Shown: piece after piece, positions 1 through 45,356 of the stretch
Layout: each line of letters opens with the position of its first letter
How positions within the stretch are numbered: position 1 is the stretch's first letter
Assembly: GCA_001628405.1 (NCBI GenBank)
Contig: LURN01000005.1
Location: 1 to 45,356 of the forward strand
Source: Candidatus Thioglobus sp. REDSEA-S12_B1
GTDB lineage: Bacteria; Pseudomonadota; Gammaproteobacteria; PS1; Pseudothioglobaceae
Direction: 5' to 3'
Length of the DNA: 45,356 bases
Position numbers and translations under genes: made by a program
Notes under the pieces: generated by a model
The model's input: the letters and a program-made list of their open reading frames with translations, nothing else
The model's database searches: none
What the model was told of the DNA's origin: nothing

Positions 1-106
1 AGTTGAGCTTCTTGCTCCGATTGCAATGGAAGAAGGTTTAAGATTTGCAATTAGAGAAGGCGGACGCACAGTCGGTGCTGGAGTCGTCTCGAAGATTACC
101 AACTGA
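1..106 (+). CDS. tuf: Elongation factor Tu, C-terminal end (partial)
   Basis: The frame beginning at base 2 reads the last 34 residues of EF-Tu, including the conserved [20 protein letters not shown] segment of domain 3, and ends at TGA 104-106. EF-Tu delivers aminoacyl-tRNA to the ribosome in the cytoplasm. Its position directly before rpsJ matches the tuf-S10 junction seen in many gammaproteobacteria. The rest of the gene lies outside the window, so tufA and tufB cannot be told apart. Confidence 0.97.
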
Positions 107-110
107 TTAG

Positions 111-141
111 TTAAATTAAGACCGTCGAATTATTGTATAAT
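111..141 (+). promoter_or_regulatory. Possible promoter for the S10 block, inside the tuf terminator
   Basis: A perfect TATAAT occurs at 136-141, in the loop and 3' arm start of the tuf terminator, 45 bases before the rpsJ ATG. No convincing -35 hexamer lies at the expected spacing; the upstream sequence is only AT-rich (TTAAAT at 111-116). It is listed because the S10 genes need a promoter and only 79 bases separate them from tuf. The call is weak. Confidence 0.25.
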
Positions 142-153
142 CGACGGTTTTTT
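121..153 (+). terminator. Rho-independent terminator after tuf
   Basis: An 8-bp stem (ACCGTCGA at 121-128 with TCGACGGT at 141-148) is followed by a T run through 153. It lies 14 bases after the tuf stop and should separate tuf transcription from the S10 block, although read-through is possible. Confidence 0.88.
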
Positions 154-185
154 CGTTTTGGAAGATAGATAAGGCAAATAGGCAA

Positions 186-497
186 ATGAGCAATCAAAAT
201 ATTAGAATTAAATTAAAGGCATTTGATCATCGTTTAATCGATAAATCAGCCGTAGAGATTGTAGAGACAGCTAAGCGTACAGGCGCCAGTGTAAGGGGCC
301 CTATCCCTTTGCCTACAAAGAAAGAACGCTTTACAGTATTGACATCTCCGCATGTAAATAAAGATGCTAGAGATCAGTACGAGTTAAAAACTTATGTTAG
401 GTTGATGGACGTTATTAGTCCAACTGATAAAACGGTAGATGCGCTGATGAAGTTAGATCTCGCTGCCGGTGTTGATGTGAAAATCCAGCTTAACTAA
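186..497 (+). CDS. rpsJ: 30S ribosomal protein S10
   Basis: The 103-residue product matches S10 in length and sequence, beginning [19 protein letters not shown] and containing [15 protein letters not shown] and the [13 protein letters not shown] loop. S10 sits in the head of the 30S subunit and also partners NusB in antitermination. It is the first gene of the S10 block. The leader after the tuf terminator is short, with no room for a long E. coli-type L4 attenuator. Confidence 0.98.
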
Positions 498-520
498 ATA
501 GAATAGAAAGGATTAAGAAA

Positions 521-1231
521 ATGGCAATTGCATTAGTAGGACAAAAAATCGGAATGACACGTTTGTTGACAGATGATGGATCAGCCTCATCAGTCAGCGT
601 TATAAAAATTGAGCCTAATCGTGTAGTGCAGACTAAATCTGTAGAGACAGATGGATACAATGCTGTTCAAGTTACGACTGGAAAGAAAGTGAACAAAAAA
701 GGTGAGGCGAAAATTGGACGCGTCAGTAGTTCACTAAAGGGTCACTATGCTAAAGCATCTCAAGAGATTGGACTTGGTTTATGGGAAATGAGAGTTAGCG
801 AAAGTGAAATGAATGCAATGCCAAGCCTTGATATTTCTTTTTTTGGCGAAGGGCATTTTGTTAATGTCACTGGTCAATCGAAAGGTAAAGGTTTTCAAGG
901 CGGTGTAAAGCGCCATAACTTTAGTATGCAAGATGCTACTCATGGTAACTCTATTTCACATCGTGCAATTGGATCAACTGGTCAGTGTCAAGAGCCTGGA
1001 AGAGTATTCAAAGGTAAGAAAATGCCTGGTCAAATGGGAAATGTCCAAGTAACTGAAGAGTGTCTCGAGATTTTAAGAGTAGATAATGATCGCAATTTAT
1101 TATTGGTAAAGGGCGCTATACCAGGGTCCAAAAACGGCTTTGTTAAAGTATTCCTATCCGATAAAAAAAATAATATTAATTCGAAGATTAGTAAAGAGCT
1201 TTCTGAGAAGCAAGCAGCAGACTTGGCTTGA
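521..1231 (+). CDS. rplC: 50S ribosomal protein L3
   Basis: The protein begins [16 protein letters not shown] and holds the L3 signature region ([37 protein letters not shown]). L3 is an early-assembly protein near the peptidyl transferase centre. The conserved part ends near residue 220. A hydrophilic extension then runs to TGA at 1229-1231, giving 236 residues against about 210 usual. Immediately at the stop, the +1 frame opens into an acidic EEAAPV repeat that runs to 1367, 21 bases before rplD. The reading frame may therefore be broken by an indel or completed by frameshifting; see the separate tail entry. Confidence 0.95.
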
Positions 1232-1306
1232 AGAAGCAGCTCCAGTTGAAGAAGCAGCTCCAGTTGAAGAAGCAGCTCCAGTTGAAGAAGCAGCTCCAGT
1301 TGAAGA
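1228..1306 (+). repeat. Four perfect 18-bp tandem repeats at the rplC 3' end
   Basis: The unit TTGAAGAAGCAGCTCCAG occurs at 1228-1245, 1246-1263, 1264-1281 and 1282-1299, followed by a partial copy to 1306. Because the unit is a multiple of three, copy-number change keeps the frame. The repeat encodes (EEAAPV)n in the frame +1 to L3, and its first copy contains the TGA that ends the L3 frame. Confidence 0.97.
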
Positions 1307-1367
1307 CGCCGAATCTAAGGCAGCTGATGAAGTAGATGAAACTAAAGATAAAGAACCTGAAGCATAA
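1230..1367 (+). other. Out-of-frame acidic tail, probable continuation of L3
   Basis: The frame +1 to rplC encodes 45 residues: four EEAAPV units and an acidic end containing ESKAADEVDETKDKEPEA, stopping at TAA 1365-1367. The frame has no ATG, GTG or TTG near the repeat; its nearest possible start is a TTG at 1140, deep inside L3, which would give an implausible protein. The tail fills what would otherwise be an unusually long 157-base gap before rplD. The likely readings are that L3 continues into it as a 281-residue protein through a +1 shift, or that one base is extra or two are missing in this sequence. Confidence 0.6.
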
Positions 1368-1388
1368 TAAATACACATAGGTCGAGTG

Positions 1389-2003
1389 ATGAAAGTAAAA
1401 GTATTAAATTTGAAAACTAACAAATCTACTTCACAAGAAGTTTCTGATGATGTTTTTGGCCGTGACTACAATGAGTCACTAGTTCACCAAATTACAACTG
1501 CATACATGGCGGCTGGTAGAAGTGGAACCAAAGCACAAAAAAATCGTTCAGCAGTTAGTGGCGGTGGTAAGAAGCCTTGGAGGCAAAAGGGGACTGGTCG
1601 CGCCAGAGCTGGAACTTCAAGAGGACCTATTTGGAGAAGCGGTGGAGTGACATTTGCTGCACAGCCTCGTAATTACGCTCAGAAAGTTAACAAAAAAATG
1701 TACAAAGGTGCAATTAGCGTGATTCTTTCAGAATTACTTCGAACAGATCGTTTAAAGGTTGTATCAGATTTAGAAATTAAAGAACCTAAAACAAAAAATA
1801 TCACTTCACTCATGAAATCGCTAGATTTAAAAGATGTTCTTTTAATGACTGATGAGCTAGATGAGAATTTGTATTTATCTTCGCGTAATTTGTATCATGT
1901 TGGTGTTTGTGATACTCAAAGTATCGATCCTGTTAGTTTAATTGGCTATGAAAATGTAGTTCTAACAAAGGCTGCATTAAAGAAAGTTGAGGCAATGTTA
2001 TGA
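1389..2003 (+). CDS. rplD: 50S ribosomal protein L4
   Basis: The L4 signature is clear: the extended loop carries [20 protein letters not shown] and [16 protein letters not shown]. The length of 204 residues is normal. The ATG at 1389 is preferred to the in-frame GTG just before it, because L4 proteins start next to this MKVKV strand. L4 lines the exit tunnel and in E. coli represses its own operon. Its stop overlaps the rplW start by four bases, implying translational coupling. Confidence 0.97.
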
Positions 2004-2290
2004 ATCAAGAAAAAGTATTGAGTGTCCTTCTTGGGCCAATTGTTTCTGAAAAGACTACTACGGCAACAGCCAATAATCAATATGTCTTTAAAGTCAGAAC
2101 TGACAGCAATAAAAGAGAAATTAGAGCAGCGGTAGAAGAATTATTTGGGGTGACTGTTGAGGCTGTCACTACCTCCAATGTAAAAGGAAAAAGGAAAATT
2201 TACAGAGGAAAAGCTGGACAACGTGTTAATTGGAAAAAGGCAGTCGTTAAGGTATCTGAAGGTCAGATGATTGACGCTACTGCATCATAG
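2000..2290 (+). CDS. rplW: 50S ribosomal protein L23
   Basis: The 96-residue product has the L23 pattern: GPIVSEKTT near the N-terminus, [20 protein letters not shown] and a [20 protein letters not shown] segment. L23 is at the tunnel exit and docks trigger factor and SRP. The ATG lies inside the rplD stop (ATGA overlap). Confidence 0.97.
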
Positions 2291-2300
2291 AGAATTTATT

Positions 2301-3125
2301 ATGGCATCAGTAATTAAAAGAAAACCAACTTCACCAGGCAGACGTTTTGTTGTTAGTGTTGTTGATAACGATTTGCATAAAGGCAAACCTTTTGCTGCAT
2401 TAACAGAAAGCAAAAATAGAATTCATGGGCGAAATAACCGTGGAAAGATTACTGTTAGACATAGAGGTGGCGGACATAAGCAAAGATATCGCGTTATTGA
2501 TTTTAAGAGAAATAAAGATGATATTCAGGCTACTGTGGAGAGAATTGAGTACGATCCAAATAGAAGTGCGAATATTGCTCTTGTTCTTTATGCAGATGGT
2601 GAGCGTCGTTATATCATTGCTCCTAAAGGTCTTAAATCAGGTGATAAGATTATTTCGGGCAATTCAGTTGCAATTCAAAAAGGAAACAGCCTTCCTCTGA
2701 GCAATATTCCTCTTGGTAGTGTTATTCATTGCGTTGAATTAAAACCAAAAAAAGGCGCTCAAATTGCAAGAAGTGCAGGAACCTCTGTTCAGTTGGTAGC
2801 GAAAGAAGGAAATTATGTGACGATTAGGTTGCGCTCTGGAGAAGTCAGAAAAGTTTTAGCTGAGTGTCGTGCAACTCTAGGTGAAGTGTCAAAATCAGAA
2901 CACAGTTTGAGAAAGCTAGGTAAAGCCGGTGCTACTCGCTGGAGAGGTTTTAGACCTACAGTCCGAGGCGTTGTTATGAACCCAGTTGATCATCCACATG
3001 GTGGTGGTGAAGGAAAGACAAGTGGTGGTAGACATCCTGTTTCTCCTTGGGGGACTCCAACTAAAGGTTATAAAACACGAACTAATAAGCGTACAGATAA
3101 ATTAATCGTACGTAGGAGAAAATAA
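2301..3125 (+). CDS. rplB: 50S ribosomal protein L2
   Basis: The 274-residue protein matches L2: [10 protein letters not shown] at the start, [19 protein letters not shown], and the C-terminal [16 protein letters not shown] loop, which carries the histidine important for peptidyl transferase assembly. The ATG at 2301 is chosen over an upstream in-frame TTG, because [15 protein letters not shown] aligns with L2 N-termini and the longer start would overlap rplW. Confidence 0.98.
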
Positions 3126-3134
3126 AGGTTAATT

Positions 3135-3401
3135 ATGGCAAGATCACTTAGAAAAGGTCCATTTGTAGACGAGCACTTAATCCAAAAGGTAATGAAGGCT
3201 CAAGATAATAATGATAGAAAGCCAATTAAAACATGGTCACGTCGTTCAGTGATTGTTCCTGAGATGATTGGTCTTACAATAGCAGTTCATAATGGACGTG
3301 TACATGTTCCGGTTTCTATCAATGAAAATATGATTGGACATAAGTTAGGCGAATTTGCCGCAACAAGAACATTTAAAAGTCACTCAGGTGATCGAAAGTA
3401 G
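3135..3401 (+). CDS. rpsS: 30S ribosomal protein S19
   Basis: The 88-residue product shows the S19 hallmarks [31 protein letters not shown] and [14 protein letters not shown]19 lies in the 30S head with S13. It follows rplB by nine bases, in the standard S10-operon order. Confidence 0.98.
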
Positions 3402-3422
3402 TTTTAGTAAAGGGTTTAGAAA

Positions 3423-3755
3423 ATGAAAGAAGTTAAAGCGATTCATAAGTATGCAAAAATCTCACCCTTTAAGGTGAGGTTAATTGCTGATCAAATAAGG
3501 AACAAGCCAGTAGAAGAGGCTTTGAATATTTTGACATTTAGCAATAAGAAAGCAGCTGTCTTAGTTAAAAAAGTTTTAAGTTCTGCAATTTCTAATGCTG
3601 AACATAATGACGGTCTTGATATTGACGAGTTAAAAGTAAGTAGTGTCTTCGTTGATGAAGGCTCAACAATGAAACGAATTCGCCCAAGAGCTAAAGGGAG
3701 AGCAAATCGAATTCTTAAACGAACCAGCCACATTAGTGTTGGCGTAAGCGAGTAA
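3423..3755 (+). CDS. rplV: 50S ribosomal protein L22
   Basis: The 110-residue protein has the L22 motifs [20 protein letters not shown] and the [20 protein letters not shown] beta-hairpin that lines the exit tunnel (macrolide-sensitive constriction). The hairpin looks standard. Confidence 0.97.
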
Positions 3756-3761
3756 ATAATT

Positions 3762-4454
3762 ATGGGTCAAAAAGTAAATCCAGTAGGTATTAGATTAGGA
3801 ATTGTAAAGGATTGGGATTCCAAGTGGTATGCCAGCAGTAAAGACTATTCTGAATTCTTGTTATCTGATATTGCAGTTAGAGACTTCTTATTCAAAGAAT
3901 TGACTTCAGCTTCAGTTAGTCGCATCTCAATTGAGAGATTATCTAACACAGCTAAGGTCATCATTCACACTGCAAGACCTGGAATCGTGATTGGTAAAAA
4001 AGGTGCCGATATTGAAAGGCTTAAAAATATTGTTTCAGAAAAAATGGGTGTACCTGTTCACATAAGTATTGAAGAGGTTAAACAACCTGAGTTAGATGCG
4101 CGTTTAGTTGCTGAAAATATTGCTCAACAGCTAGAAAAGCGAGTTATGTATAGACGTGCTGTTAAAAGAGTGCTTGGAAATGCTACAAGATTAGGCGCTC
4201 TTGGAATCAAAGTCATGGTAAGTGGTCGACTAAATGGTGCTGAAATCGCTCGTTCAGAATGGTACCGTGAAGGCCGTGTGCCTCTCCATACCTTTAGAGC
4301 TGATGTTGATTACAGCAGTTTTAGAGCTAATACCCAGTATGGTGTTATAGGTATTAAAGTATGGATTTTTAAAGGCGAGATACTCGATCATAATAAAGGC
4401 ACTATTGAAGAAGTTTCAAAGCGTGGTGCTACTAAACAAATAGGTAAGAAGTAA
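3762..4454 (+). CDS. rpsC: 30S ribosomal protein S3
   Basis: The protein starts [18 protein letters not shown] and carries the KH-domain [15 protein letters not shown] motif around residue 75, then the C-terminal [19 protein letters not shown] stretch. It has 230 residues, close to the family norm. S3 is on the 30S solvent side at the mRNA entry and contributes to helicase activity. Confidence 0.98.
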
Positions 4455-4466
4455 AGGAATAAGTCT

Positions 4467-4877
4467 ATGTTGCAACCTAAACGTACAAAATATAGAAAAA
4501 TTATGAAGAGCCGTAACCGCGGTTTAGCTGCTGGTCATAATGTCAGCTTTGGTGAAATTGGACTCCAAGCTTCTGGAAGGTGCCGAATGACTGCAAGACA
4601 AATTGAGGCAGCAAGAAGAGCAATGACTAGGCATGTTAAGCGTCAAGGAAAAATTTGGATTCGTGTTTTCCCGGACAAGCCTATTACTAAAAAACCACTT
4701 GAAGTTAGAATGGGTAAAGGTAAAGGTAGTGTTGAGTATTGGGTTGCGCAAATTAAGCCAGGTCAAATGTTATTTGAAATGCAAGGTGTTGACGAAGTTG
4801 TTGCTAGAGAGGCTTTCGAGCTTGCTGCAGCCAAGCTTCCAGTTAAAACAACAGTAATTAAACGGACAATAATGTAA
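4467..4877 (+). CDS. rplP: 50S ribosomal protein L16
   Basis: It begins [19 protein letters not shown] and includes [21 protein letters not shown]-like sequence (here [13 protein letters not shown]), [12 protein letters not shown] and the [15 protein letters not shown] loop that contacts A-site tRNA. The 136-residue length is standard. The stop codon shares one base with the rpmC start (TAATG). Confidence 0.98.
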
Positions 4878-5065
4878 TGGATGTTAAAGAATTAAGAAAT
4901 CAGGATGTAGCTCAATTAAATGAGCAGCTTATTACTTTGCTTAAAGAGCACTTTGAGCTGCGCATGCAAAAAAGTACTTCTCAACTGACTGACTTATCAA
5001 AGCTTGGCAAAACAAAAAAAGCGATTGCCCAAATTAAAACTATTATTAACGAGAAAAGCTCATGA
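4877..5065 (+). CDS. rpmC: 50S ribosomal protein L29
   Basis: A short, mostly helical 62-residue protein starting [18 protein letters not shown], with the [19 protein letters not shown] segment typical of L29 and an [11 protein letters not shown] end. It sits beside L23 at the tunnel exit. It overlaps rplP by one base and rpsQ by four. Confidence 0.95.
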
Positions 5066-5331
5066 GTGAAACTAAAGCGGTAGAAAGAACCCTAACAGGT
5101 AAAGTTGTGAGCAATAGTCGCGACAAAACAATTGCTGTTTTAGTAGAGCGTAAAGTGCGTCACCCAATTTATAAAAAGTACATTAAGCGAAGCACAAAAG
5201 TTCATGCACATGATGAAAAGAATGAGTGTGGCCTTGGCGATGTTGTAAAAGTTTCTGAATCAAAGCCATTTTCTAAAACAAAGAACTGGGCATTGGTAGA
5301 AGTTGTTGAAAAATCTGTGAGTATTGATTAG
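5062..5331 (+). CDS. rpsQ: 30S ribosomal protein S17
   Basis: The 89-residue product shows the S17 OB-fold landmarks: [39 protein letters not shown] and [17 protein letters not shown]17 binds 16S helix 11 early in 30S assembly. The ATG overlaps the rpmC stop by four bases (ATGA). Confidence 0.97.
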
Positions 5332-5357
5332 ATAGTCGCTAAAAAGAGAGAAAGAAT

Positions 5358-5726
5358 ATGATACAAATGCAAACAAAATTAAATATAGCAGATAACAGTG
5401 GCGGTGTTAAAGCTATGTGTATTAAAGTGCTTGGTGGCTCTAAACGACGCTATGCAAACATCGGTGATGTTATTAAAGTCAGCATCAAGGAAGCATCGCC
5501 TCGCGGTAAGGTTAAAAAAGGTGATGTGTATGATGCTGTGGTTGTTAGAACTGCACAAGGTGTTCGCCGTAAAGATGGTTCTCGTATTCGCTTTGATACA
5601 AATGCAGTTGTTCTTCTTAATCCTAAATTAGAGCCTATCGGGACTCGTATCTTTGGTCCCGTGACTCGCGAATTAAGGGGCGCTCAATTTATGAAAATTG
5701 TTTCACTTGCTCCCGAGGTTTTGTAA
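5358..5726 (+). CDS. rplN: 50S ribosomal protein L14
   Basis: It matches L14 along its full 122 residues, from [16 protein letters not shown] through [20 protein letters not shown] to [13 protein letters not shown] and the C-terminal SLAPEVL. L14 forms intersubunit bridges with the 30S. The last base of its stop is the first base of the rplX ATG. Confidence 0.98.
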
Positions 5727-6037
5727 TGATGAAAATTAAACAAAATGATGAAGTAATCATCATTGCTGGAAAAGATAAAGGTTCTATTGGCACTGTTACT
5801 AGAGTGCTTGGATCAAAGGTGATTGTGGAAGGTAACAACATGGCAAAAAAACATATTCGTCCTAATCCACAAGAAGGTATTCAAGGAGGAATCGAAGAAA
5901 AAGAAATGCCAATGAGTATTTCAAATGTTGCAATATACAACCCTAAAACTAAAAAGGCAGATCGAGTCGGTGTTAGGGTTAATGATGAAGGTGTTAAAGA
6001 AAGATTTTTTAAATCAAACGGTGAAGCCGTAATTTGA
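5726..6037 (+). CDS. rplX: 50S ribosomal protein L24
   Basis: The 103-residue protein carries the KOW motif [17 protein letters not shown] near its start, then [11 protein letters not shown] and [11 protein letters not shown]24 initiates 50S assembly. Two ATGs stand in tandem at 5726 and 5729. The first overlaps the rplN stop (TAATG); the second would match the usual MKIK start equally well. Confidence 0.97.
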
Positions 6038-6060
6038 TGCAAATATAAAGTAGGTGACAA

Positions 6061-6612
6061 GTGGCTAGATTACAAGAACAATATAAAAATGAAATTATTC
6101 CGAAGCTTCAGAAGGAGTTAGGTTTTTCTAATCCAATGTCTGTACCTAAGATTGAAAAAATTACAATCAATATGGGTTTAGGCAAAGCCTTAGGAGATAA
6201 AAAGGTATTAGAAAGTGCCCTAGAAGAGTTGGGTTTAATTTCTTCTCAAAAGCCTGTTACTTGTTTAGCAAGAAAATCAGTTGCTAGTTTCAAATTAAGA
6301 GAAGGAAACGCCATTGGGTGTAAAGTGACTCTTCGCAAAGAAAGAATGTATGAATTTCTTGATCGACTAGTAAATATCGCTATTCCTCGTATTAGGGATT
6401 TTCGCGGATTGAATGAAAAATCATTTGATGGACGAGGAAATTACAACATGGGAATAACAGAGCAAATCGTTTTTCCAGAAATTGAGTTTGAGAAGGTAAC
6501 AAGTATGCGTGGAATGGATATAGCAATTACCACGAATGCAAAGAATGATGAAGATGCTAAGAAACTATTAGCGATGTTTAATTTCCCATTTAAAGGAGGA
6601 AATAATGGCTAA
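6061..6612 (+). CDS. rplE: 50S ribosomal protein L5
   Basis: The 183-residue protein has L5 landmarks [56 protein letters not shown] and [13 protein letters not shown]5 binds 5S rRNA in the central protuberance. The start codon is GTG. The 3' end overlaps rpsN by eight bases, and its last codons supply the AGGAGG ribosome binding site for rpsN. Confidence 0.98.
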
Positions 6613-6910
6613 AAAGTCTATGATACATAGAGATATAAAGAGAGCTAAGTTAGTCGAAAAATATAAAGAGAAGCGCCTTGAGCTGAAAAAAATCATCAAG
6701 AGTGTTCATACATCTGATGAGGATCGTTTTCAGGCGATAATAAAATTACAGTCGCTTCCTAGAGATGCTTCGCCGGTCCGTCAACGTAATCGTTGCGGCC
6801 TTTCTGGTCGTCCTCATGGTTTTTACAGAAAGTTTGGTCTGGCAAAAACTCAACTTAGGGAACGCACTATGAATGGTGAAGTTCCTGGATTATCTAAAGC
6901 TAGTTGGTAG
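6605..6910 (+). CDS. rpsN: 30S ribosomal protein S14 (long, zinc-free form)
   Basis: The 101-residue protein starts [20 protein letters not shown] and ends in the S14 core [20 protein letters not shown] and [18 protein letters not shown]. The zinc-ribbon CxxC pairs of the short form are absent, so this is the long C-minus form usual in proteobacteria. It lies in the 30S head. Confidence 0.97.
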
Positions 6911-6919
6911 GAGGTTATT

Positions 6920-7315
6920 ATGAGTATGTCTGATCCAATAGCGGATATGTTAACTAGAATTAGAAATGCACAATCAGTTAATAAAGAGCAAGTCAGTATT
7001 CCTGCGTCAAATTTGAAAGCTGCAATTGCAAGCGTAATGCAGGATGAAGGCTATATTACTTCTTTCTCGATTGAAGGTGAGTCTGCTAATAAAGAGCTAG
7101 TAATTAAATTGAAGTACTTTGATAATCAGCCAGTTATTGAATCACTTGATAGAATCTCAAAGCCCAGCTTAAGATACTATGCAGGTAAAGATGATATGCC
7201 AAGTGTTATGAATGGCCTTGGAATAGTTATTGTCTCAACACCTAAAGGTGTTATGACTGGTCAATCTGCCAAAGCTCAAAACATTGGTGGCGAAGTTTTG
7301 TGTAGCGTTTCATAA
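6920..7315 (+). CDS. rpsH: 30S ribosomal protein S8
   Basis: It begins [18 protein letters not shown] and ends with the S8 signature [20 protein letters not shown]. The length of 131 residues is standard. A strong GGAGG ribosome binding site is at 6910-6914. In E. coli S8 is the translational repressor of the spc operon; no operator near rplE was demonstrated here. Confidence 0.98.
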
Positions 7316-7331
7316 TAGTTGGAGATTTATA

Positions 7332-7877
7332 ATGTCTAGAGTTGCTAAAGCACCAATTACAATCCCTGAAGGCGTAAATATTACGCAAGAAGATGGTCTT
7401 CTTTCTGTAAAAGGAAAGCTCGGTGAAATGACAATGCATGTCAATTCTTCAGTTCAAATTTCTACAGCTGATAACGTATTAACATTTGCACCAAACGACG
7501 TTAGTAAAAAAGAGGAGAAGGCTGCATGGGCTCAGGCTGGCACAGCAAGAGCAAATACAGCTAACTTAATTAAAGGTGTGACAGAAGGTTGGGAGAAAAA
7601 ATTAACCCTAATTGGTGTGGGTTACAGAGCTCAAGCTAAGGGTAAGGTTTTAAATCTAACTCTGGGATTCTCTCATCCCGTTGACTATAAATTACCTGAA
7701 GGAATTTCTGTAGAAACGCCTTCACAGACTGAGGTTATTGTTAAAGGAATTGATAAGCAGAAAGTAGGTCAGGCTGCTGCTGAAATTAGAGCTTTTCGTC
7801 CACCGGAGCCTTATAAAGGTAAAGGGGTTCGTTATTCGGATGAGCAGGTTGTTCGTAAAGCTGCTAAGAAAAAATAA
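7332..7877 (+). CDS. rplF: 50S ribosomal protein L6
   Basis: The protein starts [17 protein letters not shown], has the internal [20 protein letters not shown] repeat-domain strand and ends with [21 protein letters not shown], a classic L6 signature. The ATG at 7332 behind a GGAG site is used; the longer frame from an upstream TTG would overlap rpsH and adds no conserved sequence. The product has 181 residues. Confidence 0.97.
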
Positions 7878-7895
7878 TTGATAGAAGGTAGTTAA

Positions 7896-8243
7896 ATGAA
7901 ATTATCAAAAAAAGATGCTCGCATAAGAAGAGCAACAAAGTTTAGAGCTAAGCATGCCGAGAGAGATTTGGAGCGTTTGTGTGTTTATAAATCATCTCAA
8001 CACATCTATGCACAAATTATAAGTAGTTGCGGTACAAAAACAATCGCTTCTGCATCGAGCGTTTCCTCTAAGATGAAGAACGGTGGTAATGTTGAGGCTG
8101 CTTCTAAGGTTGGCGATTTAATTGCACAAGCTGCTAAGAAAGCTAAAGTTTCTAAGGTCGCATTTGATCGTTCAGGTTTTAAGTACCATGGCCGTGTTAA
8201 GGCCCTTGCTGAGGCAGCAAGAGAAGGCGGATTAGATTTTTAA
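7896..8243 (+). CDS. rplR: 50S ribosomal protein L18
   Basis: The 115-residue protein contains the basic N-terminus [20 protein letters not shown], the [11 protein letters not shown] strand, and the terminal [22 protein letters not shown] signature. L18 binds 5S rRNA with L5. It is in the standard position before rpsE. Confidence 0.97.
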
Positions 8244-8264
8244 AAAAAACTAAAGGTTTAAAGA

Positions 8265-8795
8265 ATGGCTGAAAATAACAGAAATAATTATAAAGAAGAA
8301 AGTGAATTCATTGAGAAGTTGGTCAATATTCGCCGTGTAGTAAAGGTTGTAAAAGGTGGTAGAATTTTTGGCTTTTCTGCTTTAGTAGTTGTCGGCGATG
8401 GAAATGGAAAAGTTGGCTATGGAACTGGTAAAGCTCGTGAAGTGCCTTTAGCCATTCAAAAAGCAATGGATAAAGCCAAAAGATCAATGAAGCCTGTTCC
8501 ATTAATTAATGGCACGCTTCACTATCCTGTTACCTCTAGAGTGGGTGCTGCAAAAGTTTACATGCAGCCAGCTTCTGAAGGAACTGGAGTAATTGCTGGT
8601 GGCCCAATGAGAAGTGTTTTGGAGGCTGTTGGAGTTCACAACATTTTGGCTAAGTGTAATGGAACTCGTAACCCCATTAGTGTTGTTAGGGCTACAGTTG
8701 ATGGCCTTACTAAAATGTCATCACCACAAATTGTTGCAGCAAAACGCGGCAAAACTGTTGAACAAATACTTGGAGAAGTCTGCAGCAGCTCCTAA
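8265..8795 (+). CDS. rpsE: 30S ribosomal protein S5
   Basis: The S5 core is complete: [36 protein letters not shown], and the C-terminal [19 protein letters not shown] through [14 protein letters not shown], which is where the E. coli protein also ends. In this frame five further residues (VCSSS) follow before TAA at 8793-8795. Those codons are the repeat tract read out of frame. The +1 frame continues as a long Ala/Lys-rich stretch into L30. S5 shapes decoding accuracy at the back of the 30S subunit. The exact C-terminus is uncertain. Confidence 0.95.
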
Positions 8796-9087
8796 GAAAG
8801 CAGCAGCTCCTAAGAAAGCAGCAGCTCCTAAGAAAGCAGCAGAAGCAAAAGTTGAGGCTACGAAGGCGCCTGAAACAAAAAAAGCGCCTGCAAAAAAGGC
8901 TGCTCCTAAAAAGAAAACAGTAAGTGTTACATTAGTCAAAAGTTTCTACGGTAGATTGCCTAAACATCGTGCTACAGTAACAGGCTTAGGTTTAAAAAGA
9001 ATCAACCATACTGTCGAACTTGAGGATACACCAGAAGTAAGAGGCATGATTAACAAAGTCTCTTACTTATTAAAAGTTGAGGGTTAA
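8770..9087 (+). CDS. rpmD: 50S ribosomal protein L30 with a long Ala/Lys N-terminal extension
   Basis: The last 59 or so residues are a clear L30: [53 protein letters not shown]. Upstream the same frame carries AAAPKK repeats and an Ala/Lys/Glu linker. No ATG, GTG or TTG occurs between the repeats and the L30 core. The only nearby start is TTG at 8770, which overlaps the rpsE end by 26 bases and lacks a recognisable ribosome binding site; it is used here provisionally and gives 105 residues. Alternatives are a +1 shift from rpsE, making an S5-linker-L30 fusion, or an indel in this sequence. L30 identity is secure; the start is not. Confidence 0.8.
8782..8841 (+). repeat. Three perfect 18-bp tandem repeats between rpsE and rpmD
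   Basis: The unit GCAGCAGCTCCTAAGAAA occurs at 8782-8799, 8800-8817 and 8818-8835, with six bases of a fourth copy. In the rpmD frame it encodes (AAAPKK)n. In the rpsE frame the first unit supplies the TAA stop. The unit length equals that of the rplC repeat although the sequence differs. Confidence 0.97.
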
Positions 9088-9091
9088 TAAA

Positions 9092-9526
9092 ATGAATCTA
9101 AATACACTAAAACCTGCTTTAGGTGAAAAGACTTTAAGAAAACGTGTTGGAAGAGGCATGGGCTCTGGAATGGGTAAAACATCTGGTAGAGGTCACAAAG
9201 GGCAAAAATCACGTTCAGGTGGATTCACTAAGATCGGTTTTGAGGGTGGTCAAATGCCACTTCAAAGAAGATTGCCCAAGGTTGGATTTACCTCAAGAGT
9301 ATCTTCTATTACTTCACAGGTGACTTTATCTCAACTGGATAAATTGTCAGAGAAAGATATTACTATCGATGTTTTAAAAAAACACAATCTTGTAACTAAA
9401 AATATTTCAAGAGTTAAGGTTATGCTCTCTGGCGAAATCAATCGCCCTATTAATTTGGTTGGAATTAAGCCTACTAAAGGCGCAAAAGCAGCTATTGAGG
9501 CTGCAAAAGGGACTATAAGCGAGTAA
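9092..9526 (+). CDS. rplO: 50S ribosomal protein L15
   Basis: The protein begins [20 protein letters not shown] and has the L15 Gly-rich loop [20 protein letters not shown] with [18 protein letters not shown]. The ATG at 9092 follows the rpmD stop by four bases; a longer in-frame start inside rpmD is not needed. The length of 144 residues is normal. Confidence 0.97.
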
Positions 9527-9529
9527 TAA

Positions 9530-10810
9530 ATGAGTGAAGATCTATTAAAACGCATCCTTTACCTAATTGGTGCTTTAATCGTATTTAGACTGGGAACACA
9601 CATTGTGATTCCTTTCATTTCGCAGACTGCGCTTGCTTCTCTTGTGGAAGATAACAGAACGGGTATTTTAGGAATGATGAATATGTTCTCTGGTGGAGCA
9701 CTAGAGAGACTCTCAATCTTTACTCTGGGTATTATGCCTTACATATCTTCTTCAATCATCATGAACCTCATGACCTCTGTTGTTCCAAGATTCGAGCAGC
9801 TTAAAAAAGAGGGTGAGAGAGGTAGAAGGACAATTACTCAGTACACTCGAATGGGTACAGTGCTTTTGGCAGTATTCCAGTCCTACGGTATTTCAATCGC
9901 GCTCCAATCACAATCAGGTGGCGGTGTTGCGTTAGTTACAAACCCCGGACTGACCTTTAGTTTTGTAACAGTTGTAACCTTAACAACGGGTACTTTATTC
10001 TTAATGTGGCTTGGTGAGCAAATCAGTGAAAAAGGTATTGGTAATGGTATTTCAATGATTATTTTTGCTGGAATTGTTGCTGGATTACCAGCATCATTCG
10101 GCAACACACTCAGCATGGTAGGTACTGGTGAATTAGGCGTCTTTACTGTCATAGTTATGCTCATAATGGTGGTTTTAGTCATGGCCTTTGTGGTCTTTAT
10201 GGAACGAGGGCAAAGACGAATTGCTGTTAACTATGCAAAACGCCAACAAGGTAGAAAGATGGTTGGTGGGCAGACTTCATATTTGCCTCTCAAAATTAAT
10301 ATGGCTGGAGTGATTCCGCCAATTTTTGCCTCGAGCATTATTCTATTTCCTGCTACATTGGGTGGCTGGTTTTCACAGTCAGAGGGTATGGGATGGTTAG
10401 CTGATATTACATCGAGTATTTCACCAGGGCAGCCGTTGTATATTATGTTCTATGGTGCAGCTATTATCTTCTTTACATTCTTTTATACTGCGCTAACATT
10501 CAATGCAAAAGATACAGCAGATAATTTACGTAAATCTGGTGGTTTTATTCCTGGCATTAGACCGGGACAGCACTCCGCTGACTACATAGATGCTGTAACC
10601 TCAAGACTAACTGCAGTTGGAGCTATTTATATTACAGCAGTATGCTTACTTCCTGAGTTTTTAATTTTATACTGGAATGTTCCTTTCTATTTTGGTGGAA
10701 CAAGTCTACTGATTATTGTTGTCGTAGTTATGGATTTTATTGCTCAAGCTCAATCTCATATGATGTCTAATCAATATGAAGGTTTAATGCGCAAGGCAAA
10801 TTTAAAGTAA
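9530..10810 (+). CDS. secY: Preprotein translocase subunit SecY
   Basis: The 426-residue protein has about ten hydrophobic segments and SecY signatures: the plug-region [19 protein letters not shown] near residue 60, [32 protein letters not shown] in the cytosolic C4 loop, and [18 protein letters not shown] in C5. It forms the inner-membrane protein-conducting channel with SecE and SecG. It starts three bases after rplO, as usual in the spc operon. Confidence 0.98.
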
Positions 10811-10819
10811 GGGTAAGTT

Positions 10820-10933
10820 ATGAAAGTAAGAGCATCAGTTAAAAAGATTTGTAAAGATTGCAAAATTATTAAGAGACATGGAGTTATTCGTGTCATCTGT
10901 AAAGAGCCACGTCACAAGCAAAGGCAGGGTTGA
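10820..10933 (+). CDS. rpmJ: 50S ribosomal protein L36
   Basis: A 37-residue ORF reads [20 protein letters not shown] and then [17 protein letters not shown], the standard small L36. It keeps all zinc ligands (CxxC, the later Cys and the His). It lies nine bases after secY, its normal place. Confidence 0.97.
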
Positions 10934-10938
10934 TTACA

Positions 10939-10967
10939 TTGACAGAGCTTAATTTACAAAGTAAAAT
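10939..10967 (+). promoter_or_regulatory. Sigma70-type promoter for the rpsM-rplQ (alpha) operon
   Basis: TTGACA at 10939-10944, a 17-base spacer, and TAAAAT at 10962-10967 make a near-consensus promoter in the 113-base gap between rpmJ and rpsM. Transcription would start near 10974, leaving a leader of about 70 bases. In E. coli the corresponding leader holds the S4 repressor target; no pseudoknot could be confirmed by eye here. Confidence 0.7.
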
Positions 10968-11046
10968 TGCACGATTTTTCAGCTTGAAAAAATTGGACGG
11001 GTTTTCTGTTCAAAATTATTATTTAATAGAGGTATAGGAAGAATAT

Positions 11047-11400
11047 ATGGCACGTATTGCAGGAATAAATATTCCAACAAACAAGCATATTGTTATTGGC
11101 TTACAATCAATTTTTGGGATTGGCGAAACTAGATCGAAGTCGATATGTCAGTCATTGAAATTAGATCCAAGTACAAAAGTATCTGCTTTGACTGAAGATC
11201 AGCTAGATTCGATTCGTGATGCGGTGTCAAAGTATGAGGTTGAAGGTGACTTAAGACGTGAAGTGGCAATGAGCATTAAGCGCTTGAGAGATCTAGGTTG
11301 TTATCGTGGAATTAGACACAGAAAAGGGTTGCCCGTACGTGGTCAAAGAACTAAAACAAACGCAAGAACCAGAAAGGGTCCGCGTCGTTTAATTAAATAA
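11047..11400 (+). CDS. rpsM: 30S ribosomal protein S13
   Basis: The 117-residue protein starts [20 protein letters not shown] and ends with the S13 signature [21 protein letters not shown]13 contacts P-site tRNA and the 50S from the 30S head. It is the first gene of the alpha-type cluster. Confidence 0.98.
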
Positions 11401-11416
11401 AAAGGCATAATTTACT

Positions 11417-11803
11417 ATGGCAAAAGAGCAAGCATCTAAGAAGAAATCAAAAAAAATCGTCTCAGACGGTATTGCACATATACACGCAACTTTTAACAAT
11501 ACTATTGTGATGATTACTGATCGACATGGCAATACAATTTGCTGGGCAACTTCTGGAGGAGCTGGCTTTAGAGGCTCTAGAAAGTCTACTCCATTTGCAG
11601 CACAGGTTGCTGCTGGAAATTGTGGAGAGAAAGCACAGGCTTTTGGAATGAAAAATCTGGATGTAAGGGTCAAAGGTCCAGGTCCAGGTCGTGATTCAGC
11701 AATTCGTGGTCTTAATGCACAAGGTTTAAAAATTCAATCAATAACAGATGTGACGCCAATACCTCATAACGGTTGCCGTCCTTCTAAGAAAAGAAGAGTA
11801 TAA
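11417..11803 (+). CDS. rpsK: 30S ribosomal protein S11
   Basis: S11 features are clear: [52 protein letters not shown] and the C-terminal [16 protein letters not shown], which lines the mRNA exit on the platform. The length of 128 residues is normal. Confidence 0.98.
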
Positions 11804-11812
11804 GGGTAAATT

Positions 11813-12439
11813 ATGGCAAGATATACAGGTCCTACATGTAAATTAGCACGTCGTGAGGGTGTTGATTTAGAGCTTAAGAGTGGTATTCGTTCTATAGATT
11901 CAAAATGTAAATTGACGCAGCTTCCAGGAATGCACGGTGCAAATGCCCGTCGTCAAAAGGGGAGTGATTATGGACTTCAGCTTAGAGAGAAGCAAAAAGT
12001 TAGACGTATTTATGGCATCTTAGAAAAGCAGTTTAGACTTTACTATAAGAAAGCAAGCTCAAAAAAAGGGCCAACCGGTGAGAACCTTTTGTCTCTTCTT
12101 GAATGTCGTTTAGACAATGTTGTATACAGAATGGGATTTGCTTCAACTCGCGCAGAGGCTAGACAAATAGTTTCGCACAAGTCCATTTTAGTGAATGGGA
12201 AGATCGTCAATATACCCTCTTACCAGGTCAGTGCAAACGATGAAATTTCTGTAAGAGAGAAAGCAAAAAAACAAAACCGAATTCAATTAGCCCTTGAAAT
12301 CTCTGGTCAAAATGGCGTCGCTGATTGGGTTGATGTAGATAACAAAGCTTTAAAAGGTGTTTTTAAGAGCGTACCAGCGCGTGATGAATTATCTTCAGAT
12401 ATTTCAGAGCAATTAATCGTTGAACTATATTCTAAATAG
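11813..12439 (+). CDS. rpsD: 30S ribosomal protein S4
   Basis: The 208-residue protein starts [19 protein letters not shown] and contains the S4 RNA-binding domain ([38 protein letters not shown]). It nucleates 30S assembly and in E. coli represses the alpha operon. The N-terminal region has single cysteines at the T/C positions and no obvious complete zinc knuckle, as in many proteobacteria. Confidence 0.98.
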
Positions 12440-12448
12440 GAATTAAAT

Positions 12449-13429
12449 ATGCAAGGAAGTGCAAGAGATTTTTTAAAACCAAAACTAGTAGATTCTGTTG
12501 AAATATCTAAGAATGAATATCGTGTTGTTCTTGAGCCTTTTGAGCGTGGGTTCGGCCATACACTAGGTAACTCAATTAGAAGAACATTATTATCGTCTAT
12601 GGTTGGCTCTGCGATTACAGAAGTAGCCATTGATGGTGTGATGCATGAATTCTCAACTATTGAAGGCGTTCAAGAAGATGTTTTAGATATACTTCTTAAT
12701 CTTAAAGAGGCTTCAATTGGACTTAATGCAAATGATAGTGCTACAGTCATAATTGAAAAAGAAGGGCCATGCGAGCTAACGGTAGCAGATATCGAAGCTA
12801 ATGGAACAGATGTTTCAGTTTTCAATCCTGAAAAAGTTATCGCTACGATTAATGAGGGCGGCAAAATTAGAATGACACTTGGTATTGGAACTGGGGTTGG
12901 ATATGATGTTGCTGTTGCAAGGTCGGTTGATTCAGAGACTATCGGTAGCATCCAACTAGACGCTAGCTTTTCACCTATCAAAAGAGTTAGCTTTACTGTA
13001 GAAGCAGCTAGGGTTGAGCAAAAAGTTAACCTAGATAGGCTTAACATTGTTATCGAGACTAACGGTTCTGTAGATGCTGAAGAAGCAGTTAAAAGAGCTG
13101 CTACAATTCTTCAAGATCAGTTGTCATCATTTGTTGAGCTTGAGCCGGTTATTGAAGAAGAGCCACAACCTACATCGGATGACTTTCCACCAATGTATCT
13201 TTCTGCTGTTGATGAACTTGAACTTACTGTTCGTTCAGCAAATTGCCTCAAGGCAGAACAAATATATTACATTGGTGATTTAATACAAAAATCAGAGCAA
13301 GACTTATTGAGAACACCTAACTTAGGTCGTAAGTCGCTTAATGAAATTAAAGAAGTATTAACTGAGAAGAACCTAGAGCTAGGTACTGAGATTGAAAACT
13401 GGCCACCAGTTGACTTAATGAGTGAATAA
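12449..13429 (+). CDS. rpoA: RNA polymerase subunit alpha
   Basis: The 326-residue protein has the alpha NTD ([20 protein letters not shown] near residues 28-47, used for dimerisation and beta contacts), an acidic linker with [10 protein letters not shown], and the CTD helix-hairpin-helix ([37 protein letters not shown]) that binds UP elements and activators. It is in standard order between rpsD and rplQ. Confidence 0.98.
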
Positions 13430-13438
13430 GGATATACG

Positions 13439-13915
13439 ATGAGACACAGAAAGTCAGGAAGACAACTTAATAGGAATGCATCACACAGAAAAGCTATGTT
13501 CAAGAATATGGCTAATTCTCTGATCTTGCACGAAACAATTAAAACTACTTTGCCAAAAGCAAAGGAGCTTAGACGTGTAATAGAGCCATTAATCACAAGA
13601 GCGAAGTCTGATAGTGTTGCCAACCGTCGTCATATCTTTTCAAAATTGAGAGATGATGCAATGGTTGCTAAATTGTTTACACAAGTTGGTCCTTTCTACA
13701 AAGATCGTCCTGGAGGCTACGTTCGCATCTTGAAGGCAGGATTCCGAACTGGTGACAAAGCGCCAATGGCTTTAGTTCAGTTAGTTGACTTTGAAGGTCA
13801 AGAAGAAGTTGTGATAGAAGCTCCAAAGAAAGAAGCTAAAGCTGCGGCACCAAAGAAAGAAGCTAAAGCTGCGGCACCAAAGAAAGAAGCTAAAGCTGCA
13901 AAAAAAGAATCTTAA
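13439..13915 (+). CDS. rplQ: 50S ribosomal protein L17 with a repeat-encoded basic tail
   Basis: Residues 1 to about 120 are a typical L17: [40 protein letters not shown] and [20 protein letters not shown]. Beyond the core, the protein extends in frame by about 30 residues of APKKEAKAA repeats, ending at 158 residues (E. coli has 127). Unlike the other two tails in this block, this one needs no frame change. Tails of this type are common on bacterial ribosomal proteins and are probably disordered rRNA-contacting extensions. Confidence 0.97.
13823..13900 (+). repeat. Nearly three 27-bp tandem repeats in the rplQ 3' end
   Basis: A unit beginning CCAAAGAAAGAAGCTAAAGC recurs at 13823-13849, 13850-13876 and 13877-13900 (last copy short by three bases). 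It encodes PKKEAKAAA units in frame with rplQ. The copies are identical at the DNA level, pointing to recent expansion. Confidence 0.96.
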
Positions 13916-13926
13916 AGGAATAATAT

Positions 13927-14142
13927 ATGCCAGCAATTAAAGTAAGAGAGAATGAGCCATTTGACATTGCACTTCGTCGTTTCAGACGTCTATGTGACAG
14001 AGCAGGCGTTATAACTGATGTTAGAAAAAAAGAGTTTTTTGAAAAACCTACTTGGGTTAATAAGCGTAAAAAAGCTGCTGCTGTGAAAAGAACTCACAAG
14101 GAAATGTCAAAAAATAGAATACATCGTAAACGTATGTACTAA
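13927..14142 (+). CDS. rpsU: 30S ribosomal protein S21
   Basis: The 71-residue basic protein reads [20 protein letters not shown] and ends RIHRKRMY; it matches S21 in full. S21 helps initiation at the 30S platform. Its place, 11 bases after rplQ, is unusual: in E. coli it heads the rpsU-dnaG-rpoD macromolecular synthesis operon. Confidence 0.97.
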
Positions 14143-14176
14143 ACTCTGCTTTTGTAATTAAAGCAAAAAATACAAT

Positions 14177-14623
14177 ATGTCTAAGCTAAAACAACTCATT
14201 ACAGATGATATGAAGTTGGCAATGAAAGCCCAAGACAAATCTGCCCTGAAAGCTATTCGCATGATTCTAGGGGCAATCAAACAAAAAGAAATAGATGAGC
14301 GCATCAATCTAGACGATACACAGGTTCTGGCTGTGATTCAAAAAATGGTCAAGCAGCGCAAAGACTCCATATCTCAGTTCTCAGATGCAGGAAGATCAGA
14401 CTTAGTTGAGGTTGAAGAAGCAGAGCTATCAATTATTAATAATTACATGCCTAAGCAGCTCAGTGAGGCAGAAATTGAAGCCGCCGTCGTTAAAGCTATT
14501 GCTGATTCTGGGGCTGACTCAATGAAAGATATGGGAAAGCTAATGGGGATATTAAAAGGTCAATTGGATGGTAAAGCTGATATGGGTCAGGTCTCTCAGC
14601 TTATAAAGTCAAAACTTTCTTAA
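14177..14623 (+). CDS. yqeY: GatB/YqeY domain protein
   Basis: The 148-residue protein has the YqeY pattern: DDMKLAMKAQDKSALKAIRM, VIQKMVKQRKDSISQFSDAG, a YMPKQLSEAEIEAAV helix turn, and GKLMGILKGQLDGKADMGQV, which resembles the tRNA-binding tail of GatB. A role in amidotransferase-like tRNA recognition is proposed but unproven. It follows rpsU by 34 bases, the same rpsU-yqeY pairing seen in many proteobacteria, but here without dnaG and rpoD. Confidence 0.9.
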   Translation: MSKLKQLITDDMKLAMKAQDKSALKAIRMILGAIKQKEIDERINLDDTQVLAVIQKMVKQRKDSISQFSDAGRSDLVEVEEAELSIINNYMPKQLSEAEIEAAVVKAIADSGADSMKDMGKLMGILKGQLDGKADMGQVSQLIKSKLS

Positions 14624-14637
14624 ATTACTAAGCAAAA

Positions 14638-15087
14638 TTAGGCGCTTGTAATTACCTCCTCCATAACTACAAAAGTAGAGCTATTTTGAACATGCGGTAA
14701 AGCTGAAATTTTCTCACCTAAAACTTTTCTGTAGCTATCCATATTCTCAGTTCTAACTTTCAGCAAATAATCAAAATTTGAAGCAATCATGTGACACTGC
14801 TCTACTTCCTGAACCTCTTTAATAGCTTTATTGAATGCATTAAGTGCCATCGTTTTGGTGTCATTAAGCTTTATTTGCACAAAGGCAATATGATTGTTTT
14901 CAATTAAGTCATGATTAATAATTGCCTGATACCCTTTGATATAGCCTGCTGCTTCAAGTTTTTGTACACGTTTTAGGCAAGGGGTTTTTGACAAACCAAT
15001 ATGATTAGATAAATCGGTTATTGTCATTCGTCCATCACTCTGTAAAAGCTCTAGTATTTTGTAATCGTAGCTGTCAAGTTTAGTCAT
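14638..15087 (-). CDS. Lrp/AsnC family regulator, probably of putA
   Basis: The 149-residue protein has an N-terminal winged helix (LDSYDYKILELLQSDGRMTI, then DLSNHIGLSKTPCLKRVQKL) and a C-terminal RAM ligand-binding domain with the VRTENMDSYRKVLGEKISAL motif. It diverges from putA with 147 bases between, the arrangement of PutR/BkdR-like proline regulators. Since the PutA here lacks a DNA-binding domain, this protein is the best candidate for proline-responsive control. Its target is an inference from position. Confidence 0.9.
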   Translation of the reverse strand: MTKLDSYDYKILELLQSDGRMTITDLSNHIGLSKTPCLKRVQKLEAAGYIKGYQAIINHDLIENNHIAFVQIKLNDTKTMALNAFNKAIKEVQEVEQCHMIASNFDYLLKVRTENMDSYRKVLGEKISALPHVQNSSTFVVMEEVITSA

Positions 15088-15234
15088 AATACCTATTATT
15101 CGTATAAATTAAGTTATAAATATAATTATATTATAAATAATTTAGAATAAAGAGCTTTTATATTATTACTTTACAGTCATATTCACTATAACTTATCAAA
15201 TATAATATAATTATCTATTGTATGTGAGCTAAGT
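15088..15234 (+). promoter_or_regulatory. Divergent control region between the Lrp-type gene and putA
   Basis: This 147-base spacer is extremely AT-rich, with repeated TATAAATATAATTATATTATAA-type runs near 15113-15140 and another TATAATATAATTATC stretch near 15200-15214. Such bendable DNA suits Lrp-family binding, but no single operator or promoter could be picked out with confidence. Confidence 0.45.
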
Positions 15235-18200
15235 ATGAAAAGCTATTCACATGTTGGTTTTAAGCCTGATTACTCTCCTCTTCGAAACGATATCAGAGGC
15301 GCAAGGGTTATGACTGAGCAAGATGCAATAAAGCATCTTAAATTATTTGAACAGACTCGCTCAGATCAGAGAGCTATTTTTAAATCAAAAACTTCTGAAC
15401 TTATTAAAGAATTAAGATCTTCAAGTCAGCCTGACCTGTTGTCATTATTTGTGTCTGAGTACAATCTGACAAGTGATGAAGGTCTCTCATTAATGACTTT
15501 GGTTGAGGCATTCTTAAGGGTTCCAGACAATAAGACTAGAGACAAATTGTTTATCGATAAAGTTGCAAGTAAAGGTTGGTCTCAACATATAGGAACTAGC
15601 AATTCCTCTATGGTAAACATAGCTACTCTAGCATTAAATATTGCAGACAAAATGATAGCCCATGGAAGTAATAAAGAAATAAAGAGTAGAATCAAAAAGG
15701 CTATTGAGATTCTATCAAGGCCTGGCATTCGATTTAGTGCACACAACGTCATGCAGTTTTTTGCTAAACAGTTCGTTTTTGAAGAAACTATTGAGAGTGC
15801 ATTAAGGGGTCGAAATATAAAAAACGGACTCTACTCTTTCGATATGCTGGGTGAAGCAGCCTGGACAATGTATGATGCTGACAAGTACTTTAGATCATAT
15901 AAAAGTGCACTCATTGAAATAGGAAAACGCAACTACAAAAATTCCGTTAATACTGCTAACGGTATATCAGTAAAACTCTCAGCACTTCATCCGAAGTACG
16001 ATTTTATGCATCGAGAGAGAGTGATGTCAGAATTACTTCCTAGAGTTCTCGAGTTGGTTCAAATTGCACAACAATACAACATAGGAATAAATATTGACGC
16101 AGAAGAGGCGGATCGCCTAGAGATATCTCTAGATGTCATCGCTGAAGTGATGCAGACTATTGCAAATTCTTCATGGGATGGTTTTGGTGTTGTAGTACAG
16201 GCATATCAAAAACGCGCACCGTTTGTGATTGATTGGCTAAACCATAATTGTCAAAAGCACAATCTAAAAATAATGGTAAGACTTGTTAAAGGTGCCTACT
16301 GGGATAGCGAAATTAAGAATTCTCAAACTCTTGGAGATGTTGATTTTCCTGTTTTTACCAAAAAAATAAATACAGATTATTCCTTCTTGGTTTGCTCTCA
16401 AAAACTCCTAGCAATGAGGAGAAACATCTTCCCTCAATTTGCAAGTCATAATGCACATTCACTCGTCAGTATCTGTGAGATGGCAGGAAATAATGAGGGT
16501 TATGAGGTGCAGAGGCTTCACGGAATGGGAGAGTCTTTACATTATGCTATTGCAAAAAAATATGGGGTTAAATCAAGGGTGTACGCACCCATTGGGAGTC
16601 ACAAAGAGTTGTTAGCCTATTTAATGAGACGCCTACTTGAAAATGGTGCAAACAGTTCATTCATTAACCACTTGTTTGATGAGACTATTAGTCCAGAAAG
16701 TCTAGCAAGTGACGTATTTTCTCTTGTTGAGCAAGATCCTGAAAAGTCTCACCCAAAAATTCAACTGCCAAAAGACATATTCAGAAGTACTCATCATAAT
16801 TCTCGAAGTGTCATTCTTACTGCGCAGTTAAACGTTGATGAGCTTTATGAAAAACAAAGTACTTGGCTTGGTAGTCGATGGAAAGCTAATTCAATCATTG
16901 ATGGAGATTTTGAAGAAGATAGGCCAGATCAAGAAGTAAGAAACCCTTCTGATCCGAGTGATATTGTTGGACACGTCCTTTATGCCAATAAAGACCAATT
17001 AGAACAATCACTCAAATCTGCAAGAAATGCTTTCAGCTCTAAATTCATAAATAAAGAAAAGATACTTAAGAGTCTAGAGCTTGCCGCAGACCTGTATGAA
17101 GAAAACCAATTTGAGTTAATGACTCTTGCCATGCGAGAGGCCGGAAAAACATACCAAGATGCAACGGACGAGGTTCGAGAAGCGGTGGATTTTCTTCGAT
17201 ACTATGCAAACCTGTCAAGAGAAGTGATGCCAGGTAAAAGAGAGCCCAGAGGGGTTTTTGTTTGCATTAGTCCTTGGAATTTTCCTTTGGCAATATTTAC
17301 AGGGCAAATAGCGGCAGCCCTCTCAGCAGGAAACGCGGTCATTGCGAAGCCTGCAGAGAGTACCTCACTTATTGCATACAGGGCCAGTCAACTATTGATT
17401 GAAGCAGGCATACCTGTTGGACTATTTCAGTTATGTTTGGGTAAAGGTTCTCAGGTCGGATCATTTTTATGCGGCAATAACAGAATTGCCGGAGTCGCGT
17501 TCACTGGTTCAACTCAAGTAGCAAAGCAAATCAAGCAAAGTCTGATTGACTGCGGAAATATAGAGGCAAGACTTATTGCTGAAACTGGTGGCTTAAATGC
17601 TATGGTAGTAGACTCAACTGCATTATTTGAACAAGTCACTAGAGATGTTATCGATGGTGCGTTTAAGAGTGCTGGCCAGCGCTGCTCGGCATTGAGAATT
17701 CTTCTGCTTCAAGAGGATTGTTATGACGAAGCTCTATCTATGATTAAGGGCGCAATGAGAGAGATCGGTTTTGGAGATCCAAAATATCTAGATGTCGATT
17801 GCGGTCCGGTCATCAATTTAGCTGCCCAAATTAAACTGCAAAACTATATCGATAAAGCAAGACAAAATAATCAAATTATCGAGGAGTTGGATTTTCAGTC
17901 AAAAAATGGTTACTTTGTTTCACCAACACTAATCAGGATTGAATCAATGGATGAGATTAATGAGGAGTTTTTTGGTCCAATTCTGCATGTGTTGTCTTAT
18001 AAGAATAAAGATCTTGAAAAGACTATAGACCAGCTAAACTCTAAAGGGTTTGGCCTCACCTTTGGAATTCATTCAAGAATCGAACATAAAGTTCAAGATA
18101 TTTCGTCAAAGGTAAATGCTGGAAATATATATATCAACCGGAATCAGATTGGTGCTGTGGTCGGCTCACAACCATTTGGTGGTGAAGGTTTGTCTGGAAC

Positions 18201-18867
18201 AGGCCCTAAAGCTGGAGGTCCAAACACCCTTCATGGTTTCAGTCAAAACTTGCTTTGTCGTGAAAAATCAGATCATAAAATAACATTTAGTGATGATTCA
18301 TTTGTTGGTCAGCAGCTTTTAAGTCCAATTCTTTTGTTAAGCGATGAGTTGCTATCATTCATGAAGAGAGAGTTGCCGATTTTAGAAGAAGAATTCTTTG
18401 AATTATTAAATCAAGAAGTATTGAAATATAGCAGTGAAATTTCATTACCAGGTCCTACCGGCGAATCAAATGTATTACGCTATAAGCCTAAAGGCACAGT
18501 GATTTGTCTCGGTCCTGAGCCAGATGATTTGTTAAAGCAGACAGTTTTATCGCTTTTTTTAGGCAACAGCGTCATTAGTCAAATTTCTTCAGAAGAGCAT
18601 GATTTCTTAATTTCATTAGGCTTTGAAAAAGATAACATACTTAGAATCAACGACTCTCCAAGCTTAAGTTTATTTACTAACAAGTCATATAACGCTGTGT
18701 TTTATTTTGGTAATTCCAGTTCACTACAAGAAGTAATCTTGAATTCGCGAAGTGAGCTGATTCCTATAGTAACTTCAATTCATGAAGCTTGGGAGCTAGT
18801 CAATGAGCAGGTAATTACTGAGGACACAACCGCGTCAGGAGGCAATGCAAATCTCCTTGCGCTCTAA
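15235..18867 (+). CDS. putA: Bifunctional proline dehydrogenase / L-glutamate gamma-semialdehyde dehydrogenase
   Basis: The 1210-residue protein oxidises proline to glutamate in two steps. The FAD-dependent proline dehydrogenase barrel carries VRLVKGAYWDSEIK (about 348), YEVQRLHGMGESLH (about 422) and YAPIGSHKELLAYLMRRLLE (about 448). The NAD-dependent aldehyde dehydrogenase domain has SPWNFPLAIF (about 679), the ETGG glutamate (about 783) and catalytic Cys817 in GQRCSA. A further C-terminal domain with LPGPTGESN ends in ASGGNANLLAL, the conserved tail of long PutAs. The N-terminus has no ribbon-helix-helix domain, so the enzyme should not repress its own gene. Its 3' end overlaps the convergent AraC-type gene by four bases. 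Confidence 0.96.
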   Translation: MKSYSHVGFKPDYSPLRNDIRGARVMTEQDAIKHLKLFEQTRSDQRAIFKSKTSELIKELRSSSQPDLLSLFVSEYNLTSDEGLSLMTLVEAFLRVPDNKTRDKLFIDKVASKGWSQHIGTSNSSMVNIATLALNIADKMIAHGSNKEIKSRIKKAIEILSRPGIRFSAHNVMQFFAKQFVFEETIESALRGRNIKNGLYSFDMLGEAAWTMYDADKYFRSYKSALIEIGKRNYKNSVNTANGISVKLSALHPKYDFMHRERVMSELLPRVLELVQIAQQYNIGINIDAEEADRLEISLDVIAEVMQTIANSSWDGFGVVVQAYQKRAPFVIDWLNHNCQKHNLKIMVRLVKGAYWDSEIKNSQTLGDVDFPVFTKKINTDYSFLVCSQKLLAMRRNIFPQFASHNAHSLVSICEMAGNNEGYEVQRLHGMGESLHYAIAKKYGVKSRVYAPIGSHKELLAYLMRRLLENGANSSFINHLFDETISPESLASDVFSLVEQDPEKSHPKIQLPKDIFRSTHHNSRSVILTAQLNVDELYEKQSTWLGSRWKANSIIDGDFEEDRPDQEVRNPSDPSDIVGHVLYANKDQLEQSLKSARNAFSSKFINKEKILKSLELAADLYEENQFELMTLAMREAGKTYQDATDEVREAVDFLRYYANLSREVMPGKREPRGVFVCISPWNFPLAIFTGQIAAALSAGNAVIAKPAESTSLIAYRASQLLIEAGIPVGLFQLCLGKGSQVGSFLCGNNRIAGVAFTGSTQVAKQIKQSLIDCGNIEARLIAETGGLNAMVVDSTALFEQVTRDVIDGAFKSAGQRCSALRILLLQEDCYDEALSMIKGAMREIGFGDPKYLDVDCGPVINLAAQIKLQNYIDKARQNNQIIEELDFQSKNGYFVSPTLIRIESMDEINEEFFGPILHVLSYKNKDLEKTIDQLNSKGFGLTFGIHSRIEHKVQDISSKVNAGNIYINRNQIGAVVGSQPFGGEGLSGTGPKAGGPNTLHGFSQNLLCREKSDHKITFSDDSFVGQQLLSPILLLSDELLSFMKRELPILEEEFFELLNQEVLKYSSEISLPGPTGESNVLRYKPKGTVICLGPEPDDLLKQTVLSLFLGNSVISQISSEEHDFLISLGFEKDNILRINDSPSLSLFTNKSYNAVFYFGNSSSLQEVILNSRSELIPIVTSIHEAWELVNEQVITEDTTASGGNANLLAL

Positions 18868-19856
18868 CGATTGTTTATTTTAAATGCAGTTGGAGTAAGA
18901 TGGGTTTGACCTATAAACCATCTTACAAAAGAGGAAGGCTCTGAATAACCCAAATGATATGAGATAGCCTTAACAGAGAGACCATCTTTAATCATATGCT
19001 TGGATTTTTTTAATTTAAAGTCATTAAAAACCTTTCGAAAAGTTGTATTTTCTTTAAGTAATTGGTTACGCATTGAATTGGTGCTTAATCCGAGATGGTT
19101 TGATATTTCTTCAATATTAATTAGGTTGTATTGATTTTCATAGTTATTCATAATCTTCTCAATCTTACCCCTTAAGCTTAAATTTGAATTATTCTTATGA
19201 CTCTTTTCTTTAAGAATAGCGCCCAAATATTTAACGAGATTAGGGTTAGAAATAGTATTCTTTTTTAAATAGTTTTTTTTGCTTATTAAGAGGGATGTTT
19301 CGTCACTAGAGCAGTTGATTGGACAATTAAATACAGATTTTTGGTCTATGTCTTGAGCTTTCAAAATTGTTTTCGTGTTAATCTGTTTAATTTGAAAACG
19401 TTTAGAGCGAATAAAAGATGCGAGAATAGATAGCCCTAGATTTTCATAAATAGATGGGTGTTTAATTGTTGGATCAGCAACCGATTGTATTTTTATTAAA
19501 TTATCTTCTTCACTGATTAAAAAGGCAATACCCTCCAGTTCAGTTCCAATAAATGATTGCAGAAGTGTTATGGCTTCCTCAAGGTTTTTCGAGTAAACGA
19601 ATGCTAAGCCAAATGCTTCTCCATAGTTTGGTCTCACTTGAGCCATACGTCCAAAATTAATTGATACTAATTCATCATCAAAAACTGACTCAGCATCCAT
19701 GACAAATTTTAGTAAGATTTCTACAGGTAAAGAAACCTCTTGATTGCCCAACAAGCTCTTTGCTATCCCAATCCTTTTGAAAATAGTTTCTACCTCAAAA
19801 GGGTATATCTGATGCAGTCTTTGGATGCATCTCCAGACCCCACTATAAGTATTCAA
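18864..19856 (-). CDS. AraC family regulator with arabinose-binding-type sensor domain
   Basis: The 330-residue protein has an N-terminal domain like that of OruR/ArgR-type AraC proteins (PVEILLKFVMDAESVFDDEL, NFGRMAQVRPNYGEAFGLAF) and a C-terminal double helix-turn-helix with IEEISNHLGLSTNSMRNQLL and VKAISYHLGYSEPSSFVRWF. It diverges from the beta-oxidation operon with 139 bases between and converges on putA. It most likely activates the fadE operon, possibly in response to an acyl compound; this is inferred from position only. Confidence 0.9.
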   Translation of the reverse strand: MNTYSGVWRCIQRLHQIYPFEVETIFKRIGIAKSLLGNQEVSLPVEILLKFVMDAESVFDDELVSINFGRMAQVRPNYGEAFGLAFVYSKNLEEAITLLQSFIGTELEGIAFLISEEDNLIKIQSVADPTIKHPSIYENLGLSILASFIRSKRFQIKQINTKTILKAQDIDQKSVFNCPINCSSDETSLLISKKNYLKKNTISNPNLVKYLGAILKEKSHKNNSNLSLRGKIEKIMNNYENQYNLINIEEISNHLGLSTNSMRNQLLKENTTFRKVFNDFKLKKSKHMIKDGLSVKAISYHLGYSEPSSFVRWFIGQTHLTPTAFKINNR

Positions 19857-19880
19857 AATTAAAGCTCAATTATAATAAAG

Positions 19881-19907
19881 TGTTAATATTTTATAATAAT
19901 ATGTTAA
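19881..19907 (+). promoter_or_regulatory. Candidate AraC-type operator: TGTTAA direct repeats
   Basis: TGTTAA occurs at 19881-19886 and 19902-19907, exactly 21 bases apart, or two helical turns, in the divergent region between the AraC-type gene and fadE. Same-face direct repeats suit a protein binding through two HTH units. The surrounding sequence is AT-rich, so chance cannot be excluded. Confidence 0.35.
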
Positions 19908-19995
19908 CTTAAATTTGATATTTATATCTATACTAATAATTTCTATAACTTTTGCTTTGGTGTTGCTCTTTTATCAATGCTAACTATTAACTTTT

Positions 19996-22452
19996 ATGCT
20001 TGAAACAATTTTTGAATACTCATTTCTTTCTTTCTTTTTGTCTTTAATATTAATATTATTGGTTCTCGTTAAGACAAATATAAAGATGTGGCAGTTATGG
20101 CTGCTTGCAGTAGGGTTGACCTATCCAGGTGCGGTCATTGCAAATCACTTTGGCGCACAATTCTTGCTTCTCATTCTTTTTGCAATTGGCATACTTATAG
20201 TTCCAAGCATCAGAGTGATACTATTTACCAAGCCACTTTATAAGATCATGCGTAAGTCCCTACCCCCAATAGGAGTTACAGAAAGTATTGCTCTCGAAGC
20301 TGGTAGTGTCTGGTGGGATGCAGAGCTTTTTCAGGGTGATCCAAATTGGAAGGAATTAACTGAATTAGAGGCTACTGAATTGACAGAGGAAGAGCAAAGC
20401 TTTGTTGACAATGAGGTAGAGACACTTTGTGCAATGGTTGACTCTCATGAAATTCAATCGACTCATGATCTACCTAAGGAAGTCTGGAAGTATATCTTTG
20501 ATAAAGGATTTTTAGGTCTGATTATTCCAAAAGAATTTAACGGAAAAGGCTTTTCCCATTTTGCGCATGCAATTATTGTAGGAAGGCTCTCTTCAGCATC
20601 TCAATTTTTAGGAATTGCTGTTATGGTTCCTAATTCTCTTGGTCCAGGTGAGTTGCTTCTAAAATATGGTACCGATGAACAAAAACAGCATTACCTTCCG
20701 AGACTTGCTGAGGGTAAGGAAATCCCATGCTTTGGACTCACCTCTACCGTTGCTGGATCAGATGCGGGGTCTTTAATAGATAATGGAATAGTATGCTATG
20801 ACAAGTTTGAAGGAAAAGAGGTATTGGGCTTAAGGCTGAATTGGGAAAAACGTTATATCACCCTTGCGCCCATTGCCACCGTTATTGGATTAGCATTTAA
20901 GGCGTATGACCCAGATAATTTACTTCCTGATGACCACCCTCTCTACAAAAAAAATGACTTAGGAATTACCTGCGCACTGATACCACGCAGTACTAAAGGT
21001 CTTAGCATTGGAACCCGACATAAGCCTATTGGAGAGCCATTTCAAAATGGACCCATTTACGGAAAGGATGTTTTTATTCCGATGGATTGGGTGATTGGTG
21101 GCGAAAACATGATCGGACATGGCTGGAGAATGCTGATGGAATGTCTCAGCGTTGGAAGGGGAATTTCACTTCCTGTAACTGGTGCTTCCGCAACACAAGC
21201 AATGCTATTAACTACAAGTACTTACTCACAAACACGTGAGCAATTTGGAATTCCTATTGCAAAAATGGAAGGTATACAGGAGAAACTTTCAAATCTTGCT
21301 AGTAATGCATTTAGGGCCACTGCTAATATAAATCTTTCGACATGGGCGCTAGATGCAGGGCATAGGCCTTCAATCATTTCTGCAATAGTTAAATACAGAA
21401 ATACACAACTTCTTCAAAGCTCTTCAATCGATGCTATGGATGTTCATGGTGGGAGAGCAGTTATGGAGGGAAAGAGGAATTATGTGTCTAAAGTCTATTC
21501 AGGCGCTCCAGTTGCAATTACTGTTGAAGGGGCAAATATTTTGACAAGAAGTTTGATGATTTTTGGCCAAGGATTAATTCGATGTCACAAAACAATGCTT
21601 GATGAGTTAAGAGCACTTCATGGTGAAAGTAAAGATTCAATCACCAAGTTTGATCAGGCTCTTGTTAATCATGTGGGCAGCTTCATTAATAATATTGCTA
21701 GAGCCATTTTGTTTTCTTGGACGCGTGGACGTTTGGCGAAACCTTATGGAGACCATAATACTAAAGTCTATTATCGAAATCTTTCAGTATTGTCAGCTAA
21801 GTTTGCCTGTTTGACTGATATTGCTTCACTCCTTTTAGGAGGTTCACTCAAGAGGAAAGAAATGATATCAGGGAGGTTCGCAGATTCGATATCAGCTATG
21901 TACGAAATCAGTTCCTGTTTAAAGCTATATGAGGAGAAGTTTCTGGATGATGACAATGCAAAGCATATTCTTAAACTCTCAGTCCTTAAGCTAATTAATG
22001 AGGCAGATACATCGATGCTCAAAAACATAGAGGCCTTGCCAATCAATAGAGTTGCCAAATGGTTTTTGAGAATTTTATTTTTTCCTTTTTCAGTCACCTC
22101 CTCTCAAGTTAACGACAAGCTGATTATCAATACCTCAAAATCAATCCTTGATACTGATTGGATAGAAAACAACTTATCAACCTGCATTTGCGCTAACCTC
22201 AAGAACAAGCCTGACCACCCTTTTTACATTCTTTTTAAAGGCTTTGAGGCTGGAAAAGAGTTGAAGGTTTTAAGAGATAAGGCAAAAAAAGCAGGTTACA
22301 AATATCAGCCAAGCATTACTCTAGAGTTTTGGCTTCAGGGCTTGGTAGATAATAAAACTTTGTCTAAAGAGGACAAAGAGAATTGGTTAAGGTTGAATGA
22401 TTTAGTTCTCGAAGCATTAAAGGTTGATGATTTTGAGAGCTTTGATAAATAA
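19996..22452 (+). CDS. fadE: FadE-type long-chain acyl-CoA dehydrogenase
   Basis: The 818-residue protein is the size of E. coli FadE. Two to three hydrophobic segments in the first 80 residues should anchor it in the inner membrane. The flavoprotein core follows: GFLGLIIPKEFNGKGFS, CFGLTSTVAGSDAGSL, and the catalytic glutamate at about 511 in ITVEGANILTR. The C-terminal FadE-specific region runs to the end. It introduces the first trans-2 double bond in beta-oxidation and heads a six-gene operon transcribed away from the AraC-type regulator. Confidence 0.95.
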   Translation: MLETIFEYSFLSFFLSLILILLVLVKTNIKMWQLWLLAVGLTYPGAVIANHFGAQFLLLILFAIGILIVPSIRVILFTKPLYKIMRKSLPPIGVTESIALEAGSVWWDAELFQGDPNWKELTELEATELTEEEQSFVDNEVETLCAMVDSHEIQSTHDLPKEVWKYIFDKGFLGLIIPKEFNGKGFSHFAHAIIVGRLSSASQFLGIAVMVPNSLGPGELLLKYGTDEQKQHYLPRLAEGKEIPCFGLTSTVAGSDAGSLIDNGIVCYDKFEGKEVLGLRLNWEKRYITLAPIATVIGLAFKAYDPDNLLPDDHPLYKKNDLGITCALIPRSTKGLSIGTRHKPIGEPFQNGPIYGKDVFIPMDWVIGGENMIGHGWRMLMECLSVGRGISLPVTGASATQAMLLTTSTYSQTREQFGIPIAKMEGIQEKLSNLASNAFRATANINLSTWALDAGHRPSIISAIVKYRNTQLLQSSSIDAMDVHGGRAVMEGKRNYVSKVYSGAPVAITVEGANILTRSLMIFGQGLIRCHKTMLDELRALHGESKDSITKFDQALVNHVGSFINNIARAILFSWTRGRLAKPYGDHNTKVYYRNLSVLSAKFACLTDIASLLLGGSLKRKEMISGRFADSISAMYEISSCLKLYEEKFLDDDNAKHILKLSVLKLINEADTSMLKNIEALPINRVAKWFLRILFFPFSVTSSQVNDKLIINTSKSILDTDWIENNLSTCICANLKNKPDHPFYILFKGFEAGKELKVLRDKAKKAGYKYQPSITLEFWLQGLVDNKTLSKEDKENWLRLNDLVLEALKVDDFESFDK

Positions 22453-22461
22453 AGATTTGGG

Positions 22462-24906
22462 ATGGCTATGAAAGAATATTTTGATAAAGCGTTTACAAAA
22501 ATTGCTGTACTAGGTTCAGGCACAATGGGAGGTCAAATAGCTGCTCATTTCGCCAACTTAGGTTTTGATACTACGATGTTTGATACCAGCGAGGAAGCAT
22601 TATCAAAATCTATAGCTATGATGAAGAAATTAAAACCTACACCCTTTGCAAGTCCCTCGGTATCTGGGCTAATAAAGACATCAACCTACGATGATTTAAC
22701 TCCAATTTCAGGCTGTGACTTCATCATAGAGTCAATCGTAGAGAATCTAGATATCAAAAAAAAGCTTTTTAAGCAAATATCACCACATGTCAACGACAAT
22801 GCTATTCTTGTAACGAATACATCTGGTTTGTCGATTCAAAAAATAGCTGAATCAGCACCAGATAGTTTAAGGAGTCGAATTTTTGGAGTTCATTTCTTTA
22901 ACCCTCCAAGGTATTTGCCGCTAGTTGAGTTGATACGAACCTCATATAGTGATGAGAGTCTTTTAATGAAGGCTGAAGGTTTTATAACTTCGGCTCTAGG
23001 CAAGGAGGTTGTTTATGCAAAAGATAGCCCGGCTTTTGTCGCTAACAGGATTGGTGTATTCTCCTTTATGGCAGTTTTGAAACATGCCGAAAACTTTAAC
23101 CTCTCTGCCGATACAGTAGATGCTTTGACTGGGAAGAGGATAGGTAGGCCTGCAAGTGCTACATTTAGAACACTGGATGTTGTTGGCCTTGATGTTATGG
23201 CAAACGTCGTAAAAAACATTTATGAAAATGCCAAAGATGATCCATGGATTGAATTGTTTCAACTTCCCGATTGGATTAATGGTTTGATTGAAAAAGGGTC
23301 GTTAGGTAGTAAGACTAGGAAGGGTATCTACGAAAAGATTGGAAAGGATATTTATGTTTTTGATCCTAAAGATGAAAAATATAGGCTCTCTGATAAAACT
23401 ATTAGCCCTAAAGTTAAGAAGATCATTAAAGATAGTAAAAGTATAGAAAATGCTCTCTTGGAGCTATCTAAAACTGATGATCCACAAGCCCAGTTTTTAT
23501 GGTCAGTTCATCGCGATGTGTTTCATTACACCGCCTATCATCTTGAGCATGTTGCTGAAACTGCAAGATGTGTCGATTTAGCATTAAAGTCAGGGTTTGC
23601 CTGGCAAAAAGGAATCTTTGAACAAGTTCAGATGACGGGTTGGTCTGAGGTGAGAGAGTTACTGAATCAGGATATCAAGGATCAGAAAACCCTTTCAAAT
23701 GAAGCCTTGCCTGATTGGGTAATGAATCATGATGCTGTATATTCTGATAAGGGAGCTTTCAATCCAAATAAGAATCAGTTTATTCCAAGGTCTACTCATC
23801 CGGTCTATGAAAGGCAATTAAATAAGGCGCTCCTGAGTGGAGAGAAGAAGAGTCAATTAGATATCTTGAAAGATGGCGAGTCTACAAAATTGATTGACAT
23901 TGGAAATGGTGTTGCTAGCGTTTCTTTTAAAACAAAAATGAATGTATTGAGTTCAAGCGTTTTAACAGAACTCCCTGAATGCCTTGATTATTTGGAAACC
24001 AACGGGTTTCATGCTCTAATTATTCGACAAGAGCAGGAGCATTTTTGTGCAGGAGCAAACCTTTATGAGGTTATTTCAGCAATTAAGCTTGGTCTCCTTG
24101 AGAAGGATCCCGGCTTAACATCTAAAGCTAAGAAAAAGGCATTTGAAGTGATGCATCCTGATCTGCCAAAGCTTGGAAAACTATACTCAATTAAAAAAAC
24201 TGTTCGCATGCTTCAAGACTTATTAATGCGGCTAAAGCATGGAAAATTACTGACCATTGCCGCTGTTGATGGGCTTGCACTTGGAGGGGGTTGTGAGCTT
24301 TTACTGCACTGCAATAGGGTGGTTGCTTCAATGAACTCCTTCATTGGACTGGTTGAAGTAGGTATTGGGGGAATTCCTGCAGGATGTGGCAGTAAGGAAA
24401 TGGCACTACGGGCTTATTTAAATAAAGAGTCTGATGATATCTTTCCACTTTTATCTAAACATTTTGAGCAAATTGCAATGGCAAAAGTCTCAGCTAGTGC
24501 TCTAGAAGCAAGGGAGATGGGATATCTAAAGAGTGAAGATGTCATTATCGCTAATCCAAATGAATTACTTTATGTTGCAAAACATCAAGCTTTAGCGATG
24601 CTTGAGTCAGGCTATAAATCTCCGCTTGATGATACATTTAAGGTGGTAGGTAAAGCTGGATATGCAAATATTATGGCGCAAGTTGCCAATCTCTTTGAAG
24701 GAAACTTTATGTCAGAACATGACAAATACTGCATTACTTCATTAGCCAAAGTGATGACAGGCTCCCTAGTTGAGGAGAACACAGTAGTTAATTCAAAAAT
24801 GCTTTTAGATCTTGAAAGAAAATATTTTGTGGAGCTTTTGGGCACACAGAAGACTCAAGACCGAATTGAGTATATGCTTCGAAATAGTAAACCCCTTCGC
24901 AATTAA
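22462..24906 (+). CDS. 3-hydroxyacyl-CoA dehydrogenase / enoyl-CoA hydratase, FadN-like domain order
   Basis: The 814-residue protein begins with an NAD-binding Rossmann motif (VLGSGTMGGQIAAHFANLGF), the FGVHFFNPPRYLPLVELI catalytic His segment and a 3HCDH C-terminal domain. An enoyl-CoA hydratase/isomerase domain follows from about residue 490, with HFCAGANLYEV, VDGLALGGGCELLLHCNR and a modified LVEVGIGGIPAGCG loop. FadB and FadJ have the hydratase first, so this is the FadN-type reversed order. It should carry out hydration and oxidation for the cycle, with the thiolase encoded ten bases downstream as partner. Confidence 0.93.
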   Translation: MAMKEYFDKAFTKIAVLGSGTMGGQIAAHFANLGFDTTMFDTSEEALSKSIAMMKKLKPTPFASPSVSGLIKTSTYDDLTPISGCDFIIESIVENLDIKKKLFKQISPHVNDNAILVTNTSGLSIQKIAESAPDSLRSRIFGVHFFNPPRYLPLVELIRTSYSDESLLMKAEGFITSALGKEVVYAKDSPAFVANRIGVFSFMAVLKHAENFNLSADTVDALTGKRIGRPASATFRTLDVVGLDVMANVVKNIYENAKDDPWIELFQLPDWINGLIEKGSLGSKTRKGIYEKIGKDIYVFDPKDEKYRLSDKTISPKVKKIIKDSKSIENALLELSKTDDPQAQFLWSVHRDVFHYTAYHLEHVAETARCVDLALKSGFAWQKGIFEQVQMTGWSEVRELLNQDIKDQKTLSNEALPDWVMNHDAVYSDKGAFNPNKNQFIPRSTHPVYERQLNKALLSGEKKSQLDILKDGESTKLIDIGNGVASVSFKTKMNVLSSSVLTELPECLDYLETNGFHALIIRQEQEHFCAGANLYEVISAIKLGLLEKDPGLTSKAKKKAFEVMHPDLPKLGKLYSIKKTVRMLQDLLMRLKHGKLLTIAAVDGLALGGGCELLLHCNRVVASMNSFIGLVEVGIGGIPAGCGSKEMALRAYLNKESDDIFPLLSKHFEQIAMAKVSASALEAREMGYLKSEDVIIANPNELLYVAKHQALAMLESGYKSPLDDTFKVVGKAGYANIMAQVANLFEGNFMSEHDKYCITSLAKVMTGSLVEENTVVNSKMLLDLERKYFVELLGTQKTQDRIEYMLRNSKPLRN

Positions 24907-24915
24907 CTGGAGAAT

Positions 24916-26106
24916 ATGATGAGAAAAGCTTATATTATTGATGCAAAAAGAACTCCAGTTGGAAAAGCCAGAGGATTGCTGTCTAAGACCAGGGCAGATG
25001 ATTTATTGGTTCATGCAATACAAAGTGTCCTCAAGGCATCAGATTCAAGTGAAAAAATAAACAATAGTATTGATGATATTATCGTTGGCTGTGCAATGCC
25101 AGAAGGGCCTCAAGGATTAAATATTGCACGAATCGCAACTTTGCTTGCCGGTCTGCCAGATTCGACACCAGCATATACTCTTAATCGGTTCTGCTCATCA
25201 GGTCTTCAATCGGTGTCTAATGCGGCTGACCTGATTAAATCTGGATCATCTGATCTAGTCATTGCCGCAGGTGTCGAGAGTATGAGTAGTGTGCCGATGA
25301 CTGGTTTTAAGCCGTCAATGAATCCTAAAATTTTGTCTGATGAGAACATTTCTATTGCCTATGGAATGGGCCTAACGGCAGAGAAAGTGGTTCAGAAATA
25401 TGATATTTCTCGTGAGGCACAAGATCAGTTTGCTTATGAGAGTCACCAAAAGGCAATCAAAGCAAACAATAGCGGTTTATTTGAGAATGAAATTGTGCCT
25501 ATTTCAACTGTCGAAGACAGTTATTCAGTTACATCAAATGAATATGTGAAAAACTCTAATCTTGTCTCTAAGGATGAAGGCCCCAGAGAAGATACGAGCT
25601 TGGAGGTTTTGGCAAAACTCAGAACTGTTTTTGCACAAGATGGATCAGTCACTGCAGGAAACAGCTCTCAAATGTCAGATGCTGCTGCGGCAGTTCTTGT
25701 TGCCAGTGAGGAGGCTGTTGAGAAATATAATCTAACACCTAAAGCTGAGTTTTTGGGCTTTTCGGTCGCAGGTGTTCCAGCTGAAATAATGGGAATTGGT
25801 CCAGTCAAGGCAGTTCCAAAAGTTCTTGATTCATTAAAGCTTTCTCTTGAAGATATTGGCTGGATTGAGCTTAATGAGGCATTTGCTGCACAATCTCTAG
25901 CTGTTATTCAAGAGTTAAAACTAGATCCAGAAAAGGTGAATCCTCTTGGAGGAGCTATTGCACTTGGGCATCCACTGGGTGCTACTGGGGCAATAAGAGT
26001 AGCAACTCTCATTTCTGCAATGCAAAGAGATAAGATTGATTACGGAATGGTTACCATGTGTATTGGAACTGGAATGGGTGCTGCTGGAGTAATTAAAAGA
26101 TGTTAA
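24916..26106 (+). CDS. fadA: Acetyl-CoA acyltransferase (thiolase)
   Basis: The 396-residue thiolase has the nucleophilic Cys at about 93 in NRFCSSGLQSV, the LNEAFAAQSLAV segment, GGAIALGHPLGATGA with the active His, and the second Cys in CIGTGMGAAGV. It cleaves 3-ketoacyl-CoA to acetyl-CoA and a shortened acyl-CoA. A GGAG site lies at 24909-24912; tandem ATGs at 24916 and 24919 are both possible, the second having the better spacing. The fadA name reflects its role beside the dehydrogenase/hydratase; it is not the FadB-FadA gene order of E. coli. Confidence 0.93.
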   Translation: MMRKAYIIDAKRTPVGKARGLLSKTRADDLLVHAIQSVLKASDSSEKINNSIDDIIVGCAMPEGPQGLNIARIATLLAGLPDSTPAYTLNRFCSSGLQSVSNAADLIKSGSSDLVIAAGVESMSSVPMTGFKPSMNPKILSDENISIAYGMGLTAEKVVQKYDISREAQDQFAYESHQKAIKANNSGLFENEIVPISTVEDSYSVTSNEYVKNSNLVSKDEGPREDTSLEVLAKLRTVFAQDGSVTAGNSSQMSDAAAAVLVASEEAVEKYNLTPKAEFLGFSVAGVPAEIMGIGPVKAVPKVLDSLKLSLEDIGWIELNEAFAAQSLAVIQELKLDPEKVNPLGGAIALGHPLGATGAIRVATLISAMQRDKIDYGMVTMCIGTGMGAAGVIKRC

Positions 26107-26113
26107 ATTGTTT

Positions 26114-27094
26114 ATGACAAATCAAAACTATATTGACCATCTCAGACTGCCAATTATTCAGTCACCAATGTTTATAGTTGGGAATTCAAGGCTTGTCATC
26201 GCCTCTTCAAGGGCAGGTATTGTTGGCTCTTTTCCATCAGCAAACTCTAGAACTCTCGAAGCTCTTGATCAAGAATTTAAGGAAATAACACAAGCACTGG
26301 GATCAGGTAAAGATGCACTGCCATGGGCGGTAAACATCATTGTGAGTAAAATGTATGCCAGGAGTAATGATGATATAGAGCTGATGCTTAAGTATAAGCC
26401 GCCTATTGTTATTACCTCTCTTGGCAACCCTAAAGAGGTTGTTAAAAAAGTTCATGAATATGGCGGCCTAGTCTATTCAGATGTGATAAATTTGTATCAC
26501 TCAAAAAAAGCAATTAGTGCTGGAGTAGATGGGCTTATTCTAGTTTGCAATGGCGCTGGTGGACATACTGGAGATTTGTCTCCATTTGCTTTTGTCTCTG
26601 AAGTGAGAAGCATATTTGATGGAACAATTATAGTTGGAGGAAGCATAAGTTCTGGAGATGCAGTTCTTGCTATAAAAGCACTTGGCGCAGATATGGCTTA
26701 TATGGGCACTCGCTTTATTGCAACCGAAGAGAGTGATGCGACTGAAGACTACAAGCAAATGATTTTAAATGCATCTGCTAGTGATATTATTAAGTCCAAT
26801 AAAATCACTGGAGTCAATGGAAACTGGCTTGAGCAGTCCTTGAATAATGCTGGCATCAATCCAAATGCTGGAGGAATTCAGTCTGCAATCTCTGATTTTA
26901 AGAAAATGATATTGCCAATCATAAAACAAAAACTTAAGGTTGATTTTGATGTTAGCAAAGCATCAGCTAAAAGATGGAAGGATATTTTTTCTGCTGGTCA
27001 AGGCGTCGGTTCTATATCCAATGTGCCAAGTGTTGAGGATTTGGTGTTAGAATTAGAGCAGCAATATATCGAATCGAAAAATCGAATTTCGTAG
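26114..27094 (+). CDS. Nitronate monooxygenase-like flavoprotein
   Basis: The protein of 326 residues is an FMN-dependent TIM barrel of the 2-nitropropane dioxygenase/FabK family: LPIIQSPMFIVGNSRLVIAS at the N-terminus, CNGAGGHTGDLSPFAFVSEV with the active-site His near residue 150, and GGSISSGDAVLAIKALGADMAYMGTRF (phosphate-binding) later. Family members oxidise alkyl nitronates or reduce enoyl-ACP. Within a beta-oxidation operon it may act on an unusual acyl-CoA or nitro compound, but the substrate is unknown. The ATG at 26114 is preferred to TTG at 26108. Confidence 0.85.
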   Translation: MTNQNYIDHLRLPIIQSPMFIVGNSRLVIASSRAGIVGSFPSANSRTLEALDQEFKEITQALGSGKDALPWAVNIIVSKMYARSNDDIELMLKYKPPIVITSLGNPKEVVKKVHEYGGLVYSDVINLYHSKKAISAGVDGLILVCNGAGGHTGDLSPFAFVSEVRSIFDGTIIVGGSISSGDAVLAIKALGADMAYMGTRFIATEESDATEDYKQMILNASASDIIKSNKITGVNGNWLEQSLNNAGINPNAGGIQSAISDFKKMILPIIKQKLKVDFDVSKASAKRWKDIFSAGQGVGSISNVPSVEDLVLELEQQYIESKNRIS

Positions 27095-27104
27095 GAATCA
27101 AATC

Positions 27105-27680
27105 ATGTTATCTAAGCCAGCCAGAAGAGATTTAAAACATAATAGAACGATTAAAGGCAAAGGCTATAAGAGAGAAGATGGTTTATGGGATATTGAAGTT
27201 TTTCTAATTGATAGCAAAACCTACACCTTTAATAATAAACACCGAGAGTATATTAGTGCCGGGGAACCTCTTCATGATATGGCCCTGAGATTAACCCTAG
27301 ATGACAAAAGAAAAATTATCGATATCGAGGCAGAAATTAACGCGTCACCTTACAATATTTGCCCGCAAGCGGTAAAAAATTGTCAAAAACTAAAGGGTGA
27401 GTATGTCATTGCCGGATTCAATAGAAAGGTTATTAAAGCTTTAGGAGGCGAAAAAGGTTGTAGGCATATTACTGACCTTCTTGCATATGCTGGAACTATC
27501 GCGTATCAAACACTTTGGAAAGAAAAAACAGGTGGCGAGTCAGAAACTATTACTCTAGAGGAGGCAAAATCCATAGAGAAGAAATTTGCAAACTCATGTT
27601 TTGCTTTTAAAAAGGATGGAGAGGTTTATAATGAATATAAGGAAATATTAATCGGTAAATTAGAAAAAGTTAAAAAATAA
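27105..27680 (+). CDS. DUF2889 family protein of unknown function
   Basis: The 191-residue protein matches my recollection of DUF2889: an N-terminal RRDLKHNRTIKGKGYKREDG motif, WDIEVFLIDSKTYTF, a GEPLHDMALRLTLD strand pair, and a C-terminal GEKGCRHITDLLAYAGTIA helix with a Cys-His pair. It has no signal peptide or membrane segment. The biochemical role is not established. Family members often lie beside acyl-CoA and aromatic-degradation genes, as here between the NMO-like gene and fadD. Confidence 0.75.
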   Translation: MLSKPARRDLKHNRTIKGKGYKREDGLWDIEVFLIDSKTYTFNNKHREYISAGEPLHDMALRLTLDDKRKIIDIEAEINASPYNICPQAVKNCQKLKGEYVIAGFNRKVIKALGGEKGCRHITDLLAYAGTIAYQTLWKEKTGGESETITLEEAKSIEKKFANSCFAFKKDGEVYNEYKEILIGKLEKVKK

Positions 27681-27692
27681 TGAGGTGATAAG

Positions 27693-29333
27693 ATGGCAGT
27701 AAACATACCAAATAAACTTGAAGATACAGATTTTTTTAAAGAAAATGGAAACTTAGTAGAGTTCTTTGATAACTGTTGTAACGAGCATCAAGACAAAATA
27801 GCATTCGAGAGTTTTGGGGTAGAGATGTCTTACAATGATCTATCTGTTCAGGTGAACTCTTTTGCCTCATGGCTGAGTAGTAACTTTCAGGTAGGTGATA
27901 GGATTGCCGTTATGATGCCTAATATGTTAGCTTATCCAATAATCGTTTATGGCGCATTGAAAGCAGGTATTGTTGTTGTCAATATTAATCCGCTGTATAC
28001 CCAAAGAGAGCTTGAGCATGTCCTTAGGGATAGCGAAGCTAAATTATTGTTGGTATGGGAAGGAGTTGCTAATGTTGCTGCTAAATCAGACCTTGCGAGT
28101 GTTGAAAAAGTCCTTATAACAACTGTTGGGGATCTTCTAGGCTTCAAGGGAAAGATCATAAATTTAGTGACTAGAAAAGTTAAAAAGTTGGTACCTAAGT
28201 ACCAAATTGATAGTTCAGAAATGTTCCTTAACGTTTTGCAGGAGAATGAAGGCTCAAAGCTTTCCTCAATTGATATTCCGATTGAGACTACAGCTTTCCT
28301 TCAATATACTGGAGGAACGACTGGTGTTTCTAAAGGAGCTATTCTGACCCACCGAAATATTTTGGCTAACATTATCCAAGCTTTCTTTACAATAGATCCA
28401 AAAATGTACGATGACTCAAGAAGTGAACAAAGAATTGCTATTTGTCCTTTGCCTCTGTATCACATTTTTGCCCTAACTGTCCACAACTTCATGCTGTTCC
28501 ATATTGGTGGAAAAAGCGTACTAATTACTAATCCTAGGGATCTAAAAACTTTCGTTTCAATAATGAAGAAACATAAATTTCATATGATATCTGGTGTGAA
28601 TACGCTTTATGAGGCGCTATTGAATTACGATGGTTTTAAAGAGTTAGATTTTAGCAACCTGCTCATGTCTTTGAGCGGAGGTATGGCGGCACTTGATACA
28701 ACAGCAAAAAGATGGGTAGAGTTAACTAAGTCTGTAATTTGGCAAGCATATGGCTTGACTGAGACATCACCATTAGTAAGCGTTAACGACTACAGGCAGA
28801 CAGAATTTAATGGCTCCGTTGGACTTCCTGCAGCCTACACTGAAATTGAAATTAGGGATGAAAGTGGAAATGCTCTTACAGAAACAAATGCTGTTGGTGA
28901 ACTTTGTGTCAGAGGTCCACAGGTTATGAGTGGATATTGGAAATCAGAAGTCTCTGGACTTGATGAGAACAACTGGTTCATGACTGGCGATATTGCACGA
29001 ATTGATGAAACAGGTAATATTTTTATCGTAGATCGTAAGAAAGATATGATCATTATCTCAGGTTTTAATGTCTTTCCAAACGAGGTTGAGGCAGTTGTCA
29101 ATGAGCACCCTGCTGTTCTTGAGTGTGGTTGTGTTGGTGTTGAGGGAGAGGATTCTCAAGAGCTTGTGAAGGTCTTTATTGTTCTTCATGATGGACAAAG
29201 TGTCAGTGAGGATGAAATTATTAGTTTCTGTAGAGAAAAGTTAACAGCTTATAAAGTTCCAAAGCAAATAGAATTTATCAAAGAGATTCCAAAAACTAAT
29301 GTTGGAAAAGTTCTAAGAAGAGAATTAAAATAA
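27693..29333 (+). CDS. fadD: Long-chain fatty acid-CoA ligase
   Basis: The 546-residue adenylate-forming enzyme has the P-loop YTGGTTGVSKGAILTH (about 204), YGLTETSPLVSV (about 353), the hinge motif DRKKDMIIISGFNVFPNEVE (about 447) and the catalytic Lys in TNVGKVLRRELK at the C-terminus. It activates free fatty acids to acyl-CoA with ATP and CoA, supplying the upstream FadE-thiolase enzymes. Chain-length preference cannot be read from sequence. It is the last gene of the operon and converges on the RpiR-type gene with 15 bases between. Confidence 0.92.
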   Translation: MAVNIPNKLEDTDFFKENGNLVEFFDNCCNEHQDKIAFESFGVEMSYNDLSVQVNSFASWLSSNFQVGDRIAVMMPNMLAYPIIVYGALKAGIVVVNINPLYTQRELEHVLRDSEAKLLLVWEGVANVAAKSDLASVEKVLITTVGDLLGFKGKIINLVTRKVKKLVPKYQIDSSEMFLNVLQENEGSKLSSIDIPIETTAFLQYTGGTTGVSKGAILTHRNILANIIQAFFTIDPKMYDDSRSEQRIAICPLPLYHIFALTVHNFMLFHIGGKSVLITNPRDLKTFVSIMKKHKFHMISGVNTLYEALLNYDGFKELDFSNLLMSLSGGMAALDTTAKRWVELTKSVIWQAYGLTETSPLVSVNDYRQTEFNGSVGLPAAYTEIEIRDESGNALTETNAVGELCVRGPQVMSGYWKSEVSGLDENNWFMTGDIARIDETGNIFIVDRKKDMIIISGFNVFPNEVEAVVNEHPAVLECGCVGVEGEDSQELVKVFIVLHDGQSVSEDEIISFCREKLTAYKVPKQIEFIKEIPKTNVGKVLRRELK

Positions 29334-29348
29334 AATTGATAGAACTAT

Positions 29349-30230
29349 CTATTGACTAGGTCTAATATAGGCACCCATTTCAGAAAGCTCGTCTTCAAAT
29401 TTTTTGATTCGAGTCAGCATTTTTTTACCGCCTTTTGTGACAATCTGTGAAACTAGAATTTCTGAGAATGCTGCATATGGCAAGATACTTGGAAGGAAGT
29501 TAAGAGTCTCATTGCCTAGTGCGACTATAATATCTGCATTTGAAGCTGCTTGAGAAGTATACATATCGGTTGCCACAATAATAAAAGCCTCCCTCTTCTT
29601 GATCTTATCAAGCGCCTTTGTTGTTTCAAGTGATAAAGGAGATGCACCAAATACAACCACAACATCATTTGCATTAATTTGAGAAATTTCACTAAGTAAC
29701 ATGCCTTCTTGGCCACGAATCAATTTTGTTTTTGGAAGAACAAAATGAAGAAGATAATGCAAATAAAATGCCATTGAAAAACTACTTCTCATTCCTAGTA
29801 TATATACAGTCTCAGCCTTCATTAATTTATCAACTGATGAGTCAATAGCTTTATAGGTTTTCTCATTAAAGGCTCCAGAGAGAGACTTATATACGTTCGC
29901 TTCTGCATCGGAAAAAGGATTTTTATGTTTTTCGTTCAGGAGATCTTTCGCATGAGAAGTAAAGTTAGAGACTGGCATCTGGGATGCAGCTTTTTTATAT
30001 ATTGTTTTGAATTCATCATATCGTTTAAAGCCTAATAGGGTAATTAAACGCACCATTGTCGAAGGGTTAACGCCAGCATTTGAGGCAACAGTTCGTATTG
30101 AATGTAAAGGAATCTCCGCAGGATTATCCATTACATATTTGGCTGCTTTTTTAACCTCTTTTGAAAAACTTACGTATCCATTAGAGAGTTTTTTATTAAT
30201 TTCAGTAGTTGAAAAGTTATTAGAACTCAT
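29349..30230 (-). CDS. MurR/RpiR family regulator with SIS domain
   Basis: The 293-residue protein has an N-terminal RpiR helix-turn-helix (IRTVASNAGVNPSTMVRLIT, LLGFKRYDEFKTIYKKA) and a SIS domain from about 125 (VYILGMRSSFSMAFYLHYLL, DVVVVFGASPLSLETTKAL), a phosphosugar-binding fold also used by RpiR proteins in other catabolic systems. It diverges from the TAXI transporter, 151 bases apart, and probably regulates it. Confidence 0.92.
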   Translation of the reverse strand: MSSNNFSTTEINKKLSNGYVSFSKEVKKAAKYVMDNPAEIPLHSIRTVASNAGVNPSTMVRLITLLGFKRYDEFKTIYKKAASQMPVSNFTSHAKDLLNEKHKNPFSDAEANVYKSLSGAFNEKTYKAIDSSVDKLMKAETVYILGMRSSFSMAFYLHYLLHFVLPKTKLIRGQEGMLLSEISQINANDVVVVFGASPLSLETTKALDKIKKREAFIIVATDMYTSQAASNADIIVALGNETLNFLPSILPYAAFSEILVSQIVTKGGKKMLTRIKKFEDELSEMGAYIRPSQ

Positions 30231-30277
30231 AGAGGTTATTCTACTATAAATATGGCTAAATAAACCTCAACAAAATG

Positions 30278-30291
30278 AAAACACTTGTTTT
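30278..30291 (+). promoter_or_regulatory. Candidate RpiR operator upstream of the TAXI gene
   Basis: The palindrome AAAAC-ACTT-GTTTT lies between the divergent rpiR-type and TAXI genes, about 15 bases upstream of the candidate -35. The same AAAAC-N4-GTTTT arrangement recurs at 33983-33996, before the aminotransferase gene. Assigning it to the RpiR protein is inference. Confidence 0.35.
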
Positions 30292-30306
30292 TTATCTGTA
30301 TTAATA

Positions 30307-30336
30307 TTGAAACAATTGTACTAAATATGGTATAAC
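30307..30336 (+). promoter_or_regulatory. Candidate promoter of the TAXI transporter operon
   Basis: TTGAAA at 30307-30312 and TATAAC at 30331-30336 are separated by 18 bases, 45 bases before the TAXI ATG, which itself follows a strong AAAGGAG ribosome binding site. It is a moderately good sigma70-like match. Confidence 0.5.
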
Positions 30337-30381
30337 TTATTTGGACTTAAATTTTTTGTCTAACTAAACAAAGGAGATAAA

Positions 30382-31365
30382 ATGAAGAAGATTAATTTTT
30401 TTAGTGGCGCTCTTGCCGCTGCTGTTTTAAGTAGTATGACGGTGTCAGCTCCAGTAATTGCTGGTGATACATTTGTCACAATCGGAACTGGTGGCGTGAC
30501 GGGAGTTTATTACCCAACCGGTGGTTCTATTTGTAGACTAGTCAACAAAGATAGAGCAAGTCACGGCGTTCGCTGCACAGTTGAGTCAACTGGTGGATCA
30601 GTCTATAACATCAATACCATTCGTGCAGGAGAGTTAGATTTAGGTGTGGCTCAGTCAGACTGGCAGTACCATGCTTATAATGGAACAAGTAAGTTTGCTG
30701 ATGCGGGTGCATTCACAGATTTAAGAGCTGTATTTTCAGTTCACCCAGAGCCTTTCACGGTAGTTGCTAGAGCTGACTCTGGTATTCGCAACCTTGAAGA
30801 CCTTAAAGGTAAAAGAGTCAACATAGGAAATCCTGGTTCTGGTCAAAGAGGAACTATGGAAGTGCTAATGGATGCACTTGGTTGGGATAAATCAACCTTT
30901 GCTCTTGCTTCTGAACTTAAGTCTTCAGAGCAATCAAAAGCACTTTGCGACAATAAGATTGATGCGATGGTCTTTACTGTTGGTCACCCTTCAGGGTCAA
31001 TCAAAGAGGCAACAACTTCTTGTGACAGCGTCTTAGTTAATGTGACTGGTGCTGCAGTTGATGGACTAGTAGCTAATAATGACTTCTATCGAACTGCTAC
31101 TATCCCAGGTGGTATGTACAATGGAAACCCAGATGACACAGTTACATTTGGTGTGGGTGCAACAGTTGTTTCTTCAACTGCGACTTCTGAGCATGTAATT
31201 CATAGCATTGTAAAGGGCGTTTTCGAAAACTTTGATAGTTTTAAAAAGCTTCACCCTGCATTTGCTAACTTGAAGAAAGAAGAAATGATTTCTGATGGTT
31301 TGTCTGCACCTCTTCATGATGGTGCTGCAAGATATTACAAAGAAGCTGGATTAATGAAGTGGTAA
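30382..31365 (+). CDS. TAXI family TRAP transporter solute-binding protein
   Basis: The 327-residue periplasmic protein has a signal peptide (charged MKKINFF, hydrophobic core, probable cleavage after about residue 27) followed by the TAXI hallmark [20 protein letters not shown], then [20 protein letters not shown] and [20 protein letters not shown]. It should capture a small organic acid or amino acid and deliver it to the fused permease encoded next. The ligand is unknown; TAXI proteins are often linked to glutamate, glutamine or aromatic-acid uptake. Confidence 0.94.
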
Positions 31366-31382
31366 GATTCAATTAATAAAGA

Positions 31383-31411
31383 AAAGGATGGCGTTGCCAT
31401 CCTTTTTTTTT
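31383..31411 (+). terminator. Intrinsic terminator between binding protein and permease genes
   Basis: A 10-bp stem (AAAGGATGGC at 31383-31392, GCCATCCTTT at 31396-31405) with a GTT loop runs into further T residues to 31411. The permease ATG lies only 14 bases on, so partial termination here would give more binding protein than permease. Confidence 0.9.
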
Positions 31412-31424
31412 ATACAATATTCTT

Positions 31425-33977
31425 ATGGAAGTTGAATTAGAAACTGGAACCAGAAATCCTGAAAATGTACTAGTTAGAAACATACTAATCTATGTGGCCA
31501 TGGCCTGGTCAGTATTCCAGCTTTATGTTTCTTCCCCTCTTGTGCTTGAGGTAACTCCCTGGATGAATGCAGATGTAGTCAAGAGAGTGCATGTCTCTTT
31601 TGCCGGGTTTTTAGCCTTTTTAAGCTATCCAGCTTTAAAAAGATCCTCAAGAGTAAGTGTCCCATGGACTGACTGGGTTATGGGGTTTCTCATAGTCGCC
31701 TCTTGTTTATATTTGGTTTATAACCAAGTTTGGGATTCTCGGGCTTTTGAAATGCGTTTAGGTGTTCCAAACTCAACGGATTTATTTTTGAGTGTAATCG
31801 GACTTATTCTTCTATTAGAGGCAACTAGGAGATCCTTGGGTCCCCCATTAATGATTGTTGCAATTGTTGCTTTGACTTATGCATTTCTTGGGGCTGGAGG
31901 TTATGGAGGAGCCTCTTTAAATAAAATTGTCTCCCACATGTGGATAACCACCGAAGGTGCATTTGGTATCGCTGTTGGAGTCTCAGCAAGCATGGTTTTT
32001 TTGTTTGTCCTTTTTGGCGCACTGTTGGAGAGAGCTGGTGCTGGAAATTATTTTATTCGGGTAGCTTATTCACTCACAGGGCATTATCGAGGAGGTCCTG
32101 CAAAGGCTGCAGTGGTATCGTCTGCTATGACTGGTATGATTTCTGGATCTTCGATTGCTAATGTTGTTACTACTGGCACATTTACAATCCCATTAATGAA
32201 AAGAGTAGGATTTCCCTCTGAAAAAGCTGGGGCAATCGAGGTGGCATCTTCTACTAATGGTCAGCTAACCCCGCCAATTATGGGTGCAGCTGCATTTTTA
32301 ATGGTTGAGTACGTTGGAGTTTCTTACATTGAAGTCATTAAGCATGCTTTTTTGCCTGCTGTTATTTCTTATATTGCACTGATCTATATTGTTCACTTGG
32401 AAGCATTAAAATCCGGAATGGAAGGGCTTAAGAGAACCAATAAGCTTAATAGAATAGATAGACTAATTGGTATTTCAAGTGTTCTGATTGTTCTGGGCGC
32501 TCTTGTGTGGGTGCTACCGCCTTTCTTCGAATTTATCAAAACATTTGCAGGAGATTCAACCACATTGATTGTTGGATTAATTTTGGTTTTTTGTTACCTT
32601 GGACTCTTGTATTCAGTTTCAAAAATGCCAGATTTGCCTTCAGGAGAAATAATCGAAATTCCTGAAATAGGTAGAACAGTTAAGACAGGTCTGCATTTTT
32701 TACTACCAGTCGTTTTGTTGATTTGGCTTCTAACTGTCGAACGATTTTCTCCCGAAACTTCTGTTTACTGGGCGACTATGTTCATGATGTTTATAGTGCT
32801 AACACAGAAGTTAATCTTAGCAATTTTTCGTCGCCAATCAAATCTTGTAATGCATCTATTATCAAGTTTGACAGATTTAAAGCACGGTTTTGTAAATGGA
32901 GCTAGAAACATGATTGGAGTAGGAGTTGCTACTACTGCGGCAGGCATCATTGTTGGAACAGTTACTCTAACTGGGGTTGGGCAATTAATAATCGGTTGGG
33001 TTGAATTTATTGCTGCAGGAAACTTATTTTTAATTTTACTTTTTACTGCAATGATAAGCCTTATTTTGGGGATGGGCTTACCGACAACAGCAAACTATAT
33101 AGTCGTTTCAAGTTTAATGGCGCCGGTCATTATGAGTTTAGGTGCAGCAAATAATGTGGCCATTCCTCTCATTGCAGCACATATGTTTGTTTTTTATTTT
33201 GGTATTTTGGCTGATGATACGCCACCAGTTGGTCTGGCTGCTTATGCTGCTGCAGCTATTTCAAAGGGTGACCCAATAAGAACTGGAATTCAGGGCTTCA
33301 TTTATGATATGAGGACAGCCGTACTTCCATTTATTTTTATATTTAATACTCAGTTACTGATGATTGGTATAGACAGTGTAATTAGTTTTATTTCCGTTGT
33401 AACCTCCTCTGTTATTGCAATTCTGCTTTTTGCAGCTGCCACTCAAGGCTATTGGCTAGTTAAAAATCGTCTTTGGGAGACTATTTTGATGTTAATAGTG
33501 GCATTTATGTTTTTTAGGCCTGGTTATTTTTGGGATAAGGTTGACCCTCCGTATGAAAATATTTCTGGACAGGAATTATTTACCATAGCTGATAATATGA
33601 GTGAGGGAGAGTCAATACGTTTTGTGGTTGAAGGAGAGACAATTGAAGGTGTTCAGAGAAGTTACACTTTTTTATTGCCATTAGCTGATGGGCTAACAGG
33701 TAGAGAAAGAGTGAATAATACCGGATTACAAATAGATGATTTATTTGGCGATATGGAGGTGGCAATGGTGCTTCCAGGAATCTCAAGTAGTCGAGCAATT
33801 AATAAGCAAGTTGAATCAATCAAAGTTGCTGGTGTTGATAGTGGCTGGATTATTACATCAGTTCTTAAAGAGAGGGAGACTATGCCTAAACAGATTGTCT
33901 ACATTCCAGCAATTTTGTTAATCGGGCTGGTTGGCATGGTGCAATTACGAAGAAAGCGAGCAGTTAACGGAAACTAA
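31425..33977 (+). CDS. TRAP transporter fused permease (DctQ-DctM type) with C-terminal DUF3394-like domain
   Basis: The 850-residue protein has many hydrophobic segments. The first few (about residues 20-110) stand for the small DctQ-like part; the large DctM-like part carries GGPAKAAVVSSAMTGMISGS and SIANVVTTGTFTIPLMKR, EVASSTNGQLTPPIMGAAAF, LILGMGLPTTANYIVVSSLM and DDTPPVGLAAYAAAAISKGD. After about residue 690 a mainly soluble tail resembling DUF3394 follows, ending in one more membrane segment and a basic end. It uses an ion gradient to import the ligand of the TAXI protein. Confidence 0.93.
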   Translation: MEVELETGTRNPENVLVRNILIYVAMAWSVFQLYVSSPLVLEVTPWMNADVVKRVHVSFAGFLAFLSYPALKRSSRVSVPWTDWVMGFLIVASCLYLVYNQVWDSRAFEMRLGVPNSTDLFLSVIGLILLLEATRRSLGPPLMIVAIVALTYAFLGAGGYGGASLNKIVSHMWITTEGAFGIAVGVSASMVFLFVLFGALLERAGAGNYFIRVAYSLTGHYRGGPAKAAVVSSAMTGMISGSSIANVVTTGTFTIPLMKRVGFPSEKAGAIEVASSTNGQLTPPIMGAAAFLMVEYVGVSYIEVIKHAFLPAVISYIALIYIVHLEALKSGMEGLKRTNKLNRIDRLIGISSVLIVLGALVWVLPPFFEFIKTFAGDSTTLIVGLILVFCYLGLLYSVSKMPDLPSGEIIEIPEIGRTVKTGLHFLLPVVLLIWLLTVERFSPETSVYWATMFMMFIVLTQKLILAIFRRQSNLVMHLLSSLTDLKHGFVNGARNMIGVGVATTAAGIIVGTVTLTGVGQLIIGWVEFIAAGNLFLILLFTAMISLILGMGLPTTANYIVVSSLMAPVIMSLGAANNVAIPLIAAHMFVFYFGILADDTPPVGLAAYAAAAISKGDPIRTGIQGFIYDMRTAVLPFIFIFNTQLLMIGIDSVISFISVVTSSVIAILLFAAATQGYWLVKNRLWETILMLIVAFMFFRPGYFWDKVDPPYENISGQELFTIADNMSEGESIRFVVEGETIEGVQRSYTFLLPLADGLTGRERVNNTGLQIDDLFGDMEVAMVLPGISSSRAINKQVESIKVAGVDSGWIITSVLKERETMPKQIVYIPAILLIGLVGMVQLRRKRAVNGN

Positions 33978-33979
33978 TA

Positions 33980-34005
33980 AATAAAACAAAAGTTTTATTT
34001 TTATT
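33980..34005 (+). terminator. AT-rich hairpin after the permease gene, possibly an operator as well
   Basis: AATAAAAC (33980-33987) pairs with GTTTTATT (33992-33999) around an AAAA loop, followed by T-rich sequence. As a terminator it is weak because the stem is nearly all A-T. It contains the AAAAC-N4-GTTTT palindrome that also precedes the transporter operon, so it may instead, or also, be a regulator site for the next gene. Confidence 0.4.
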
Positions 34006-34068
34006 AAAAAAATAAAACATATATTTCTGGTATTCTAATATTTCAAATACATAGTTTTCATAAGTAGC

Positions 34069-35310
34069 ATGAAAATACAAAAAAATATTCAAAGTTTAAA
34101 AACTTCAGCGACACTAGCAATCAATGAGCTTTCTCAGCAATTGATTGGTGAAGGAAAAGAGGTTTATAAGTTTGGGCTTGGGCAGTCGCCTTTTCCAGTA
34201 CCTAGAGTGATTGTTGATGAGTTAAAAAATCATGCACATCAAAAGGATTATTTAAATGTATCTGGCCTCTTGGAGCTTAGAGAGGAAGTTGCTAGATATC
34301 ATTCAAAAAAGAATCAATACTCGTATGATGCCCAAAATGTCATTATTGGACCGGGTTCAAAGGAATTGATTTTTCAAATTCAAATGGCATTAGATTGTGA
34401 TTTATTGCTTCCAAGTCCAAGCTGGGTATCTTATGAACCCCAGGCACAGATGATAAATAAAAAAGTTCATTGGATTGAATCATCTGCAGATAGTAATTGG
34501 CATCTCAGCCCTGAGAGTCTTGATAAAGCATGTGAAAAACTGAAGTCAGTTAATAAACTTTTGATCTTGAATTCTCCAAATAACCCTTCTGGAACAACAC
34601 ATGATAATCTTAGAGAGTTCGCTGAAGTTGCTAAAAAACACAACGTTACTATTATCGCTGATGAGATTTATGCTGAGCTAGATTTCTCAGGTGAGTATAA
34701 GTCATTGACTCATTTCTACCCTGAAAATACAATTATTAGCAGTGGGCTGAGTAAATGGTGCGGCGCAGGAGGCTGGAGGATAGGAACTTTAACATTTCCT
34801 AATGAGTTAAGCTTTATTAAAGACAGCGTTAGAGCTATTGCAAGTGAAACTTATACTGCGGTCAGCGCCCCTATTCAGTTTGCAGCAGTTAAAGCATACT
34901 CTGAAGATCACTCAGTTTTTTTAAGCCATTCGAGACTTATTTTAAAAGCGATTGCAGATTTTGTTCATCAAGAGTTGTCTTCTGTTGGCGTAGGATGCCA
35001 AAAACCTCAGGGTGGTTTTTATATGATTTGTGACTTTTCAAATATTTCAAAAATTTCTAATAAAATTAAAGATGACAAACTACTTTGCCAAGTAATTCTG
35101 AATGAAGTTGGTTTCGCAATGCTACCTGGTTCTGACTTTGGCTTAGAAAAAAGTAAATTATTGTCTCGAATTGCTTTTGTCGATTTTGATGGTGCTGAGG
35201 CTCTAAGATTAATTGCTGAAGATCAATTTTCTATTGATCAGTTAGATGGAATCTGTCCAAGAATTACTGAAGGTATTTCACTTTTAAAAGATTGGATTAA
35301 TAATAATTAA
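34069..35310 (+). CDS. PLP-dependent class I/II aminotransferase
   Basis: The 413-residue protein is a fold-type I aminotransferase: YLNVSGLLELREEVARYHSK, the cofactor loop GPGSKELIFQ, LNSPNNPSGTTHDNLREFAE, IIADEIYAELDFSGEY, the Schiff-base Lys in SSGLSKWCGAGGWRIG, and a C-terminal substrate-binding SRIAFVDFDG. It resembles aspartate or aromatic aminotransferases, but the substrate is not evident. It sits behind the TRAP transporter with its own 91-base leader, so it may process the imported compound. Confidence 0.9.
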   Translation: MKIQKNIQSLKTSATLAINELSQQLIGEGKEVYKFGLGQSPFPVPRVIVDELKNHAHQKDYLNVSGLLELREEVARYHSKKNQYSYDAQNVIIGPGSKELIFQIQMALDCDLLLPSPSWVSYEPQAQMINKKVHWIESSADSNWHLSPESLDKACEKLKSVNKLLILNSPNNPSGTTHDNLREFAEVAKKHNVTIIADEIYAELDFSGEYKSLTHFYPENTIISSGLSKWCGAGGWRIGTLTFPNELSFIKDSVRAIASETYTAVSAPIQFAAVKAYSEDHSVFLSHSRLILKAIADFVHQELSSVGVGCQKPQGGFYMICDFSNISKISNKIKDDKLLCQVILNEVGFAMLPGSDFGLEKSKLLSRIAFVDFDGAEALRLIAEDQFSIDQLDGICPRITEGISLLKDWINNN

Positions 35311-35414
35311 TCTCTCATTTGAGACTGAAACTAAGACAAAGAGTTCCTAAATTTTGGGAGAATGATTAAGTCTTAAAGAGCCAGAATGATGTAAATTTTT
35401 ACTTAGCACCAAGG

Positions 35415-35439
35415 GTTATAATATTAATTTATTTATAAC
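35415..35439 (+). promoter_or_regulatory. Candidate promoter with inverted repeat before tdk
   Basis: In the 143-base gap before tdk, a perfect TATAAT at 35417-35422 lies inside a 7-bp inverted repeat (GTTATAA at 35415-35421, TTATAAC at 35433-35439). No good -35 is visible at the right distance. It is the only promoter-like signal in this gap. Confidence 0.3.
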
Positions 35440-35453
35440 TCAGGGTTTGTATT

Positions 35454-36035
35454 GTGGCGAAGCTTTACTTTTATTACTCTGCAATGAATGCAGGTAAATC
35501 AACCTCTCTTCTTCAATCAGCATATAACTATAAAGAGAGGGGTATGACTCCTTTTATACTATCAGCTGCAATTGATAATCGCTATAGTGTTGGAAAAGTA
35601 ACCTCCAGAATTGGACTTGAGGCAGAGGCGCATCTTTTTCATAAAGATGATGACTTGTTTAAAATCTTATCTGATCAAAATCTTAAGCATTCAATTGACT
35701 GTGTATTAATTGATGAAAGTCAATTTCTAAGTAGAGAGCAAGTTAAGCAGCTCTCGCAAGCTGTTGATCAATTGGATATCCCAGTTCTTTGTTATGGGAT
35801 AAGAACTGATTTTAGAGGTGAGCTTTTCCCTGGAAGTCAGCATCTCCTTGCATGGGCAGATAACTTAATTGAGCTTAAAACTATTTGTCACTGTGGAAGT
35901 AAGGCAACCATGGTGGTCCGGCTTGATGAAAAAGGAAAGGTAATCGAGGATGGCGATCAAGTCGTCATTGGTGGTAATGATCGCTATCAATCAATGTGCA
36001 GAAAGCATTTTGCTGAGCATATTTGGAAAGATTGA
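35454..36035 (+). CDS. tdk: Thymidine kinase
   Basis: The 193-residue protein has the TK1-type P-loop [20 protein letters not shown] near the N-terminus, the Walker B-like [10 protein letters not shown] around residue 83, the [16 protein letters not shown] lasso region and zinc cysteines (CHCGSKA, CRKHF). It phosphorylates thymidine for salvage. The start is GTG at 35454, fitting the conserved [12 protein letters not shown]-terminus. Confidence 0.96.
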
Positions 36036-36062
36036 GTGCTTTATAAAAATATATGACGCATT

Positions 36063-36848
36063 ATGAATGAATCAGTAATTCTATTTTTGCTGCTTGGTGC
36101 TTTTTCAGGTTTTGTAGCTGGACTTCTTGGTGTTGGTGGTGGACTTATTATTGTTCCAGTCCTTCTTTATCTTTTGGCCCCATCGATAGACCAGTCAATT
36201 TTAATGCATACTTCGATAGGAACAGCATTGGCAGCGATAATATTTACCTCTATTTCTAGTCTTTATGCTCATCATCGTCATGGAGCAATCCTTTGGAGAA
36301 ATTTTGTAAAGCTAACACCAACTATTCTATTGGGTTCATATAGCGGAGCAATTCTCGTTAAATATCTAAGTTTTGATTTTTTACGTGTTTTCTTTGCTCT
36401 GTTTGAAATAACTGTTGCATTGATCATGTGGTTTGGCATTACTGCATCAAGTCATGCTGATAATTTATCTAGGTGGATTTGGTCTATAGCAGGTTACGTT
36501 ATCGGGTTAATATCAGCCATGGTTGGGATTGGGGGCGGGACAATGACAACTCCATTTTTAGTCTATAACAATGTAAAAATTAAAAATGCCATTGCCACTT
36601 CAGCTGCAGTTGGTATGCCAATTGCGATTGCTGGGAGTATTGGTTTTATGGTTGCAGGCTCTTCACAAGCCCTACCAACTGGAGGAATTGGCTTTGTGAA
36701 CTTTCAAGCTTTATTTGCAATAGTTGCCGCCAGTATTTTTTTTGCACCACTTGGTGCGAAAGTTACGCACAGGATGGATAGTAAAAAGCTTAAGCGGGGC
36801 TTTTCAGTGTTTCTAGGTTTTTTAGCTGTTATGGTTTTATTGTTTTAA
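36063..36848 (+). CDS. TauE/SafE family membrane transporter
   Basis: The 261-residue protein has about eight hydrophobic segments and two copies of the family glycine motif: FVAGLLGVGGGLIIVPVLLY near the N-terminus and GLISAMVGIGGGTMTTPFLV near residue 150. Such proteins are thought to export sulfite, sulfonates or organosulfur compounds; the substrate here is unknown. It is 27 bases after tdk in the same direction. Confidence 0.92.
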   Translation: MNESVILFLLLGAFSGFVAGLLGVGGGLIIVPVLLYLLAPSIDQSILMHTSIGTALAAIIFTSISSLYAHHRHGAILWRNFVKLTPTILLGSYSGAILVKYLSFDFLRVFFALFEITVALIMWFGITASSHADNLSRWIWSIAGYVIGLISAMVGIGGGTMTTPFLVYNNVKIKNAIATSAAVGMPIAIAGSIGFMVAGSSQALPTGGIGFVNFQALFAIVAASIFFAPLGAKVTHRMDSKKLKRGFSVFLGFLAVMVLLF

Positions 36849-36874
36849 AGAAATCTGAAATTATGGCTTATTTC

Positions 36875-37249
36875 TTAAGATTCATATCCAGAAAAGTTCA
36901 GTGCAACTGAGTTAATGCAATAGCGCTTTCCGGTTGGTTGAGGACCGTCAGGAAAGACATGCCCTAAATGCGCATCACAAGAAGAACATCTCACTTCTAT
37001 TCTCATGTAGCCCAGTGAATCATCCTCTAGCTGTCTAATACACCCACTATTAGCAAGATCATAGAAGCTGGGCCAACCACTTCCTGAGTCATATTTTGTG
37101 GAGGATTCAAATAATAACGCATCACAACAGATGCAATGATAGTTCCCTGTTTCGTTATGGTTATAATATTCACCAGTGAAAGGCGGCTCAGTTCCACATT
37201 CCTGAGTTATACGGTAAGCCTCGGGTGATAAATTCTTGTTTATTTTCAT
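36875..37249 (-). CDS. msrB: Peptide-methionine (R)-S-oxide reductase
   Basis: The 124-residue protein has two CxxC zinc pairs (CICC and CSSC), the GSGWPSF substrate loop, [20 protein letters not shown] with the catalytic Cys, and ends just after ALNFSG. It reduces the R isomer of methionine sulfoxide in damaged proteins. The ATG at 37249 ([12 protein letters not shown]) is preferred to an upstream ATG that adds 12 unconserved residues. It diverges from cca. Confidence 0.95.
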
Positions 37250-37301
37250 TCGTGTATTATAAGAGAAATTTAAGATCAACATCAATATCTAGAGTTTAAA
37301 T

Positions 37302-38381
37302 ATGCAAGAATTTTTGGTTGGTGGTGCAATCCGAGACAGAATTTTAGGAGTTGCCACTGAAACTACAGAAAGAGACTATGTCGTTGTCGATTCATCTCCA
37401 GAAGAAATGAAATCTTTGGGTTTTCGTCAGGTTGGAAAAGAGTTTCCAGTTTTTCTACATCCACAATCTAACGAAGAGTATGCTCTTGCTCGATTGGAGC
37501 GAAAGGTTGGCAAGGGATACAAAGGATTTGAATTTGATACGTCAAAATCAGTTACTTTGGAACAGGATCTTTCTAGAAGAGACTTAACAATTAATGCAAT
37601 TGCACAATCCAAGGACGGCTCTGGTGACTATATTGACCCTTTCGGTGGTTTGGATGATATCAGACAAAGAAAGCTAAGGCATGTATCAGAAGCATTCGCT
37701 GAAGATCCAGTCAGAATTCTCAGAACTGCAAGGTTTGCAGCTCGTTTTAATAATCTTGGTTTTAAAATAGACTCTAAGACTCTCGATTTAATGAAAATGA
37801 TGGTCAACTCAGGTGAGGTTGATGCTTTGACTCCAGAGAGAGTCTTCAAAGAAATCAGTCTTTCAATGGACTCAGAATCACCATCTATTTTTTTTGAAGT
37901 TCTCATTGAATCAGGCGCATACCAAAAATTATTTCCAATGTTGGAAATGCCTCAAAGCTCAAATCTTAAGTTGCTAGATCAGAAAAATTTAACTATTGAG
38001 GTGAGGTTTGCCTTATGGCTTTATCTTCAATCGCCAGGCAATATTGGATTGCTTTGTGATCATCTGAAATGCCCAAAAGATATGCAGCATATTGCAGAAC
38101 TTGTGTCGATTTGGCATAGTTTCGCTGATAATTTTTTGTCTCATGAGCCTGAAGAAATACTAAATTTCTATTTAAAGACTGATGGCTTAAGAAGGCAAAA
38201 GAGATTTGAAATAATTTTGAATGCTTTTGAAAGTTTAAATATAGATGCTTCATTAATAGATGAATTAAAAACTCAGCTTAACTCAATCAGGATTTCAGAT
38301 TTAAAGAATCTTAATATTGCTCAGGAATTAGCTGAAGAGAGGTTATCCATTATTGTCCGCTTTATCGACTCTGCAAAGTAA
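37302..38381 (+). CDS. cca: CCA-adding tRNA nucleotidyltransferase
   Basis: The 359-residue class II enzyme aligns with the E. coli multifunctional CCA protein: VGGAIRDRILG, the ERDYVVV catalytic acidic segment, EFPVFLHPQSNEEYALARLE, RRDLTINAIAQ and EDPVRILRTARFAARF. It adds or repairs the tRNA 3' CCA end. It is shorter than the 412-residue E. coli protein, and no HD phosphohydrolase domain is evident at the C-terminus. The last 39 bases overlap the convergent nuclease gene. Confidence 0.94.
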   Translation: MQEFLVGGAIRDRILGVATETTERDYVVVDSSPEEMKSLGFRQVGKEFPVFLHPQSNEEYALARLERKVGKGYKGFEFDTSKSVTLEQDLSRRDLTINAIAQSKDGSGDYIDPFGGLDDIRQRKLRHVSEAFAEDPVRILRTARFAARFNNLGFKIDSKTLDLMKMMVNSGEVDALTPERVFKEISLSMDSESPSIFFEVLIESGAYQKLFPMLEMPQSSNLKLLDQKNLTIEVRFALWLYLQSPGNIGLLCDHLKCPKDMQHIAELVSIWHSFADNFLSHEPEEILNFYLKTDGLRRQKRFEIILNAFESLNIDASLIDELKTQLNSIRISDLKNLNIAQELAEERLSIIVRFIDSAK

Positions 38382-40850
38382 ATCATATTCACAATAGTCA
38401 CATGCATTTTTTGCAGGTAAAACTGAAGCATTACCATTTTGGAATTGTTGACTGGCATTCACAAGTTCTTTGCTCCATTGGGAAACTTGCTTTTTCCATT
38501 CAGGCATCCTGTTTATAGATTGATTACTCATGGGTAAATCATATTTATTTTTTGTAATTGCTTTGAACTGACAGTCCTTAGAATTAATATTTGCAAATGC
38601 GACCCCATCAACCTTATTGGAAATGGCATAAATTGGAAGTTGAGCTTGTTCTAGAGGCTCGCTGATGAGTTTGCTTAATCCTACATTCTTGCCTGTCTTA
38701 TAATCAATAATCAGCTTTGATCCATCTTTCAGTTGATCCATTCGGTCAATACGGGTTGTAAATTGAAGGCCACTGAGATTCACTTGCGACTCAGACTCTG
38801 TCTCAATAACCTCAAAGAAATCTCGACCTTTTTCTAAAGTCAAGTATTGCTTTACTATTCTTTTAAGCCTTATTCTTTCATTGTTCTTAAAATTAGACTC
38901 AGATATTGCATTTAAAGCAGATTCAGAGTGAGCTTCAATTAATTCATCGAGTTTTGCTTCTGATAATTCCTTTAATGCAGAACTTGTTCGAATTTCATTG
39001 AAAAAACCCTCTAATATTTTATGAATGATATTGCCCTGTTCAATCTTACTAATACCGACAGATGGATTATCAATTTCTTTTAGGTTAAGTCTATTGCTGA
39101 ATCCTTTAAATTCACAACTCATTTGATCTTGAAGTGTCTTGACACCTTTTTTTATTTCAAAATCAATAATTTTTGGTGCATTTAGATCTTCAACTGATTC
39201 CATCTCTCTGAAACTCATTTGATGATTATGGATGACTTGAGGGTTCTCAAATAATAAATAAGGTGTAGGAAGTTGCTCCCGACTATTAAAAGTAGTTGAG
39301 TAGCTAAAAGTAAGATTTGTACTTAAATGATATAAATTATTAAGTGTGGATCTGCTCTCTTTGGCAATCAGTTCAAAGCTTGTTCCTGGTAAAGAATAGT
39401 CTATAGAAATCTTTGAAGGAATAAATAAAGGCATTGTCACTTTTCCTGGAAGGAAGTTACTAGTCATGCTGGAGACCCAAGCAAAATCAAAGAATAATCC
39501 TTCGGCCTCAAGGGAGCCTAAGATATGAATATTGGCTGGGCCACTCTGTGGCTGGAAAATTACAGCATTCAAATGATTTACTAGGATTGCTAAAGCGCCT
39601 TCTAATGAATTTGTTTTATCAAAAATTGATAATTTATTAAGTACTAAACTTTCGATTTGATATTTTTCGTAAACTTGGTATTCACTGCTGGATAGAATTC
39701 GATCTGATGTAAATCCCCAATGTAGCAAAATTGAATTAATTGCTTCTAAGGATTCTTCAAGTGTTAGCTTTTTAGCAAACTTAGCATTATTTAATGCAGT
39801 AAAAATCTCATTTAGAATTGAACACTCTTGACAAAGGCTATTAATGTCAGAGGCTTTTATTCTGGCGGAAGATAACTCTAGGATTTTATTAACCAAAAGA
39901 GCACGATTGTTTAGTTCACTCCTGGCTCCTTTGATATAGGGAGATGTAATAATCTCAGTTAATAACTCAGTTTCAATAGAGCCATTCAAGAATTGATTTG
40001 AAAGCCTTAGTACTGCGACAAGATGCATAATTAATGGGTAATTACTTAAAGAAATGCCCAAAGAAATATTGTATGGCTTCTTGTGAGTTTCAAGAAGACT
40101 AGAGTTGAACTCCATATCAAAAGTAGATTTCACCTGGTGGTGCAACTCATTTAAGTTAGGAATAACGATGCCGATTTGTTTTTCTGGATGCTTGATACTC
40201 GTAATCTTTGCCCATGATGCAATAGCTTTGATTTCAGATTCTTGATCCAAAAAAGATAAATTTTTAGAGACCGCATCCATTTTTTTTGCAAATAATGGCT
40301 TGCACTTTAAAATCTTAAAAAGCTTGTTTTGTTCTGGTGTTGGCTCATTAAACCCATACCTAAAGTACTGGCTGTTATTCTTGCTTAGTAGTTTTTGGTA
40401 GTCTAAAGTTAAATTAAAAATGTCTGTTTGATCAATGCAATTATTTTGAGCTTTAAATTTTTCATATCGCTTGATTATTCGAACAAAGAGCTTAGTGGGA
40501 ATTGAGGCAAAGTTTGCAAACAGATTAATCTCAAGACCATAACTTTTACAAAGCTTATAGCATTTAATTAACTCTTCAATAAAGGTTTCAGGGTTCTTTA
40601 CTGAAGCTTCTTCACAAAATTTCTTGAGTAATATACGAGATTCAAGTTGATTTAGAAGGCGTTTGTCTTGGTTAGATTTGCTGTTTTTCCAAAATTTTTC
40701 TAGAAGGGATTGATAGGCATATACTTGAGGTATTCTTGAAGTTCGATCTAGATTAGCTAATGACTTCTTGAATGCAAGTGCTTGACGATTATTAGCAACA
40801 ATGATTGTGTCCGCTGCTTGAATTGATGAGAGTTCTATATTAACTCGCAT
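38343..40850 (-). CDS. AddB/RecB-like PD-(D/E)XK nuclease protein, probable DNA repair
   Basis: The 835-residue protein resembles the gammaproteobacterial 'probable DNA repair protein' family related to AddB. The N-terminus, where a helicase would show Walker A, reads [17 protein letters not shown], with no GKT, so the helicase part looks inactive. The C-terminal nuclease has [12 protein letters not shown] (GxxxH, about 612), [10 protein letters not shown] (about 716), [10 protein letters not shown], and a CX2CX5C cluster (about 816-826) that with Cys579 could hold an Fe-S cluster as in AddB. It overlaps engB by 11 bases upstream. Confidence 0.85.
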
Positions 40851-41445
40851 TATTTATTTCAAATACTTCGTCTAGATATTTACTAAGCTCAGAAACCCCT
40901 TCTTTTTTCAAAGAAGAAAAAAGTTGAACATTCACTGAAGGTAAGTCACTCACATTTTTTATTGCTGACAGTTTCGCGGCACTAGCAGCTCCCTTTTTTA
41001 ATTTGTCAGATTTTGTAAGTAAAATATTAATTGGCACTTTGCTATTGACGCACCATTCAAGCATCATCTGATCAAAAGGTTTGAATGGATGTCGGCAATC
41101 CATAACCAAGATTGCAGCTCTAATGCATTCTCTATTATCAAAATATTCGCTCATATTCTGATGCCAATCCTGCTTCACTGAATCAGGCACTTTTGCATAA
41201 CCATATCCTGGAAGGTCAACAAGTCTTCGGTCATTCCCAAGATCAAAAAAAACCAGGTGCTGAGTCCTTCCAGGAGTTCTACTCACTTTTGCCAATTTTT
41301 TTTGCTCAGTGAGTGTGTTAATAGCACTTGATTTGCCAGCATTAGAGCGACCAGCAAATATCACCTCATAGCCACTATCATCTGGGCATCCTTTAAGTGA
41401 TGGGCAAGATAAAAGAAATCTAGCTTGACGATAAAAATTATGCAT
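40840..41445 (-). CDS. engB: Ribosome biogenesis GTP-binding protein EngB/YsxC
   Basis: The 201-residue GTPase has G1 [15 protein letters not shown], the [14 protein letters not shown] switch, G3 [19 protein letters not shown], and G4 LLTKSDKL. It is needed for late 50S assembly. It is the upstream gene of a two-gene minus-strand unit with the AddB-like nuclease. Confidence 0.96.
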
Positions 41446-41538
41446 AATTCATGAGATGAGAGCCTTTGATTCCATTATATAATCATATTTAATTTAGTTC
41501 TCAAAACATTCTATTTCTGAAATTGCGTTTTATTGATT

Positions 41539-42069
41539 ATGGACAATGAAATATATTTAACAAGGGAGTATCAATACTATTCAGAGACTGATAAATTAGA
41601 CAAGCCGCTGGCGCTTTACAGTGCTAAAGTGCATTCAGATTGGATTGACTACAATGGTCATATGAGCGAGTCATTCTACCTTTATGCATTTGGTGATGCT
41701 TCAGATGCACTATTTCAATATATTGGTATTGATAATGATTACAGATTGGCAGGGCAGTCATTCTATACTGTTGAAACTCACATTAATTATTACCTAGAAG
41801 CATCTGAGGATGAACCCCTAGAGTTCACTACTCAAATATTGGGTCTCGACTCAAAGAGATTACACATTTTTCATCACATGTATCATGGAGACAATGGAGA
41901 GCTATTAGCAACAACAGAACAAATGCTAATACATGTTGATATGAAGAAAGCAAAAGCAAGTGAGATAGATGAGTCTGTATTAGAGATACTTCAAAAGATT
42001 TGGAGTGGTCATAAAAAATTACCATCACCAAAGCAGAAAGGCCGGGTAATGAAAATTAAAAAAACTTAA
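41539..42069 (+). CDS. Acyl-CoA thioesterase, betainyl-CoA thioesterase-like
   Basis: The 176-residue hotdog-fold protein carries VHSDWIDYNGHMSESFYLYA, with the Asp that is the usual catalytic residue, SFYTVETHINYYLEASEDEP and RLHIFHHMYHGDNGELLATT. From memory this pattern is closest to the thioesterase domain fused to, or encoded beside, L-carnitine dehydrogenase, which hydrolyses betainyl-CoA to glycine betaine. No carnitine dehydrogenase is in the window, so the substrate is inferred. The ATG at 41539 is preferred to TTG at 41533. Confidence 0.82.
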   Translation: MDNEIYLTREYQYYSETDKLDKPLALYSAKVHSDWIDYNGHMSESFYLYAFGDASDALFQYIGIDNDYRLAGQSFYTVETHINYYLEASEDEPLEFTTQILGLDSKRLHIFHHMYHGDNGELLATTEQMLIHVDMKKAKASEIDESVLEILQKIWSGHKKLPSPKQKGRVMKIKKT

Positions 42070-42086
42070 TTAAAAAAAGGAAAAAG

Positions 42087-43244
42087 ATGGATTTCGGACT
42101 GACAAATGAACAAGAAATGATTATTGAATCAGTTAAAAGTTTTGTTGAAAAGGAGCTTTATCCATTTGAAGATGAGGTTGAAAAGAGCAATAGAATTGAA
42201 GATTCCCTTGTAGAGCAAATTAAACAAAAAGCAATAGAAAGTGGACTTTATGCATGCAATATGCCTGAAATTCATGGTGGAGGTGGATTAGATTCTCTTA
42301 CTTTATGTTTATTAGAAAAGGAATTGGGAAAAGCAAATTTTGGTCTTCAGTATATTGTAGCTAGACCAAGTAATATTTTATTGGCTTGTAAAGATGCTCA
42401 GATTGATGAATACCTGCTCCCAACAATTCGAGGAGATAAGGTTGACTGTCTTGCGATGACGGAGCCAAATGCGGGGTCTGATGTACGCTCTATGAAGTGC
42501 AAGGCTGAAAGAGATGGTGAGTTTTTTGTTATTAATGGCTCTAAACACTTCATTAGTCACGCAGATATGGCTGATTATGTTATTTTATTTGCTGCCTCTG
42601 GTGTTGAACAAACTTCCAGAGGTGAAAAGAAGAAGATCACAAGCTTTTTAGTGGACATGGGCACACCCGGCTTCTCTGTTGAGCCTGGATATAACAGTGT
42701 TTCCCATCGAGGCTATCATAATTTCATACTTAATTTTGACAATTGTCGTGTTCATGAGTCAAAGGTCCTAGGTGAGGTTGATCATGGATTTGATGTGGCT
42801 AACGAGTGGCTAGGTGCTACCCGATTGTCGGTTGCCGCTATGTGTCTTGGAAGGGCTGAAAGGGCTTTACAAATTGCTACAGAATGGGCCGCAACTCGAG
42901 AACAATTTGGCCAAAAAATAGGAAAATTTCAAGGTGTTTCGTTTAAGCTTGCGGATATGTCAATGGAGCTTAATGCCGCTGAACTTTTGACTCTAAAGGC
43001 TGCATGGAAGGATTCTCAAGGTCTGATGACGAATAGTGATGCTGCTATGGCAAAACTGAAGGCAACCGAGGCCCTTGCAATGATTTCTGATGAGTCTATT
43101 CAAATTTTAGGTGGCATGGGGTTGATGGATGAGCTTCCTCTTGAGAGAATTTGGAGGGATCATCGAGTAGAGAGAATTTGGGATGGAACCAGCGAGATAC
43201 AAAGGCATATCATCTCTAGATCATTGCTTAGACCTTTTGAGTAG
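42087..43244 (+). CDS. Acyl-CoA dehydrogenase family protein
   Basis: The 385-residue flavoprotein has the N-terminal helical domain, CLAMTEPNAGSDVRSMKCKA (flavin loop), FVINGSKHFISHADMADYVI, GRAERALQIATEWAATREQF and the C-terminal RIWDGTSEIQRHIISRSLL. At the usual catalytic-base position (EGTSEIQ in short- and medium-chain enzymes) it has Asp366 instead of Glu. It likely oxidises, or in a CaiA-like role reduces, a short or substituted acyl-CoA. A good AAAGGAAAAAG site precedes the ATG; it lies 17 bases after the thioesterase gene. Confidence 0.93.
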   Translation: MDFGLTNEQEMIIESVKSFVEKELYPFEDEVEKSNRIEDSLVEQIKQKAIESGLYACNMPEIHGGGGLDSLTLCLLEKELGKANFGLQYIVARPSNILLACKDAQIDEYLLPTIRGDKVDCLAMTEPNAGSDVRSMKCKAERDGEFFVINGSKHFISHADMADYVILFAASGVEQTSRGEKKKITSFLVDMGTPGFSVEPGYNSVSHRGYHNFILNFDNCRVHESKVLGEVDHGFDVANEWLGATRLSVAAMCLGRAERALQIATEWAATREQFGQKIGKFQGVSFKLADMSMELNAAELLTLKAAWKDSQGLMTNSDAAMAKLKATEALAMISDESIQILGGMGLMDELPLERIWRDHRVERIWDGTSEIQRHIISRSLLRPFE

Positions 43245-43250
43245 CACAAA

Positions 43251-45308
43251 ATGAGTAAAAGCAATTTGCATCGCTTAATCGCTCCGAAGTCAATTGCTGT
43301 GGTTGGAAATCGTGGTGCAAATTTTGCAATCAGTGAATCGCTCAAATTAGGTTTCAGCAATCAAATATGGGCAGTTCACCCCTACCTTGAGTCACTTGAA
43401 GGTATCAAATGTTTTAAAGATATTAAAGACTTGCCAGAAGCGCCAGATGCTACATTTATAGCTGTTAATGCGGAGTCTGCCATTGAAATTGTTTCTGACT
43501 TAAGGGAAATGGGCGGTGGCGGCGCTGTTTTGTATGCTTCTGGTTTTGGAGAGGTTGGTGAACAAGGATTAATTAGAAATCAAAAATTACTTGAAGCCGC
43601 TGATGGAATGCCTCTTATAGGCCCAAATTGTTATGGATTTATTAATAGTCTTGATGGTGTGGCATTATGGCCAGATGTTCATGGATGCAAATCAGTTTCT
43701 GAAGGCGTAGCAGTCATTACCCAAAGTGGGAACATAGGTTTAAACATGACTATGCAGTCTGTAGGCCTTCAAATTGCTTACATGTTTACTCTTGGCAATC
43801 AAACAAATACTGACATTGCGGACATTATTCACGCGATGCTGGACGATTCAAGAGTCAAAGCAATTGGGCTTCATATCGAAGGGATTTCTGATATTAAGTC
43901 ATTTGATGTTGCTGCTAGAAGAGCACTTAAAATGAAGGTCCCAATCATTACCATTAAATCAGGAAAAACAAAAGTCTCTGCTAAGATTGCTTTGAGCCAT
44001 ACAAGCTCTTTAACGGGTTCTGACGAGCTTTATAATGCATTTTTTGAACGACTTGGTATCGCTAGAGTAGAAACTGTTCCGGAGTTTCTTGAGACTCTCA
44101 AACTCATCAGCGTTTTGGGCGTGATTGAACACGGTGGTGTCGCTTCAATGAGCTGCTCAGGAGGTGAGGCAGGAATGATGGCTGACTTAATTGATGATTT
44201 AGAGATTACTTTTCCATCTCTTACTTCTGCTCACAAGGCTAAAGTTAAGGAGACACTCAATGAGTATGTTGATGTTGATAATCCGCTTGATTATCACACG
44301 TTTGTTTGGGGCGATCGTCAAAAAACATCGGAGTGTTTCAGAGCAATGATTGGTGGAAAATTTGCTGCAACAATGTTGCTGCTGGACTGGCCTAAAACAC
44401 AAGAGGCAGACCAAAAAGACTGGGATACAACTTTATTGGCATTTTCCGATGCACTTAGCGGTACAACCGAAAAAGCAATAGTTCTGGCATCTATGGCTGA
44501 CTGCATGCCCAAAAGAATTATTGAGAAGTGCTTGAATTTGAATATTGCACCAATGATTGGATTAGACGTTTGTTTAAAGGCTCTCAATCACTCTTACAAA
44601 ATTAGCAAAGCTTTTGCAAGTAAGCCATTGCCTAAAATAAGGCTTCTGAATAGCCAGTCAGACACTAAAACTAAAAATCAATTAACAGAATTTGAAGGAA
44701 AAAAGCTTTTAAAAGAATATGGAGTTACCATACCAACGGGATTTCTTATTAAAAATTTAAATGAAGCCTTAACAGCTGCAGAAGATATTGGTTATCCAGT
44801 CGTCCTCAAGGTATCTGGAAGCGAATTAGCCCATAAAACTGAATTAAATGGAGTAAGGCTGAACATCCAAAATGAAGAAATGTTGCAACATGCGTGCGAT
44901 GATTTATTTAATTTAAGTTCTGAGCTTCTTATTGAAAAAATGGTTGAAAATTCAGTTTGCGAACTTATTATTGGTGTTGATTTTGACCCTACTTTTGGAG
45001 GACATATCGTTATTGGCGGAGGCGGCGTATTGGTTGAACTATTAAGAGATAGTTCGGTATTAATTTTGCCAGCTACAAGAGAAGATATTCATCGGGCTTT
45101 ATCAAAATTAAAGGTTTTTAAGCTCCTCGAGGGTTTTCGAGGTGGCTTAAAAGGCGATATCGAAGCTGTGATAGATACTGTCTTATCAGTCATTGAATTA
45201 ATCAGTGCAAATAAGGTTGAAGAGCTCGATATAAATCCGCTATTGGTATTAAAAGAAACAAATGGAGTTGCTGCTGCTGATACACTTATCAGGCTAAACT
45301 CAAATTAA
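43251..45308 (+). CDS. ADP-forming acyl-CoA synthetase (fused alpha-beta)
   Basis: The 685-residue protein joins a CoA-binding domain (IAPKSIAVVGNRG, LIGPNCYGFIN), a succinyl-CoA-synthetase-like domain with SMSCSGGEAGMMADLID, and a C-terminal ATP-grasp domain (KLLKEYGVTIPTGFLIKNLN, YPVVLKVSGSELAHKTELNG, GGHIVIGGGGVLVELL, DINPLLVL). It should form an acyl-CoA from acid, CoA and ATP with ADP release. In this operon it probably activates the same compound that the neighbouring dehydrogenase and thioesterase handle, for example a carnitine-related acid. Confidence 0.93.
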   Translation: MSKSNLHRLIAPKSIAVVGNRGANFAISESLKLGFSNQIWAVHPYLESLEGIKCFKDIKDLPEAPDATFIAVNAESAIEIVSDLREMGGGGAVLYASGFGEVGEQGLIRNQKLLEAADGMPLIGPNCYGFINSLDGVALWPDVHGCKSVSEGVAVITQSGNIGLNMTMQSVGLQIAYMFTLGNQTNTDIADIIHAMLDDSRVKAIGLHIEGISDIKSFDVAARRALKMKVPIITIKSGKTKVSAKIALSHTSSLTGSDELYNAFFERLGIARVETVPEFLETLKLISVLGVIEHGGVASMSCSGGEAGMMADLIDDLEITFPSLTSAHKAKVKETLNEYVDVDNPLDYHTFVWGDRQKTSECFRAMIGGKFAATMLLLDWPKTQEADQKDWDTTLLAFSDALSGTTEKAIVLASMADCMPKRIIEKCLNLNIAPMIGLDVCLKALNHSYKISKAFASKPLPKIRLLNSQSDTKTKNQLTEFEGKKLLKEYGVTIPTGFLIKNLNEALTAAEDIGYPVVLKVSGSELAHKTELNGVRLNIQNEEMLQHACDDLFNLSSELLIEKMVENSVCELIIGVDFDPTFGGHIVIGGGGVLVELLRDSSVLILPATREDIHRALSKLKVFKLLEGFRGGLKGDIEAVIDTVLSVIELISANKVEELDINPLLVLKETNGVAAADTLIRLNSN

Positions 45309-45323
45309 TTTATTGAGGTGATT

Positions 45324-45356
45324 ATGAAAGATGCTGTAAATTTTGAGGTCCATGGG
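45324..45356 (+). CDS. N-terminus of a probable enoyl-CoA hydratase (partial)
   Basis: An ATG at 45324 behind TTGAGGTG opens a frame reading MKDAVNFEVHG to the window end. Enoyl-CoA hydratase/isomerase proteins often begin with such a strand, and the neighbours fit, but 11 residues cannot prove identity. Confidence 0.4.
   Translation, partial: MKDAVNFEVHG

Follow-up and report, generated by a model that had tools for sequence, protein, structure and literature searches.

The window is the whole stretch of 45,356 nucleotides analysed here and corresponds to contig C45 of a draft genome (G000) of 77 contigs and 1.6 Mb. Its features are collected in Table 1 and comprise the ribosomal protein genes rplC (L3), rplD (L4), rpsE (S5), rpmD (L30) and rplQ (L17), three of which contain a perfect tandem array. 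The zero-frame product of rplC ends in KQAADLA followed by TGA 1229-1231 (open frame 521-1231), which overlaps the start of a run of four identical copies of the 18-bp unit GAAGAAGCAGCTCCAGTT at positions 1230-1301, precisely where the original prediction had placed the end of the L3 frame. Tandem Repeats Finder delimits the array at 1228-1306, with 4.4 copies and a 100% match, so that T1228 is already repeat sequence. Within 1200-1320 the contig reads GACTTGGCTTGAAGAAGC.

Table 1. Features of the rplC region and of the other repeat-bearing ribosomal protein genes in the window.
Feature	Position	Strand	Description
rplC (L3), zero frame	521..1228	+	236 aa; L3 core complete (to about residue 210) and first part of the clade-specific extension; profile match TIGR03625
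TGA in frame with L3	1229..1231	+	created by the junction
Perfect 18-bp tandem array, 4.4 copies	1228..1306	+	codes for EEAAPV repeats (+1 frame)
Acidic L3 C-terminal tail, 45 aa and stop	1230..1367	+	shifted to +1; homologous to tails that relatives have in frame
Junction	1227..1228	+	unique ...GACTTGGC abuts array TTGAAGAAGC...; 38 nt of G025 absent, giving the +1 shift
rplD (L4)	1389..2003	+	intact; ATG start at 1389
rpsE (S5)	8265..8795	+	own stop codon missing; runs on as CSSS to TAA 8793-8795
Perfect 18-bp array (AAAPKK units) of rpmD (L30)	8782..8842	+	junction 8781|8782, without 28 nt of G025
Perfect 27-bp array in the rplQ (L17) C-terminal tail	13823..13899	+	intact; the only strong array found undamaged

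The +1 frame stays open through the array and encodes four EEAAPV units followed by EDAESKAADEVDETKDKEPEA, a tail of 45 residues (18 acidic and 3 basic) closed by TAA 1365-1367. The original prediction had described this frame as open to 1367, ending just before rplD and giving 281 residues when joined to L3, and this description holds in each point (236 and 45 residues add up to 281, and the rplD start lies at 1389). It was equally right that the tail has no start codon nearby: no plausible start was found in the +1 frame, the sole candidates being TTG 1140 and CTG 1203. An independent open reading frame for the tail was rejected for want of a usable start codon.

The L3 body matches the bacterial L3 model TIGR03625 (L3_bact) over residues 5-210 (E 3.7e-71), covering model positions 2-201 of 202 with 239.1 bits against a cut-off of 142.9. 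L3 open frames in Gammaproteobacteria outside the family are mostly about 214-240 aa long. Since the model match ends at residue 210 and most of those frames fall in that size range, a truncation at 236 aa would, judging from the sequence, leave the L3 core uncut.

Comparison of rplC in close relatives, proposed in the original prediction, bears on the nature of the tail. In every rplC of the same genus lying on a contig that crosses the region, the acidic tail is in the L3 frame and none is split. The in-frame lengths are 276 aa in G007, 282 in G025, 304 in G003 (the gene on the contig common to L059 and L151) and 289 in G006, and other relatives are in frame as well. These four are SUP05 or Pseudothioglobus-type Gammaproteobacteria which share with the window the operon, the L3 core (88-94% identity) and an acidic Ala/Glu/Pro tail ending in KDKEPEA or similar; they differ from it in having that tail in the L3 frame. 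Tails of relatives vary in length and in unit (EEAAPV, VETEV, EAVETPV). The part of the window's tail that follows the repeats matches G025 (...VDETKDKEPEA, then stop) and G003 (...ADETKDKEPEA, then stop) and, because it is homologous to in-frame tails, it represents a genuine L3 tail displaced from its frame and not a chance reading frame. The three nearest relatives have a bridging stretch in the tail (e.g. EAQASEAAAAAPV in G025) which the window lacks. In G004, G020 and G013 the contigs stop just before the L3 tail and resume just after it, so that this region evidently breaks assemblies.

Alignment with G025 gives the geometry of the lesion. The window joins GATTTGGC directly to TTGAAGAAGCAG where G025 has 38 further nt between them, and there are 0 mismatches over the 36 nt to the right of the junction. 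A single clean 38-nt deletion at the upstream edge of the array thus suffices, relative to G025, for both the junction and the frame shift. The tail falls into +1 because 38 equals 2 modulo 3, and the window reads GCT where relatives have GCA because the deletion brings in the T from the repeat unit. Against G003, deletions of 38 nt, or of 38 nt and whole units, fit almost as well. The break lies exactly at the repeat edge (array from 1228, junction 1227|1228), as it should for an artefact at a repeat. The original prediction had offered a one-base indel at the repeat among its readings; the indel or sequence error at the repeat is favoured, but the change is described better by a deletion of about 38 nt, together with any whole units, from the edge of the array than by a single base.

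Two readings in which the tail is expressed from the sequence as it stands were weighed. A programmed +1 ribosomal frameshift at GCU-UGA would join L3 to the tail, and it is true that the frames meet smoothly (ADLA-EEAAPV) and that, as in prfB (RF2), a UGA ends the zero frame and the continuation lies in +1. However, the window differs from prfB in its shift codon, its spacer element and the conservation of its frame arrangement. The codon before UGA is GCU and not the slippery CUU, a GCU-reading tRNA would be expected to re-pair poorly with CUU, and GAGAAGCAAGCAGCAGACTTGGCT holds no AGGRGG-like Shine-Dalgarno element at the needed spacing, in line with the original prediction, which saw no prfB-like signal. 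The downstream RNA fold is no more stable than shuffled sequences (z +1.95, +0.40 and -0.29). No relative needs such a shift, the split-frame arrangement is not conserved wherever the tail can be read, and the lesions at rpmD and rpsP/rimM described below would be left unexplained. A programmed frameshift is therefore extremely improbable, and the proposal of a frameshift of a new kind is likewise unsupported, since all relatives are in frame and neither a slippery site, nor a Shine-Dalgarno stimulator, nor an unusual RNA fold was found. The prfB pattern was also tried as a positive control in the draft genome and discarded, its exact match (G000:C24) lying outside an RF2-like frame and being due to chance.

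The other reading of this kind, transcriptional slippage on the run of eight A at about 1164-1171 or readthrough of the UGA, is just as improbable. From 1140 to 1367 the +1 frame stays open across the A run, yet slippage there would exchange a conserved stretch of 20 residues for 20 different ones, against the conservation in relatives, and readthrough in frame 0 would meet another TGA a few codons past the first.

Lesions of a like kind were identified at other arrays of the draft genome. The second one in the window lies at 8781|8782, at the rpsE/rpmD boundary (window 8765-8842), and had gone unremarked in the original prediction. Here 28 nt of the G025 sequence are missing, the stop codon of S5 and the ATG of L30 among them, and S5 adjoins the AAAPKK array directly; all relatives readable at this boundary keep TGATG or TAATG. 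The third is on contig C72 (L169; S16 start at 1480 of the locus), where rpsP (S16) and rimM form one continuous frame, joined where the rpsP array ends. In this case 64 nt of G003 are absent on the downstream side of the S16 array, with 0 mismatches on either side, and the S16-RimM open frame reaches 328 aa against at most 259 aa in relatives, which carry rpsP and rimM as separate genes. Two further arrays coincide with interruptions of the assembly: in a SCO1/SenC-like gene (L184, G000:C13:799-903) a perfect 9-bp (SHD) array gives way directly to 46 N (G000:C13:858-903), and the first bases of contig C32 already belong to a 27-bp array (L203, G000:C32:1-114) that codes for a His/Asp/Glu-rich stretch, possibly part of a metal-binding protein.

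The survey covered about 596 kb of the genome and the C72 locus, a strong array being one with a Tandem Repeats Finder score above 100. Six strong arrays were identified: three with edge deletions, one with an N gap, one at a contig end and one intact (L17), so that five of the six are affected. The other genes of the window, about 40, are intact, the proteins of G006, G025 and G003 matching them in one frame and essentially at full length. Among the relatives, the L30 array of G011 (L218) holds a run of N, and such arrays trouble other assemblies too.

A different origin for the same lesions would be real and recent deletions in the cell through repeat instability, leaving a truncated but functional 236-aa L3 without the acidic tail, an L30 without a start and an S16-RimM fusion. 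Loss of the tail should be tolerated, given the end of the core near residue 210 and the usual frame sizes outside the family; some L3 of Thioglobaceae end at 220-241 aa, and the tails differ widely in length and unit. This explanation would nevertheless require three independent edge deletions, all in ribosomal protein genes of a single genome, while the rest of the window shows none, and would leave L30 without a start codon. That further strong arrays run into a stretch of N or the end of a contig points to the assembly instead, and beyond the repeats the tail has retained the coding sequence seen in relatives. Real deletions are consequently unlikely, and so is the recent truncating mutation put forward in the original prediction, which stands as a reading but would need similar edge deletions to have arisen independently at three ribosomal protein arrays. 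It is likewise unlikely that the sequence is right and the lineage remodelled several ribosomal protein repeat tails at once (L3 tail lost, S16 and RimM fused, L30 without its usual start). If true, hypervariable repeat tails would be hot spots for the remodelling of ribosomal protein ends.

The L3 frame break very probably arose during assembly or amplification, as an artefact at a tandem repeat of variable copy number, with its cause outside the cell. An artefact is by far the best reading because the lesions co-occur at arrays, the relatives are intact and assembly gaps lie at arrays. An ordinary L3 whose acidic tail is in frame and varies in length is the most likely product in the cell, where rplC would continue without a break through the Glu/Ala-rich tail, as it does in relatives. 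While the draft was built, the unique stretch that separates the L3 body from the 18-bp array would have dropped out, about 38 nt relative to G025 and some number of whole units, and the flank would have been attached partway through a repeat unit, throwing the tail into +1 and giving rise to the TGA.

The lesions, N gaps and contig ends of this genome at perfect arrays, and the contig ends and N gaps that relatives show at the corresponding arrays of the L3 tail and the L30 head, resemble the misassembly, collapse or gaps known at tandem repeats of draft genomes. They differ in that the junctions are clean and share an overlap of 0-1 nt, and for this reason a plain de Bruijn overlap error does not fit. 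Gap closing, scaffolding or an amplification chimera may have been the technical route. Single-cell genomes of two strains are reported to have 4-5 times more misassemblies than isolate assemblies (PMC4287102), a figure that bears on G000 only if it is a single-cell genome. The intact L17 array, also a perfect repeat, runs counter to the artefact reading.

In this genus low-complexity tandem-repeat extensions are found at the C-terminus of L3 and S16 (both acidic) and of L17 (Lys/Ala/Glu), and at the N-terminus of L30 (basic). Species differ in the length of these extensions and, for L3, S16 and L30, in the unit, which changes between subclades. A limited literature search returned no publication describing ribosomal frameshifts in SUP05 or ribosomal tails of this type; the viral collection contained no contigs of the same species, and phage records matched the conserved L3 only. 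Variable-length repeat tails on L3, S16, L30 and L17 look like a real trait of the genus. The analysis strikes out a false recoding candidate in a ribosomal gene that is essential and accounts for its origin. In this genus draft assemblies break at tandem arrays in ribosomal protein genes, so an apparent frameshift, fusion or missing start at such an array should be trusted only when reads support it.
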